This document shows positions 1 through 49,161 of a DNA stretch of 49,161 nucleotides, piece after piece. Position 1 is the stretch's first letter; each line of letters opens with the position of its first letter. The stretch comes from an uncultured Bacteroidales bacterium. Lineage in GTDB: Bacteria > Bacteroidota > Bacteroidia > Bacteroidales > UBA932. The translations under genes and the position numbers were made by a program. A model generated the notes under the pieces. That model had not been told where the DNA came from. It searched no databases and was given only the letters and a program-made list of their open reading frames with translations. The stretch is taken from NCBI GenBank assembly GCA_900318565.1, contig ONLD01000009.1, forward strand, positions 1-49,161, in the 5' to 3' direction.

Positions 1-1
1 G

Positions 2-427
2 CTGTACCGTTCTTCCGAGAAAGGCGGCGCGCTGGACTTTTGCAAGCAGAACGGTATCCAGTTCTGGGCCTATATGGTGCTGGAGCAGGGCGCCCTTTCC
101 GGGAAATACAACGTGGCGAATCCCCTGCCGGAGGGCAGCGACCGCGGCCAGAAATACAACCCCGTCCTGGGCCAGCTTACCGCTCTTACAGACGCAATGG
201 CGGAAATCGGCACCGGATACGGCCTCTCCTGCTCGCAGGTAGGCATCGCCTGGGCCCTTTCCAAAGGCACGATGCCTATCATCGGCGCCACCAAGGAGCG
301 TCACGTCCTGGAAGCGGCGAAGGCGATGGACACCGTCCTGACCCCTGAAGAAATATCCCGCCTCGAAGCGCTTGCCGATGCAGCCGGCATCGACACCCGC
401 GGCGACTGGGAACATACGATGGACTAA
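2..427 (+). CDS. Aldo/keto reductase, C-terminal part (gene enters from left edge)
   Basis: The open frame enters at base 2 and gives the last 141 residues of an NAD(P)H-dependent aldo/keto reductase, a TIM-barrel enzyme that reduces aldehydes and ketones to alcohols. The visible part has the FWAYMVLEQGALSGKY stretch of the late barrel. It also has PIIGATKERHV, which matches the family's C-terminal cofactor phosphate-binding segment (IGATK..H). The catalytic Tyr/Lys/His lie upstream of the window. It resembles the larger YghZ/Tas-like branch more than the DkgA branch seen as a relic at 3617-3854. It stops 3 bases before the next in-frame ATG. The family is clear; the substrate cannot be told. 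Confidence 0.88.
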   Translation: MYRSSEKGGALDFCKQNGIQFWAYMVLEQGALSGKYNVANPLPEGSDRGQKYNPVLGQLTALTDAMAEIGTGYGLSCSQVGIAWALSKGTMPIIGATKERHVLEAAKAMDTVLTPEEISRLEALADAAGIDTRGDWEHTMD

Positions 428-430
428 GCT

Positions 431-544
431 ATGAAAAGGCTTCTGACCATTACGGAGCATTCTCACATCCTTTATGGCTCGGACTATCCATACCTCGCCG
501 CACCGGCGCTTCATTTTTTCCGACAACGCAAAACACCTTTTCAA
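431..544 (+). pseudogene. Amidohydrolase C-terminal relic, in frame with the next gene
   Basis: An ATG at 431 opens a frame that runs without a stop into the next gene. Its first residues include HILYGSDYPYL, which resembles the conserved G-S-D-Y-P segment near the C-terminus of metal-dependent amidohydrolases of the aminocarboxymuconate-semialdehyde decarboxylase type. Only about 25 residues look related. A normal signal peptide begins at 545, so this looks like a leftover of a deleted amidohydrolase and not part of the mature downstream protein. Chance similarity cannot be excluded for so short a stretch. Confidence 0.4.
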
Positions 545-1666
545 ATGAAACTGAATAAAGCAATCATCATTTTAGCCCTAATGACCATAGCAATCCCATC
601 CAATGCCCAGAACAATCAAACTGAAACAAAAGCACAAAATATGAACAATGCGCTCACACCCCGTCGGCAGGGACTTGCCGTCATCGCCTCCCTCGAAGCC
701 AAAGGCGATCAGGCCGGCCTGGAAGCAGCCCTGGCCGATGCCCTTGACAACGGACTTACCGTAAGCGAAGCCAAAGAGGCGCTTTCGCAACTCTATGCCT
801 ACACCGGATTCCCCCGCTCACTCAATGCGCTTGGTACCTTGCAGAAGGTTTTGGCAAGGCGCGAGGCCGCAGGAATCACTGACAATCCCGGCAAGGATGC
901 CGATCCGCTTCCCGCCGGTTATGATGCACTGAAACAAGGCACAACCGTACAGACCCAGCTTACTGGAAAGCCGTTTGACTATAGCTTTGTACCCGCCACG
1001 GACTACTACCTCAAAGCCCACCTCTTCGGTGACATCTTCGCACGAAACAACCTGAACTTTGCCGACCGCGAAATTGTCACGGTCAGTGCCATATCCGCCC
1101 TGCCCGGATGCGAGCCGCAGTTGATTGCCCACGTCTCCGGCGCCCGGAATATGGGCGTAAGCGATGCGGAACTGCGTGCCTTGCCCGCTTTGCTGGAAGA
1201 AAAAGTCGGAGCGGCCGAGGCGGAGAGGCTCCGCGGAGCGCTCAAAGCAGTGCTCGGAGATGCCCATACACCCGTACAGACAGTTGACTTCTCGGTCTGG
1301 CCCAAGGGACAGCCCAATACAGCCTATGCGCAGTACTTTACCGGCAACAGCTACCTTGCACCGATGGATGGCGGCGTAGCCAACGTCACTTTCGAGCCCG
1401 GATGCCGTAACAACTGGCACATCCACCATAGGCAGGTACAGGTCCTCATCTGCGTGGCAGGCCGAGGCTGGTACCAGGAATGGGGAAAACCGGCCGTACA
1501 GCTCGTCCCCGGGACTGTCGTAGAAATTCCGGAAGGAGTCAAGCACTGGCACGGAGCAGCCGCCGACAGCTGGATGCAGCACCTGACCTATCACAAGGAC
1601 GTACAAGAAGGCGCATCCAACGAGTGGCTGGAGCCAGTGAGCGATGAGCAGTATTATCAAGAATAA
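545..1666 (+). CDS. Exported carboxymuconolactone decarboxylase-cupin fusion protein
   Basis: The 373-residue protein begins with a signal peptide (residues 1 to about 20, ending SNAQ). This is why the ATG at 545 is preferred over the in-frame ATG at 431. Residues about 40-130 and 140-230 are carboxymuconolactone-decarboxylase-like (AhpD-fold) helices; the second has ADREIVTVSAI followed by GCEPQLIAH. The C-terminal 110 residues are a cupin, with HIHHRQVQVLICVAGRG and the second motif PEGVKHWHG supplying metal ligands. Fusions of this kind are common in Bacteroidota and usually lie beside aldo/keto reductases and flavodoxins, as here. The AhpD-type CxxC is reduced to one Cys, so a peroxidase-partner role is doubtful. 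The substrate is unknown. Confidence 0.85.
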   Translation: MKLNKAIIILALMTIAIPSNAQNNQTETKAQNMNNALTPRRQGLAVIASLEAKGDQAGLEAALADALDNGLTVSEAKEALSQLYAYTGFPRSLNALGTLQKVLARREAAGITDNPGKDADPLPAGYDALKQGTTVQTQLTGKPFDYSFVPATDYYLKAHLFGDIFARNNLNFADREIVTVSAISALPGCEPQLIAHVSGARNMGVSDAELRALPALLEEKVGAAEAERLRGALKAVLGDAHTPVQTVDFSVWPKGQPNTAYAQYFTGNSYLAPMDGGVANVTFEPGCRNNWHIHHRQVQVLICVAGRGWYQEWGKPAVQLVPGTVVEIPEGVKHWHGAAADSWMQHLTYHKDVQEGASNEWLEPVSDEQYYQE

Positions 1667-1702
1667 ATTATTATCTTGCAACAGTATTATAATTAGACAT
1701 TG

Positions 1703-1733
1703 AAAAAAGACGGTGACCAGCACCGTCTTTTTT
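1703..1733. terminator. Bidirectional intrinsic terminator between convergent genes
   Basis: A perfect 13-bp stem (AAAAAAGACGGTG paired with CACCGTCTTTTTT) closes a 5-base loop, with an A-run on one side and a T-run on the other. It can end transcription from the cupin gene on the left and from the Na/Pi symporter gene on the right, whose stop codon lies at its edge. Confidence 0.9.
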
Positions 1734-3414
1734 ATAATGAATTGGGCTTAAGCGACTTGATGGACTTTGCTATGTTTATCATATGGTCGGCTATTCGCTC
1801 CGCATTGGACGACAGTTCCAAGTATTGCGCTCCTACTGAAGGAGTACAGATACCTTTCTCCATTCGGGTAATGTGTCCTTCTTCCATCCTCTTGGTGTAA
1901 TCGTCGATTTCCTCCTCAATGGCGTTGGCCTCGTCCAGAGCGGCAAGGCTCTCATTCTGATAGGCCTCTATCGTACGGTCATATAACTGGTGAAGGAGCG
2001 TCTTCATCTGGCTGATTTCATATTTGGCATCGTCGGAAAACTGCTGGGAAGTATCGGCCAGGGTGGTCGCGTATTCAACAATGTTTTCCGCATAGTCGCC
2101 GATTCTTTCCAAATCCCGGATATTGCGGTATGTGCCTGACAGGTAAGTTTTGTCCTTCTCGCCAAGGCCGCTTCGGCCGCTTAGCCTGACCACATAATTG
2201 ACAAGGTCGCGGTTTATGAAGTTCAGCTGCCGCTCATCCCGTTCAAAACGGCTCTTGTCGGCGAAATCCAGCTGTACGGCCATAAACAAGGCCCGGTCCA
2301 CATTTTCCAGAGCGATATCAGCCATCCTGAGAATTTCGCGTTTAACCTGGGAGACGGCAACAGGAGGAGTGCGGAGCAAATTCTCATCCACATAGTGGAG
2401 GCTGAATTCGCTTTCCTGAGGTACCGTACGTTCGGGAATCATCCTCGACACCAGTCCGACCAGCGCTCCTGTCAGAGGCAGCATAATGCAAACCGTGATA
2501 GTATTGAAGAAGGTATGGAACATAGCCAGCTGCATCTGGGGAGCCGAGGGGAACAGCCTTTCGAACAAGTTCCCATAGGAAATGTCGAACAGGCCCAGGA
2601 CCAAAGCCGCCAGCAGGAACAGGACAACGCCGGTGCAGTTGAACAGCAAGTGAATCAGCGCTGTACGCTTGGCATTCGTCCCGCTGGTGACACCCGCGAT
2701 GACAGCCACCACGCAGGATCCGATGTTGGAGCCCATAGTCAGGTAGATTCCCTGGTCTATCCCGATGAGTCCGGTCACAACCATAGCAAGAGCGATGGAG
2801 GTCATAACGGAAGAGCTCTGGATGATGGCCGTAAAAAGCGCACCTAAAAGGACGAGCAGGATGGGATTGCCAATTCCGGCAAGGAATGTCTTCACCCCGT
2901 CAAGCGCCGCAAAGTCCTCCATAGAGCCGCTCATAAGTTCCAAGCCCACAAACAACAAACCGAAGCCGGCGAGAATGCCTCCCAGCGTCTTGGGCCCGCT
3001 CTTCTTGGCAAAGATGCTCATAAACGCACCCAGCCCGGCGAAGGCCGAGAAAATGACGCTGGTGGACAAGGAGTTTCCTCCGAACATACCCAGGGCAACG
3101 ATCTGAGCCGTGACCGTGGTACCGATATTGGCACCGTAGATGATAGTGGCCGCCTGCGCCAGGCTGATGATGCCTGCATTGACAAAGCCGATGGTCATAA
3201 CCGTCGTGGCGCCGGAGCTTTGGATGGCGGCCGTTCCCAGCGCGCCGATTCCGACACCCATCAGTTTACTGTCAGAAGCCTTGGAAAAGAGTTTTTTCAA
3301 TTTTTCAGAGCTCGCGGCTTCCAGATTGGAGCTCATCATCTGACACGCAATCAGGAATACACCTATTCCCGCCAGGAGTGTCAGCACAGAGGTCAATATT
3401 GCTGTTAAATCCAT
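1732..3414 (-). CDS. Na+/phosphate symporter family protein with PhoU-like tail
   Basis: A 560-residue inner-membrane transporter of the NptA/YjbB family, expected to move phosphate with sodium. It contains the two inverted QSS repeats that define the family (IQSSGATTVMTIGFVNAG near residue 65 and IQSSSVMTSIALAMVVTG near 200) within about eight hydrophobic segments. The C-terminal 200 residues are charged and helical and match a PhoU-like domain (YRNIRDLERIGDYAENIVEY and SSNAERIADHMINIAKSI). Length is normal for the domain fusion. It has its own promoter (3435-3464) and ends in a shared terminator. The sequence does not show whether it imports or exports phosphate. Confidence 0.92.
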   Translation of the reverse strand: MDLTAILTSVLTLLAGIGVFLIACQMMSSNLEAASSEKLKKLFSKASDSKLMGVGIGALGTAAIQSSGATTVMTIGFVNAGIISLAQAATIIYGANIGTTVTAQIVALGMFGGNSLSTSVIFSAFAGLGAFMSIFAKKSGPKTLGGILAGFGLLFVGLELMSGSMEDFAALDGVKTFLAGIGNPILLVLLGALFTAIIQSSSVMTSIALAMVVTGLIGIDQGIYLTMGSNIGSCVVAVIAGVTSGTNAKRTALIHLLFNCTGVVLFLLAALVLGLFDISYGNLFERLFPSAPQMQLAMFHTFFNTITVCIMLPLTGALVGLVSRMIPERTVPQESEFSLHYVDENLLRTPPVAVSQVKREILRMADIALENVDRALFMAVQLDFADKSRFERDERQLNFINRDLVNYVVRLSGRSGLGEKDKTYLSGTYRNIRDLERIGDYAENIVEYATTLADTSQQFSDDAKYEISQMKTLLHQLYDRTIEAYQNESLAALDEANAIEEEIDDYTKRMEEGHITRMEKGICTPSVGAQYLELSSNAERIADHMINIAKSIKSLKPNSL

Positions 3415-3434
3415 AAATCGATAAAAACTATATG

Positions 3435-3464
3435 CAAAAATAATACCTTTACTCTTTCATCAAA
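3435..3464 (-). promoter_or_regulatory. Bacteroidota-type promoter for the Na/Pi symporter
   Basis: On the minus strand TTTG (3464-3461) is followed after 18 bases by TATTTTTG (3442-3435), fitting the TTTG-N19-TAnnTTTG consensus. The start codon at 3414 leaves a leader of about 16-20 bases. Confidence 0.65.
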
Positions 3465-3583
3465 TTGACTATCTTCAGGGTAAGCGATAGGGTTTTCCTC
3501 GGTCGGGAATGGAAAATCACACTTCACGAAAAATCGTCAACACCTTTGGAAATATTGATAACGGAAGGCTGCGGAAAGCCTTC

Positions 3584-3591
3584 TACCTTTG
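3584..3591 (+). promoter_or_regulatory. -7 element left upstream of the decayed aldo/keto reductase
   Basis: TACCTTTG fits the TAnnTTTG -7 box and lies 25 bases before the ATG at 3617. No TTTG stands at the right distance upstream, so the promoter is weak or, like its gene, decaying. Confidence 0.4.
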
Positions 3592-3616
3592 CATCAGCAA
3601 TCAAAACAGAAACAAA

Positions 3617-3854
3617 ATGGAAGGATTTATCGTTGACCCCAGAAAGTCAGGCCCGGAGGAGTATGAAAGGTTTCTGCGTAGTTCCCGGTTCCTCCAACCC
3701 CAAGCATATCCAGGAGAACATCGAGGTCTTCGACTTCGAACTCTCCGAAGAGGAAATGGCCAAGATGGCCTCTCTGAACCAGGAGAAGCGCTACTTCAAT
3801 ATGACCTACCAGCAGATCAAAGACTGGATGGAAAACTACGAAATATGGGACTAA
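3617..3854 (+). pseudogene. DkgA-type aldo/keto reductase relic (C-terminal 60 residues)
   Basis: From 3663 the frame encodes VVPGSSNPKHIQENIEVFDF and a further 40 residues ending EIWD. This is the C-terminus of a 2,5-diketo-gluconate-reductase-type aldo/keto reductase: the P-G-S cofactor segment, then the ENIxVFDFEL helix. The rest of a normal enzyme of about 280 residues is missing. A start region at 3617 (MEGFIVDPRKSGPEEYERF) is in another frame, so a deletion plus a frame change near 3660 is likely. A 63-residue piece could still be made from the ATG at 3663 but would have no active site. Its stop overlaps the stop of the convergent AraC gene. Confidence 0.7.
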
Positions 3855-4660
3855 ACCTGCCCCAAGCGATACTCTGACGGCGTTTTGCCGATGGTGCGCT
3901 TCAGGTAGCGCGTAAGCATCGGCGGCGCAGGGAAATGCATCCGGTCCGTGACCTCGGTAAGGGTCAGGGCCGGATTATTCAATAGCAGGAGAATCTCGTG
4001 GACGGCATAATACTCTATCCAGTGCAGGGCGCTCTTCCCTGTGATTTTCTGGCAGATGGACGAGAGGTACTTGGGCGTCACGCATAGCTCGCTTGCATAC
4101 CACGCCACCTCCCGCCGTTCCCGGCAGTTCTGCTGAACCAGGGTGAGGAAGCGCATAAAGAGGTTGGCCGAATTCTCGTCGGTGCCAGCTTTGTCCAGCT
4201 CGCGGGAGTAGATGTCCCACATATCCATAAGCAGGAGCTGGAACACGTGGCCCACCAGCTCGTCGTGGAAGATTACGCGCCCGGAGTGGATTCTGCGCCA
4301 GAACTGGGCGAAATCGGCCTCGATGATATCCCACTCGTCGGCCTCCAGATGGAAAACCGGATGGGTTTTGATATACACATAGCCCTTGGTGGCCCAGACT
4401 TGCTCGGGGTTGTACAAGTTCAGGAAAGGATTGGAAATCAGGAGGAAATCGGCATCGAAATCGGGCGAATAACTGACATTTGAAATTAGAGTTGTCATCT
4501 GCCAGATGACGAGGTCGCCGGGCCCTGCCTTGAAAGGCTTCCCCATTGCCTCGAAACGCATTTCCCCGCTTCGGCAAAGGATGTGGCAGTGATAATTTTC
4601 CTTATAGGCATCCGGGTATTTCCCGTCACCCAGGGTATTGAATATCAAGAAATCTTCCAT
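3851..4660 (-). CDS. AraC-family transcriptional regulator
   Basis: A 269-residue cytoplasmic regulator. The N-terminal half looks like a cupin-type effector domain (YHCHILCRSGEMRFEAMG, then GPGDLVIWQ). The C-terminal 100 residues carry the two helix-turn-helix motifs of AraC proteins: the first around ELCVTPKYLSSICQKITGKS, the second within FPAPPMLTRYLKRTIGKTPSEYR. The ATG at 4660 lies only five bases from a good promoter, so the message is probably leaderless. The flavodoxin pair lies directly upstream on the same strand with a 42-base gap, and the relic reductase lies downstream. Control of the neighbouring redox genes is likely but inferred from position only. Confidence 0.88.
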   Translation of the reverse strand: MEDFLIFNTLGDGKYPDAYKENYHCHILCRSGEMRFEAMGKPFKAGPGDLVIWQMTTLISNVSYSPDFDADFLLISNPFLNLYNPEQVWATKGYVYIKTHPVFHLEADEWDIIEADFAQFWRRIHSGRVIFHDELVGHVFQLLLMDMWDIYSRELDKAGTDENSANLFMRFLTLVQQNCRERREVAWYASELCVTPKYLSSICQKITGKSALHWIEYYAVHEILLLLNNPALTLTEVTDRMHFPAPPMLTRYLKRTIGKTPSEYRLGQV

Positions 4661-4665
4661 ACCGG

Positions 4666-4697
4666 CGAAGGTACGGAAGATTTCTCGCTTATCAAAA
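4666..4697 (-). promoter_or_regulatory. Promoter abutting the AraC start codon
   Basis: On the minus strand TTTTG (4697-4693) is followed after 19 bases by TACCTTCG (4673-4666), one mismatch from TAnnTTTG. Only five bases separate the box from the ATG at 4660, which predicts a leaderless or almost leaderless transcript. Confidence 0.6.
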
Positions 4698-4702
4698 TTT
4701 CC

Positions 4703-5263
4703 TTACTTTCCCTTTACGAATGCCTCAATCTGCTTTCCGGCGGTCTTCACCTTGGAGCCTTGGATGGAGAGGCCGTTCTTGACGGTTGCCTGCGGTATTG
4801 CGGCTTTAAGGTCGCGAAGGCCGCTGCCGAAACCGCTCCCTTCGTGGGTTGTGAACGGTATGACGGTCTTGCCTGTCCAGTCGTGGGCCTCCAGGAAAGT
4901 AGCTACGCACATAGGGTAAGTGCCCCACCAGCAGGGCCAGCCCAGATAGATGGTGTCATACTTTGAGATGTCGATATCGGCCTTGAGTGCGGGACGGGCT
5001 CCAGCCGCCAGCTCTTGCTTGGCTTCTTGGGTACATTCGTGGTAATCAGCAGCATACTGCCTGACGGTTTCCAGCTGGAAAATATCGGCGCCGGTGAGCT
5101 TCTGAATCTGTTTCGCGACGACGGCAGTGTTGCCTGCTTTCAGATTGACGATGCCGTCGGAGGTGTAATTCTGTCCGGTGCGGGAATAATAAACCACAAG
5201 GGTCTGAGCCGATGCAGACAGCGCTGCAAGGGCAAGGATTACGGTAAGTACGATGCGTTTCAT
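4703..5263 (-). CDS. Exported flavodoxin-like protein
   Basis: This 186-residue protein has a flavodoxin fold behind a clear Sec signal peptide (residues 1-19, ending ALSASAQ). The FMN-phosphate loop is present as YYSRTGQNYTSDG, followed by the WPCWWGTYP segment and the THEGSGFGSGLRD loop that shape the isoalloxazine site. The upstream gene encodes a close paralogue without a signal peptide; the two overlap by four bases (ATGA) and are probably translationally coupled. Export of a flavodoxin is unusual because FMN is inserted in the cytoplasm. The partner may be an envelope electron-transfer protein, but none is encoded nearby. The fold is clear; location and role are inferred. Confidence 0.88.
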   Translation of the reverse strand: MKRIVLTVILALAALSASAQTLVVYYSRTGQNYTSDGIVNLKAGNTAVVAKQIQKLTGADIFQLETVRQYAADYHECTQEAKQELAAGARPALKADIDISKYDTIYLGWPCWWGTYPMCVATFLEAHDWTGKTVIPFTTHEGSGFGSGLRDLKAAIPQATVKNGLSIQGSKVKTAGKQIEAFVKGK

Positions 5264-5778
5264 TTGGCTTGTTCAAGGATTAGTTTTACTTCACGGTCAC
5301 AGTGGGAGGCGGCAGCGCCGTGGATGGCGACGCCGGCGGTGATGTCGGCATCCGGGACGGACATCTTGATCTGGCGGAGGCTCCCGCCAAGGCCGCTGCC
5401 TTCGTGGGAGCAGAACGGAACTATCTTCTTGCCGGCAAAGTCGTAACTCTCCAGGAAAGTAAGAACGGCCATAGGCGGAAGGCCCCACCAATTGGGATAG
5501 CCCAGGATGACGGTGTCGTACTGTTCCATATTCTCCACCTTGGCGGTAAGCTCGGGCCTGGCCTTGGCGCGGAGTTCTTCTTTGGCTTCCTCGATGCAGA
5601 CCATATAGTCCGGAGAGTACTTCCGGACAGTATCTATCCGGAAGACATCGGCATCAGGCAGTTGGGCCTTGATTTTCTCCACGATAACTTCATTATTACC
5701 CTTTGCAAGGTTTCGGATGCCGCCGTCAACATAATTCTGCCCGCGGCGCGAAAAGAATGCGATAAGTGTCTTTGCCAT
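5260..5778 (-). CDS. Flavodoxin, cytoplasmic paralogue
   Basis: A 172-residue flavodoxin-family protein (FMN-binding electron carrier or quinone-reductase-like). It opens directly with the first beta strand and FMN loop (LIAFFSRRGQNYVDGG) and carries LGYPNWWGLPP and SHEGSGLGGSLRQIK, aligning along its length with the exported neighbour. The ATG at 5778 is chosen over the one at 5790 because the family starts MAKTLI or similar and the longer form adds only MITT. A -7 box lies 22 bases upstream. Similar flavodoxins in Bacteroidota often sit beside AraC regulators and aldo/keto reductases, as here. Confidence 0.9.
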   Translation of the reverse strand: MAKTLIAFFSRRGQNYVDGGIRNLAKGNNEVIVEKIKAQLPDADVFRIDTVRKYSPDYMVCIEEAKEELRAKARPELTAKVENMEQYDTVILGYPNWWGLPPMAVLTFLESYDFAGKKIVPFCSHEGSGLGGSLRQIKMSVPDADITAGVAIHGAAASHCDREVKLILEQAK

Positions 5779-5800
5779 AGTCGTAATCAATTAACTGATG

Positions 5801-5808
5801 CAAAGGTA
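5801..5808 (-). promoter_or_regulatory. -7 element for the flavodoxin pair
   Basis: The minus strand reads TACCTTTG at 5808-5801, a full match to TAnnTTTG, 22 bases before the ATG at 5778. No clear TTTG is seen about 20 bases upstream, which would suit a promoter that needs an activator. Confidence 0.5.
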
Positions 5809-5881
5809 TGTGTTCTTCAGGAGTATCCCGTTATCGATTTATCCAAAGATATTATCGAATTCTCCGGACAGGCCGCGGGTC

Positions 5882-6976
5882 TTATTTCAGGTTGTCTTTG
5901 AAAAAGCCCTCGATTTTATCGTATGGAATCACGCCGGCTACATCATCGTAAAGGTCCACGTGGCTGGCCCCGGGGATGATAAGGAGCTCTTTGTTTCCTT
6001 CTTTGGCACTTTCTCCGACTACATTCTTACCGGTCATACGGGCGAAAGCATACTCGCTGAAATAGCGGCTGTGGGCTTTTTCGCCGTGGATAAGAAGCAC
6101 CGGAGTCTCAATCTCCTGCGCCCAGGCCAGAAGAGGCTGGTTCAGGAAGCTCTGGCAGCCGATAACATTCCAGCCGTCGTTGGAATTGCCGCTGCGCTTG
6201 TGATAGCCGCGGGGCGTCTTGTAGTAGGCGTGATAGTCCTTGACAAACCAAGGAGCATCCTCGGGCAGCGGGTCGATGACGCCGCCCGCACGCTTATAAG
6301 TCCCGCTCTTATAGTCCTCAGTACGCTGCGCTGCAAGGGCCTTGCGCTTCTCCATACGCTGAGCCGGTGTATCTTCGGAGGCAAAATACCCTTCGACATT
6401 CACCTTGCTCATATCGTACATAGTAGAGGCCACAGTAGCCTTGATGCGGGGATCGAGCGCCGCCGCATTTACTGCCATACCGCCGAAGCCGCAGATTCCG
6501 ATTATGCCGATCCGTTCCGGATCCACCAGGTCGCAGTTGGAAAGGAAATCGACGGCGGCAAGGAAATCCTCGGTGTTGATGTCCGGTGAGGCCATCCTCC
6601 GGGGCTCTCCCCCGCTCTCGCCGGTGAATGAAGGATCAAAGGCAATGGCAACGAAGCCCCGCTCGGCCATATGCTGCGCATAAAGGCCGCTGCTCTGCTC
6701 CTTTACGGCACCGAAAGGACCGCTCACCGCAATCGCGGGCAACTTGCCACACTGAGCGCCAGCGAAGGAGCCAGGCACATACATATCCGCCGCCAGCTCA
6801 ATTCCATAGCGGTTATGGAAAGTGACCTTGCAGTGGTTCACAAGTTCGGATTTAGGGAAGGTCTTGTCCCATTCCCCGGTAAGATTCAATGTACTCATAT
6901 TCTCTTTTGTGTTTGTTTTGCAGGAAAGCAGCATCAAAGCCGCTATGGAAACTGTAATGAAATTTTTGACGGTCAT
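5882..6976 (-). CDS. Alpha/beta hydrolase lipoprotein with Cys nucleophile motif
   Basis: A 364-residue alpha/beta-hydrolase-fold protein. A lipoprotein signal (LMLLSC, Cys19) suggests membrane anchoring. The nucleophile elbow reads GICGFGG with Cys162 where most hydrolases have Ser, as in dienelactone hydrolases. VLLIHGEKAHSRYF follows in the acid region, and PGASHVDLYD near the C-terminus supplies the His. SFTGESGGEPR, a lid-region motif of YcjY-like hydrolases, is also present. The ATG at 6976 is preferred over 6991 because it gives a compact lipoprotein signal. A -7 box lies 12 bases upstream and faces the divergent AraC gene at 7097. The substrate is unknown; small esters or lactones are plausible. 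Confidence 0.85.
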   Translation of the reverse strand: MTVKNFITVSIAALMLLSCKTNTKENMSTLNLTGEWDKTFPKSELVNHCKVTFHNRYGIELAADMYVPGSFAGAQCGKLPAIAVSGPFGAVKEQSSGLYAQHMAERGFVAIAFDPSFTGESGGEPRRMASPDINTEDFLAAVDFLSNCDLVDPERIGIIGICGFGGMAVNAAALDPRIKATVASTMYDMSKVNVEGYFASEDTPAQRMEKRKALAAQRTEDYKSGTYKRAGGVIDPLPEDAPWFVKDYHAYYKTPRGYHKRSGNSNDGWNVIGCQSFLNQPLLAWAQEIETPVLLIHGEKAHSRYFSEYAFARMTGKNVVGESAKEGNKELLIIPGASHVDLYDDVAGVIPYDKIEGFFKDNLK

Positions 6977-6988
6977 ATCGTTTTTCTG

Positions 6989-6996
6989 CAAAGATA
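6989..6996 (-). promoter_or_regulatory. -7 element of the hydrolase gene
   Basis: The minus strand reads TATCTTTG at 6996-6989, a full TAnnTTTG match, 12 bases before the ATG at 6976. It forms one half of a divergent regulatory region shared with the AraC gene at 7097. Confidence 0.55.
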
Positions 6997-7062
6997 GCCG
7001 GTCAGCCCGGAATTATCTTACCGATTTTTGCCGATTATTTACCAATATCGCAGATTATTTAA

Positions 7063-7070
7063 TATATTTG
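7063..7070 (+). promoter_or_regulatory. -7 element of the second AraC gene
   Basis: TATATTTG matches TAnnTTTG and ends 26 bases before the ATG at 7097. No -33 TTTG is found at the usual spacing. The 120-base divergent region probably holds the binding site of the regulator itself. Confidence 0.5.
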
Positions 7071-7096
7071 CACGAATCGATACCTTTTCAAGCACA

Positions 7097-7990
7097 ATGA
7101 AGAGCATCCTCTACATCACTGACCCCAATGTGTACGCCCGTTCAGTAGGGGCGCCGGAGCTACATCCCCTCGTAAGCGTCATCCACTATGACGAGGTTTC
7201 TCCTGTCCGCACCAGCCTGAACCGATACGGCGTTTACGGACTCTTCATCCAGAGAAACTTTCCCAAGAACCTGACCTATGGGATGAAGATGTTCGACGCG
7301 GCCGAAGGGTCCATCTTCGCCGCCGAGCCGGGCCAGATCGGCGGCAAGGAAGATGACGGAGAAGATCTTTACATCAATGGATGGGCTTTGCTGTTCTCGC
7401 CGGAGCTAATCCGGGGGACAGATTTGGAAGACAGAATGAAAGACTACCGCTTCTTTTCATACTTCGCCATTGAGACCTTGAAAATGGAGCCTTCTGAATG
7501 GGGCCGGATCATCCAGCTTCTCACTCAGCTCAGGCACGAACTTCAGGAGAACGAAGATTCCCCTGCGCTTCGGCACGTCATACTCGGATACATACGCCTT
7601 ATCCTGGAATACTGCCAGCGCATCTATCTGCGTCAGCTCTCGAAGGAAGCCAAGGCCTCATCCGACATTCTGAAACGCTTCCACAACCTGCTGCGGGACT
7701 ATTTTCTGGAAGGCAGGCAGATGGAGCTCGGCATCCCCTCCGTCCGATACTGCGCCGACCGGATGGCCTATTCGCCGCGTTACCTGGGCGACGTGATTCA
7801 CAAATCCACCGGAGGCACGGCCATCGGCTACATCCACTCTTTCGTAATCGAACAGGGCAAAAGCCTCCTTATGAACGGGCACAATATAGGCGAGACCGCA
7901 CTCCTCCTCGGCTTCGAGTTCCCGCACCACTTCACCCGTCTTTTCAAGAAGGTGACCGGCATTACGCCGACGGATTTCCTTGGGAAATAA
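7097..7990 (+). CDS. AraC-family regulator next to yqhD (YqhC-like position)
   Basis: A 297-residue AraC-type regulator. The ATG at 7097 follows the -7 box and is chosen over an in-frame TTG at 7028 that lies upstream of that box. The N-terminal 170 residues form the effector domain (HYDEVSPVRTSLNRYGVYGL). The C-terminal domain has GIPSVRYCADRMAYSPRYLG as first helix-turn-helix and IGETALLLGFEFPHHFTRLF as second, ending VTGITPTDFLGK. It lies 47 bases before a YqhD-type alcohol dehydrogenase with its own promoter. In Escherichia coli the AraC-type YqhC activates yqhD and dkgA under aldehyde stress. The same layout here suggests the same kind of circuit, but orthology to YqhC is not shown. Confidence 0.88.
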   Translation: MKSILYITDPNVYARSVGAPELHPLVSVIHYDEVSPVRTSLNRYGVYGLFIQRNFPKNLTYGMKMFDAAEGSIFAAEPGQIGGKEDDGEDLYINGWALLFSPELIRGTDLEDRMKDYRFFSYFAIETLKMEPSEWGRIIQLLTQLRHELQENEDSPALRHVILGYIRLILEYCQRIYLRQLSKEAKASSDILKRFHNLLRDYFLEGRQMELGIPSVRYCADRMAYSPRYLGDVIHKSTGGTAIGYIHSFVIEQGKSLLMNGHNIGETALLLGFEFPHHFTRLFKKVTGITPTDFLGK

Positions 7991-8009
7991 GAAGTTTTAA
8001 TTATTTTTG
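7980..8009 (+). promoter_or_regulatory. Promoter of the YqhD-like dehydrogenase
   Basis: TTG (7980-7982) lies inside the end of the AraC gene and is followed after 19 bases by TATTTTTG (8002-8009), so the dehydrogenase can be transcribed on its own. The leader is about 25 bases. Confidence 0.6.
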
Positions 8010-8037
8010 CGAAGTAACAATTTACACAATCAGCTTT

Positions 8038-9201
8038 ATGCAGAATTTTGATTACCAGACCCCCACACGCCTTATTTTCGGCGAAAACGCAATTGCAAAA
8101 CTGAAAGAAGTAATGTCAGCCCTCGGCAAAAAAGTGCTCCTCACTTACGGCGGCGGCAGCATCAAGAAGATTGGCCTTTACGACAAAGTGAAGGACCTTC
8201 TCAAGGACTTCGAAATCACCGAACTCCCCGGCATCCAGCCCAATCCCAAATACGATCCCAGCGTGCTTGAAGGCGTACGCCTCTGCAAGGAAAACAAAAT
8301 CGACGTCATCCTTGCCGTTGGCGGAGGCAGCGTGCTGGATTGCTCGAAAGCCATCGCAGCAGGCGCCAAGTACGACGGAGACCCCTGGGACCTCATATCC
8401 TACAAAGTGAAGGCGCAAGCCGCGCTGCCCATTGTGGACATAATCACCCTCGCAGCAACAGGCAGCGAATATGACTGCGGCGGCGTCATCTCGCGCACCG
8501 AGACCAACGACAAAATCGGTTATGTGGACCCGCTGCTGTTCCCTGTTGCGTCCTTCCTCGACCCCAGATATACATTCACCGTATCCAAGAAGCAGACTGC
8601 CGCCGGTTGCGCCGACGCTATGAACCACACCATCGAGCAATACTTCGCCGAGGATACCACGCTGCTGAATGACGGTTTCTGCGAATCTATGCTGAAGAGC
8701 CTGATGGTGAACGCGCGCAAATGCCTCGAGAATCCGGAAGATTACACGGCAAGGGCGGAGATGATGCTATGCTGCACCTACGGCTGCAACGGCATCCTGT
8801 CGCTTGGCAACAGCGAGAGCGGCTGGCCCTGCCACGGCATCGAGCACGCCTTGAGCGCCTATTATGACATCACCCACGGCGAAGGCCTCGCCATCATCAC
8901 GCCCCGCTGGATGAAGCACATCCTGAACGGGCACACTTTGCCCCGCTTCGTCAAATACGGCATCAACGTATTCGGGATTGACGCGTCCCTGCCCAAACAG
9001 GAAATCGCAGAGAAAGCCATTGACGCCACATACGAATTCTTTGAGAGCATCGGCATTCCTATGCACCTCCGCGAGGTCGGTATCGGAGAAGAGCGCCTCG
9101 ACGAGATGGCTCATCACATCGCTGTCAACGAGGGCCTTGAAAACGCCTATGTGCCTCTGACCGAGAAAGATATCAAAGAAATCCTCGTAGCCTCCCTGTA
9201 G
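8038..9201 (+). CDS. yqhD: NADPH-dependent iron/zinc alcohol dehydrogenase, YqhD type
   Basis: The 387-residue length equals that of Escherichia coli YqhD, which reduces short-chain and reactive aldehydes with NADPH. The four metal ligands fall at almost the same numbers: Asp193, His197 (DAMNHTIEQYF), His266 and His280 (PCHGIEHALSAYYDITHGEG), against D194, H198, H267 and H281 in YqhD. The cofactor loops are present as LTYGGGSIKKIGLYD and AVGGGSVLDCSKAI; the G-G-G-S set in the first favours NADPH. The enzyme is cytoplasmic. Its position after an AraC regulator and near aldo/keto reductase sequences points to aldehyde detoxification. Family and cofactor are well supported; the physiological aldehyde is not known. 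Confidence 0.93.
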   Translation: MQNFDYQTPTRLIFGENAIAKLKEVMSALGKKVLLTYGGGSIKKIGLYDKVKDLLKDFEITELPGIQPNPKYDPSVLEGVRLCKENKIDVILAVGGGSVLDCSKAIAAGAKYDGDPWDLISYKVKAQAALPIVDIITLAATGSEYDCGGVISRTETNDKIGYVDPLLFPVASFLDPRYTFTVSKKQTAAGCADAMNHTIEQYFAEDTTLLNDGFCESMLKSLMVNARKCLENPEDYTARAEMMLCCTYGCNGILSLGNSESGWPCHGIEHALSAYYDITHGEGLAIITPRWMKHILNGHTLPRFVKYGINVFGIDASLPKQEIAEKAIDATYEFFESIGIPMHLREVGIGEERLDEMAHHIAVNEGLENAYVPLTEKDIKEILVASL

Positions 9202-9234
9202 CGGGACAGGACACGCCGCCTCCCCGGAGAGACG

Positions 9235-10251
9235 CTAGCGGGCAGCCTTAGGCCCTTTCCCTATGGCCTTGGAAAAATGGTAGCCGGCACTGATGGACAG
9301 CTGGTCATCCTTGGAGTCGGGCCTGCCGCCGGTATGCATCATATTGCTGATGTGGGCCCCGAGACGGGCTATCCACAAGGGCACGCCGGCAGCCTGCGCG
9401 GCTGCGCCCCAGAGGAAGTTGCCGAAGTTGACGTTGTTGTGTGCGACAGCGCCTTCCTTTTTCGTCCAGGCGACATAATATACGCCCGGATGGAGAGGAT
9501 GCTCGCCGTTGCGGGCGAAGTCGAGCAGGCCGTAGTACTCGCTCTCGCGCTTAAGGTACACGATGCCGGCAATCAAGCCGTGGTGTTTCCTGTCGTAGGC
9601 ACCGACTTTACGCAGGGAATAATGCACGTCGCCCGCCGACACGAACTCGACCGCCGTTCCGGGGCCTACCTGCGGCGGATCCTGCACAGGATCGGCAAAA
9701 TTGATGCTGAGCCTCTCCGCACCGAATCCGGAATCATATACCAGAGTCCCGGATTCCCCTTCCGAGAGGCCGCAGAAGCAGCCGGAAGCATTGAAGAGCA
9801 GCGCCTCGCCACTTTGGGAAGGCATTTCCGGACCTGCCGTCCGGAAGCTGATGCCCGGCGCCGGCCTCTCCTCGCCGTCCAGGGTTTCGTACCGGACGGA
9901 TACCACCCTGCCGCAGCTGTCAATCTGGTAGATGCGCCGTCCGAAAGGGGCCTGTTCCACAGCAAGGCCGCCAAGGACAAGCGAAACCTTCCACTGCCGC
10001 AAGGCAACGCTGTCGGCGTCGTATTCCGTTACCGTCTTGAGTCCGTGACCGAGGCCGCCTTCAAAATGGTAGTGCCGGGGATAGGCTGAAAGGGCCGATG
10101 AGTCAATCCTGTGCTCCCAGCCGGCGCCGGGAGACCACACAAGGCTGCCGCAGCCGTGGTGGAGCGGAATCTCGGGAGTCTGCGCCCCCAGATAGGAAGC
10201 GGACAGCAAAAGCGCATACAACAGCACGAATCTCAACTTGCGTACGCTCAT
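9235..10251 (-). CDS. Exported protein of unknown function with DSKDDQ-type tail
   Basis: A 338-residue protein with a signal peptide (residues 1-23, ending YLGAQ). The middle is beta-rich (YHFEGGLGHGLKTVTEYDAD, then repeated Y/V-rich strands) and contains no recognised enzyme motif. The last 70 residues differ: a hydrophobic helical stretch NFGNFLWGAAAQAAGVPLW, then GAHISNM and DSKDDQLSISAGYHFSKA. This tail faintly recalls the C-terminal modules of some polymorphic toxins (the toxin-44 group) or of Bacteroidota RHS-type proteins, but the match is from memory and weak. It lies three bases after the 394-residue gene upstream and shares its promoter. No immunity-type gene is adjacent. Confidence 0.7.
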   Translation of the reverse strand: MSVRKLRFVLLYALLLSASYLGAQTPEIPLHHGCGSLVWSPGAGWEHRIDSSALSAYPRHYHFEGGLGHGLKTVTEYDADSVALRQWKVSLVLGGLAVEQAPFGRRIYQIDSCGRVVSVRYETLDGEERPAPGISFRTAGPEMPSQSGEALLFNASGCFCGLSEGESGTLVYDSGFGAERLSINFADPVQDPPQVGPGTAVEFVSAGDVHYSLRKVGAYDRKHHGLIAGIVYLKRESEYYGLLDFARNGEHPLHPGVYYVAWTKKEGAVAHNNVNFGNFLWGAAAQAAGVPLWIARLGAHISNMMHTGGRPDSKDDQLSISAGYHFSKAIGKGPKAAR

Positions 10252-10254
10252 AGA

Positions 10255-11439
10255 CTAACGCCTCAAGGTCTTTGATGCCAGAGAAATCCTTAACTTGAAA
10301 GTGCTGTTTCCCTTATAGTAGAAAAGGTTCAGGACGTCGCCTTCGAAATAGATGGAGTTGAGCTTCTTGTCCCGCTTCGGATTCTTGCACACGGGCTCAC
10401 ACCACACAAGGGAATATTCCCCGCTGCTGCGCGACTGGGAACAAATCACCGTGTAACCCCGAATGTTGAAGAATGCCGCGCTGTAGCCCCTGCCTTTTTC
10501 CTTGCGGGCCTTCCGGTATTCTGCGACCACGGAAGATTCGGGGTCCAGCACGCCGAAACTGAGCCTGGAAGCCGAAGTACCGGCTTTTGGGTTGTGTTCC
10601 AGCCACCAGCGGATGGCGTTGTCAGTCAGCAAATCCGCTTTGGAGATTTGCACGAGAGCCCCGTTTTCCGCAAAGCGGGAGCATATCCAGCCCACCTCGG
10701 CAGTGAGCTGAATCCCTTCCATCCTTTCGGGACACTGGCCTTCTATCCTGTAGGGCTCCCCTTCTTTTTTCGGAAGCGGATTGCCATAGAAGAGGGCTTG
10801 CTGCGCGATGTCCTCTTCAGGCATATACAGCAGCTCCACATACTCGGAATCCCCGTTCAGGTAAGCGAAATGAAGATAATTACGGCCGCCGAAAGGAGCG
10901 GTAATCTCCAACGGCATAGCAAGGCTGAATGCTCCGGGAGCCTCCTGGAGCGAGTACACGGGGATGTCCCGCACGGACTCCTGCGTTCCGTCCGGAGCAA
11001 GGATACGCAAAGACAGGCCGGGTCCCAGGGCAAGGATGTGTTCCACATTGTCTTTCTTCCAGCCCACGGCATCCAGGCACTCCCCGGCCGCCTCGCGGGC
11101 CTGCTCCTTTGTCAAGGTACTGGTGTTATGGATATGTATCCGCTCGAGAGCCTGCGGGGAGAAATACGAATCCGGATAGTTCTCCCTGAAGGCGAGCACT
11201 CCGGCGGCATCTTCCGGGTCGAGCGCGAAAAACACCAGCGAGTCCCTCAGGCGCACGATTTTCGGTGCATATACTGAAGACGGATATTTTTTCAGAAACC
11301 TCTCGGCATTCTTGACCGTAGGTTTCCTGAGAGTCCGCGTGTAGAGCGAAGTTTCCTGTCTGCTCTGCGCTCCTAAAGGGGCAGCTGAAAGGAACAGGCC
11401 AAGAAGGCAGAGCGCCTTTATCCAACTAAATGACTTCAT
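10255..11439 (-). CDS. Exported protein of unknown function, TPR-like N-terminus
   Basis: A 394-residue protein with a signal peptide (residues 1-24, ending APLGAQ). Residues 30-110 contain two stretches with the spacing of tetratricopeptide-like helices (NAERFLKKYPSSVYAPKIVR and VLAFRENYPDSYFSPQALER), the pattern of outer-membrane lipoproteins that read tail-length repeats. The rest is predicted beta-rich with no known motif. It is first in a two-gene unit with the protein at 9235-10251, with three bases between them, and has a -7 box 20 bases upstream. The two are probably expressed and used together. No function can be assigned. Confidence 0.72.
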   Translation of the reverse strand: MKSFSWIKALCLLGLFLSAAPLGAQSRQETSLYTRTLRKPTVKNAERFLKKYPSSVYAPKIVRLRDSLVFFALDPEDAAGVLAFRENYPDSYFSPQALERIHIHNTSTLTKEQAREAAGECLDAVGWKKDNVEHILALGPGLSLRILAPDGTQESVRDIPVYSLQEAPGAFSLAMPLEITAPFGGRNYLHFAYLNGDSEYVELLYMPEEDIAQQALFYGNPLPKKEGEPYRIEGQCPERMEGIQLTAEVGWICSRFAENGALVQISKADLLTDNAIRWWLEHNPKAGTSASRLSFGVLDPESSVVAEYRKARKEKGRGYSAAFFNIRGYTVICSQSRSSGEYSLVWCEPVCKNPKRDKKLNSIYFEGDVLNLFYYKGNSTFKLRISLASKTLRR

Positions 11440-11459
11440 ACTTGTAAATGCTTGCGGGG

Positions 11460-11467
11460 CAAATATA
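11460..11467 (-). promoter_or_regulatory. -7 element of the 11439-9235 gene pair
   Basis: The minus strand reads TATATTTG at 11467-11460. A second match (TATTTTTG) lies at 11476-11469. Either places the start about 15-25 bases before the ATG at 11439. Confidence 0.5.
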
Positions 11468-11503
11468 CAAAAATAAGCACATTCTATTTTATAGATTATT
11501 TTA

Positions 11504-11511
11504 TATATTTG
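11504..11511 (+). promoter_or_regulatory. -7 element abutting the metallophosphoesterase start
   Basis: TATATTTG ends six bases before the ATG at 11518, which predicts an almost leaderless transcript. No -33 TTTG is evident at the usual spacing. Confidence 0.5.
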
Positions 11512-11517
11512 CAGTAG

Positions 11518-12603
11518 ATGAAGTTTAAGTCGTACGTTATATTCTTCTTGCTGTTCGGAGTGCTGCCCGATATATTCTTGTGCCGGTACAGCCTCCTGGT
11601 GTGGATACCGACGGCATTTGAGCTGGTGAGCCTCGTGATGATCGGGACAAACTTCCGCTACACCCCGGCCGTACGCGCTTTTTCTTATCTGACTTTTCTC
11701 TTCGAGTTTCCGAAATTCATTGCCTTCCTGTGTTCCCTGTTTATGGGCATAAAAGCCTCCGCTGCTGCAGGTGCGATGACAGGAATCTTTTTCGCGGTGC
11801 TAATTTTCTACGTGACCCGCAATCTGAAAGTCAACGCCTTGAGCCTTTCTTTCCCCGATCTTCCGGACGCTTTCAGCGGGCTGCGCATCTGCCAGCTCTC
11901 AGACCTGCATCTCGGCTCGTTCGGGGAGGGCAGCCGCTATATCACGCGCATTGTCAGCAGCGTCAAGGAGCTTCATCCGGACCTCATACTGTTTACGGGA
12001 GACCTGGTCAATTTCCTCTCGTCCGAAGCCGATTCCTACCTGCAGGCTCTTGCCGGCCTGGACGCTCCTATGGGGATAATCTCCATACGCGGCAACCACG
12101 ACTACCTGCTGCACGGCCCGTTCAAGGCCGGGGCCAGGGAGCGCGACGCCGCCAGGCTCATCGAGCTGGAGCGCGGCCTTGGGTGGAAAGTGCTGCTCAA
12201 CGACCACTGCATACTTGAAAAAGACGGTGCGGCGATTGCAATTGCCGGAGTGGAGAACACATCCGGCAACCCTTATTTCGAAAAGACCGGCGGAGACCTC
12301 GGAAAAGCCCTTGAGGGCATTCCAGAAGGCACATTCACAATCCTCCTATCCCACGACCCGTCGCATTGGAAAGCAGAAGTTCTGCCCTGCAGCGAAGTGC
12401 CCCTGACCCTCTCCGGGCATACGCACGGGCTGAAATATAAACTTGCCGGCCTGCATCCTTCGCACTGGAAACTCAGAGAATCCGGAGGCCTCTATCGGGA
12501 GGGTTCCCGCACCCTGCACGTCTCCAAAGGCCTGGGAAGCGCCTTCGCTTTCAGGCTCGGCGGCTTCCCCAGAATCGACATAATTACTCTAACCAATACC
12601 TGA
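11518..12603 (+). CDS. Membrane-anchored metallophosphoesterase
   Basis: A 361-residue protein with three or four hydrophobic segments in residues 1-100, followed by a calcineurin-type phosphoesterase domain. All metal-binding motifs are present in order: LSDLHLG (Asp129, His131), FTGDLVN, RGNHDYL, LLSHDPSHW and SGHTHG. The layout matches YkuE/YaeI-like enzymes; some of these cleave UDP-diacylglucosamine or other lipid-linked phosphates. It heads a run of genes on one strand that includes a lipid kinase and an acyltransferase, so a phospholipid or lipid A-related substrate is plausible. The substrate is inferred; the fold and metal site are clear. Confidence 0.9.
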   Translation: MKFKSYVIFFLLFGVLPDIFLCRYSLLVWIPTAFELVSLVMIGTNFRYTPAVRAFSYLTFLFEFPKFIAFLCSLFMGIKASAAAGAMTGIFFAVLIFYVTRNLKVNALSLSFPDLPDAFSGLRICQLSDLHLGSFGEGSRYITRIVSSVKELHPDLILFTGDLVNFLSSEADSYLQALAGLDAPMGIISIRGNHDYLLHGPFKAGARERDAARLIELERGLGWKVLLNDHCILEKDGAAIAIAGVENTSGNPYFEKTGGDLGKALEGIPEGTFTILLSHDPSHWKAEVLPCSEVPLTLSGHTHGLKYKLAGLHPSHWKLRESGGLYREGSRTLHVSKGLGSAFAFRLGGFPRIDIITLTNT

Positions 12604-12607
12604 AAAA

Positions 12608-13537
12608 ATGGAAAAATGGACAATGATCGTCAATCCCTCGTCCGCCACGGCGACGACTGAAAAGAAGTGGATTGAATCAAGGAATCTCCTCATCGAAAAC
12701 GGACTGGAGATAGATACGCTGATGACGGAAAAGCCGCGGCACGCAATAGAATTCGCCCGAAACGCCGCCGCCGGAGGCTCGAGGAAATTCATAGCGGCCG
12801 GAGGCGACGGCACCATCTTCGAAGTGATGTCGGGCCTCCTGCGTTACTCCGACGAGAGCGGAGCCGACCTTGGCGAATTCACCCTCGGAGTGCTGCCATA
12901 CGGCACAGGAAACGACTGGATCAAGACATCCCTCATTCCAAAAGACCTCACCCAGGCCGCAGAGTGCATAGCCCGCGGCATTACAGCCAAGGAAGACGTA
13001 GTGCGCCTGACCCTTGAAAACGGTACTTACTGTATGTCCAACATAGGCGGCATCGGTATCGACGCCGACATCTGCCACTACACCAACGCACTGAAGAAGA
13101 AAGGCTACAAAGGGTCTCTGCTGTACAAGCTCGTGGCTCCGTACTCGGTTTTCGCAAAAAAAGCGCAGCCGGTGGAAATCACCCTCGACGGCGAGGTTGC
13201 ATATTCAGGAAAAATCTTCTCCGCCGTCATCGGCAACGGTATCTACCGCGGCGGCGGAATCAAGCAGAACCAGGAAGGAAGCAGCTGGAGCGACGGCCTG
13301 CTGGAGGTATCAATTATGCCCGGCTCGGGCTACATCAAGGCCTTGCAGAGAATGATACACGCCCTGTCAGGCGATTTCGCAGTGCAGCCCGGAATAATCA
13401 CCAAGCGCTTCAGGAAAATGACCGTCAAGCCGTTGAGCAAGCACCCGGACAGGGTGGAAATGGACGGAGAAATCCCCGGCACGCTTCCCATTACAATCGA
13501 GGCCACCGGGCAGCAGATTAACATTATAGTACCGTAG
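12608..13537 (+). CDS. Diacylglycerol/sphingosine kinase family lipid kinase
   Basis: A 309-residue cytoplasmic enzyme of the DagK/YegS family that phosphorylates a lipid hydroxyl with ATP. The nucleotide loop AAGGDGTIFEV (GGDGT at residues 65-69) and the LPYGTGNDW motif are intact. The beta-rich C-terminal domain with VEMDGEIPGTLPI is also typical. The gene starts four bases after the metallophosphoesterase stop and is followed six bases later by a PlsC-type acyltransferase. The three likely act on one lipid pool, the kinase making phosphatidic acid or a related phospholipid. Bacteroidota make sphingolipids, so a sphingoid substrate is also possible. Confidence 0.9.
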   Translation: MEKWTMIVNPSSATATTEKKWIESRNLLIENGLEIDTLMTEKPRHAIEFARNAAAGGSRKFIAAGGDGTIFEVMSGLLRYSDESGADLGEFTLGVLPYGTGNDWIKTSLIPKDLTQAAECIARGITAKEDVVRLTLENGTYCMSNIGGIGIDADICHYTNALKKKGYKGSLLYKLVAPYSVFAKKAQPVEITLDGEVAYSGKIFSAVIGNGIYRGGGIKQNQEGSSWSDGLLEVSIMPGSGYIKALQRMIHALSGDFAVQPGIITKRFRKMTVKPLSKHPDRVEMDGEIPGTLPITIEATGQQINIIVP

Positions 13538-13543
13538 AAGCCG

Positions 13544-14170
13544 ATGAGCGGGAGCATCAAAGAAGCCCGTCTCGGCCTGCCCGAACGGCTCCTGAGGGGC
13601 TTTGCATACTGCCTCGTGCATACCGTGCAGAGGCCTGACGTGCGCGGGGTGAAGCCACCGCTGGATGAGCCGACCATCTTTGCCTGCAACCACGTGGGCC
13701 TGATGGACCCGGTGGTGCTGATGGTAGAGTACTACGATATGATGGTGCGTCCGCTTGTGGCCAAAGATTACTTTGACAAGAACGCATTCACCCGGCATTT
13801 CTACCCCATCGCACAATGCATACCGATAGACCGCAGGAAAGCGTCCACGCAATGGCTGCAGGATTCAATAAGCGCCCTGCAGAAGGGCGAGAGCCTGATT
13901 ATCTACCCCGAAGGCACCCGCAACAAGGCCGGCTCCGGACTGCTCCCATTCCACACCGGCACGGCACTGCTTGCCGCCGAAAGCGGGGCGAGGATCGTGC
14001 CCGTGTACAACGCGATGTGGCATTTCCCGCACAGGTACCGGCTCGCCATCGGGGAGCCGTTGAGGCTCGGGACGCCCGGACCCGGCAAGCCGCAGTCAGA
14101 GTGGCTGCGCGAACAGACTGAAAAAATCCGTTCGGCCATAGCCGCACTGGAGGAAATAGTGAAAATATGA
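13544..14170 (+). CDS. 1-acylglycerol-3-phosphate acyltransferase family protein
   Basis: A 208-residue PlsC-family acyltransferase. The catalytic N-H-x4-D motif is present as NHVGLMDP (His50, Asp55), and the glycerol-phosphate site as YPEGTRNK near residue 120, after an arginine-containing segment (PIDRRKA). There is little N-terminal hydrophobic sequence, so it is probably a peripheral inner-membrane protein. Its stop overlaps the next ATG by four bases (ATGA). Transfer of an acyl chain to lysophosphatidic acid is the family reaction. Other Bacteroidota members act on lyso-ornithine or sphingolipids, so the acceptor is open. Confidence 0.9.
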   Translation: MSGSIKEARLGLPERLLRGFAYCLVHTVQRPDVRGVKPPLDEPTIFACNHVGLMDPVVLMVEYYDMMVRPLVAKDYFDKNAFTRHFYPIAQCIPIDRRKASTQWLQDSISALQKGESLIIYPEGTRNKAGSGLLPFHTGTALLAAESGARIVPVYNAMWHFPHRYRLAIGEPLRLGTPGPGKPQSEWLREQTEKIRSAIAALEEIVKI

Positions 14171-16266
14171 AAAAGACACTTCTGATTTCGATGCTCCTTT
14201 TCGGAGCCGTCGCAGCCCGTGCCGACGAAGGTATGTGGCTGCCCGCACTCATCTCCCAGCGCATCGACGCAATGGGACAGATGGGGTGCCGTCTCAGCGC
14301 CGAAGACATTTACAGCATCAACCAGGCCTCGCTGAAAGATGCCGTGGTGCTTTTCGGCGGCGGGTGCACCGGTGAACTTGTGTCCGACCGCGGACTGCTG
14401 CTGACCAACCACCATTGCGGTTACAGCTACATCCAGCGCCATTCCAGCGTGGAGCACGACTACCTCAAGGACGGCTTCTGGGCCGGCAGCCCCGAGGAAG
14501 AGCTCCCCAATCCCGGACTCACGGTACGCTTCCTCGACCGTATGGAGGACGTCACCGCGCTTATGCTGCGCGGCTACGAGCCGTCGATGAGCGAAGAGCA
14601 GCGCGATTCCGTCGTGGAAGCCAACTCCGCCTCGCTCATTCGCAGCATAGAGAATCCGGCTGAAGGCATCAGGGCCTCCGTGGAGGCGCTGTATTACGCC
14701 AACCAGTACTATCTGTTCGTGTACAGGGTATTCAGCGACGTGCGTCTCGTCGGCGCTCCGCCTTCGTCGATAGGCAAGTTCGGAGGCGACACGGACAACT
14801 GGATGTGGCCCAGGCACACAGGCGACTTCTCCGTGTTCCGCATCTACGCCACCCCTGACGGCAAGCCTGCCGCCTACTCCCCTTCCAACGTGCCTTACCG
14901 TCCGCGCAAGCACTTCAGAATCAGCACCGCAGGCGTCCGTGAGGGCGATTTCACTTTCGTGTATGGCTGCCCCGGCAGCACCAGGGAGTACGTGCATTCA
15001 GAGGAAGTGCGTTACATCGGCGAAGTCTCCGATCCGCAGAAAATAGCGCTCCGCACCTTGCGTCTCGACATCCAGAAAAAGTATATGTCGCAGAGCCAGG
15101 CCGTGCGCATCCAGTATTCAGCCAAGAATGCCAGCGTAGCGAACGCCTGGAAAAAGTGGCAGGGAGAATCCAAGGGCATCGCCCGCCTGGGCGCCGTGGC
15201 CGCCAAGCAAGAGTATGAGCGCCGCTTCGAGAAATGGGCTGAGGGCACCTCCTACGAAGGACTGCTTCCCCGCATCAAGGAAATCCACCAGAGGCGGGAG
15301 CCCTCATACCTTGCCTATGAATACCTCAACGAGACCGTGCGCAGCATCGAGATTCTGCGGTTCGCCTCGGAAGTGCGCAATGCCCTGGAAAGGGGCAGGA
15401 GCACGGAAGGTATTACCGCACAATTCTTTAAAGACTACTGCCAGAGCATAGACGAAGAGACCTTCGTGGCCATTATGGAAGCTTTCGGGAAGGGCGTACC
15501 GGCCGGACTCCTGCCCCGCTGCTATACGGACAAATTGGCCCGCTTCGGTTCCGTGGAAGCCTGGAAGAAGTATGTGTTCAAGAAGAGTGTTTTCACGAAT
15601 CCCGCCAAGGTCAAGGCCCTCGGCGAAAAGGACTTGAAGCGTCTGGGGAAAGACCCGGCGCTCGAGATGTGGGATGCCTTCCAGGCTTGGTTCGAGCAGG
15701 ACCTGCGCCCCGTCATCGCGCAGACCGGGAAAGAACTTAAGAGCGCAATGCGCGAGTATATGCGCGGCCAGATGGAGTTCGAGCCGTCCAAAGCCTTCTA
15801 TCCCGACGCCAACCTGACCCTCCGCGTCGCCTACGGGAAGGTCAGCGGCTACCGGCCTGTGGACGCCGTATGGTACAACCCCGTGTCCACCCTCAAGGGG
15901 ATTATCGAAAAGGACAACCCCGACATCTTCGATTACAACATCCCCCAGGTGCTGCGCGACATCTATGAGGCCGGAGGCGTCGAAGACCAGAGCGTCTGCT
16001 TCCTCGCCACCAACCACACCTCCGGAGGCAACTCCGGCAGCCCGGTGATCAACGCCGACGGAGACCTTATCGGCATCAACTTCGACAGGGTCTGGGAGGG
16101 CACGATGAGCGACCTCGTCTTCGATCCGGACTACTGCCGCAACATTTCCATTGACATACGCTACCTGCTCTTCATCATCGAGAGGATCGGCGGAGCCGGC
16201 TGGCTGCTGGAAGAGATGGATTTCGTCCCCGCCGGGAGCGGCACGGTTTTAGCTGCAAACCAATAA
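14167..16266 (+). CDS. S46 dipeptidyl peptidase, DPP11-like (Asp/Glu-specific)
   Basis: A 699-residue exported serine peptidase of family S46 that removes dipeptides from the N-terminus of peptides. The signal peptide is residues 1-19. The catalytic triad can be placed: His83 (LTNHHCGY), Asp220 (PRHTGDFSV) and Ser623 (SGGNSGSPV). In Porphyromonas DPP11, an Arg 18 residues after the catalytic Ser sets the preference for acidic P1 residues, and DPP7 has Gly there. Here Arg641 is exactly 18 residues after Ser623 (INFDRVWEG), so DPP11 specificity is predicted. The protein is likely periplasmic and feeds dipeptides to an amino-acid-using metabolism. It overlaps plsC by four bases and precedes an exported thioredoxin. 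Confidence 0.95.
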   Translation: MKKTLLISMLLFGAVAARADEGMWLPALISQRIDAMGQMGCRLSAEDIYSINQASLKDAVVLFGGGCTGELVSDRGLLLTNHHCGYSYIQRHSSVEHDYLKDGFWAGSPEEELPNPGLTVRFLDRMEDVTALMLRGYEPSMSEEQRDSVVEANSASLIRSIENPAEGIRASVEALYYANQYYLFVYRVFSDVRLVGAPPSSIGKFGGDTDNWMWPRHTGDFSVFRIYATPDGKPAAYSPSNVPYRPRKHFRISTAGVREGDFTFVYGCPGSTREYVHSEEVRYIGEVSDPQKIALRTLRLDIQKKYMSQSQAVRIQYSAKNASVANAWKKWQGESKGIARLGAVAAKQEYERRFEKWAEGTSYEGLLPRIKEIHQRREPSYLAYEYLNETVRSIEILRFASEVRNALERGRSTEGITAQFFKDYCQSIDEETFVAIMEAFGKGVPAGLLPRCYTDKLARFGSVEAWKKYVFKKSVFTNPAKVKALGEKDLKRLGKDPALEMWDAFQAWFEQDLRPVIAQTGKELKSAMREYMRGQMEFEPSKAFYPDANLTLRVAYGKVSGYRPVDAVWYNPVSTLKGIIEKDNPDIFDYNIPQVLRDIYEAGGVEDQSVCFLATNHTSGGNSGSPVINADGDLIGINFDRVWEGTMSDLVFDPDYCRNISIDIRYLLFIIERIGGAGWLLEEMDFVPAGSGTVLAANQ

Positions 16267-16281
16267 TAAAGTTATCACTAT

Positions 16282-16770
16282 ATGAAAAAGATTCTCACTC
16301 TCCTCGCACCGGCATTATGCGCCCTGCTCATAAGCGGTTCAGCTTGCGCCGGCAATCCTGACTACACAGTCAAACAGACCCCGAAAGTAGCCGCCCAAAA
16401 GCTTCTCGACACCATTCTTGCCGATTACAAGGGCGACGTGGTACTCGTAGATGTATGGGCCACCTGGTGCGGCCCCTGCAGAAGGGCGATGAAAGAACTC
16501 GAGCCTCTGAAAAGCACTGATTTCAAGAAAGTCAAATTTGTCTATATTACTTCCGACACTTCCCCCAAGGATACCTGGGAGGAGATGATTCCTTCAATCC
16601 ACGGAGACCATTACTACCTCAACGGAGACCAGCTCGGAGCTGTGCTTGGCCAGCTCAGTTCCAATGCCTTCCCTACTTATCTCGTGGTGGGCAAGGACGG
16701 TAAAAAAATTCAGACCTTCATAGGCTATGATGCCGAAGGCCTGAAAAAAGCTATCGCAGGAGCGCTTTAA
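16282..16770 (+). CDS. Exported thioredoxin-like protein (TlpA/ResA type)
   Basis: A 162-residue thioredoxin-fold protein with an N-terminal signal (residues about 1-23, SGSACAG; possible lipoprotein Cys22). The active site is WCGPC (Cys63, Cys66) within VDVWATWCGPCRRAM, the typical TlpA/ResA/thioredoxin pattern. The cis-proline region reads SNAFPTYLVVGKDG. It would reduce or exchange disulfides in the periplasm. It is the last gene of the run starting at 11518, 15 bases after the DPP11-like gene. Redox upkeep of exported enzymes is plausible but not shown. Confidence 0.9.
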   Translation: MKKILTLLAPALCALLISGSACAGNPDYTVKQTPKVAAQKLLDTILADYKGDVVLVDVWATWCGPCRRAMKELEPLKSTDFKKVKFVYITSDTSPKDTWEEMIPSIHGDHYYLNGDQLGAVLGQLSSNAFPTYLVVGKDGKKIQTFIGYDAEGLKKAIAGAL

Positions 16771-16780
16771 AACGGCTCCG

Positions 16781-17815
16781 CTACTTTGTAACTGCCGGTT
16801 CGTCCAAGGATGAGCCGGCATAATTTGTCTCGGTGATGCTGATCTGGTCAAAGCATTCCTCATCATTCTTGATACGGACAACCTGCTTGACGCCCAGTGC
16901 CACCGGCCATCCGCTGCCCAAGTGGACTATACAGATAGAGTAACGCTCAGCCGTGACTTCCATATTGGTCGATGCTGCCTCTTCCAGCCACTTGCTCATA
17001 TACTCCTGCAGTTCATCTTCGTCCGCAGTCCGGGACCGGAACTGGCTCTCCACTGACTTCTCCATAATCGGCATCAGCGAGTCATTGTCAAGACTGGCGT
17101 ATGAACGTACGCACACATAAGCGGAATCGGAACTCTCCTTGTCCACCCACGTCTCGATTTCGCTTTCCACGTCCTGACCGCCTATTACTTTTTCAAAGGT
17201 ATAGCTGCCGGTATAAGAAGTCGTCGTGTCCATCTCCCAGCCGTGGTACTTGAGAAGATCCTTGACATCCAGGTAGCAGAGGTCGGACAGCGCGTCTGTA
17301 TTGGAAAACAGGGCATTGTAGCCTCCGGCCAGCTGTTCGAGCTCTTCGCGGGCCTGCTTGTCTTTCCTGGGAATGAGCTTTTCGTATTTCTTTTTCACCA
17401 GAGGCAGCCGGTCGCACATTTTACGGGAGGAATCCCCCGCGCCAAGGATATGGGTCAGGGAGCCGAATTCATTGGTGCGGAATTCCATTGACAGGCTGTC
17501 GAGCAATTCAGCCGAGAATTGCTGCACGAGCTCGTTTTCGATTACCGAATCATACAGCCCGCGGTAACCGAGACGGAAGACATAAGAAGAATCCGTCTCA
17601 TCCAGGATATCAATTATGGTGGTGCCGCCGGATTTGTGCTGGACGGTCTCCACACTGTCCCGGACCTGCGTCACAGTGGACTCCGTCTTATACACGGCAC
17701 GGTCCCCTTTCGCCCAGTAGGCTATGATTGCCACTGTCAAATCGCCCTGCCACTGAGCAAAGGAGGGCAAGGTAAAGAAAGCAGCCGCGAGGGCTGCCGT
17801 AATGCATTTTTTCAT
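16781..17815 (-). CDS. Exported protein of unknown function
   Basis: A 344-residue protein with a signal peptide (residues 1-20, ending LPSFAQ). The ATG at 17815 is chosen over a GTG at 17818 because it overlaps the upstream stop as TGATG, a translational-coupling arrangement. The mature part is acidic and rich in short beta segments (GTTIIDILDETDSSYVFRLGYRG), with a helical, lysine-rich middle (RKDKQAREELEQL). No enzyme motif is visible. Its C-terminus converges on the thioredoxin gene with 10 bases between and no terminator. It is probably a periplasmic protein working with the small membrane protein upstream. Confidence 0.8.
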   Translation of the reverse strand: MKKCITAALAAAFFTLPSFAQWQGDLTVAIIAYWAKGDRAVYKTESTVTQVRDSVETVQHKSGGTTIIDILDETDSSYVFRLGYRGLYDSVIENELVQQFSAELLDSLSMEFRTNEFGSLTHILGAGDSSRKMCDRLPLVKKKYEKLIPRKDKQAREELEQLAGGYNALFSNTDALSDLCYLDVKDLLKYHGWEMDTTTSYTGSYTFEKVIGGQDVESEIETWVDKESSDSAYVCVRSYASLDNDSLMPIMEKSVESQFRSRTADEDELQEYMSKWLEEAASTNMEVTAERYSICIVHLGSGWPVALGVKQVVRIKNDEECFDQISITETNYAGSSLDEPAVTK

Positions 17816-18252
17816 CACAGGGTGATTTCCTCACCGGATACCACATACGGTATCTCAGACGTGACGGAGGCATTGTCGCTTATAGAGAGGATCTCATAAA
17901 CGACATACTTCTGCATACCCCTCCAGGGCAGCATACCGTTATACTCCTTGTAGCGAAGCTCCACTACGCGGCCGCTGCAGCGCATAAGGGAATCTGCAAC
18001 GGCCTTGTCGGCCACGGAGAAATTGAACTCGTTGGACTGGATGCCGGTTCCCTTCTTGGCTCCGCGGAATCCGGTCTGGATAAGACGGCCCTCATAGGTC
18101 TTCCATACCCATCCTTTATAGACTATCTGGTTGAGCTCTCCGGCCTTGACGCCCTCGCCCAGCACGAAATAGAACTTAAAGTACACGAAGACCGCTCCCG
18201 CAAGCAGCAGGAGGATGAGAATCCAGGTAATAATCTTTGACTTCATATTCAA
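17815..18252 (-). CDS. Small membrane-anchored protein, Bacteroidota family often misnamed 6-phosphogluconate dehydrogenase
   Basis: A 145-residue protein with one N-terminal transmembrane helix (IITWILILLLLAGAVFVYF) and a soluble domain outside the cytoplasm. The conserved family core is visible as GEGVKAGELNQIVYKGWVWK, then YEGRLIQTGF and QSNEFNFSVAD. Related proteins in Bacteroidota are often labelled 6-phosphogluconate dehydrogenase in databases, but no cofactor-binding motif or sufficient length is present, so that label is not supported. An alternative ATG at 18246 gives a more typical start. It is first in a two-gene unit with 16781-17815 and has a -7 box at 18277-18270. Function unknown. 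Confidence 0.82.
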   Translation of the reverse strand: MNMKSKIITWILILLLLAGAVFVYFKFYFVLGEGVKAGELNQIVYKGWVWKTYEGRLIQTGFRGAKKGTGIQSNEFNFSVADKAVADSLMRCSGRVVELRYKEYNGMLPWRGMQKYVVYEILSISDNASVTSEIPYVVSGEEITL

Positions 18253-18269
18253 GCTTTGTTTATAGTTTA

Positions 18270-18277
18270 CAAATATA
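18270..18277 (-). promoter_or_regulatory. -7 element of the 18252-16781 gene pair
   Basis: The minus strand reads TATATTTG at 18277-18270, 17 bases before the ATG at 18252. It forms a compact divergent promoter with the box at 18289-18296. Confidence 0.5.
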
Positions 18278-18288
18278 ATAATTTGTTT

Positions 18289-18296
18289 TAAATTTG
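18289..18296 (+). promoter_or_regulatory. -7 element of the SGNH-SGNH-MBOAT unit
   Basis: TAAATTTG ends eight bases before the ATG at 18305, so the leader is only a few bases long. No -33 match is clear. Confidence 0.5.
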
Positions 18297-18304
18297 CGCC
18301 TGAA

Positions 18305-19696
18305 ATGTCAAGTCACAAGGTACTGTTGTTTATTCTGTCGGTCTATGCCCTGCTCGGAGCCGCAGCCATCTTCTTCCCGGAAGACGGTCTGCGCGTGGGC
18401 GGCGCCACCCTCAACTTCCCCACCGCCGCAGAGCTTGCCGAGTCCCTTTCCGGCAAGGAAACTGCCCCGAAAGGTCCCAGCCCGGAAGAACTTCTGGCCC
18501 AGCGTATGGCCGATATCCGGCAGGCCGAGGAGTCCCGCTTCGAGTCCTTTATGGCAGACAACCCTTCGAAGCTCTGGTTCCCGGGAGACGATGAGACCCT
18601 CCTGGATCCTTTCTTCGAATCTCTGGACGGGGCCCGCAGCAAGGCGGTGCGCATCCTGCACTACGGCGACTCCCAGATCGAGGAGGACCGCATCACTTCC
18701 ACCATACGCGCAGGCCTGCAGGAAAAGTTCGGCGGCGGAGGCCCCGGGCTGCTTCCTTTCGGCCGGCCGTACTATACTCTCTGCGTCTCCCAGGCTTCCA
18801 CCGCCGACCTGCACCGCAGCATAGTCTTCGGCGAAGGCGGGAAGCGCAGCGACGGGCGATACGGAGTGATGGGACAGTGCGCCAGAATCGACACAAGCGT
18901 CTATACCACAATATCTTCCGTAAAAAGCAACACTTCCCCGAGCCGCCATTTCTCGCGGCTCACGCTTCTCGGAGGAGGAGCCGGCGCCAATATCAAGCTC
19001 AAATGCGGCAAGAAACAGTACCAGCTCAGCCCCGGCGCTTCCGGCGTGGGACGTATCGTAGTTGACCTTCCCGACAGCAGTTCTACCGTGAGCTTCTCGA
19101 CCTGGGGCAGCGGTGACGTGTACGGCATCCAGCTCGACGACACTCTCGGCGTCAGCGTTGACAACATCGCGATGCGCGGCTGCTCGGGCACCGTTTTCAC
19201 CCGCATCAGTTCTGCTCAGTTGAAGGAATACGTGGACCACGACAACGTGCGTCTCATCATACTGCAGTTCGGCGGCAACTCTATGCCATACCGCAAGACG
19301 GGCAAGTCCATTTCCGAATACAAGGCCAGCATCGAGAAGCAGATCAGGCACCTCCGTTCAATCGCCCCCGGCGCTGCCGTGCTGTTCATCGGGCCGTCCG
19401 ATATGTCCACCAACGTGCGCGGCAAGATGCAGACCTACCCGCACCTGCCTATGATGGTGGACTCGCTGAAAGCCGCCGCTCTCGAATCGGGAGCCGCTTA
19501 CTGGGACCTCTACCGGGCGATGGGCGGCGAGGGTTCTATGGTCGAATGGGTGAAGGCCCGCCCTGCGCTTGCCGGCTCGGACTACGTGCATTTTACTCCC
19601 CGCGGCGCTGAAGCGATGGGGCGTATGTTCTTCGAGTCCCTGATGCTTTATTACGACTACTACCGCCTGCGCCGTTACGGCGTTTCCCAGAAATGA
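18305..19696 (+). CDS. SGNH/GDSL hydrolase-family protein, membrane-anchored
   Basis: A 463-residue protein with an N-terminal transmembrane anchor (VLLFILSVYALLGAAAIFF) and an SGNH-hydrolase domain in the periplasm. Block I reads HYGDSQIEED (nucleophile Ser), block III LQFGGNSM, and block V SDYVHFTPRGAEAMG supplies the Asp-x-x-His pair. Residues 60-90 are charged and probably form a linker. The next two genes encode a second SGNH protein and an MBOAT acyltransferase, the combination used by AlgI/AlgJ and PatA/PatB systems to move acetyl groups to exported polysaccharides. It is therefore a likely periplasmic O-acetyltransferase or esterase. The polymer modified is unknown. Confidence 0.87.
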   Translation: MSSHKVLLFILSVYALLGAAAIFFPEDGLRVGGATLNFPTAAELAESLSGKETAPKGPSPEELLAQRMADIRQAEESRFESFMADNPSKLWFPGDDETLLDPFFESLDGARSKAVRILHYGDSQIEEDRITSTIRAGLQEKFGGGGPGLLPFGRPYYTLCVSQASTADLHRSIVFGEGGKRSDGRYGVMGQCARIDTSVYTTISSVKSNTSPSRHFSRLTLLGGGAGANIKLKCGKKQYQLSPGASGVGRIVVDLPDSSSTVSFSTWGSGDVYGIQLDDTLGVSVDNIAMRGCSGTVFTRISSAQLKEYVDHDNVRLIILQFGGNSMPYRKTGKSISEYKASIEKQIRHLRSIAPGAAVLFIGPSDMSTNVRGKMQTYPHLPMMVDSLKAAALESGAAYWDLYRAMGGEGSMVEWVKARPALAGSDYVHFTPRGAEAMGRMFFESLMLYYDYYRLRRYGVSQK

Positions 19697-20901
19697 GACG
19701 CCTCCTTGCAATGTTGTGCCCGGCGCTGCTCGTCTGCTTTGCCTCCTATTCGCAGGAGTGTCCCTCCTGCGTACTCCCCGACAGCACCGGACTCCGTTTT
19801 CCCGGCTCCAGGGAGAGGATGGAGGCCTTTGCAGGACGTCTCGCCGCACTTAAGGCGCATCCCGACAGCACGCTCACAATCTGGCACATAGGAGGCTCAC
19901 ACGTCCAGGCAGGCTGGCTGAGCTCGCGCCTGCGGCACAATTTCGACTCTCTCGGGCACTTCCCCGCCGGCGGCCGCGGCTTCATCTTCCCCTACCCGCT
20001 CGCAAAGACCAACTTCGACCACTCCTACAACGTCAGCGGCGAAGGCGAATGGATAGGGACGCGAAGTTCAAACCCGAGCAAGAAACTTTCCGGCCAGCCC
20101 TCATTCGGCATAACGGGCATAGCCGCCGTGACCAAGGACACGACCGCGGCCTTCGCACTCGGCACGCCCTTCTCATACACCCGCCTCCACATCCTCGGCA
20201 GCACGGAGCCCGAGGGCCTGTGCCCGCGCGTCGTTGCCGGACCCGACACCCTGATGTGCCGCGCCGACACCCTGCTGAGAGGCTATGTAGTGGATTTCCC
20301 GCACCCGGTGGATTCGGTGCGGGTGGAGCCGTGCCTCGACGGCCACGCATCCTTCTCCCTGACCGGACTGCTCCCGGAAACCCCAATGCAAGGAGGCCTG
20401 CGCTATGTTTCTACGGGAGTCAACGGCGCCCGCACCACGACCTGGACCGAGCGCTGCCCCGAATTTGAGAGGGAAATGTCCCTCGTTGAGCCCGACCTGG
20501 TAATCTGGGGTCTGGGCATCAACGATTCAGCCTGTCCCGGCAAGGATTTCGACCCGGAACGCTTCAAGCGCAACTACCGCCGCCTGCTTGACAAGGTGCT
20601 CGCCGAGCGCCCCGGCTGCGCGTTCATTTTTATCACCAACAACGATTCCTGGCGCTACGCCCGCCGCCGTATGGTCCACAACGACAACGGCCGTGCGGTA
20701 CAGAAGGCTATGTACGAGCTTGCCGCGGAATACGACGGAGCCGTGTGGGACCTTTTCTCCCTGATGGGAGGTAACGGCAGCGCCGAAATCTGGCGCGCAG
20801 AAGGTCTAATGAAACCGGACCGCCTGCACTTCACCCGCGCCGGCTACGAACTGCTGGGCGACCTGCTGTATGCCGCGCTGATGCGGGAATGTGGAGAGTA
20901 A
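19693..20901 (+). CDS. Second SGNH-family protein, exported
   Basis: A 402-residue protein with a signal peptide (residues 1-20, ending FASYSQ). It overlaps the previous stop by four bases. The SGNH blocks are recognisable but altered at block I: IWHIGGSHVQAGWL has Gly where the classic GDS motif has Asp, though the Ser is kept. Block III reads WGLGINDS (intact G-x-N-D), and block V reads PDRLHFTRAGYELLG with the catalytic Asp and His. It is probably an active acyl-transfer or esterase subunit that pairs with the first SGNH protein. Whether one acts as transferase and the other as accessory cannot be told. Confidence 0.87.
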   Translation: MRRLLAMLCPALLVCFASYSQECPSCVLPDSTGLRFPGSRERMEAFAGRLAALKAHPDSTLTIWHIGGSHVQAGWLSSRLRHNFDSLGHFPAGGRGFIFPYPLAKTNFDHSYNVSGEGEWIGTRSSNPSKKLSGQPSFGITGIAAVTKDTTAAFALGTPFSYTRLHILGSTEPEGLCPRVVAGPDTLMCRADTLLRGYVVDFPHPVDSVRVEPCLDGHASFSLTGLLPETPMQGGLRYVSTGVNGARTTTWTERCPEFEREMSLVEPDLVIWGLGINDSACPGKDFDPERFKRNYRRLLDKVLAERPGCAFIFITNNDSWRYARRRMVHNDNGRAVQKAMYELAAEYDGAVWDLFSLMGGNGSAEIWRAEGLMKPDRLHFTRAGYELLGDLLYAALMRECGE

Positions 20902-20904
20902 GAT

Positions 20905-22839
20905 ATGGAAAAGCTGTTCGCATTCGACCCTTCGTCCCCTCTTGTGTTCACCCAGTTCTATTTCTGGGTGTTCTTCGGAGTAGTCTATGCGATCTTCTCC
21001 TTGCTGAAGAGCAAGCGCCTGATGCGCAATGCCTTCCTCTTCTTCGCCAGCCTCTTCTTCTACTACAAGACCAGCGGCCTGTCGATACTGATTCTGCTCT
21101 TCGTCATCTGCTCCGATTTCTTCATCGCCAAGCGTATGGTGCGCTGCCGCGGGGCCGCGCGAAAAGCCTGGCTGGCGCTGAGCGTGTGCATTGACCTCGG
21201 GCTGCTGTGCTACTTCAAGTACGCCTACTTCTTTACGGACGCCTTCGCCCAGATGACGGGCATACAACTGCAAGTGACCGACGTATTCGCCCAGATAGGC
21301 AATATGATAGCGGGGAGCGAGCGCTTCAGCGTGGACAAGATCGTGCTGCCTGTTGGCATCTCGTTCTTTATCTTCCAGATTATAAGCTACAGCGTTGACG
21401 TGTATCGAGGCGATGTGGAGCCCGTGCGGAACATTCTGGACTTCGGCTTCTACGTCAGCTTCTTTCCCCAGCTGGTGGCGGGCCCGATAGTACGCGCCTC
21501 GGAGTTCATCCCGCAGCTCTACAAGCCCTATTCCCTGAGCCGCCGGTGCTTCGGAATCGCCGTATTCTGGATACTGAACGGACTCGCGAAAAAAATCATT
21601 CTCAGCGACTATATAGCCGTAAACTTCATAGACCGCGTGTTTGACAATCCGTTATTGTTTACCGGATTCGAGAATTTTGCGGCGCTCTTTGCATATTCCC
21701 TCCAGGTCTATGCCGACTTCTCCGGCTACACCGACATTGCAATCGGAGTGGCGATGCTGATGGGATTCTACCTCCCGACCAACTTCAATTCTCCCTACAA
21801 GGCTCCCAATCCCCAGGATTTCTGGAGGCGGTGGCATATGTCGCTGAGCCGATGGCTGAAATCCTACCTCTACATCCCGCTTGGAGGAAACCGCAGGGCG
21901 TCTTTCGGCACGTATTTCTGGATTATCCTCTTCGCGCTAATCGCCCTCATCCTCTCGGGCAGCTGGACAGTGTCGCTCGTGCTCGTGGCCGCAGGCGCGG
22001 CTATGCTTGCTCTCGCCCACTTCCGGGAAGAAAGCCGCAAGAAGCTGTTTTCCAACATCAACCGCTTCATCACTATGCTCTTCGGAGGAATGTGGCACGG
22101 GGCCAGCTGGAATTTCATCATCTGGGGCGGGCTCAACGGCATAGGTATGATTGCATACATACTCTGGAAGGATATGAAATGGGGCGTGCGGCTCTTCCTT
22201 ACAGGCGCACTCGCAATCGGGCTTGCCGCCCTGTGCAGATGGCAGCCCGAGCCCGTGTGGAGAATTCTTTCCGTGTGGGCGGCAGTGATATGCGCCGGCA
22301 CGCTTGTCCGGTTCATCTACCACCTCTTCCGCCCGGACGCAGCGGGAGCTCCATCTTCAGGTATGGATACAGCCATAGTGCGCATCGGAGAGGGAAATCT
22401 TAAGACAGGCAAGAAAAGGACTGTCATCCACAGCCGCCGCGACGCTTTCACGGCTTGGGCCGGCACGGTATGGGCCGTAGCCCAGACCTTCACCTTCATC
22501 ACTTTCACGCGCCTTTTCTTCCGCAGCGGCTCCAATCTCGACCCGGCCACCGCCAACAAAGTGGCCTGGGAGACCGCCCGCAATATGGTCGCGCAAATAG
22601 GCTCCGAGTGGGACCTTTCAATCATTCCCGACATCTGCGCGGGCTACTGGAAGGTGTTTGCGCTGGTGGTGGCGGGGATGATCATCCACCTCCTTCCGGC
22701 CTGCTGGAAGCGCCGTTACCGCCTGGGATTCGCGTACCTGCCGCTTCCGGTGATGGCAATTGCCAGCGCTCTCATCGTGTTCCTGCTCTATCAGTTCGTC
22801 ACCGCCGACACCCAGCCGTTTATCTATTTCCAATTCTAG
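20905..22839 (+). CDS. MBOAT-family O-acyltransferase (AlgI/PatA-like)
   Basis: A 644-residue polytopic inner-membrane protein of the MBOAT family. It takes acyl groups, usually acetyl, from a cytoplasmic donor across the membrane to a periplasmic partner. The two conserved histidine sites are intact: His311 in FWRRWHMSLSRWLKSYLY and His398 in GGMWHGASWNFIIWGGLNG. The upstream PVGISFFIFQIISYSVDVY signature of AlgI-type proteins is also present. AlgI and PatA are near 470-520 residues; here about 150 extra residues follow, with additional hydrophobic helices and a charged loop. With the two SGNH genes it forms a likely polysaccharide or peptidoglycan O-acetylation set. Its stop codon overlaps the convergent btuB-like stop through CTAG. 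Confidence 0.92.
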   Translation: MEKLFAFDPSSPLVFTQFYFWVFFGVVYAIFSLLKSKRLMRNAFLFFASLFFYYKTSGLSILILLFVICSDFFIAKRMVRCRGAARKAWLALSVCIDLGLLCYFKYAYFFTDAFAQMTGIQLQVTDVFAQIGNMIAGSERFSVDKIVLPVGISFFIFQIISYSVDVYRGDVEPVRNILDFGFYVSFFPQLVAGPIVRASEFIPQLYKPYSLSRRCFGIAVFWILNGLAKKIILSDYIAVNFIDRVFDNPLLFTGFENFAALFAYSLQVYADFSGYTDIAIGVAMLMGFYLPTNFNSPYKAPNPQDFWRRWHMSLSRWLKSYLYIPLGGNRRASFGTYFWIILFALIALILSGSWTVSLVLVAAGAAMLALAHFREESRKKLFSNINRFITMLFGGMWHGASWNFIIWGGLNGIGMIAYILWKDMKWGVRLFLTGALAIGLAALCRWQPEPVWRILSVWAAVICAGTLVRFIYHLFRPDAAGAPSSGMDTAIVRIGEGNLKTGKKRTVIHSRRDAFTAWAGTVWAVAQTFTFITFTRLFFRSGSNLDPATANKVAWETARNMVAQIGSEWDLSIIPDICAGYWKVFALVVAGMIIHLLPACWKRRYRLGFAYLPLPVMAIASALIVFLLYQFVTADTQPFIYFQF

Positions 22840-24758
22840 AAAGGGCTGTAGCTTATGCTGGCCATAATGGAGCGCCCGGGCATAGGATAGCCCTGGACCA
22901 GCTGGTAACTGCGGCCGAAAATGTTCGATACCCTGACTCCCAGCTGCAGGCGGCCGCCGAATTCCTTGGTCAAGACCAAGTCCGAGACAGTCCAGGGAGC
23001 GATGCGGTAATCATCCGTGTTGGCGCTCCGCGACCAGCGCTCGGAAGTAAAGCTCCACTCCCAGACCAGGGTCCAGCCGCGGTAGCCGAGGCTCGCGTCG
23101 GCCGTGCCGCTGTGGAGCGGGATATAGGGAATCTGGTTGCCGTAGGTAAGGCTCCCGGGGCTGCTGTGGTCGAGGGCGCGCTGGAAAGTGTAACGAATGG
23201 TCACGCCTGCGTTCCAGCCGTCCCAGCTGCGGTTGAATGCGCCTTTGACATCCAGCCCCACGATGTCGGCGAGGCCTATGTTCAGCATAGTCCAGCGAAA
23301 CTGCGAGGTGGTCGGAATCGCCACGATCTTGTCGCTCACACAGTTGTAGTACGGAGAGACCCGGACCTCCCAGACGAGGGCGTCCGATTCATCGTGCGCC
23401 CTGAAGTCGAAGCCCGTCTGGAAGGCCGATTCGGGGCGCAGCGAGGCATTGCCCATAAGGCTGTAATAGAGGTCGTTAAATGTGGGGAGCCGGTAGGAAC
23501 GCTTGGCAAAGGCATCTATTTCCAGCCACGTAGCGGCATTCCAGCTGATACCGGCCGAAGGCATCCAGGCGCTCCTGGACGCATCTTCCCTGGTCCACAG
23601 GCCTGCCTGGTGCTTATCGAAGCTGTCGGCAGCCCCCATCCACGTCAAATGCGCTCCGGCCCTGAACCGGTCGGACTGATAACGGGCCGAGAGGGCTGCG
23701 AACACGGAGCCCCGCCGGGGTGAGACAAACTGCCCCACGTCCGAGCCGAGCGTGCACCCGTCGAGGTCGGCGCTTAAATCCAGATACCATTTTTCCGCCA
23801 CCTCCAGCGACTGGCTGAGCGACACATAGGCCGAACGAAGGCGGTAGAATATATTGTACGGCATCGCCATAGGATTCTTTTCCGGGTGGGTGTCGTAATG
23901 GGTATAGGAACTTGAAAGCTTGAAGCGCAGGGCCGTAGAATAGCGCCCGGTCCAGTCCTGCGTCCAGAATCCCTGGGCGAAGAAATCCCGGTCTTCCTGC
24001 CTCTCCGCGCTCAGCGGAAAGCCGCTTGCACGGCGTATCACGGGGCCCGGGAAGCCCCGCTGCGAGCCGTATCCGTGGAGCCTCAGGCGCCACTCCCCGC
24101 GGCCCGTCTGCCCGGACAGCAGCGCTTCCAGGCGGAGGGCCCGGCAGTCTCCGTTTTCCCGCACCAGCGTGGTGTCGAAATACTGATAAGGATAGCGCCC
24201 GTTGCTTCCGAGGTACTCCGCTCCGAGGCGCATCGCGATGCGCGGCCCCAGCCTCTTGTCCCACTGCAGCGAGGGATTCAGGGTGCCGAAAGAGCCGCCG
24301 CGCAGCCGCAGGAGCAGTGAATCCGACTGCGGAGCGGCCGTCAGCAGGTGCACCGCAGCGCCGCCTGCATACTCTTTCGCGCTTTGGAGCCGCAGCGCCT
24401 TGGCCCCGCTCCACAGCGCGACGCCTTCGAGACCCTGTGTGGAGTAACGCCCAAGGTCCACCTGCATATTCTGTGCATTGTCTATCTGGATGCCGTCAAG
24501 GAACACGCCCACGTGCTCGCTGCCGAGGCTGCGCACGTTGACGGTCTTGAGGCCTCCCGCGCCGCCGTAATCCTTAATCTGAACGCCTGTGAAGCGCCTC
24601 AGCACGTCCGAGAGCAGCACAGGGGCCGCTTTCCGTCCGCCGAGATGCACTTCCTCCAGTGGCCGCAGCACCGGGGCATCCTTGTGCGTGCTCACTACGG
24701 ACGCCTTCAAGGTGTCCGCCTCCTGCAGGAGTGCCGCGCACAGAAGGAGAGAAAGCAT
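22836..24758 (-). CDS. btuB: TonB-dependent outer-membrane receptor, BtuB-like
   Basis: A 640-residue TonB-dependent receptor. The signal is short (MLSLLLCAALLQ); the plug follows at about residues 30-150 (PVLLSDVLRRFTGVQIKDYG, VNVRSLGSEHVGVFLDGIQ). The rest is a 22-stranded-type barrel ending in YSPF with the C-terminal Phe. There is no carboxypeptidase-like N-terminal extension of SusC proteins, and the length is close to that of BtuB. The gene upstream encodes a BtuG-like surface beta-propeller whose stop directly abuts this ATG. That pairing is typical of Bacteroidota corrinoid uptake, so cobalamin or a related corrinoid is the likely ligand. No ABC transporter or BtuF is encoded nearby. 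Confidence 0.82.
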   Translation of the reverse strand: MLSLLLCAALLQEADTLKASVVSTHKDAPVLRPLEEVHLGGRKAAPVLLSDVLRRFTGVQIKDYGGAGGLKTVNVRSLGSEHVGVFLDGIQIDNAQNMQVDLGRYSTQGLEGVALWSGAKALRLQSAKEYAGGAAVHLLTAAPQSDSLLLRLRGGSFGTLNPSLQWDKRLGPRIAMRLGAEYLGSNGRYPYQYFDTTLVRENGDCRALRLEALLSGQTGRGEWRLRLHGYGSQRGFPGPVIRRASGFPLSAERQEDRDFFAQGFWTQDWTGRYSTALRFKLSSSYTHYDTHPEKNPMAMPYNIFYRLRSAYVSLSQSLEVAEKWYLDLSADLDGCTLGSDVGQFVSPRRGSVFAALSARYQSDRFRAGAHLTWMGAADSFDKHQAGLWTREDASRSAWMPSAGISWNAATWLEIDAFAKRSYRLPTFNDLYYSLMGNASLRPESAFQTGFDFRAHDESDALVWEVRVSPYYNCVSDKIVAIPTTSQFRWTMLNIGLADIVGLDVKGAFNRSWDGWNAGVTIRYTFQRALDHSSPGSLTYGNQIPYIPLHSGTADASLGYRGWTLVWEWSFTSERWSRSANTDDYRIAPWTVSDLVLTKEFGGRLQLGVRVSNIFGRSYQLVQGYPMPGRSIMASISYSPF

Positions 24759-26000
24759 CTACCAGATGGCGAAATGTCCGGGGCAGACGCCGGCACTCAC
24801 GGTCCAGGACTTCTCGCCCGCATTGAAATCCAGGGGATAGCAGCTCACGGTTCCGGGGTTGAAATAGTCTCCTGCGTCACCGACGAGAAGGGTGCGGGTA
24901 TCAGCGCCGCCGTCCAGCACGCAGATTCCGTAAGGGGTGCCGGAGAATTCCTGGGGGTAGAACGTGCAACGGCCTTTGCCTGTCGCCGTATCCTCGGGCG
25001 TGAACGACCAGACATAGTATTTGTGCGACACGCTCCATTCGTACTCGTTCCCGGTACCGAGGCAATAGACAGTCCCGTCGTGGATGCAGGAGCAACTGAC
25101 GTGGAGCGCTTCGGGCTTTACGGCATCGCTCCCGACTCTTCCGACCTTCGACGGGTCCTGCTCCGGGAACATATATAGGCCGGTCGGCACGTCCCAGAAA
25201 TTGCCCATACTGGTGACGTAAACGGCGCCCTTGCCGTCAGCCCAGACGCTCTTGAGGTTGACCGCCACCTCCACGCTGCGGCTCAGGGTGAAGGTCGCGG
25301 CATCGATGATGCTCACGGTGTTGTCGTAACTGTAGGCGGGAGGGAGCTGGCTGGAGATGCCGCCGGAATTGGCCACGTAGAGTTTGCCGCCGCTGCAGGC
25401 TATGCCTTCCGGCTGGTAGCCCACTTCCACGGAGCCCTCCACCTTCTTGCTCCCCAGGCCGATACGGTACACGCGGCCCTTGGGATTGGACGAATCGACT
25501 ATGGTGTAATTGCCCTTGTCATCGTAAGACCCGGAGGCGAAAGCACCGGCCCAGGACGTCACGTAAGCATATTTGTCGTCGAATGCAATCGAGCGGGGCG
25601 TGGGCACCTGGACAGCTGCGATTTCTGTCTCGTCCTCGGCCGAAACGACCTCCACGATGCCGGAATTGTTGACTACGATCCACAATTCATCGCCCCTGAC
25701 GGCTATGTCATTGCCCACGTCGCCAAGCCCTCCGGCAATGCCGGGATTCATCTTGCGGAAGGCGCCCGTGACATACGCGCCGTCGGAAAAGCGAAGGAAA
25801 TCCAGGCTTGCGTTGTTGGAGCCCATCCCGCCTTCGTTGAGCACGAACAATTTGCGGGGCCCCTTTCCGAGCCAGGTCATATCCTGCTTCGGTCCTTCGA
25901 GAGAGGAGTCTTTTGAGGGTACGGGCACGGGGTCATAATCTTTGGAACACGCGGCACAAAGCAGTGCGCAGCAGAGTACAGTCAAAGTTTGGTTTTTCAT
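24759..26000 (-). CDS. btuG: BtuG-like surface lipoprotein, beta-propeller of YncE type
   Basis: A 413-residue lipoprotein (lipobox LLCAAC) that folds as a seven-bladed beta-propeller. It opens with FVLNEGGMGSNNASLDFLR and LGDVGNDIAVRGDELWIVVN, the signature of Bacteroides surface-layer/YncE-like proteins, a group that includes BtuG, which captures cobalamin outside the cell with extreme affinity. Repeated blades follow, such as EIAAVQVPTPRSIAFDDKYA and VEVGYQPEGIACSGGKLYVA. The ATG at 26000 is chosen over 26030 because it begins the lipoprotein signal. It is translated immediately before the BtuB-like receptor. Identity as BtuG is inferred from fold, sequence start and gene pairing; other ligands are possible. 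Confidence 0.72.
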   Translation of the reverse strand: MKNQTLTVLCCALLCAACSKDYDPVPVPSKDSSLEGPKQDMTWLGKGPRKLFVLNEGGMGSNNASLDFLRFSDGAYVTGAFRKMNPGIAGGLGDVGNDIAVRGDELWIVVNNSGIVEVVSAEDETEIAAVQVPTPRSIAFDDKYAYVTSWAGAFASGSYDDKGNYTIVDSSNPKGRVYRIGLGSKKVEGSVEVGYQPEGIACSGGKLYVANSGGISSQLPPAYSYDNTVSIIDAATFTLSRSVEVAVNLKSVWADGKGAVYVTSMGNFWDVPTGLYMFPEQDPSKVGRVGSDAVKPEALHVSCSCIHDGTVYCLGTGNEYEWSVSHKYYVWSFTPEDTATGKGRCTFYPQEFSGTPYGICVLDGGADTRTLLVGDAGDYFNPGTVSCYPLDFNAGEKSWTVSAGVCPGHFAIW

Positions 26001-26024
26001 TGTCTTTCGGAATATGCTATAATA

Positions 26025-26055
26025 TTGCAAAAGTACTTAAAAAAAATTAGATTTG
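26025..26055 (+). promoter_or_regulatory. Promoter of the lipoprotein-tricorn protease unit
   Basis: TTG (26025-26027) is followed after 20 bases by TAGATTTG (26048-26055), a good Bacteroidota promoter. The leader to the ATG at 26087 is about 28 bases. Confidence 0.6.
26028..26035 (-). promoter_or_regulatory. -7 element of the btuG-btuB-like unit
   Basis: The minus strand reads TACTTTTG at 26035-26028, 27 bases before the ATG at 26000. The divergent region is only 86 bases, too short for a full cobalamin riboswitch. Confidence 0.45.
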
Positions 26056-26086
26056 TGGTATTGTAAAATTTAATGCTGATTGCGCT

Positions 26087-26881
26087 ATGAAAATAATCCT
26101 GCCAGCAATTGCGGCCTTGATTCTGGCTTCCGCCTGCAGCGGACCCGCCGGAATGTACGGGAGGTTGAACCGGCAAGCCTCTGAAGAGTATCTTGAACCA
26201 GTCCGCCCCGCTTCCGAGGGACGCAACCCGTGCTGGAACAAATTCGCCAAGAAGTTTATGTATGCTCCCGCTTTCGACGTGCCCGTGACGGAGGGCGCCG
26301 CCCGCTACCGCTTCACCGTCAAGGGTGAAGACGGGCAGTGGAGCTTTGAAAGCACAGGCCAGTTCGAGGATGTCAACGTGAAGGGGCTCGAGCCCTACCA
26401 GAACCTGACCAACTGCACAGCCGCCCCGTACGCGTCCTACCTGCTGACCAAGCCTTCCGTGAGCGACCGCGACCGTGCGGAAGCCCGCGACCTTGTGCGC
26501 CTCTCGGAAGACCAGTTCGTGCATTGGGCATACCACGATCTGACGCAGGACGGATTCCCTAAGAAAAACGCCCCCTGCGTCCACGAACAGTACAAGTACG
26601 AAATGCCTGTCGACAACAGCGCGTGCAACGTGGCAAACGCCTGGCTGGACATCTACGAAGACAGCGGCGACCTGCTCTGCCTCGCCAAGGCCAAGGCCCT
26701 GATTGACAACATCACCATCCAGCAGAACGCCGTCAACGGCCAGATTCCGACCACCTGGGAATGGCGCGAGACCGGCAAGGACCGCAAGCGCACCTACTGG
26801 GTCAACTGCACCTTCAGTTCGGTGAGCATCCTTATGCGTTTTGCCGGAATGCAGGACGATATCGACAAGTTAAATCAATAG
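26087..26881 (+). CDS. Lipoprotein with beta-sandwich start and alpha/alpha-barrel end
   Basis: A 264-residue lipoprotein (lipobox ILASAC). Residues 35-105 (PVRPASEGRNPCWNKFAKK, then APAFDVPVTEGAARYRFTV) resemble the N-terminal beta-sandwich of large Bacteroidota proteins that continue into an alpha/alpha barrel. Residues 135-260 (LVRLSEDQFVHWAY, CVHEQYKYEMPVDNSACNV, NGQIPTTWEW, YWVNCTFSSVSILMRFAGM) resemble the last part of such a barrel. The intervening barrel helices seem to be absent, so this may be a compact or internally deleted member of a six-hairpin glycosidase-like family. No catalytic pair can be named. It precedes the tricorn protease by nine bases. Confidence 0.6.
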   Translation: MKIILPAIAALILASACSGPAGMYGRLNRQASEEYLEPVRPASEGRNPCWNKFAKKFMYAPAFDVPVTEGAARYRFTVKGEDGQWSFESTGQFEDVNVKGLEPYQNLTNCTAAPYASYLLTKPSVSDRDRAEARDLVRLSEDQFVHWAYHDLTQDGFPKKNAPCVHEQYKYEMPVDNSACNVANAWLDIYEDSGDLLCLAKAKALIDNITIQQNAVNGQIPTTWEWRETGKDRKRTYWVNCTFSSVSILMRFAGMQDDIDKLNQ

Positions 26882-26890
26882 TTAGTAGTG

Positions 26891-29800
26891 ATGAAAAAGA
26901 CATTGGCTCTTTTCCTCCTGCTGTCAGCCTCCCTGATTGCGGCAGCGCAGGAAACTCCGCGGTGGATTCGCAAGAGTGCGATCTCTCCGGACGGAAGCAG
27001 CATAGCCTTCTGCTACAAGGGGGACATTTTCATCGTGGGTACCGCCGGCGGGAGGGCCCTGCAGGTGACGACCAACGCCGCATACGACTCCGACCCGGTG
27101 TGGTCGGCTGACGGCTCGCGGCTGTTTTTCAGCTCCTACCGGGAAGGCGGCAAGGACATCTTCGTGACTTCGCCGCAGGGAGGCGCGGCAAGGCGCGTGA
27201 CCGACTACCCCGGCGCAGAGACGCCCAAAGCAGTGCTGCCCGACGGCCGCGTGGTGTTTACCGCCAATCTCCAGGCCGACGTGAAATGGGGCGGTTTCCC
27301 AAGCGGCACCCAAGTCTATGCAGTAAGCCCCGAAGGCGGGCGCCCCGAGCTGCTGACCTCCGTGACTATGTCGGAAATCAGCATCCGGGGAGACGGCGCC
27401 TTCCTCTATGAGGATTACAAGGGCTACGAAGACCCGTTCCGCAAGCACCACCATTCCGCGGTGACCCGCGACATCTGGCTCTGCAAGGACGGAGCATACA
27501 CCAAGCTCACTGCTTTCGGCGGCGAGGACCGTCAGCCTGTGTTCGCCCCCGACGGAGACTCGTTCTACTACATCAGCGAGCAGGACGGCAGCACGCTCAA
27601 CCTCTTCCGCGGCAGCATTTCCAGCCCCGGCAAGGGCGAGCGCCTGACCTCTTACGACAAGAATCCCGTCCGCTATATATCCGTCGCCGGCAACGGCACT
27701 GTGCTCTACTCCTACAACGGCGAGCTGTATCTCATTGAGGCCGGCCGCGGCGAAGGGCGCAAGGTGGACATCAGCGTATGGTGCGACGAAAACGAGCGCG
27801 AGATGGTCAAGCTCGCCCTTTCCGACGGAGCCTCTTCTATGGCCGTCTCCCCTGACGGCAAGGAAGTCGCCGTCGTCATTAGGGGCGACGTGTTCGTGAC
27901 CTCCACCGAGTATCCTACCACGCGCCGCATTACCAACACCCCGGGCCAGGAGCGCGGCGTCTGCTTCTCCAAAGACGGGCGGGAGCTCTACTACGCCGCC
28001 GAGCGTGACGGCTGCTGGGGCGTGTACAGAAGCGTGCTCACCGGCAAGAACGACAAGTTGTTCACCTATGCCGTCAACCCCAAGGAAGAGCTGTTCTCCG
28101 AGCCCGGCGAGACCAGTTTCCAGCCCGCTGTCTCCCCTGACGGCAAGCTGGTTGCATACCTCCGGGACCGCACCGAAATCGTGGTGAAACCGGCCAAGGG
28201 CGGAAAGGTGCGCTCGCTGCTGAAAGGAGCCAACTACTCCTATTCCGACGGCGACCAGCACTTCGCCTGGGGGCCCGACAGCGACCATATCCTGGCTGAC
28301 TATCAAGCCAATGGCGGATGGAACAATTCCGACGTGGCCCTGATCGAGGTAAGTTCAGGACGCATCACCGACCTCACCGAAAGCGGCTATTCCGACGGCG
28401 GCTTCCGCTGGGCTCTCGGAGGCAAGGCTATGACCTGGGAGTCGGACAAGAACGGCTACCGCAGCCACGGCAGCTGGGGCGCCGAGAGCGACATCTACAT
28501 TATGTTCTTCGACGGCAAGGCCCTGACCGAGTTCCGCCGCAGCGAGGAAGACGAAGAAATCGATAAGCTGCTCAGCGGCAAGAGCGAGAAGAAGCTCGCC
28601 AAGGAAGAGAAGAAGGACTCCGTCAAGAAGGAGGAGCCCAGGAAGCTGGAGCTGGTGCTTGAAGGAAGGGAAGAAAGGATACTCCGCCTGACCTCGTCCA
28701 GCACCAACCTCGGCGACCACTACCTCTCAAAAGACGGACATACGCTCTACTATGTGGCGCCGCTCGAAAGCGGATCCGGCCTGCTTTCTAAAGACCTGCG
28801 CAAAGGCACGATAAAGGTAGTGGCGCGCGGCGTTTCAGGCCGCATCACCCCGTCCGCCGACGGAAAATCCCTGTATATGCTCGGCCGCGGCGGCATCACG
28901 AAAGTCGAGCTGATGAGCGGAAAGACCAAGCGCATCGCCTTCTCGGGCGAGTTTGAGTTCAGGCCTAAGGCCGAACGCGAATACATCTTCGAGCACGCCT
29001 GGAAACAGGTCAAGGAGAAGTTCTACGACCCGTCCCTGCACGGTGTGGACTGGGACTACTACCATTCCAATTATGCGTCCTTCCTCCCCTACATCGACAA
29101 CTACTACGACTTCCAGGAACTGCTGTCCGAAATGTTGGGCGAGCTTAACGGCTCACACACTGGAGCGCGATACCGCGGAGACAGCGGAGAGGCCCTCGGA
29201 CGCCTCGGAGTGCTGTACGACTGGGACTATAAAGGCGACGGACTCAAGATTGCCGAAGTGCTGCCGGGAGGCGTACTCAACCTCGCCGACCCCGAGATCA
29301 AGGCTGGCGATATCGTGACGGCAATCGACGGCACTCCAATCACGGAAGGTTGCGACTGGTATCCCCTGCTCGCCGGCAAGGCCGGCAAGAGAGTCGTAGT
29401 CTCGCTGCGCAGCTCCGGCAAGGAAAAGACCCTTGGCGTCAAGCCTGTGGGCTCCGAAGCCACGCTCCTCTACCGCCGCTGGGTGCGGGAGAGAGAACAG
29501 ATCGTGGAGCGCCTTTCCGGCGGACGCGTGGGATACGTGCACGTGAAAGGTATGGATTCACAGTCGTTCCGCGAGGTCTATTCCAAGGCGCTCGGCAAGT
29601 ACAGGGGCTGCGAGGCCCTCATCGTCGATACCCGCCACAACGGCGGCGGATGGCTGCACGACGACCTGGTGACCTTCCTCGGCGGCAAGGCCTATGTGGA
29701 GTGGAGGCCCCGCGGGCAGTATATCGGCACCGAGCCCTACAGCAAGTGGACCAAGCCGTCCTGCGTGCTTGTGTGCGAAGACTGCTATTCCGATGCCTCC

Positions 29801-30079
29801 GGCTTCCCGTATGCCTACAAGACCCTTCAGATCGGTAAGCTCATCGGTATGCCCGTGCCCGGCACTATGACGGCAGTGTGGTGGGAGACCCAGATCAATC
29901 CCCGGCTCGTCTTCGGCATCCCGCAGGTCGGCGGCTGGATAGAGTCTGAGCAGCGCTATATGGAGAACCGCCAGATTGACCCTGACATCCGCGTGGACAA
30001 CTCCCCTGAAGCCCTGCTCCGCGGCGAGGACCCGCAGCTCGAAGCCGCAGTGGCTGAGATGCTTAAGGCAGAAAGATAG
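26891..30079 (+). CDS. Tricorn-type protease, S41 family
   Basis: A 1062-residue exported tricorn-core-like peptidase. The signal peptide is residues 1-19 (ending IAAAQ). Two beta-propellers (about residues 25-330 and 330-680) contain TolB/WD-like repeats such as SPDGSSIAFCYKGDIF and SPDGKEVAVVIRGDVFV. A charged linker rich in K and E is followed by the C1 domain, a PDZ domain and the S41 catalytic domain. The catalytic tetrad can be placed: Ser755-His756 (NGSHTGARY), Ser967-Asp968 (CYSDASGFP) and Glu1025 (YMENRQIDPDI), close to S745-H746, S965-D966 and E1023 of archaeal tricorn. The ATG at 26891 is preferred over a GTG at 26888. It probably degrades peptides in the periplasm. Confidence 0.94.
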   Translation: MKKTLALFLLLSASLIAAAQETPRWIRKSAISPDGSSIAFCYKGDIFIVGTAGGRALQVTTNAAYDSDPVWSADGSRLFFSSYREGGKDIFVTSPQGGAARRVTDYPGAETPKAVLPDGRVVFTANLQADVKWGGFPSGTQVYAVSPEGGRPELLTSVTMSEISIRGDGAFLYEDYKGYEDPFRKHHHSAVTRDIWLCKDGAYTKLTAFGGEDRQPVFAPDGDSFYYISEQDGSTLNLFRGSISSPGKGERLTSYDKNPVRYISVAGNGTVLYSYNGELYLIEAGRGEGRKVDISVWCDENEREMVKLALSDGASSMAVSPDGKEVAVVIRGDVFVTSTEYPTTRRITNTPGQERGVCFSKDGRELYYAAERDGCWGVYRSVLTGKNDKLFTYAVNPKEELFSEPGETSFQPAVSPDGKLVAYLRDRTEIVVKPAKGGKVRSLLKGANYSYSDGDQHFAWGPDSDHILADYQANGGWNNSDVALIEVSSGRITDLTESGYSDGGFRWALGGKAMTWESDKNGYRSHGSWGAESDIYIMFFDGKALTEFRRSEEDEEIDKLLSGKSEKKLAKEEKKDSVKKEEPRKLELVLEGREERILRLTSSSTNLGDHYLSKDGHTLYYVAPLESGSGLLSKDLRKGTIKVVARGVSGRITPSADGKSLYMLGRGGITKVELMSGKTKRIAFSGEFEFRPKAEREYIFEHAWKQVKEKFYDPSLHGVDWDYYHSNYASFLPYIDNYYDFQELLSEMLGELNGSHTGARYRGDSGEALGRLGVLYDWDYKGDGLKIAEVLPGGVLNLADPEIKAGDIVTAIDGTPITEGCDWYPLLAGKAGKRVVVSLRSSGKEKTLGVKPVGSEATLLYRRWVREREQIVERLSGGRVGYVHVKGMDSQSFREVYSKALGKYRGCEALIVDTRHNGGGWLHDDLVTFLGGKAYVEWRPRGQYIGTEPYSKWTKPSCVLVCEDCYSDASGFPYAYKTLQIGKLIGMPVPGTMTAVWWETQINPRLVFGIPQVGGWIESEQRYMENRQIDPDIRVDNSPEALLRGEDPQLEAAVAEMLKAER

Positions 30080-30089
30080 CCTCCGTCAA

Positions 30090-30132
30090 ACGCAAAAAGA
30101 GTCCGCAGCAAAACTGCGGACTCTTTTTGCGT
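30090..30132. terminator. Long perfect hairpin terminator, both directions
   Basis: A 19-bp perfect stem (from ACGCAAAAAGAGTCCGCAG) closes a CAAAA loop and carries A- and T-runs within its arms. It can end the tricorn gene from the left and the tRNA array from the right; its last base touches the 3' end of tRNA-Val. Confidence 0.85.
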
Positions 30133-30206
30133 GAGAACTATCAGATTTGAACTGATGACCTCCTGCCTGTCAAGCAGGCGCTCTAAACCAACTGAGCTAA
30201 GCCCTC
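30132..30206 (-). tRNA. tRNA-Val (anticodon GAC)
   Basis: The minus strand folds as a cloverleaf of 75 bases. The acceptor GAGGGCT pairs with AGTTCTC, the anticodon stem CCTGC/GCAGG holds the loop TTGACAG, so the anticodon is GAC for valine codon GUC. The T-arm is ATCAG-TTCAAAT-CTGAT. CCA is not encoded. It is third in a three-tRNA array. Confidence 0.9.
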
Positions 30207-30216
30207 AAAAAAAAAG

Positions 30217-30289
30217 TGCTCCCTTAGGGGCTCGAACCCTAGACACCCTGATTAAGAGTCAGGTGCTCTACCAACTGAGCTAAGGAAGC
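30217..30289 (-). tRNA. tRNA-Lys (anticodon CTT)
   Basis: The minus-strand cloverleaf has acceptor GCTTCCT/AGGGAGC, anticodon stem CCTGA/TCAGG and loop CTCTTAA, giving anticodon CTT for AAG. The T-arm is TAGGG-TTCGAGC-CCCTA. CCA is not encoded. Ten bases separate it from tRNA-Val. Confidence 0.92.
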
Positions 30290-30308
30290 ATTTTTATATT
30301 TCAATTTG

Positions 30309-30381
30309 TGACCCGTTCGGGGCTCGAACCCGAGACCCCCACATTAAAAGTGTGATGCTCTACCAACTGAGCTAACGAGTC
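30309..30381 (-). tRNA. tRNA-Lys (anticodon TTT)
   Basis: The minus-strand cloverleaf has acceptor GACTCGT/ACGGGTC, anticodon stem TCACA/TGTGG and loop CTTTTAA, giving anticodon TTT for AAA. It is the first tRNA of the array after a strong promoter at 30402-30433. CCA is not encoded. Confidence 0.92.
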
Positions 30382-30401
30382 CTCCTCTGTGTTTGGGACT
30401 G

Positions 30402-30433
30402 CAAAGATATAACCTTTTCCGAAAATTGCAAAA
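30402..30433 (-). promoter_or_regulatory. Promoter of the tRNA-Lys-Lys-Val array
   Basis: On the minus strand TTTTG (30433-30429) is followed after 19 bases by TATCTTTG (30409-30402), a full match to the Bacteroidota consensus. The first tRNA begins 20 bases downstream. Confidence 0.75.
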
Positions 30434-30437
30434 TTTT

Positions 30438-31301
30438 TTAATAACTTTTTCGAGGGTCCCGTCCGGTTATTTTTTCAATGGCCTCGAACGAGCCAAGGTC
30501 GCTCCACCGCCAATCCGCGGCAACTGCGTACACATCAGACGATTTCTCCATCACAGCATAGTCTATGCTGATTTTTTCGCACTGCGGGAACAGCTCTTCG
30601 AGAGCCGCCGATTCCCCCTCCCCGTAAAGCGACGGAGCTATCCGGTCCATCACCGAGCAAATCTGAGGGGCGAAACGGCGCAGCTCCGCCTCAATGGTAT
30701 CGATGCGCCATACGAAGATGCCGGCATTCCACCAATAAGTCCCTTTGGCAAGATACTGCTCAGCCACCTCGAGGCTGGGTTTCTCCTTGAATGAGTTCAC
30801 TTTGACGACGCCCTCCCCCGCTCCGGCCTCGATGTAGCCGTAACCGGTATGAGGCGAATCCGGCTTGATGCCCACGCACACGATGGCGCCTCCGCTGCGG
30901 GTAAAGTCGAGAGCGGTGCGGAGCGTGGATGCGAATGCACTTATGTCAGGCACGTATGCGTCGGCCGGGGTGACGACTATGTTGGCCTCGGGGTAGCGCT
31001 GCTTGATCTTCCAACAGGCAAGCGCAATGCAGGGGGCGGTATTGCGGGCGGCAGGCTCGGCGATAATCTGTTCTTCCGGTATCGCGGGAAGCTGCTCGCG
31101 GACAAAATGCGTGTAGGAAGCGCTTGTCACCACCCAGAACCGGGCTTCGGGATTCAATGCAAGGAATCGTTCGTATGTCAGTTGTATCAAAGTCTTTCCG
31201 CAACCCAGAAGGTCGATGAACTGCTTGGGATGTTCGGGGGTGCTGAGCGGATAGAGCCGGCTCCCGACCCCTCCCGCCATTATTACAATGTGCTCTGTCA
31301 T
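30438..31301 (-). CDS. Mannose-1-phosphate guanylyltransferase, short form
   Basis: A 287-residue cytoplasmic nucleotidyltransferase that joins GTP and mannose-1-phosphate to GDP-mannose. The nucleotide loop MAGGVGSRLYPLSTPEHPKQF is complete. EPAARNTAPCIAL, the metal-site region VVTPADAYV, HTGYGYIEAG, FKEKPSL and the WSDLGSF segment also match ManC/RfbM enzymes. The family is usually about 350-360 residues; this one stops shortly after WSDLGSF (ending GRDPRKSY), so the C-terminal beta-helix domain of about 70 residues is missing. The catalytic domain looks whole. The ATG is four bases from its -7 box (leaderless), and the gene ends just before the tRNA promoter. Confidence 0.88.
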   Translation of the reverse strand: MTEHIVIMAGGVGSRLYPLSTPEHPKQFIDLLGCGKTLIQLTYERFLALNPEARFWVVTSASYTHFVREQLPAIPEEQIIAEPAARNTAPCIALACWKIKQRYPEANIVVTPADAYVPDISAFASTLRTALDFTRSGGAIVCVGIKPDSPHTGYGYIEAGAGEGVVKVNSFKEKPSLEVAEQYLAKGTYWWNAGIFVWRIDTIEAELRRFAPQICSVMDRIAPSLYGEGESAALEELFPQCEKISIDYAVMEKSSDVYAVAADWRWSDLGSFEAIEKITGRDPRKSY

Positions 31302-31305
31302 ATTA

Positions 31306-31313
31306 CAAAATTA
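31306..31313 (-). promoter_or_regulatory. -7 element abutting the guanylyltransferase start
   Basis: The minus strand reads TAATTTTG at 31313-31306, leaving only four bases before the ATG at 31301. A leaderless message is predicted. It faces the divergent box at 31325-31332. Confidence 0.5.
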
Positions 31314-31324
31314 ACATTTTTTAT

Positions 31325-31332
31325 TATATTTG
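31325..31332 (+). promoter_or_regulatory. -7 element of the seven-gene envelope unit
   Basis: TATATTTG ends seven bases before the ATG at 31340. It is the only promoter-like element seen for the 31340-36918 unit, which ends at the terminator 36936-36971. Confidence 0.55.
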
Positions 31333-31339
31333 TGAAATA

Positions 31340-31900
31340 ATGGACGCTAAAAGACTTGACCGATTCGAAGATATCCTGCGGGACGGCCTCGTGAAATTAT
31401 GCCACGGCGAAGGTTTGTGCCCTGATAGACTGCCCTCCACCCCTGACCTGGAGGAAGCCTGGGCGCGCTACGCCAAGCCATATATAGCCGATGCCGTGGA
31501 GAACTTCAACCAGTATCCCGAAGCGGCCCTCGCCTGGGCGGCGTTTCTCGGTATGGGAGTGGCGCATAACTGGGACCTGGACTGGCAGGCCCACAAAAAT
31601 GACGACTACACGTCCTACTACGGCCCCCGCGGCTGGGACGACCTGGACGAATACATCCTCGGACCGTTCCTCCGCCTGACCCCCGAATTCGCAAAGAAAG
31701 TCTCCGGAGCCTTCGACAGCTGCGCGCTTGCCGCTATGGGACTTATGCGCCACGAGGGCATAGAGACCTGGACCGAAGACGGCTTCTGGGCCATCGCACG
31801 CATCTGCGGAGTGATGTTCCGGCTCGGCGCCGGCGTGGAGCTCCACAGGCTGGGATACAAGATGACGGCAGTGCCGATTATAACAACAAAACAATCATAA
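31340..31900 (+). CDS. Conserved Bacteroidota protein of unknown function
   Basis: A 186-residue soluble, mostly helical cytoplasmic protein without a signal peptide. Landmark segments are YPEAALAWAAFLGMGVAHNWDLDW, shown here only in part as ALAWAAFLGMGVAHNWD, then RGWDDLDEYI and GVMFRLGAGVELHRLGYKM. I recall similar short proteins in Bacteroides genomes, all hypothetical. It is the first gene of the unit that continues with six exported proteins, with a three-base gap to the next ATG, and it is the only member that stays in the cytoplasm. A regulatory or chaperone role in the unit is possible but unsupported by motif. Confidence 0.75.
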   Translation: MDAKRLDRFEDILRDGLVKLCHGEGLCPDRLPSTPDLEEAWARYAKPYIADAVENFNQYPEAALAWAAFLGMGVAHNWDLDWQAHKNDDYTSYYGPRGWDDLDEYILGPFLRLTPEFAKKVSGAFDSCALAAMGLMRHEGIETWTEDGFWAIARICGVMFRLGAGVELHRLGYKMTAVPIITTKQS

Positions 31901-31903
31901 CCT

Positions 31904-33457
31904 ATGCTGAAAAGACTCATTTTAACCGCCACTGCGGCAATCCTGTGCTGTTCTATGACCGCCCAGGAAAAAATCAAGCAGGTAGTCACCTCCGACTACA
32001 ACCGCAACAGCGTCTCGATGGTAGCCATCCAGCGCGGAGACAGCTACGACTCCGCCACGACAAGCGCCGTTGCATCCTTCTCCCCCGGAGAAAAATTCGA
32101 CATCAACCGCATCAACACCAAGACCCTTCGCATCAGCAAGCTGCGTTCAGAGGCAGTCTATCAGAGCGAAGTTGACGGGGTCGTCGGCGGCGTCGGATTC
32201 GCAAAGGAAATCCTCGCATCGATTTTCAACCGCGACTCCAAGGGTATGATGAACGACAAGACCGTCCGTTACCGCGGCAACTACGACGCCAAGGACCAGG
32301 ACGTCATCAACGCACGCGCCGCCCGTGTGGGCGAAGACGCTCTCGGCGACCTGGGCCAGAAGCTCGTGGCCGCGAGCTATGTCGTGGTAAACGATTTCTA
32401 CAAGATCGAGCGTGAGACAGACAAGCGAGGCAAAGTGTACTGGAGCACCAATGCCAGGGCCTATGCCTACAAGCTGGATCTCGACGAGAGTTCGCTCTAT
32501 GACTTCTACGAGAAGTGCTGGATTTACGACGAAGACGACGAGGCGACCCGCGCCGCAAAAATCAGCGCCTTCAACAACCTCGCAATCGGCCTCGTGCCCG
32601 TGGCCTCCGCTTCCACGTCCGCCACTTCTTCCACGGTCGAAGATGCGGCAGCCGAATGCCTCAGCGGCCTGATTACCGGCCTTGAGAACCAGATTTCCGA
32701 CTGGGAAGTCGCCGTGACCGTAAGCGCCCGCCGCCCCCTGAGGGCCAAGATAGGCACGAAGGAAGGCCTGAAGAACGGAGACCGCTATCGCGCGTATTCT
32801 TATCGTGAAGACAACAACGGCAACCTGGTGTCCGTGCCCCGCGGATTCCTCAGAGCTACCGAGGTCTCCAGCAACACCGGTATGTCCATCGGCGAGACCG
32901 AACCTTCGGAATTCTACCAGATATCGGGCCTTGCCAACATCGATGAAGGCTGGACCATCAAACAGTCCAACGACCTCGGCCTCGGCGTTATGGCAGGTAT
33001 CAAGACCGGCTCGATGGGCAAACTCGCCCTGGCCGTGGATATTGATTTCCTGATGGATGTAAAGACCGGCGGCTCAATGTCTTACGCCCTCTTCAGCGGG
33101 TCCTTAGACCTCAAGCAAGCCAAATACGTTCCCCTCTTCTTCGGCATAGGCTACGGCTACGGCCTGCACCTGAGCCGCTTCTTCGAAGTGATGCCTTACG
33201 CTATGATAGGTATGGACCACATCGGTTACTCGAGCACCGACAACAGCAAAGACCGCTTCGTACGCGAATCCGCCCTGGTGCTGGAGCCCGGCGTGAGGGC
33301 CGCTGTAAATGTGGCATACCCCTTGCAAGTGTTCGTCAAGGCGTTCGTGGACTGGAACCCCGAGTTCATCCAGGGCAGCCTGTACAAGCTTTATAACGAA
33401 ACTGTCGGCCACAAGAGCGGCTTCGGTCTGCAGGCCGGTTTGAAATGGACATTCTAA
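31904..33457 (+). CDS. Exported multidomain protein with C-terminal outer-membrane barrel
   Basis: A 517-residue protein with a signal peptide (residues 1-20, ending CSMTAQ). Residues 25-215 are soluble and contain ARAARVGEDALGDLGQKLVA, a helical segment of the kind seen in LPP20/FlgT-like proteins. Residues about 265-330 form a small beta domain (ARRPLRAKIGTKEGLKNGDR, then GFLRATEVSSNTG) that resembles the C-terminal SH3-like domain of FlgT. The last 170 residues alternate hydrophobic and polar residues like an eight-stranded outer-membrane barrel and end in KWTF with the terminal Phe. It may be the outer-membrane anchor of an assembly made with the next five proteins. Function unknown. Confidence 0.78.
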   Translation: MLKRLILTATAAILCCSMTAQEKIKQVVTSDYNRNSVSMVAIQRGDSYDSATTSAVASFSPGEKFDINRINTKTLRISKLRSEAVYQSEVDGVVGGVGFAKEILASIFNRDSKGMMNDKTVRYRGNYDAKDQDVINARAARVGEDALGDLGQKLVAASYVVVNDFYKIERETDKRGKVYWSTNARAYAYKLDLDESSLYDFYEKCWIYDEDDEATRAAKISAFNNLAIGLVPVASASTSATSSTVEDAAAECLSGLITGLENQISDWEVAVTVSARRPLRAKIGTKEGLKNGDRYRAYSYREDNNGNLVSVPRGFLRATEVSSNTGMSIGETEPSEFYQISGLANIDEGWTIKQSNDLGLGVMAGIKTGSMGKLALAVDIDFLMDVKTGGSMSYALFSGSLDLKQAKYVPLFFGIGYGYGLHLSRFFEVMPYAMIGMDHIGYSSTDNSKDRFVRESALVLEPGVRAAVNVAYPLQVFVKAFVDWNPEFIQGSLYKLYNETVGHKSGFGLQAGLKWTF

Positions 33458-33471
33458 TTCAACAGCAAGAT

Positions 33472-33987
33472 ATGAGAAAAACAATTATGATCGCGCTCAC
33501 CCTGCTGATGACATTCTCGGCAGTGAGTGCCAGCGCCCAGAGCAAGGACCGCAGAAAGTCCTTCAAGAGCTGGGACAACTACGAAATCACCACTGAAAAA
33601 GTCGGTGTGGACGGTACCAAGTTCGTCAAGGTCTGGGGCTTCGGCAAGACTGTCGATGCAGCCACTATGGCCGCAAAGGAGAACGCCGTACACGCTTGTA
33701 TCTTCAGGGGCATCCCCGGCAACTCCACCGCTATGAGTACGCCTCCCATCTGCCCCAACCCCGACACTCTCGCCTCCCACGAGGACTATTTCAACACTTT
33801 CTTCGCCCCCGGCGGTCCTTACCTCGCCTATGTCAGTATGACCACCGACGGAGTCCCCTCCGGCACCGACAGGCGCAAGGTCAAGGGCGGCTACAAGGTC
33901 GGCATCTACGTCCAGGTGATGTATGACAACCTCAAGCGCAAGCTCGAGGCCGACGGCATCGCACGTAAACTCAGCTCCGGTTTTTAG
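33472..33987 (+). CDS. Exported LPP20-like protein, paralogue of 35942-36382
   Basis: A 171-residue protein with a signal peptide (residues 1-22, ending SASAQ). The ATG at 33472 starts the signal; a GTG/ATG further upstream would not. The core VKVWGFGKTVDAATMAAKEN, then AVHACIFRGI, has the strand-helix pattern of LPP20/FlgT N-terminal domains. The sequence continues EDYFNTFFAPGGPYLAYVSM and KVKGGYKVGIYVQVMYDNLK, ending in KLEADGIARKL. The same order of blocks occurs in the protein at 35942-36382, so the two are paralogues. It lies between the barrel protein and the DUF6175 protein, with 14- and 3-base gaps. Function unknown. Confidence 0.78.
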   Translation: MRKTIMIALTLLMTFSAVSASAQSKDRRKSFKSWDNYEITTEKVGVDGTKFVKVWGFGKTVDAATMAAKENAVHACIFRGIPGNSTAMSTPPICPNPDTLASHEDYFNTFFAPGGPYLAYVSMTTDGVPSGTDRRKVKGGYKVGIYVQVMYDNLKRKLEADGIARKLSSGF

Positions 33988-33990
33988 GAT

Positions 33991-34962
33991 ATGAAAAAAA
34001 CAATCGTAATCGCAGCACTGCTGCTCGCCTTCCAGTTTGTCGGCTGGTCACAGGCTAAGAAACCGACCATTATGGTCGTACCCGCCGACGCTTTCTGTGA
34101 GCGTTACGGCTATGTCCAGCAGGCCAACGCAATGGGCCAGACCGTTTCCTCCCCCGACTATTCGAGGGCTATGAAGGAAAATGCGGACATCCGCACCCTC
34201 GTCGCCGCGATGGCTGATTTTATGGCCAAGAACGACTTCCCCATCCAGAGCCTCGAACAGGAGCTCAAGCGCCTCCAGACCGAGGACGCCGAGCTCGCTA
34301 TGATGACCGGCAAGAACTCCGGCGCTGAAGTGGACGAGACTCCTCTCGAGAGGCTCCGCAGGAGCGCCAAGGCTGACATCATCCTCGACCTTGACTACGA
34401 TGTGCACCGCATCGGCCCCCAGAAGCAGGTCACTTTCAATCTCCAGGCAATCGACGCCTACTCCTCCAAGATCATCTCCGGCAACACCGGCGCCAGCACG
34501 GCAGCCAACGTGCCCTTGACTTCCCTGCTTGAGGAGTGCGTGCTCAGCTTCAAGGACAATTTCCTCAGCGGCCTGCAGCACTACTTCGACGACCTGTTCG
34601 CCAACGGACGCGAGATTTCCGTCACCCTTCTCCGCTACAACAACTGCCCCGTCGATTTCGAGGAGGAGTATGAAGTTAATGGAGAAGAGTACGAGCTCGC
34701 CGAAATCATCGAAGCCTGGATGGCCGACAATACAGTGGAAGGCCGTTTCACGACTGCCGCCAAGTCCGCCAACCGCCTGCGTTTCAACCAGGTGCGCATC
34801 CCTCTCTACGCCCAGAATATGAACGGCCGCGACGTGGCCATCGACGCCGAAGCCTTCGTCAAGCCGCTCGTCCGTATGCTCAAGAAAGCTCCTTACAAAC
34901 TGACCGTCGGTTCCGCCCCCAGAGGTCTCGGTGACGTCTGGATTACCATCGGCGACAAATAG
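33991..34962 (+). CDS. DUF6175-family exported protein
   Basis: A 323-residue protein with a signal peptide (residues 1-21, ending GWSQA). It matches my recollection of the DUF6175 family: KKPTIMVVPADAFCERYGYV at the start, MAKNDFPIQSLEQELKRLQT, KADIILDLDYDVHRIGPQKQ, and GREISVTLLRYNNC with IRIPLYAQN-like ending. The strand order, with a KADI strand followed by an IDAYSSKII strand, resembles the TolB-N/CsgG fold in which monomers assemble into rings. That structural link is inference. It is third among the six exported members of the unit. No enzyme motif is seen. Confidence 0.8.
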   Translation: MKKTIVIAALLLAFQFVGWSQAKKPTIMVVPADAFCERYGYVQQANAMGQTVSSPDYSRAMKENADIRTLVAAMADFMAKNDFPIQSLEQELKRLQTEDAELAMMTGKNSGAEVDETPLERLRRSAKADIILDLDYDVHRIGPQKQVTFNLQAIDAYSSKIISGNTGASTAANVPLTSLLEECVLSFKDNFLSGLQHYFDDLFANGREISVTLLRYNNCPVDFEEEYEVNGEEYELAEIIEAWMADNTVEGRFTTAAKSANRLRFNQVRIPLYAQNMNGRDVAIDAEAFVKPLVRMLKKAPYKLTVGSAPRGLGDVWITIGDK

Positions 34963-34971
34963 TGAATGCTT

Positions 34972-35940
34972 ATGAAAAAGATAATTGCCAGTATTCTGCT
35001 TGCGGGCGTCTGCGTGCTGTCATTTGCCCAGAACAATGAAGGCAAGATGGACGACAAGGGCCGCATCGCCCTTACTCCCGTCATCCTGGAAAACAGTTTC
35101 ATTCCCCCGGCAGCATCCAACGTTGTGCTCAACAAACTGACCCAGATCGTCACCAAGAACGGCCTCGCAGGCGACAGCTTCGACCCCCGTTTCATCATCA
35201 CCGCCAATATGGTGGAACTCAGCCACGACGTCACGGCCACGACCCCTCCTATGCAGGCCCTGACCCTGACTCCTACGCTGTATATAGGTGACGCCGCCAC
35301 AGGCACCCTCTACGCCACCTGCGCACTCGATCCCGTCAAGGGAGCAGGCACCAACGAGACCAAGGCCTATATGCAGGCCGTCAAGATGCTCAGGGCCGAC
35401 ACCCCCGCAGTCAAGCAGTTCATCGAGACCGGAAAGAAGCGCATCGTCGAGTGGTACAACACCCAGATCGACTTCCTCATCTCCGAGGCCAACGCCCTTG
35501 CCGGACAGGACAAGTATGACGAGGCCATCGCCCTGCTCTTCACCGTCCCCGAGGTGTGCAAAGAGGCTTTCGACAAAGCTATGCGCGCCGCCGAGCAGAT
35601 TTTCCAGCAGAAAATCGACATCGAGGGTGCATACCTCCTGAATATGGCCACCCACACGTGGAATGCCAACCAGAGCTGGAGCGGAGCCAACGAAGCCGCC
35701 GGCTATCTCTCACAGATCCACCCTCTTTCCTCCGCCGTACAGGGAGGTATGGTCCTTTCCCAGACCATCGCCGCCCGCGTCAAGGAGCTTGACAACAGGG
35801 AGTGGAGTTTCGCTATGAAGCAGTTCGACGCTTCCGTCAGCCTCGAGAGAGCAAGAATCGAAGCTATGGGAGAAATCGGCAAGGCTATGGCCAAGCGTCC
35901 CGTCAACTACTACAATATGAACAGTTTCGGCTGGTGGTGA
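34972..35940 (+). CDS. Exported TolB-N/CsgG-like protein of unknown function
   Basis: A 322-residue protein with a signal peptide (residues 1-19, ending VLSFAQ). The ATG at 34972 is preferred over 34966 because the signal then begins MKKIIAS. Residues 25-160 have alternating strands (GRIALTPVILENSF, DPRFIITANMVELSHDVTAT, LTLTPTLYIGDAATGTLYAT) that resemble the TolB-N/CsgG fold. Residues 165-240 are helical with a TPR-like spacing (EANALAGQDKYDEAIALLF). The C-terminus is helical and ends SFGWW. It follows the DUF6175 gene by nine bases and precedes the second LPP20-like gene by one. Function unknown. Confidence 0.76.
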   Translation: MKKIIASILLAGVCVLSFAQNNEGKMDDKGRIALTPVILENSFIPPAASNVVLNKLTQIVTKNGLAGDSFDPRFIITANMVELSHDVTATTPPMQALTLTPTLYIGDAATGTLYATCALDPVKGAGTNETKAYMQAVKMLRADTPAVKQFIETGKKRIVEWYNTQIDFLISEANALAGQDKYDEAIALLFTVPEVCKEAFDKAMRAAEQIFQQKIDIEGAYLLNMATHTWNANQSWSGANEAAGYLSQIHPLSSAVQGGMVLSQTIAARVKELDNREWSFAMKQFDASVSLERARIEAMGEIGKAMAKRPVNYYNMNSFGWW

Positions 35941-35941
35941 T

Positions 35942-36382
35942 ATGAAAAAGATAATATTCGCAATGATGGCGCTGCTCCTCACGGCAGGAGCTTTCGCCCA
36001 GGAAACCGAGTGCATCAGCAAGGAGATGGACGGCAGCCTCACGCTCCGCGTGTGGGGCACCGGCCGCAACAGGACCGACGCTCTCGAGCAGGCCAAGAAA
36101 CAGGCCGTGTATGACGTGCTTTTCAAGGGTATAACCCGCGGCAACACCGACTACAATATGCGTCCTATAATGACCGAGGTCAACGCCCGTCAGCGTTATC
36201 AGGACTACTTCGACATTTTCTTTATGGACCGCGGCGAATACCGCAAGTACATCAGTATGGAAGACAAGAGGGCCGGTTCCACCCGCACCCGCCGCAACTA
36301 CCGCGACGTGACAGTGGGTACCACCGTCAGGGTGCTCGTACCCCAGCTTCGCGCAAGACTTAAAGAAGACGGATTGTTATGA
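35942..36382 (+). CDS. Exported LPP20-like protein, paralogue of 33472-33987
   Basis: A 146-residue protein with a signal peptide (residues 1-18, ending AGAFAQ). The core LTLRVWGTGRNRTDALEQAK, then KQAVYDVLFKGI, aligns with VKVWGFGKTVDAATMAAKEN in its paralogue, and QDYFDIFFMDRGEYRKYISM aligns with EDYFNTFFAPGGPYLAYVSM. The end (VRVLVPQLRARLKEDGLL) also matches. One base separates it from the previous gene and it overlaps the next by four (ATGA). Two related small proteins in one unit suggest either a hetero-oligomer or two positions in a layered structure. Confidence 0.78.
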   Translation: MKKIIFAMMALLLTAGAFAQETECISKEMDGSLTLRVWGTGRNRTDALEQAKKQAVYDVLFKGITRGNTDYNMRPIMTEVNARQRYQDYFDIFFMDRGEYRKYISMEDKRAGSTRTRRNYRDVTVGTTVRVLVPQLRARLKEDGLL

Positions 36383-36918
36383 AAAGAATGATGCTTTTGC
36401 TCAGCTTCGCGCTGATGCTGCTTCCCGCCTCCCTTATGGGCCAGGCAAAGCACACCGACTACAAGCTTCCCGAAGTGCCCAAACGGGCCGAATACATCGA
36501 CTTCCCGAGCCTCGACCAGGGACTTTGGTTCGCCGCGCAGGTCACGCCCGGCATTTTCGTCCGGGAAGGATTCACTATTAGAGCTGAACTCATTGCAGGC
36601 TATCGCTTTGGTGAGTTTTTCAGAGTGGGTGCCGGAATAGCTCCCGGAGTCTTGGGCCCCGTCTTCTATATGCCGGCTTTTCTGGATCTCCGCGGAAATA
36701 TCATTTCTCAGGAATCAAGGATGGTCGTCCCATATTGGAACCTTGACGCCGGTTACTCCATAAGTCGTGTTTACAGCGGCATCTACCTTTCTCCCACAGT
36801 GGGAGTCAGGGTTGGAATGCCTCGAAACGATTTCATCGCCGGACTTAGCTATATTGCCCAGCTGCTCCCCGGAACAGCTGTCCACGGTATCGCCCTTAAA
36901 CTGGGTTTCGAGTTCTGA
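36379..36918 (+). CDS. Small outer-membrane beta-barrel protein
   Basis: A 179-residue protein with a signal peptide (residues 1-21, ending SLMGQ). The mature protein alternates aromatic and small residues in strand-length stretches (GLWFAAQVTPGIFVREGFTI, AELIAGYRFGEFFRVGAG, YSGIYLSPTVGVRVGM) and ends KLGFEF with the terminal Phe, the signature of a small outer-membrane barrel. It is the last gene of the unit, just ahead of a strong terminator. With the C-terminal barrel of 31904-33457 it gives the unit two outer-membrane components. Confidence 0.82.
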   Translation: MKRMMLLLSFALMLLPASLMGQAKHTDYKLPEVPKRAEYIDFPSLDQGLWFAAQVTPGIFVREGFTIRAELIAGYRFGEFFRVGAGIAPGVLGPVFYMPAFLDLRGNIISQESRMVVPYWNLDAGYSISRVYSGIYLSPTVGVRVGMPRNDFIAGLSYIAQLLPGTAVHGIALKLGFEF

Positions 36919-36935
36919 TTAAATCGCTTTGTTCT

Positions 36936-36971
36936 CAAAAGTCCGCAGGCTGCTTAGTCTGCGGACTTTTG
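36936..36971 (+). terminator. Intrinsic terminator ending the envelope unit
   Basis: A 13-bp stem (CAAAAGTCCGCAG paired with CTGCGGACTTTTG) with a 10-base loop and T-rich 3' side follows the last gene by 17 bases. The sulfatase -7 box begins three bases after it. Confidence 0.85.
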
Positions 36972-36973
36972 TT

Positions 36974-36981
36974 TATATTTG
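36974..36981 (+). promoter_or_regulatory. -7 element of the sulfatase gene
   Basis: TATATTTG ends 22 bases before the ATG at 37004 and directly follows the terminator, so the sulfatase is its own unit. No -33 TTTG is clear. Confidence 0.5.
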
Positions 36982-37003
36982 CACTCGTCATAACGGAATT
37001 CTT

Positions 37004-38674
37004 ATGCACAAGCACAGTATCGCGAAACTCTCTATAGGCCTGCCGCTGGCCGCCCTCTCAGCCTGCCAGAAAGCGGACGAACGCCCGAACATCATTTTTT
37101 TTCTGGTCGATGATTTCGGCTGGATGGACACCCAGGTGCCTTTCGGCCCTGAAGTCTATCCCGAGAACGGCCGGCACCACACCCCGAATTTCCTGCAGAT
37201 GGCCGCCGAAGGCGCAATCCTTACCAATGCCTACGCCTGCCCGCTGTCCTCCCCCACCAGGACCAGCATCCTGACCGGAGTCAGTTCGGCACGCACCGGC
37301 GTCACAAACCCGCTGGGAAGCCTTCGCGGGGCTGAAACGGCATACCCTACTCCCGCCGATTCTCCCTGGGCGACCGTAGATTCGCTTGCCTCAGGCTGCC
37401 TGGACTCGCCTCGCTGGAGCGTCAACGGCGTCAATCCTGCAATCCCCGGTTCACAGGACGACATAGAAGACAGCTTCTACGGGACTGTGTATCCTAAGCT
37501 GCTGAAAGACAGCGGTTATTTCACAATCCACGTGGGAAAGGCGCACTGGGCTACCGCCGGCACTCCGGGATGCTCGCCCTACAATATGGGCTTCGTGGTC
37601 AACGTAGCCGGCGGCGTGGTGGAATTCTCCAAGTGCGGCTATCGTTCGGAAGACAACTACGGCAACAAGAAAGACGGCCGCGGCGTGCCGTTTACGCCCC
37701 ACAACCTTATGGAATACTACGGCACCGGCACGCATATGACCCAGGCGCTTACACGCGAAGCGCTCAAGTCTCTGGAGTTCCCTCTGCAGGAGAAGAAGCC
37801 CTTCTACCTTTTCCTCTCCCAGTATGCCGTCCACACCCCCATCCAGGACGACCCGCGCTTCTACCGGAAGTACCTTGACGCGGGAATGGACGAAGGGCAG
37901 GCGCGCTTCGCTTCGATGGTCGAAGGCGTTGACGTGAGCCTTGGCGAAATCCGGGCTTTCCTTAAAGAACGCGGCATCGAAAAGAACACCGTGCTCATCG
38001 TTATGGGCGACAACGGCGGCAACTCCGAAAACAAGAACAAGGGCGGCATTCCCCATACCCAGAACAAGCCGCTGCGCGAGGGCAAGGCCTCCTGCTACGA
38101 AGGCGGCACGCGCGTGCCTATGCTCGTCTGCTGGCCGGGGAAAGTGGCTCCCGGCACACGCCTCAACACCCCCGTCGTCTGCGAGGACCTCTTCCCCACC
38201 CTGCTGCACCTGGGCGGCATCAGTGGCTACAAGACCGTGCAGGAAATCGACGGGCAGGACCTTTACGACCTGCTGACCAAAGGCTCGCGCCTCGCGTCGG
38301 AGCAGCATTTCGCCAGCCTGAAAGAAGCCTACGAGTTCGAGATTCCGGCGTCCGTATCCGGCATCGACCCGCAGCGCTTTATCGTGTCTCATTATCCGCA
38401 CCAGTGGAAGCCCTACGTGCTGGATGACATAGACTACCTGTCGAGCATTCGCAAGGGCGAATGGAAACTGGTGTACCGTATGCGCACGCGCGCCCTCGAA
38501 CTTTACAACCTGTCCGAAGACCTCGGAGAGCAGCACGACGTAGCTTCTTCCCACCCCGAAATCGTCCGCGAACTCGCCCGTGCACTGTCGGCGAGGCTAA
38601 GAAAATGGGACGCCGGTATGCCGCTCGTCCGCAGCACCGGCGTCCCTGTGGAAATGCCTGACGAATTACTCTAG
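37004..38674 (+). CDS. Ser-type arylsulfatase lipoprotein (S1 family)
   Basis: A 556-residue sulfatase with a lipoprotein signal (LAALSAC, Cys21). The ATG at 37004 follows the promoter; upstream in-frame starts lie in the terminator. The metal-site start NIIFFLVDDFGWMD (Asp36, Asp37) and the maturation motif LSSPTRTSILTG (Ser82-x-Pro-x-Arg) are intact. This is the Ser-type motif, which must be converted to formylglycine by an anaerobic radical-SAM maturase (anSME); none is encoded in the window. VMGDNGGNSENKNKGG supplies the later metal ligands. A sulfated glycan such as mucin or glycosaminoglycan is a likely target, but no glycosidase neighbours help. Its stop overlaps the convergent M16 stop. 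Confidence 0.92.
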   Translation: MHKHSIAKLSIGLPLAALSACQKADERPNIIFFLVDDFGWMDTQVPFGPEVYPENGRHHTPNFLQMAAEGAILTNAYACPLSSPTRTSILTGVSSARTGVTNPLGSLRGAETAYPTPADSPWATVDSLASGCLDSPRWSVNGVNPAIPGSQDDIEDSFYGTVYPKLLKDSGYFTIHVGKAHWATAGTPGCSPYNMGFVVNVAGGVVEFSKCGYRSEDNYGNKKDGRGVPFTPHNLMEYYGTGTHMTQALTREALKSLEFPLQEKKPFYLFLSQYAVHTPIQDDPRFYRKYLDAGMDEGQARFASMVEGVDVSLGEIRAFLKERGIEKNTVLIVMGDNGGNSENKNKGGIPHTQNKPLREGKASCYEGGTRVPMLVCWPGKVAPGTRLNTPVVCEDLFPTLLHLGGISGYKTVQEIDGQDLYDLLTKGSRLASEQHFASLKEAYEFEIPASVSGIDPQRFIVSHYPHQWKPYVLDDIDYLSSIRKGEWKLVYRMRTRALELYNLSEDLGEQHDVASSHPEIVRELARALSARLRKWDAGMPLVRSTGVPVEMPDELL

Positions 38675-41553
38675 TATCCGAAGATGTCTTCAAGAGAGAC
38701 GGTCTTCACGGGGCCGAGAGTCTTGAGGTAATTCACGTCCAGATCCTTGATGTCGCCGAGGATGGCGTAGGTGTAGGTGCGGCCCTTGACCCATTTCTCC
38801 TGAGCGGCCTTGACATCGGCGAGCGTGAGACCGGGAAGCGCCTCGAACACAGCCTTGTCAGTGGGCTCGGAAAGGCCCATACGGCGGCAGTTCCTGTAGG
38901 CCCAGAGCACCGAGGCGCCAGTGGTGCGCTGGGTGCGCAGGCGGCTCTCCATAGCATCCTTTGCGATTGCGAATGCGGCATCGGATTCCGGCATATTGTT
39001 GATGATGTCGTCGAAAGCTTCGATAGCCTGACGCATCTTGTCGTTCTGGGTGGCGATGAAAGCCTGGAAAGAGAAGCTGCCGTCGGCGGCGATAGGATTG
39101 CGCAGGCGGGCATTGGCGCTGTAGGCAAGGCCGCGGGCCTCGCGCATCTCCTGGAACACGACGCTGTTCATACCGCCTCCGAAGTACTCGTTGTAGAGGC
39201 TGCGCACCGGCTCGCTGGCGGGATCGGGGCCTTCGCCACGGTTGGAATACTGGATGTAGTAGAGCTGCTTGGCGTCATACTGAGCCATAATCACGCTGGG
39301 AGCGGGAGTCTGGAGCATAGAAGGATAGCGCTCGGGAAGGGGTGTGAAGGAGCCTTCGAAAGGCACGGCGGACTTCAGCTGAGCCTCGCTCATAGGTCCG
39401 TAGTAAATTACTTCGCATCCGTTGGCAATCACGTCCTTGACCAGCTGGAGGAGCTGATCGGAAGTAATGGCGGCCACGGCGTCGTTGCTCAGGCGGGTCT
39501 TGCGGATGAACTCGGGGCCGTAGGTAGCATAGCTGGTAAGTGCCGAGTAGCAGCTGCGCTGGTTCTTCTTGGCATCGGCGCGGCTCTTGAACTCGTCGGC
39601 CTTGAGGTTGGCGAGGATGTTCTCGTCACCGACGGCGCCAGCCGCAAGTTCACGCACGATAGCGAGAGCCTCGGTCATATTCTCGCTGAGGCCGCTGATG
39701 GAAATAGTGCACTGGTTGGCGCCTGCCCTTGCGCTGTAACTGCAGGCCAGCTGGTACATACGGGATGCGATATCCTCGGCGCTCTTGTCGGCGGTACCCA
39801 GATACTGCAGATAGTCGAATGCCAAGCCGAGAGCGGGATTCTCCTCGGTGCCGGTGTTATAGACGAAGTCAAGCTCGAACACGTCATTGATTTCGTTCTT
39901 CTTATAGAGCACGTCCACGCCTTCAGTGAGCGAGAAGCGGGAGAGGTCTTTGCTGAAGTCCAGGAACACGGGCTCGATGGGCTTGACGGGGATATCCTTG
40001 ATTTCCTTCAGGAACTCGCTCTGGGCGTCACGGTTCATCACGATAGGAGTAATCTTGGGTGCGGAAATCTTCTGCACGCTGGTATCTTCACCCTGGCGCT
40101 TGTAGATGACGGCGTAGTTGTTCCCGCCGATGAATTCCTTGGCCCAGGCCACGACATCGTCTTTGGTCACGGCCTCGTAGCGCTCTATCTCGCGGGCTGC
40201 GTCCTTCCAGGACACACCGTTGATAAAGGCATTGACATAAGCCATCGCGCGGGCGCTGTTGCTCTCGAGCTGACGCATCTTGCCCAGCTTTATGTTATTG
40301 ATGGTCGCGCTGATAAGGCTCTCGTCAAACTCTCCTGCGGCAAGCTTCGCGACTTCCTCAAGGGCGAGGGCGCGGAGATCGTCAAGGCTCTGTCCCTGCT
40401 TGGGCCTGGCCATCACGATGAACTGACCGTAATCGGGCTGGGCGCTGGCGCCTGCATACATAAAGAGGGCTTTCTGCTGCTGGTTCACGTCGAGGTCGAT
40501 AAGTCCGGCCTTGCCGTTGTAGAGGATGGAACCGGCGATTTCGCCGACGGCGGTATTCTTCAGGTCATAAGCGCCGGGGAGCCTCCAGGCAAGGGCTATA
40601 TTCTCGGCTTCCTTGCCGAAGACGTCCTTCTCGATGGGAGCGGAGATGGGCTGCTCGGGGTCGAACTTCAGCTCGGGGATGTCCGGATTGGGCTTCCAGT
40701 CGCCGAAATACTTCTCCAGAGCCGCCACCATCTCGTCGGGGTTGAAGTCGCCGGACACGCAGACGGCTATGTTGTTGGGCACGTAATAGACATCGTGATA
40801 CTTCTTCACATTGGTGATGGAAGGATTCTTCAGATGCTCCTGGCTGCCGAGCGTGGTCTGCTTGCCATAGGGATGGTTGGGGTAGAGAGCCTGGTCGATG
40901 GCTTCCCAGACCTTGCGGTTGTCCTGGGTCAGGGACATATTCTTCTCTTCATAGATAGTCTCGAGCTCGGTATGGAAACCGCGAATCACGCCGTAGCGGA
41001 AACGGTCGGCCTGGATGCGGGCCCAGTTGTCAATCTGGTTGGAAGGGATATCCTCGACATAGACCGTCTCGTCTGCGCTGGTGAAGGCGTTGGTGCCGTC
41101 GGCGCCAATCATAGACATAAGCTTGTCATACTCGTTGGGGATGGCAATCTTGGATGCCTCGTAGCTGACGGAGTCGATACGGTGGTAGAGCCTTTCGCGC
41201 TCCGCAGGGTCCGTGGTCTTGCGATACACCTCGAAGAGCTGCTCGATTTCGTCCAGGAGCGGCTTTTCAGCGGCGTAATCCTTGGTCCCGAAATGCTCGG
41301 AACCCTTAAACATAAGGTGCTCGAAATAGTGAGCCAGGCCGGTGGTCTCGGAAGGGTCGTTTTTGCTGCCGACCTTCACTGCGATGTAGGTCTGGATACG
41401 TGGCTGCTCCTTGTTGACGGACATAAAAACTTTCATTCCGTTGTCAAGGGTGTAGATTTTGGTCCCGAGAGGATCATTGGGCACGGTCTCGTACTTGCTG
41501 CAAGACAGCGCCAGGGCTGAAACAGCCAATAAGGCAATAATAACTCGTTTCAT
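38671..41553 (-). CDS. M16-family zinc metallopeptidase, double-domain lipoprotein
   Basis: A 960-residue pitrilysin-type peptidase. The lipoprotein signal ALALSC (Cys18) anchors it. The inverted zinc motif HxxEH is present as HYFEHLMFKG (His75, Glu78, His79), and the third ligand Glu lies in ELETIYEEKNM. The C-terminal half (from about residue 520) is the inactive M16 partner domain, with RGLAYSANARLRNPIA as the typical R...Y site. Both halves in one chain give the usual clam-shell length. It degrades medium-length peptides in the periplasm. The stop shares CTAG with the sulfatase stop, and there is no terminator between the two genes. Confidence 0.94.
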   Translation of the reverse strand: MKRVIIALLAVSALALSCSKYETVPNDPLGTKIYTLDNGMKVFMSVNKEQPRIQTYIAVKVGSKNDPSETTGLAHYFEHLMFKGSEHFGTKDYAAEKPLLDEIEQLFEVYRKTTDPAERERLYHRIDSVSYEASKIAIPNEYDKLMSMIGADGTNAFTSADETVYVEDIPSNQIDNWARIQADRFRYGVIRGFHTELETIYEEKNMSLTQDNRKVWEAIDQALYPNHPYGKQTTLGSQEHLKNPSITNVKKYHDVYYVPNNIAVCVSGDFNPDEMVAALEKYFGDWKPNPDIPELKFDPEQPISAPIEKDVFGKEAENIALAWRLPGAYDLKNTAVGEIAGSILYNGKAGLIDLDVNQQQKALFMYAGASAQPDYGQFIVMARPKQGQSLDDLRALALEEVAKLAAGEFDESLISATINNIKLGKMRQLESNSARAMAYVNAFINGVSWKDAAREIERYEAVTKDDVVAWAKEFIGGNNYAVIYKRQGEDTSVQKISAPKITPIVMNRDAQSEFLKEIKDIPVKPIEPVFLDFSKDLSRFSLTEGVDVLYKKNEINDVFELDFVYNTGTEENPALGLAFDYLQYLGTADKSAEDIASRMYQLACSYSARAGANQCTISISGLSENMTEALAIVRELAAGAVGDENILANLKADEFKSRADAKKNQRSCYSALTSYATYGPEFIRKTRLSNDAVAAITSDQLLQLVKDVIANGCEVIYYGPMSEAQLKSAVPFEGSFTPLPERYPSMLQTPAPSVIMAQYDAKQLYYIQYSNRGEGPDPASEPVRSLYNEYFGGGMNSVVFQEMREARGLAYSANARLRNPIAADGSFSFQAFIATQNDKMRQAIEAFDDIINNMPESDAAFAIAKDAMESRLRTQRTTGASVLWAYRNCRRMGLSEPTDKAVFEALPGLTLADVKAAQEKWVKGRTYTYAILGDIKDLDVNYLKTLGPVKTVSLEDIFGY

Positions 41554-41655
41554 AAAATAAACACTTTCTAAAGGTGTGTAAAGGTAGTATAATTTTTTTT
41601 GAATTCATTGGAATACAGGCAAAAAGATGCTTCCGGACAAAAAAATTGAAAATAA

Positions 41656-41687
41656 TTTTGCAGGGTAAAAAAAATTATATATATTCG
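41656..41687 (+). promoter_or_regulatory. Promoter in a gene-free gap, pointing away from both neighbours' coding direction
   Basis: TTTTG (41656-41660) is followed after 19 bases by TATATTCG (41680-41687), one mismatch from TAnnTTTG. Both flanking genes are on the minus strand, so a plus-strand transcript starting near 41691 would be non-coding or antisense to the gene ending at 41812. Confidence 0.45.
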
Positions 41688-41690
41688 CAT

Positions 41691-41811
41691 CGAAGTTTTT
41701 CATAGTTTAAGTTTAGGTTAAGTAGCGGGGTGCTCGCAGTGATGCAAGCGCCCCGTGAATTTTTTGTCAAAATTCACGGGGCGCAACGCGCCTACCATCC
41801 CTATTTTTTAC
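41691..41811 (+). ncRNA. Possible small RNA with two competing hairpins
   Basis: The segment after the promoter at 41656-41687 holds a perfect 16-bp hairpin at 41748-41784 (GCGCCCCGTGAATTTT, loop TTGTC). The first eight bases of that stem can instead pair with CGGGGTGC at 41726-41733. The two folds exclude each other. No U-run follows the hairpin directly; CTATTTTTTA at 41801-41810 is the nearest T-rich end. No open reading frame here looks real. The rest of the 41554-41690 gap is AT-rich leader of the M16 gene. Existence as an RNA is a guess from promoter plus structure. Confidence 0.3.
41748..41784. repeat. Perfect 16-bp inverted repeat, hairpin
   Basis: The arms 41748-41763 and 41769-41784 are exact inverted copies around TTGTC. 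The GC-rich part is at the base and the AT-rich part at the loop, opposite to a normal intrinsic terminator, and no T-run follows on either strand. Confidence 0.8.
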
Positions 41812-42867
41812 CTATTTTATCTTGTATTCAGATATGTTCTGGATTCCGGGGATGCCGTAATAGGATTCGACAATGTCGCCCCGCAGGAAAACCTGCTTCC
41901 CCAAAAGTTCGGGGTGGTCCACCAGATTCAGTTCATCGCGGATGTCCCCTTTGGCCAGCTGGACGGAAAGGCAGGATGATTTCTCCCGGCAGGAAGACTT
42001 GGCCGCCAGCACCAGATTCGTCCTTGAAGAGAACGGAGCCTCGAACGAGCATTTGCTCGAAGACAGGTCCCCTCCCACGATGTATCCGTACACCCAGACA
42101 TCCTGCTCCCCGGTGTGTCCCTTCGCATCAGGCACGCTATAGGCGTCATCCGTCTTGCCGCCTCCGCCACCGCCGCCTATTATAAAGTTGTCATCCACCC
42201 AGTTACGGGTAGTATCCACCTGTACCTGCACGCCGCTTGCCGCCCCTCCGGCCCCTACGTTGACGCCGAGAGTAAGCACCTGCTGAGGCTCAAGACGGCG
42301 GGTAAAAAGCGTCTTGTCCTCGCCCCCTTCAGACATCACAAGATTCACCGTGCCGGGAATAAAATACGCAATCCGCTTCTCGCTGTAGCCATACATCAAC
42401 TTCCCGGAAGCCGCCTTCAGGAACAGCGACGCCCCCGGGAAAGCAGTCAGGAACTCGGGAGCGATACGCAAGCGTATTCCGGCATTCATCTGCACGCAGG
42501 CAAGAGTCACTACCGTAGTCTTTCCAGCCTTGATGGATGCGACTTGCACGTCGCCGTACTGGGGCTGATCGAACTTCGGCTCCTCGAAATCGCACGAACG
42601 GGCGGATACCGTATAAGTCCCCTCGTCAAGCTCGAACTGGTCTTTTGACGCGCCGTATTTGCCATCATAAATATAGTTGCCTTTGGCGTCGGTAACCGTC
42701 AATATGAATTCGTTGGTATCCGGGAATGCCGGCGAGCGGGTCAACGGAACGGTGCCGGAAGCAAATCGAACCTGGAGAATGCCCTGTCTTCCGAAAGTCT
42801 GCATCAGAGTGTCGCAGGAGGCCAGCAGGGGGATGGCCGCAATCAAAGTCAAAAGTATCTTTTTCAT
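41812..42867 (-). CDS. Lipoprotein with DUF4493-like and DUF6359-like domains
   Basis: A 351-residue lipoprotein (lipobox IPLLASC). Residues 20-210 match the pattern of DUF4493 proteins: a leading GILQVRF strand, FILTVTDAKGNYIYDGKY, DEGTYTVSARS, YGDVQVASIKAGKTTVVTLA and a Cys-containing end of that block. After a run of seven glycines, residues 245-350 resemble DUF6359 (EQDVWVYGYIVGGDL, TNLVLAAKSS, SVQLAKGDIRDELNLVDHPE, LGKQVFLRGDIVESYYG), an OB-like fold. Such proteins are surface lipoproteins of Bacteroidota gut species with unknown ligands. The ATG at 42867 is chosen because it starts the lipoprotein signal. No partner gene is adjacent. Confidence 0.8.
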   Translation of the reverse strand: MKKILLTLIAAIPLLASCDTLMQTFGRQGILQVRFASGTVPLTRSPAFPDTNEFILTVTDAKGNYIYDGKYGASKDQFELDEGTYTVSARSCDFEEPKFDQPQYGDVQVASIKAGKTTVVTLACVQMNAGIRLRIAPEFLTAFPGASLFLKAASGKLMYGYSEKRIAYFIPGTVNLVMSEGGEDKTLFTRRLEPQQVLTLGVNVGAGGAASGVQVQVDTTRNWVDDNFIIGGGGGGGKTDDAYSVPDAKGHTGEQDVWVYGYIVGGDLSSSKCSFEAPFSSRTNLVLAAKSSCREKSSCLSVQLAKGDIRDELNLVDHPELLGKQVFLRGDIVESYYGIPGIQNISEYKIK

Positions 42868-42995
42868 AGTCATTGAGTTTTGGCCGGCAATATAAGCCAA
42901 AACTTCCGTCCCGGCTTTAAAAATCAGAAAAATCTTTCTTTAAAAAAATCTTTTCGAAAAATACAGATACATAATTTTTTCGAAAGACAGAAAGA

Positions 42996-43026
42996 AAAAA
43001 TCCGGCCGCAAAACGGCAGGATTTTT
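42996..43026 (-). terminator. Terminator of tRNA-Arg
   Basis: On the minus strand a stem of AAAAATCC and GCCG pairs, each interrupted by one unpaired base, closes a TTTTG loop and is followed by a T-run. It lies two bases beyond the 3' end of tRNA-Arg. Confidence 0.8.
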
Positions 43027-43027
43027 G

Positions 43028-43099
43028 TACGCCCTAGGCGAATCGAACGCCTATCGTAGGAACCGGAATCCTAAATTCTATCCATTAAACTAAGGGCGC
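43028..43099 (-). tRNA. tRNA-Arg (anticodon CCG)
   Basis: The minus strand folds as a 72-base cloverleaf: acceptor GCGCCCT/AGGGCGT, anticodon stem TAGGA/TCCTA with loop TTCCGGT giving anticodon CCG for CGG, and T-arm AGGCG-TTCGATT-CGCCT. CCA is not encoded. Confidence 0.92.
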
Positions 43100-43110
43100 G
43101 AAGATTTGGA

Positions 43111-43141
43111 TTGCAAAAATAATAAAAAATACTTAATTTTG
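43111..43141 (+). promoter_or_regulatory. Promoter of fabD
   Basis: TTG (43111-43113) is followed after 20 bases by TAATTTTG (43134-43141). Five bases separate the box from the ATG at 43147, so the transcript is probably leaderless. Confidence 0.6.
43114..43121 (-). promoter_or_regulatory. -7 element of tRNA-Arg
   Basis: The minus strand reads TATTTTTG at 43121-43114, 14 bases before the tRNA-Arg 5' end. It lies inside the spacer of the fabD promoter, so the two promoters overlap and face away from each other. Confidence 0.45.
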
Positions 43142-43146
43142 TGCGA

Positions 43147-44034
43147 ATGAAGAGAGCTTTTATTTTCCCTGGACAAGGCTCCCAGTTTTCCGGTATGGGA
43201 AAGAATCTCTATGAGAGCAATCCCAAAGCCCGGGAGATGATGGAAAGAGCAAACGAAGTCCTCGGATTCCGTATTACGGATATTATGTTTGAAGGCTCCG
43301 CGGAAGACCTTAAAGCAACCCGCGTGACCCAGCCTGCCATATTCCTGCATTCGGTCGCCCTGGCCGGATGCAGCGAATTTCCTGTTCCCGATATGGTCGG
43401 CGGTCACTCGCTGGGCGAATTCAGCGCCCTGGTGGCCGCCGGTGCTGTCTCTTTCGAGGATGCCCTTCGGCTTGTCGCCGCCCGGGCCGGCGCTATGCAG
43501 CGCTGCTGCGAGATGCAGCCTGGCGCAATGGCCGCCATCATCGCGCTGGACTCCGATACTATTGAAACGATTTGCGCCCGGACCCCGGGCATCGTGGTCG
43601 CAGCCAACTACAACTCCGACGGACAGGTGGTAATCTCCGGAGAAGAGCAGGCCGTCAAAGAAGCCTGCGCAGCTCTCAAGGCCGCAGGTGCGAAGCGCGC
43701 CCTGCCCCTGCCCGTGAGCGGAGCATTCCACTCCCCTCTTATGGAGCCCGCCCGCAAGGAGCTCGCGGAAGCCATTGCCCGCACCGAAATCCACAGGCCC
43801 CTCTGCCCCGTGTACCAGAACGTGACCGCTCAGGGCGAGACCGAGCCGGGACGCATAAAAGACAACCTCCTCCTCCAGCTTACGAGCCCCGTGCGCTGGA
43901 CCCAAAGCGTCAAGGCGATGCTTGCCGACGGAGCTACGGAATTCACCGAAATCGGTCCCGGAAGCGTCCTGCAGGGTCTGGTGGGCCGCATTGCGGCAGG
44001 CCGTGAGGACCTTACGATACAAGGAATCCAATAA
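43147..44034 (+). CDS. fabD: Malonyl-CoA:ACP transacylase FabD
   Basis: A 295-residue cytoplasmic enzyme that moves malonyl from CoA to acyl carrier protein for fatty-acid synthesis. The oxyanion loop FPGQGSQFSGMG, the nucleophile GGHSLGEFSAL (Ser88), the catalytic His in SGAFHSPLM, and VYQNVTAQ with EIGPGSVLQGL are all intact. Length is normal. The ATG at 43147 follows the promoter; a GTG at 43141 would overlap the -7 box. Other fab genes are not adjacent, which is common in Bacteroidota. The nifJ gene follows after 22 bases and is probably co-transcribed. Confidence 0.96.
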   Translation: MKRAFIFPGQGSQFSGMGKNLYESNPKAREMMERANEVLGFRITDIMFEGSAEDLKATRVTQPAIFLHSVALAGCSEFPVPDMVGGHSLGEFSALVAAGAVSFEDALRLVAARAGAMQRCCEMQPGAMAAIIALDSDTIETICARTPGIVVAANYNSDGQVVISGEEQAVKEACAALKAAGAKRALPLPVSGAFHSPLMEPARKELAEAIARTEIHRPLCPVYQNVTAQGETEPGRIKDNLLLQLTSPVRWTQSVKAMLADGATEFTEIGPGSVLQGLVGRIAAGREDLTIQGIQ

Positions 44035-44056
44035 CACCTTAATACAATACCACTTT

Positions 44057-47000
44057 ATGGCACAAAAGAAATTCATCACTTGTGACGGCAACCAGGCAGC
44101 CAGCAACATCGCCTATCTGTTCAGCGAGCACGCTGCTATCTACCCGATCACGCCTTCCTCCACTATGGCGGAAAATATTGACGAGTGGGCAGCCCAGGGC
44201 AAGAAGAACCTCTGGGGCGAGACTGTCAAAGTCACTGAGATGCAGAGCGAAGCAGGCGCCGCCGGCGCCGTGCACGGTTCCCTCCAGGCAGGTGCTCTCA
44301 CCAGCACCTTCACCGCCTCCCAGGGTCTCCTGCTTATGATTCCGAATATGTACAAGATTGCAGGCGAGATGCTTCCGGCAGTGTTCCACGTGTCGGCCCG
44401 CGCCCTCGCTTCGCACGCCCTTTCCATCTTCGGCGACCATCAGGACGTTATGGCCTGCCGCCAGACCGGTTTCGCTATGCTCGCTTCCGGCTCTGTCCAG
44501 GAAGCCCAGGACCTTGCAGCCGTGGCCCATCTCTCCACCATCAAATCCAGCATTCCCTTCCTGCACTTCTTTGACGGTTTCCGCACTTCGCACGAAATCC
44601 AGAAGATCGAGGCCCTCGACGAGGACGCTCTCCGCGGAATGGTGAGCGAGAAGGCCCTCGAAAATTTCCGCGCCCGCGCCCTCAATCCCGAGGCTCCCGT
44701 GACCCGCGGCACAGCCCAGAACGGCGACGTCTATTTCCAGGCTGTCGAATCCCGCAACCAGGCCTACGATGCCGTACCTGACATCGTGGCCCGCTATATG
44801 GGTGAAATCAGCGAGCTGACCGGCCGCTGCTACCGTCCCTTCGAGTACTACGGCGACCCCGAGGCTGAATGCATCATCGTGGCAATGGGTTCCGTGACCG
44901 AAACGATCCGCGAGACCATCGACTACCTCGCCGCACAGGGCAAGAAGGCCGGTCTGGTGACCGTCCATCTCTACCGTCCTTTCTCGGAGAAATACTTCCT
45001 CAAGGTGCTCCCGAAGAGCGTGCGCAAAATCGCCGTCCTCGACCGCACCAAGGAGCCCGGCGCCCTCGGCGAGCCGCTCTTCCTCGACGTGAAGGCCCTC
45101 TTCCAGGGCAAGGAGAACGCCCCCCTGGTGATCGGCGGCCGTTATGGTCTTTCCTCCAAGGATACGACTCCCGCACAGATTCTCGCCGTCTATGAGAACC
45201 TCTCCCTCGGCACCCCCAAGGCCGGCTTCACCATCGGCATCGTCGATGACGTGACCTTCAAGAGCCTCCCCGTGAAGGAGGAAATCTCCATCGTGAAGCC
45301 CGGCACCACCGAATGCAAGTTCTACGGTCTCGGCTCAGACGGCACCGTCGGCGCCAACAAGAACACCATCAAGATCATCGGTACGCACACTGACCTCTAC
45401 AGCCAGGCCTATTTCGATTACGATTCCAAGAAGTCCGGCGGCTACACCTGCTCGCACCTCCGTTTCGGCAAGGCTCCCATCCGCGCTCCTTACCTTGTGG
45501 GCACCCCCGATTTCGTGGCCTGCCACGTGCCTTCTTATCTTGAGAAGTACGACGTGCTCAAGGGCATCAAGGAAGGCGGCAGCCTCCTGCTGAACTCCCT
45601 CTGGGACGAGGAAGAGACCCTCAAGCGCATCCCCGACCACGCCAAGGCCGTCATCGGCCGCAAGCATATCCGCCTCTACATCATCAACGCGACCAAGATA
45701 GCCGCTGAAATCGGTCTGGGCGGACGCACCAACACCATCCTCCAGAGCGCATTCTTCCGCATCACCGGCATCATCCCCGCAGAGGACGCCGTCAAGTATA
45801 TGAAGGATGCCGCCCTGAAGAGCTACGGCAAGAAGGGCGAGAACGTGGTCAATATGAATTATGCCGCTATCGACCGCGGCGGTGAATACACCGAGGTCAA
45901 GGTGCCCGCAGAGTGGGCTTCCATCAGCGCCAAGTTCGTCAACCCGAACGCCAAGAGGCTTGCTCCCGGTTTCGTGAAAGAAATCGCCGACGTGGTCAAC
46001 GCCCAGTGCGGCGACACCCTCCCCGTCAGTGCCTTCGTGCCCTGGATGGACGGCACTATGCCCAATGGCACCGCCGCCTACGAGAAGCGCGGAGTCGCCG
46101 TCAACGTGCCCGTCTGGGACGCCGAAAAGTGTATCCAGTGCAACACCTGCGCATTCGTGTGTCCCCACGCCGCCATCCGTCCGTTCCTGCTGACCGACGA
46201 GGAAGCAGCTGCAGCGCCCGCCGGTCTGCCGCTCGCAGACGGCAAGGCCAACCTGAAGCAGTACAAGTACGCCCTCAGCGTGTCGGTGGCCGACTGTACC
46301 GGCTGCGGCAACTGCGTTGACGTGTGTCTTGCCAAGCCCGAGAAGGCTCTCAAGATGGTCTCCTACCAGGAAAGGCTCGGCGACCAGGCCTGCTTCGACT
46401 ACCTCAACTCCAAGATCGGCTACAAGCAGCCGTTCGATCCCAAGTCCAATATGAAGGCCGCACAGTTTGCCCAGCCTCTGTTCGAGTTCAGCGGCGCCTG
46501 CGCAGGTTGCGGCGAGACTCCGTACATCAAGAACATCACCCAGCTCTTCGGCGACCATATGATGATTGCCAACGCTACCGGCTGTTCTTCCATCTACGGT
46601 GCTTCCTTCCCCGCTTCTCCTTACTGCACCAACGCCCAGGGCCACGGCCCCGCCTGGCAGAACTCCCTCTTCGAGGACTTCTGTGAATTCGGTCTGGGTA
46701 TGAGGCTCGGCAGCGAGCGCATCCGCGAGACGGTCGCCCGCCTGATGCAAAAGGGTCTGGAGTGCGAGAAGTGCTCCGCAGAGATGAAGGAGCTCTATCA
46801 GAAGTGGCTCGACAACCGCGGCGACTACGCAGTCACCCGCGAGGTTTGCGACAAGCTCGTCCCGATGATGGAGGCCTGCGGATGCGATGTTTCAAAGAGT
46901 CTCCTCGCCCTCAAACAGTTCATCCCTGCACGCAGCCAGTGGATCTTCGGCGGCGACGGTGCCTCCTACGACATCGGCTTCGGCGGACTCGACCACGTAC

Positions 47001-47578
47001 TTGCCAGCGGTGAGAACGTAAACATCCTGGTGCTCGACACCGAGGTTTACTCCAACACCGGCGGCCAGTCATCCAAGGCCACCCCTGCCGGCGCTATCGC
47101 CAAGTTCGCAGCCTCCGGCAAGAAGATTCGCAAGAAGGATCTCGGTATGATGGCTATGAGCTACGGCTATGTCTATGTGGCCCAGGTCGCAATGGGTGCA
47201 AGCCCCGTGCAGTACCTCAACGCCATCAAGGAAGCCGAGGCCTACGACGGACCTTCGCTGATCATTGCATACGCTCCTTGTATCAACCACGGTCTCAAGG
47301 CCGGTATGGGCCTGAGCCAGAGGGAGGAGAAACTTGCAGTCGAATGCGGTTACTGGCATCTGTATCGCTACAACCCGCTCCTCGAGGAGACAGGCAAGAA
47401 TCCGTTCAGCCTTGACTCCAAGGAGCCCGACTGGACCAAGTTCCAGGACTTCCTCAAGGGCGAGGTACGCTTCGCTTCCCTGAGCAAGCTCTATCCCGAG
47501 TCCGCCGGCGAACTGCTCGCCAAGACCGAGGAGTTTGCAAAGATTCGCTACAACACTTACAAGAAACTCTCCGAGTAA
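44057..47578 (+). CDS. nifJ: Pyruvate:ferredoxin (flavodoxin) oxidoreductase
   Basis: A 1173-residue single-chain enzyme that converts pyruvate and CoA to acetyl-CoA and CO2 and reduces ferredoxin or flavodoxin. Domains in order: the pyrimidine-binding start IYPITPSSTMAENIDEWAAQG, the CoA-binding middle, a two-cluster ferredoxin domain (CIQCNTCAFVCPHAAI and CTGCGNCVDVC), and the TPP domain (GDGASYDIGFGGLDHVLASG, then DTEVYSNTGGQSSKATP) with a third cluster ligand set starting CAGCGETPY. All are complete and the length is normal. It is the central anaerobic pyruvate step here, and the flavodoxins at 4.7-5.8 kb are possible but unproven acceptors. It ends in a strong terminator. Confidence 0.97.
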   Translation: MAQKKFITCDGNQAASNIAYLFSEHAAIYPITPSSTMAENIDEWAAQGKKNLWGETVKVTEMQSEAGAAGAVHGSLQAGALTSTFTASQGLLLMIPNMYKIAGEMLPAVFHVSARALASHALSIFGDHQDVMACRQTGFAMLASGSVQEAQDLAAVAHLSTIKSSIPFLHFFDGFRTSHEIQKIEALDEDALRGMVSEKALENFRARALNPEAPVTRGTAQNGDVYFQAVESRNQAYDAVPDIVARYMGEISELTGRCYRPFEYYGDPEAECIIVAMGSVTETIRETIDYLAAQGKKAGLVTVHLYRPFSEKYFLKVLPKSVRKIAVLDRTKEPGALGEPLFLDVKALFQGKENAPLVIGGRYGLSSKDTTPAQILAVYENLSLGTPKAGFTIGIVDDVTFKSLPVKEEISIVKPGTTECKFYGLGSDGTVGANKNTIKIIGTHTDLYSQAYFDYDSKKSGGYTCSHLRFGKAPIRAPYLVGTPDFVACHVPSYLEKYDVLKGIKEGGSLLLNSLWDEEETLKRIPDHAKAVIGRKHIRLYIINATKIAAEIGLGGRTNTILQSAFFRITGIIPAEDAVKYMKDAALKSYGKKGENVVNMNYAAIDRGGEYTEVKVPAEWASISAKFVNPNAKRLAPGFVKEIADVVNAQCGDTLPVSAFVPWMDGTMPNGTAAYEKRGVAVNVPVWDAEKCIQCNTCAFVCPHAAIRPFLLTDEEAAAAPAGLPLADGKANLKQYKYALSVSVADCTGCGNCVDVCLAKPEKALKMVSYQERLGDQACFDYLNSKIGYKQPFDPKSNMKAAQFAQPLFEFSGACAGCGETPYIKNITQLFGDHMMIANATGCSSIYGASFPASPYCTNAQGHGPAWQNSLFEDFCEFGLGMRLGSERIRETVARLMQKGLECEKCSAEMKELYQKWLDNRGDYAVTREVCDKLVPMMEACGCDVSKSLLALKQFIPARSQWIFGGDGASYDIGFGGLDHVLASGENVNILVLDTEVYSNTGGQSSKATPAGAIAKFAASGKKIRKKDLGMMAMSYGYVYVAQVAMGASPVQYLNAIKEAEAYDGPSLIIAYAPCINHGLKAGMGLSQREEKLAVECGYWHLYRYNPLLEETGKNPFSLDSKEPDWTKFQDFLKGEVRFASLSKLYPESAGELLAKTEEFAKIRYNTYKKLSE

Positions 47579-47595
47579 GAGTCTTGTACATACCG

Positions 47596-47631
47596 AAAAA
47601 GGTCGGCCCGCATTTCCGGGCCGACCTTTTT
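47596..47631 (+). terminator. Intrinsic terminator of nifJ
   Basis: A 15-bp stem (AAAAAGGTCGGCCCG paired with CGGGCCGACCTTTTT) closes a 6-base loop, 17 bases after the stop. The T-run side serves the plus strand and the A-run side could serve the minus-strand gene ending at 47708. Confidence 0.9.
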
Positions 47632-47707
47632 ATGTATCGATAATCTCCTTGCCTTGCCCTTGCAGCGCTCTCACTGGAGAGTATTGCCGGGGACAAAGCA
47701 ATGCGAA

Positions 47708-48511
47708 TCAGAAGCTTACGCTAAGTTTGAGGCCGGCGGCTGGCTGGAAGCCGGAGGCGCCGGGAGCGGGATACATAGCCAGCTGGGGCTCAAGATGGAT
47801 GTCGAGGGATGCGGCTCCGCCGGCACGGTCCTGGAAATACATATTCTTTACCTTGGCGATATTCACAGCATCGCAGATGTTCCAGATATTGAAAGCGAAG
47901 TGGCTGAGGGCCGTCACCACGGCGCAGCCAAGACAAATCGCAGTCCCGGCAGTACTGGAAGAACGGATTGAATACCCACCGGGTGCATCTGAATAATACT
48001 TCACCGGCGCGGAATAATAATACATCAGGGCCGCCTCGGTGAACTCGAGTGCGACAAAGCCGCAGTTAGCAGCCACGATGCCGAGGCCCCTGCCCCATTC
48101 TCCGTCTATGCACTGTCCCAAGCCCGGAATCAGCCAGGAAGTGACTCCTGCCACGGCGGGAGAATAGTAATCTCCGGCACGGCTGACATAATCCCGGGGG
48201 CTGTACATATCCTTGATATCTCTGTAGCGGACGTTGTAGTCGTCCACATAGTACACCTGATCTACCGGAGAAGGGGCATTGTACTCTTCCACCTTGCCGT
48301 TCTCGTAGGTAATAGACTGGATTTCAGACAGGCTGCACACATACACGGGGCCGTTGGGATTGTCCATCCTCTTGAACTTGACGCTGGTCTCGCCGACCTC
48401 GATGACCAATGCCTTTATAGACTCACCGTTAAGTTTCAGAATCACGTCGTGCGCAGCCGCATACACGGACGAGCCCACAACAAGCAATAAAATCAATAAA
48501 AGTCTTTTCAT
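47708..48511 (-). CDS. Exported/membrane protein of unknown function with PGLGQ motif
   Basis: A 267-residue protein with a signal peptide (residues 1-19, ending YAAAH). Residues 20-75 form a small beta domain (VILKLNGESIKALVIEVGE, then CSLSEIQSITYENGK) like those in Bacteroidota proteins that report on envelope structure. Residues 125-215 contain two hydrophobic segments around LIPGLGQCIDGEWGRGLGIV, a motif found in the DUF5683 and TM2-like groups. The end is beta-rich and finishes KLSVSF with terminal Phe. Membrane location is clear; the function is unknown. Confidence 0.75.
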   Translation of the reverse strand: MKRLLLILLLVVGSSVYAAAHDVILKLNGESIKALVIEVGETSVKFKRMDNPNGPVYVCSLSEIQSITYENGKVEEYNAPSPVDQVYYVDDYNVRYRDIKDMYSPRDYVSRAGDYYSPAVAGVTSWLIPGLGQCIDGEWGRGLGIVAANCGFVALEFTEAALMYYYSAPVKYYSDAPGGYSIRSSSTAGTAICLGCAVVTALSHFAFNIWNICDAVNIAKVKNMYFQDRAGGAASLDIHLEPQLAMYPAPGASGFQPAAGLKLSVSF

Positions 48512-48556
48512 AATATCGTTTTCTTTTCTTCCTGCAAAAACCGGGCAAAACCCTGA

Positions 48557-49161
48557 TTACTGCATCAGCCAGTTGCGTATAAGCTCCGCCCGCCGCCGGA
48601 GCACCGCAAGGTCAAGGGTCGGCGCCGCATCTTCTATCTTATTGGTATTCATAGTGATGCCGGAAGTAAACATCACAGCCTTGATACCTTTCCGCAGGAA
48701 CGGAGCCTGATCGGAGACCTTAGTATAGAAGTAGTCGGTAAAACTCTTGCTGCGATAGTAGTCATAGTAGAGGCGCAGGCGCGGGCCTTCATTTGCCTTC
48801 TCCAGCTGTTTCTCGAAAGGCTTGCCGCCCAGGGCTATGAGGAAATCCGGCCGGTACTTGTTTGGCGGAGCGAGGATGGAGCCAATCGTGTCCAGGTTCA
48901 CAACAAGAGAGAACTTGTATTGCAAGCTGGCGGCAAGGGCCTCGGCGCCTGCAAGCTCCTCGGAATGGGCATCCAGGAAGGCGAAGACGTAGTTGCCGCC
49001 GCTCCCCTTCAGCTCTTCGGCAAGAAACAGAAGCACGGCTGCGCCGGAGGCGTTGCTGTCGGCTCCCGGGTACACGGCCCCGCCTATCTTGCCCAGGCCG
49101 TCGTAGTGGGCGCAGACGAGAGTGAATTTGTCGGAACGGGGATTGCCCCGCAGCACCACAA
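48557..49161 (-). CDS. M28-family zinc aminopeptidase, C-terminal part (gene runs off right edge)
   Basis: The visible 200 residues are the C-terminal part of an M28 (aminopeptidase Y/S type) peptidase. The zinc ligands appear as VCAHYDG (His), GADSNASGAAVLL (bridging Asp), HSEELAGAEAL (catalytic and ligand Glu) and VNLDTIGS (Asp). The final His ligand is not obvious; the C-terminal segment has SDQAPFLRKGIKAVMF, where the family has a Phe-x-x-x-x-x-P/A pattern. The N-terminus and any signal lie beyond 49161. Together with DPP11, tricorn and M16 it adds to a strong peptide-degrading set. Confidence 0.9.
   Translation of the reverse strand, partial: VVLRGNPRSDKFTLVCAHYDGLGKIGGAVYPGADSNASGAAVLLFLAEELKGSGGNYVFAFLDAHSEELAGAEALAASLQYKFSLVVNLDTIGSILAPPNKYRPDFLIALGGKPFEKQLEKANEGPRLRLYYDYYRSKSFTDYFYTKVSDQAPFLRKGIKAVMFTSGITMNTNKIEDAAPTLDLAVLRRRAELIRNWLMQ

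Follow-up and report, generated by a model that had tools for sequence, protein, structure and literature searches.

Five neighboring genes, g2 to g6, in the window (the whole 49,161-nucleotide stretch of DNA, from an uncultured Bacteroidales bacterium, that was analyzed) may encode the subunits of a periplasmic ring or disk that is associated with the outer membrane and independent of any flagellum, a reading with a probability of roughly 0.4. All core products would be exported, by the signal peptide rule given below; g4 would supply a CsgG-type domain, and g3 and g6, paralogues that diverged long ago, would supply, on a modest likeness, the type of domain that lies N-terminal of the CsgG-type domain in proteins of FlgT architecture. 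A FlgT_C-like domain would come from g2, together with, in the lineage of the window, an outer-membrane barrel anchoring the assembly; in lineages lacking the barrel, a lipoprotein may be the anchor instead. For ring formation, subunit contacts and cargo, the suggestion is by analogy with CsgG, FlgT and FlgP.

The seven co-directional open reading frames g1 to g7 are separated by successive gaps of 3, 14, 3, 9, 1 and -4 nucleotides (Table 1), a spacing that suggests a single transcript for all seven. The starts at 33472 for g3 and 34972 for g5 were preferred over those of the ORF lister (33445 and 34966, respectively), since the signal peptides begin there. What we take, from its motif, to be a -7 box of the Bacteroidota type, TATATTTG, precedes g1. 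The pattern TANNTTTG has 27 copies in the window against 12.7 expected, with none of 100 shuffles reaching 27, and the seven-gene unit contains no further + strand copy. The stretch 36920-36985, which spans the terminator, has a folding energy of -28.7 kcal/mol (z -6.9). A preliminary description, made from the sequence, had listed the -7 box, the seven genes on one strand, their gaps and a strong terminator, and all were reproduced, as were its six signal peptides, found with a simple rule of our own making in every product except that of g1. When the seven products were scanned with Pfam and NCBIfam, DUF6175 was the sole family above cut-off.

Table 1. Features of the seven-gene unit, in window coordinates
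Feature	Positions	Strand	Remarks
-7 promoter element, Bacteroidota-type, TATATTTG	31325..31332	+	Sequence read and shuffle-tested pattern count; putative role
g1, 186 aa, without signal peptide	31340..31900	+	Lineage-specific passenger, non-core
g2, exported, 517 aa	31904..33457	+	N-domain, FlgT_C-like domain, C-terminal barrel-like region
g3, exported, 171 aa	33472..33987	+	Resembles N-domain of FlgT-architecture proteins; possibly SHS2-like
g4, DUF6175 protein	33991..34962	+	N-half CsgG-like; C-half unmatched
g5, exported, 322 aa	34972..35940	+	N-domain weakly CsgG-like; relatives with TPR-like helical part
g6, exported, 146 aa, g3 paralogue	35942..36382	+	BLASTP, tree
g7, exported, 179 aa, barrel-like, lineage-specific	36379..36918	+	Close-clade presence, C-terminal residue
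Intrinsic terminator	36936..36971	+	16-pair stem

Conservation of the gene order in Bacteroidales, on which the preliminary description had made its idea of an assembly depend, was borne out by a survey of 41 further loci, 40 of them stretches hand-picked from DUF6175 matches to span the ranking and one (L046) added from a separate search; the loci are partly non-independent, some genomes having given two and L067 and L069 representing one genus. Among the 42 DUF6175 copies in these loci, g5 is directly 3′ in 38, and g3 is directly 5′ in 28 and fused to g4 in another 8. Elsewhere such fusions occur in 1 of 30 short family loci (the best-scoring DUF6175 ones of a family search) and in 7 of 11 from other Bacteroidota. 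The order is kept far beyond close kin, and the core is taken to be g2-g3-g4-g5 plus g6. As g3 is often fused to g4, the two probably act together.

At the upstream end there is replacement. For 9 of the 42 copies, the nearest recognized gene upstream is another, h8, and no g2 was detected there. Of the seven h8 products scanned, three pass the CsgG cut-off and three have sub-threshold matches to FlgT_C (best E 0.0056); in diverged loci a CsgG/LpoB-type protein whose tail is FlgT_C-like appears to stand in for g2. LpoB is a regulator of a penicillin-binding protein, and the unit could, with no ring involved, regulate peptidoglycan synthesis or the attachment of the outer membrane to the wall from the periplasm. 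That three of the seven h8 pass the LpoB cut-off (PF13036) speaks for this; however, the unit in the window lacks h8, its products gave no Pfam match to LpoB, and single LpoB genes are unlike a set of several genes that includes paralogues and a barrel, all of which makes a regulatory role quite unlikely.

Relatives also carry LPP20-type genes, h15 in 15 and h9 in 11 of the 41 loci. In profile comparison with hhalign h9 matches LPP20 at 99%, but with the Pfam model the two scanned h9 proteins reach only 0.099 and 0.15; against the FlgT N-domain LPP20 scores 26.7 and h15 26.8, but h9 only 12.4. The genome of the window has no Pfam match to LPP20 at E 0.001 and hence shows no lipoprotein partner.

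The product of g4 is a full-length match to DUF6175 (PF19672; E 2.4e-91, 306.3 bits against a cut-off of 23, positions 1-293 of 293), the family already named in the preliminary description. Pfam assigns it no function, and the literature searched nowhere names it. Fold assignments, for this and the other products, were made by hhalign profile comparison calibrated on 20 unrelated families, one of which turned out to be LPP20-like and was kept in the set, and on reversed decoys. Against CsgG plus h8 the N-half of g4 scores 51.0 in the better direction, with the 20 unrelated families at or below 20.2. Singly, the scores in that direction are 42.4 for CsgG, 51.9 for h8 and 32.3 for FlgO, and in the weaker one 35.7, 34.0 and 23.2, with reversed decoys at or below 18.5. 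With the middle domain of FlgT-architecture proteins g4 shows a weak likeness, scoring 22.5 in one direction and 12.9 in the other, with decoys reaching 18.3, and its C-half matches nothing in profile comparison. By such comparison the N-half of DUF6175 clearly resembles CsgG.

The preliminary description had seen two TolB-N/CsgG-like proteins. For g4 this stood; for g5 it did so weakly, as its N-domain scores 28.0 against 16.3 for unrelated families, with one reversed decoy at 21.6, and may be distantly TolB-N/CsgG-like. Members of the g5 family match ARM_TT21 in 15 and TPR_19 in 7 of 44 cases.

A CsgG-like N-half would also suit a secretion pore, in which g4, and perhaps g5, would oligomerize into an outer-membrane channel that exports a surface protein and is assisted by g2 and g7. 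A candidate cargo protein, 525 to 564 aa long, is encoded between g5 and g2 in four loci, and a fifth locus has it close to the unit; the single copy that was scanned contains WG repeats. The pore is nevertheless improbable, given that Pfam finds CsgG in just one of 45 DUF6175 members (E 0.066) and that the genome of the window has no CsgG (PF03783) match at E 0.001, with none of the seven products over the Pfam cut-off.

Returning to the ring or disk, the paralogy of two members that had been proposed holds for g3 and g6 (29% identity, BLASTP E 8e-18), the g6-type sequences forming a clade of 12 members with support of 1.0. With the N-domain of FlgT-architecture proteins, a reference named by its position before the CsgG-type domain rather than by a Pfam match, g3 scores 27.1, as against at most 20.2 for the 20 unrelated families and 16.2 for 34 reversed decoys; the hhalign probability, 36%, is low in absolute terms. 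A modest resemblance of g3 and g6 to that N-domain is thus suggested. Their earlier assignment as LPP20/FlgT-N survives, modestly, for its FlgT-N part but not for direct likeness to LPP20, for which g3 scores 15.1, inside the control range (above 14 of the 20 unrelated families). FlgT_N (PF16548) is not among the Pfam matches listed for g3/g6 members, nor is LPP20 (PF02169) among the 25 listed, out of 33, Pfam families matched by 57 of them.

In g2 an N-domain (about residues 21-245), unmatched in profile comparison, is followed by a FlgT_C-like part (about 266-354) and a barrel-like region (about 358-517), in keeping with the earlier description of the first exported protein, with the qualification that the barrel is optional, being missing from 15 of 35 aligned relatives. 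The FlgT_C-like part scores 32.7 in hhalign, at a probability (61%) low in absolute terms; no unrelated family exceeds 17.1. Against C-domains of FlgT-architecture proteins alone the score is 23.2, with reversed decoys up to 20.2, and the link to FlgT_C leans on h8, itself below the FlgT_C cut-off. No Pfam match to FlgT_C (PF16538) was found up to E 1 in 35 g2 members. A FlgT_C-like domain before the optional barrel is proposed at modest strength.

Two barrel-like C-termini, those of g2 and g7, had been noted and were recovered. Both proteins end in F, and F or Y ends 19 of 20 barrel-bearing g2 relatives and 13 of 13 aligned g7 sequences. The number of amphipathic segments in the C-region of g2 is reached by 19 of 500 shuffles (35 of 500 for g4, which is not expected to be a barrel), and that in g7 by 7 of 500. 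OMP_b-brl is matched in 3 of 35 g2 members, weakly (best E 0.011), and no Pfam family above cut-off was reported for g7. Mean identity of g2 within the close clade is 66% in the N-domain, 83% in the FlgT_C-like domain and 56% in the barrel; the barrel, which changes fast, would face outward, as would g7.

The absolute lowness of the g3 and g2 probabilities and the lack of Pfam support for either are what would be expected were their FlgT likeness due to chance, with the CsgG-like domain of g4 alone being real and the genes forming an envelope operon of some other function. Yet the scores of both top every control, whether unrelated families or reversed decoys, and the two fit domain types of FlgT-architecture proteins and of h8, so that coincidence is an unlikely explanation.

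The terminal genes are lineage-specific. Present in 14 of 15 close-clade loci (L034 being without it), g7 is absent from all of L046-L086. The inclusion of g1 in the unit found no support, and it was rejected as a core member. Its neighbor is g2 in the window and, among the 14 other close-clade loci, in three (L037, L039 and L045); contig ends truncate a few of the rest. It occurs in 43 of 199 family genomes, that of the window included, and is on a contig separate from DUF6175 in the 14 other genomes having both; one genome (G450) has a second copy about 91 kb off on the same contig. At least one of the four genes flanking the unit in the window recurs beside it in 13 of 14 close-clade loci, and they are beside it in neither L046 nor L064; confined in this way, they are not taken as functional clues.

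Other searches were negative. No PDB chain was found below E 0.07 with single sequences of g3, g4 and g5 or with profiles of g2 to g5, and an initial round of hhalign comparisons supported CsgG little and LPP20 not at all. Mutual matches among g2, g3, g4 and g5 in that round were discarded, as they started near the signal peptides and were at 11% or less after removal of these. Viral contigs yielded no relative, and no description of such a unit was found in the literature searched.

A wider proposal, which is doubtful, is that Bacteroidota have a barrel-anchored outer-membrane ring machine, independent of flagella and made from split FlgT-type modules (the N-domain in g3/g6, the CsgG-type domain in g4 and the C-domain in g2), perhaps the older envelope toolkit out of which flagellar H rings and basal disks were recruited. 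If true, types of part from flagellar outer-membrane rings and disks would work without flagella in many gut and rumen bacteria, DUF6175 would gain its first functional setting, and a comparison of both systems could test how H rings and basal disks arose.

FHIPEP (FlhA family) is in none of 66 DUF6175 carriers, i.e. the genome of the window and 65 others over the cut-off (control match 4 of 14), and the unit is therefore no flagellar H ring. With the Vibrio H ring (FlgT, FlgO and FlgP) it nonetheless shares a CsgG-type domain and domains that resemble those at the N- and C-terminal ends of FlgT-architecture proteins; relatives have LPP20-type genes nearby, and the products are exported and probably associated with the outer membrane. 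Unlike the H ring, it is without a flagellar export gene, g2 has a predicted integral barrel, and the FlgT-like domains are split over g3, g4 and g2, the g3-g4 fusions of relatives joining only the first two. The window products have no Pfam match to FlgT_N, FlgT_C or FlgO, and FlgP, an LPP20-type lipoprotein, has no counterpart in the genome of the window at E 0.001, g3 being within controls. The CsgG curli secretion channel is resembled through the CsgG-like domain of g4 seen in profile comparison, whereas all window products are below the CsgG cut-off, and scans not aimed at curli genes recognized none next to the unit. The Campylobacter basal disk, built of FlgP, differs in that the g3 profile fails to match LPP20 and the carriers have no flagellum; what may be common is an SHS2-like subunit type of outer-membrane rings, to which g3 would belong. 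According to PMC12222027, an SHS2-like fold is common to FlgP, Lpp20 and FlgT, and an insert after the SHS2 helix correlates with ring forming.

The seven genes of the unit, g1 to g7, are co-directional as the preliminary description had them, with intergenic gaps of 3, 14, 3, 9, 1 and -4 bases, and the Bacteroidota-type -7 box ahead of them and the terminator behind are both present. A simple rule predicts signal peptides in six of the seven products, the number earlier proposed to be exported, and the DUF6175 identity proposed for g4 holds (E 2.4e-91), this being the sole product over any family cut-off.

Features of the window and of related loci (L-numbers)
Feature	Position	Strand	Remark
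-7 box TATATTTG	31325-31332		ahead of g1
g1 to g7	31340-36918	+	
Terminator			16-pair stem, 3' of g7
Box TAATTTTG	31306-31313	-	inside the 38-base gap shared with a divergent nucleotidyltransferase gene
g3/g4 junction	33985-33991		same frame, a stop and one codon apart
DUF4493 + DUF6359 protein	41812-42900	-	
Further LPP20-like family	L054:3562-4296; L056:1425-2159; L076:7449-8081		near the unit
525 to 564 aa protein	L055:4834-6522; L057:4716-6386; L058:4554-6248; L082:8960-10537		between g5 and g2
525 to 564 aa protein	L073:396-2057		~3.8 kb from g5

Gene order, for which a survey had been proposed, is kept well beyond the close clade (the window and L032-L045). All 15 loci of that clade have g5 after g4 and g3 before it, and 14 have g2 upstream, the contig of L041 starting at g3. 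With direct neighbours taken as same-strand genes at <=300 bases, g5 comes directly after 38 of the 42 g4 copies in the 41 further Bacteroidales loci (L046-L086), while g3 is directly ahead in 28 and fused to g4 in 8; the first recognised gene farther upstream is g2 in 21 and, in 9, h8, a CsgG/LpoB-type protein with a FlgT_C-like tail. No g2 was found in the loci with h8 upstream, and in five more (L055, L057, L058, L082 and L084) g2 is downstream of g5. Counts from two other sets are g5 after g4 in 28, g3 before in 19 and fusion in 1 of 30 short family loci, and 5, 4 and 7, respectively, of 11 loci from other Bacteroidota; the misses here fall in loci of ~3 to 4 kb, which carry scant flank on both sides. 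The phylum sample includes another family whose seven fetched loci (L230-L236) all encode g3 and g4 as a single protein. The pair, in one frame but stop-separated in the window and 14 other close-clade loci, is truly fused in other lineages.

Membership of g1 does not survive this survey, as, apart from the window, just L037, L039 and L045 have it next to the unit and it is unlinked elsewhere; g7 is seen in 14 of the 15 close-clade loci and nowhere outside them. In a midpoint-rooted FastTree phylogeny of 57 sequences, a g6-type clade of 12 (support 1.0) takes in copies sited between g3 and g4 elsewhere, e.g. in L047-L049, so that g3 and g6 seem to be an old pair; g6 is, on this tree, older than the close-clade-confined g7.

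Folds are judged from profile comparison alone, with scores from the better of two directions unless stated, against reversed alignments (38 per query in one round, 34 in another) and 20 neighbour families presumed unrelated, one of which turned out LPP20-like. Of the two proteins thought to resemble TolB-N/CsgG, the N-half of g4 is clearly CsgG-like, scoring 42.4 to CsgG, 51.0 to CsgG plus h8, 51.9 to h8 and 32.3 to FlgO (35.7, 42.4, 34.0 and 23.2 in the weaker direction), with control maxima of 18.5 (reversed) and 20.2 (unrelated), whereas the likeness of g5 to CsgG-type profiles is weak (28.0; maxima 21.6 and 16.3) and its match to the FlgT N-domain spans just 31 to 39 columns. With Pfam, 2 of 45 g4 members hit FlgO (best E 0.0027) and a single one hits CsgG (E 0.066), and the g4 C-half has no match in profile comparisons.

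The FlgT_C-like domain ascribed to g2 is modestly upheld, its conserved C-domain scoring 32.7 to a set of such domains that includes h8 and 23.2 once h8 is left out (maxima 20.2 reversed, 17.1 unrelated); nothing matched its N-domain. The barrel is present in 20 of 35 aligned g2 proteins and absent in 15, the last residue of the 20 being F in 18, Y in 1 and L in 1. Close-clade identity is highest in the FlgT_C-like domain (83%), then 66% in the N-domain and lowest (56%) in the barrel, a gradient that would suit a constant contact in the periplasm and a face outside that varies. Among seven h8 scanned, three pass the CsgG and LpoB cut-offs, with FlgT_C below its own (best E 0.0056), and one passes LptE instead.

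The reference FlgT-architecture proteins (L238-L244), which combine an N-domain, a CsgG-type middle domain (99.9% to CsgG) and a FlgT_C-like domain, number seven and come from a single class of the phylum, in which 7 of 98 genomes have one; FlgT_C in one has E 2.9e-4, below cut-off, and their N-domain is named by position only. To that N-domain g3 shows a modest resemblance (27.1 over 93 columns; maxima 16.2 reversed, 20.2 unrelated), which lends some support to the FlgT-N half of the earlier claim but not to direct likeness to LPP20 (15.1, inside the control range). A remote g3-LPP20 link is possible, since the same N-domain exceeds the control maximum of 17.2 with both LPP20 (26.7) and h15 (26.8), though not with h9 (12.4).

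Of the LPP20-type neighbours, h15 is found in 15 of the 41 loci and h9 in 11 (in L052 on the opposite strand from the unit), with hhalign values against LPP20 of 97% for h15 and 99% for h9; the Pfam LPP20 model gives E 0.099 and 0.15 on two scanned h9 and no match on three scanned h15, and 5 of 9 h9 are lipoprotein-like by rule. The further LPP20-like family reaches 95.6% against LPP20 by hhalign. The 525 to 564 aa protein, with WG repeats in the one copy scanned (L055, E 1.4e-70), could be a partner or cargo.

With the window genome counted, carriers of DUF6175 make up 67 of the 295 genomes sampled from the order (66 of them over cut-off), 64 of the 199 from the family and 13 of the 296 from the phylum, and the distribution is patchy even inside the genus (6 of 19 members listed). 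FHIPEP, the export gate of flagella and injectisomes, is absent from all 66 order genomes in which DUF6175 passes its cut-off, against 4 of 14 control genomes that have it. Named close relatives are mostly Bacteroidales assemblies from rumen and omasum; no relative came from viral contigs. The literature searched, which takes in a minority of subscription papers, has none that names DUF6175, and no description of such a unit is among the papers listed.

Defining features of the H ring, CsgG, LPP20 and LpoB were each looked for and found lacking, so the unit is assigned to none of them. The Vibrio H ring consists of FlgT, FlgO and FlgP (PMC6504787, PMC7990780). An SHS2-like fold is common to FlgP, Lpp20 and FlgT, in which the ability to form rings goes with an insert that follows the SHS2 helix and ends before the next strand (PMC12222027); a g3 stretch at that site looks, by eye in the alignment, to be of similar length. 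Given that composition and shared fold, the unit may be read, by analogy, as a flagellum-independent ring or disk associated with the outer membrane.
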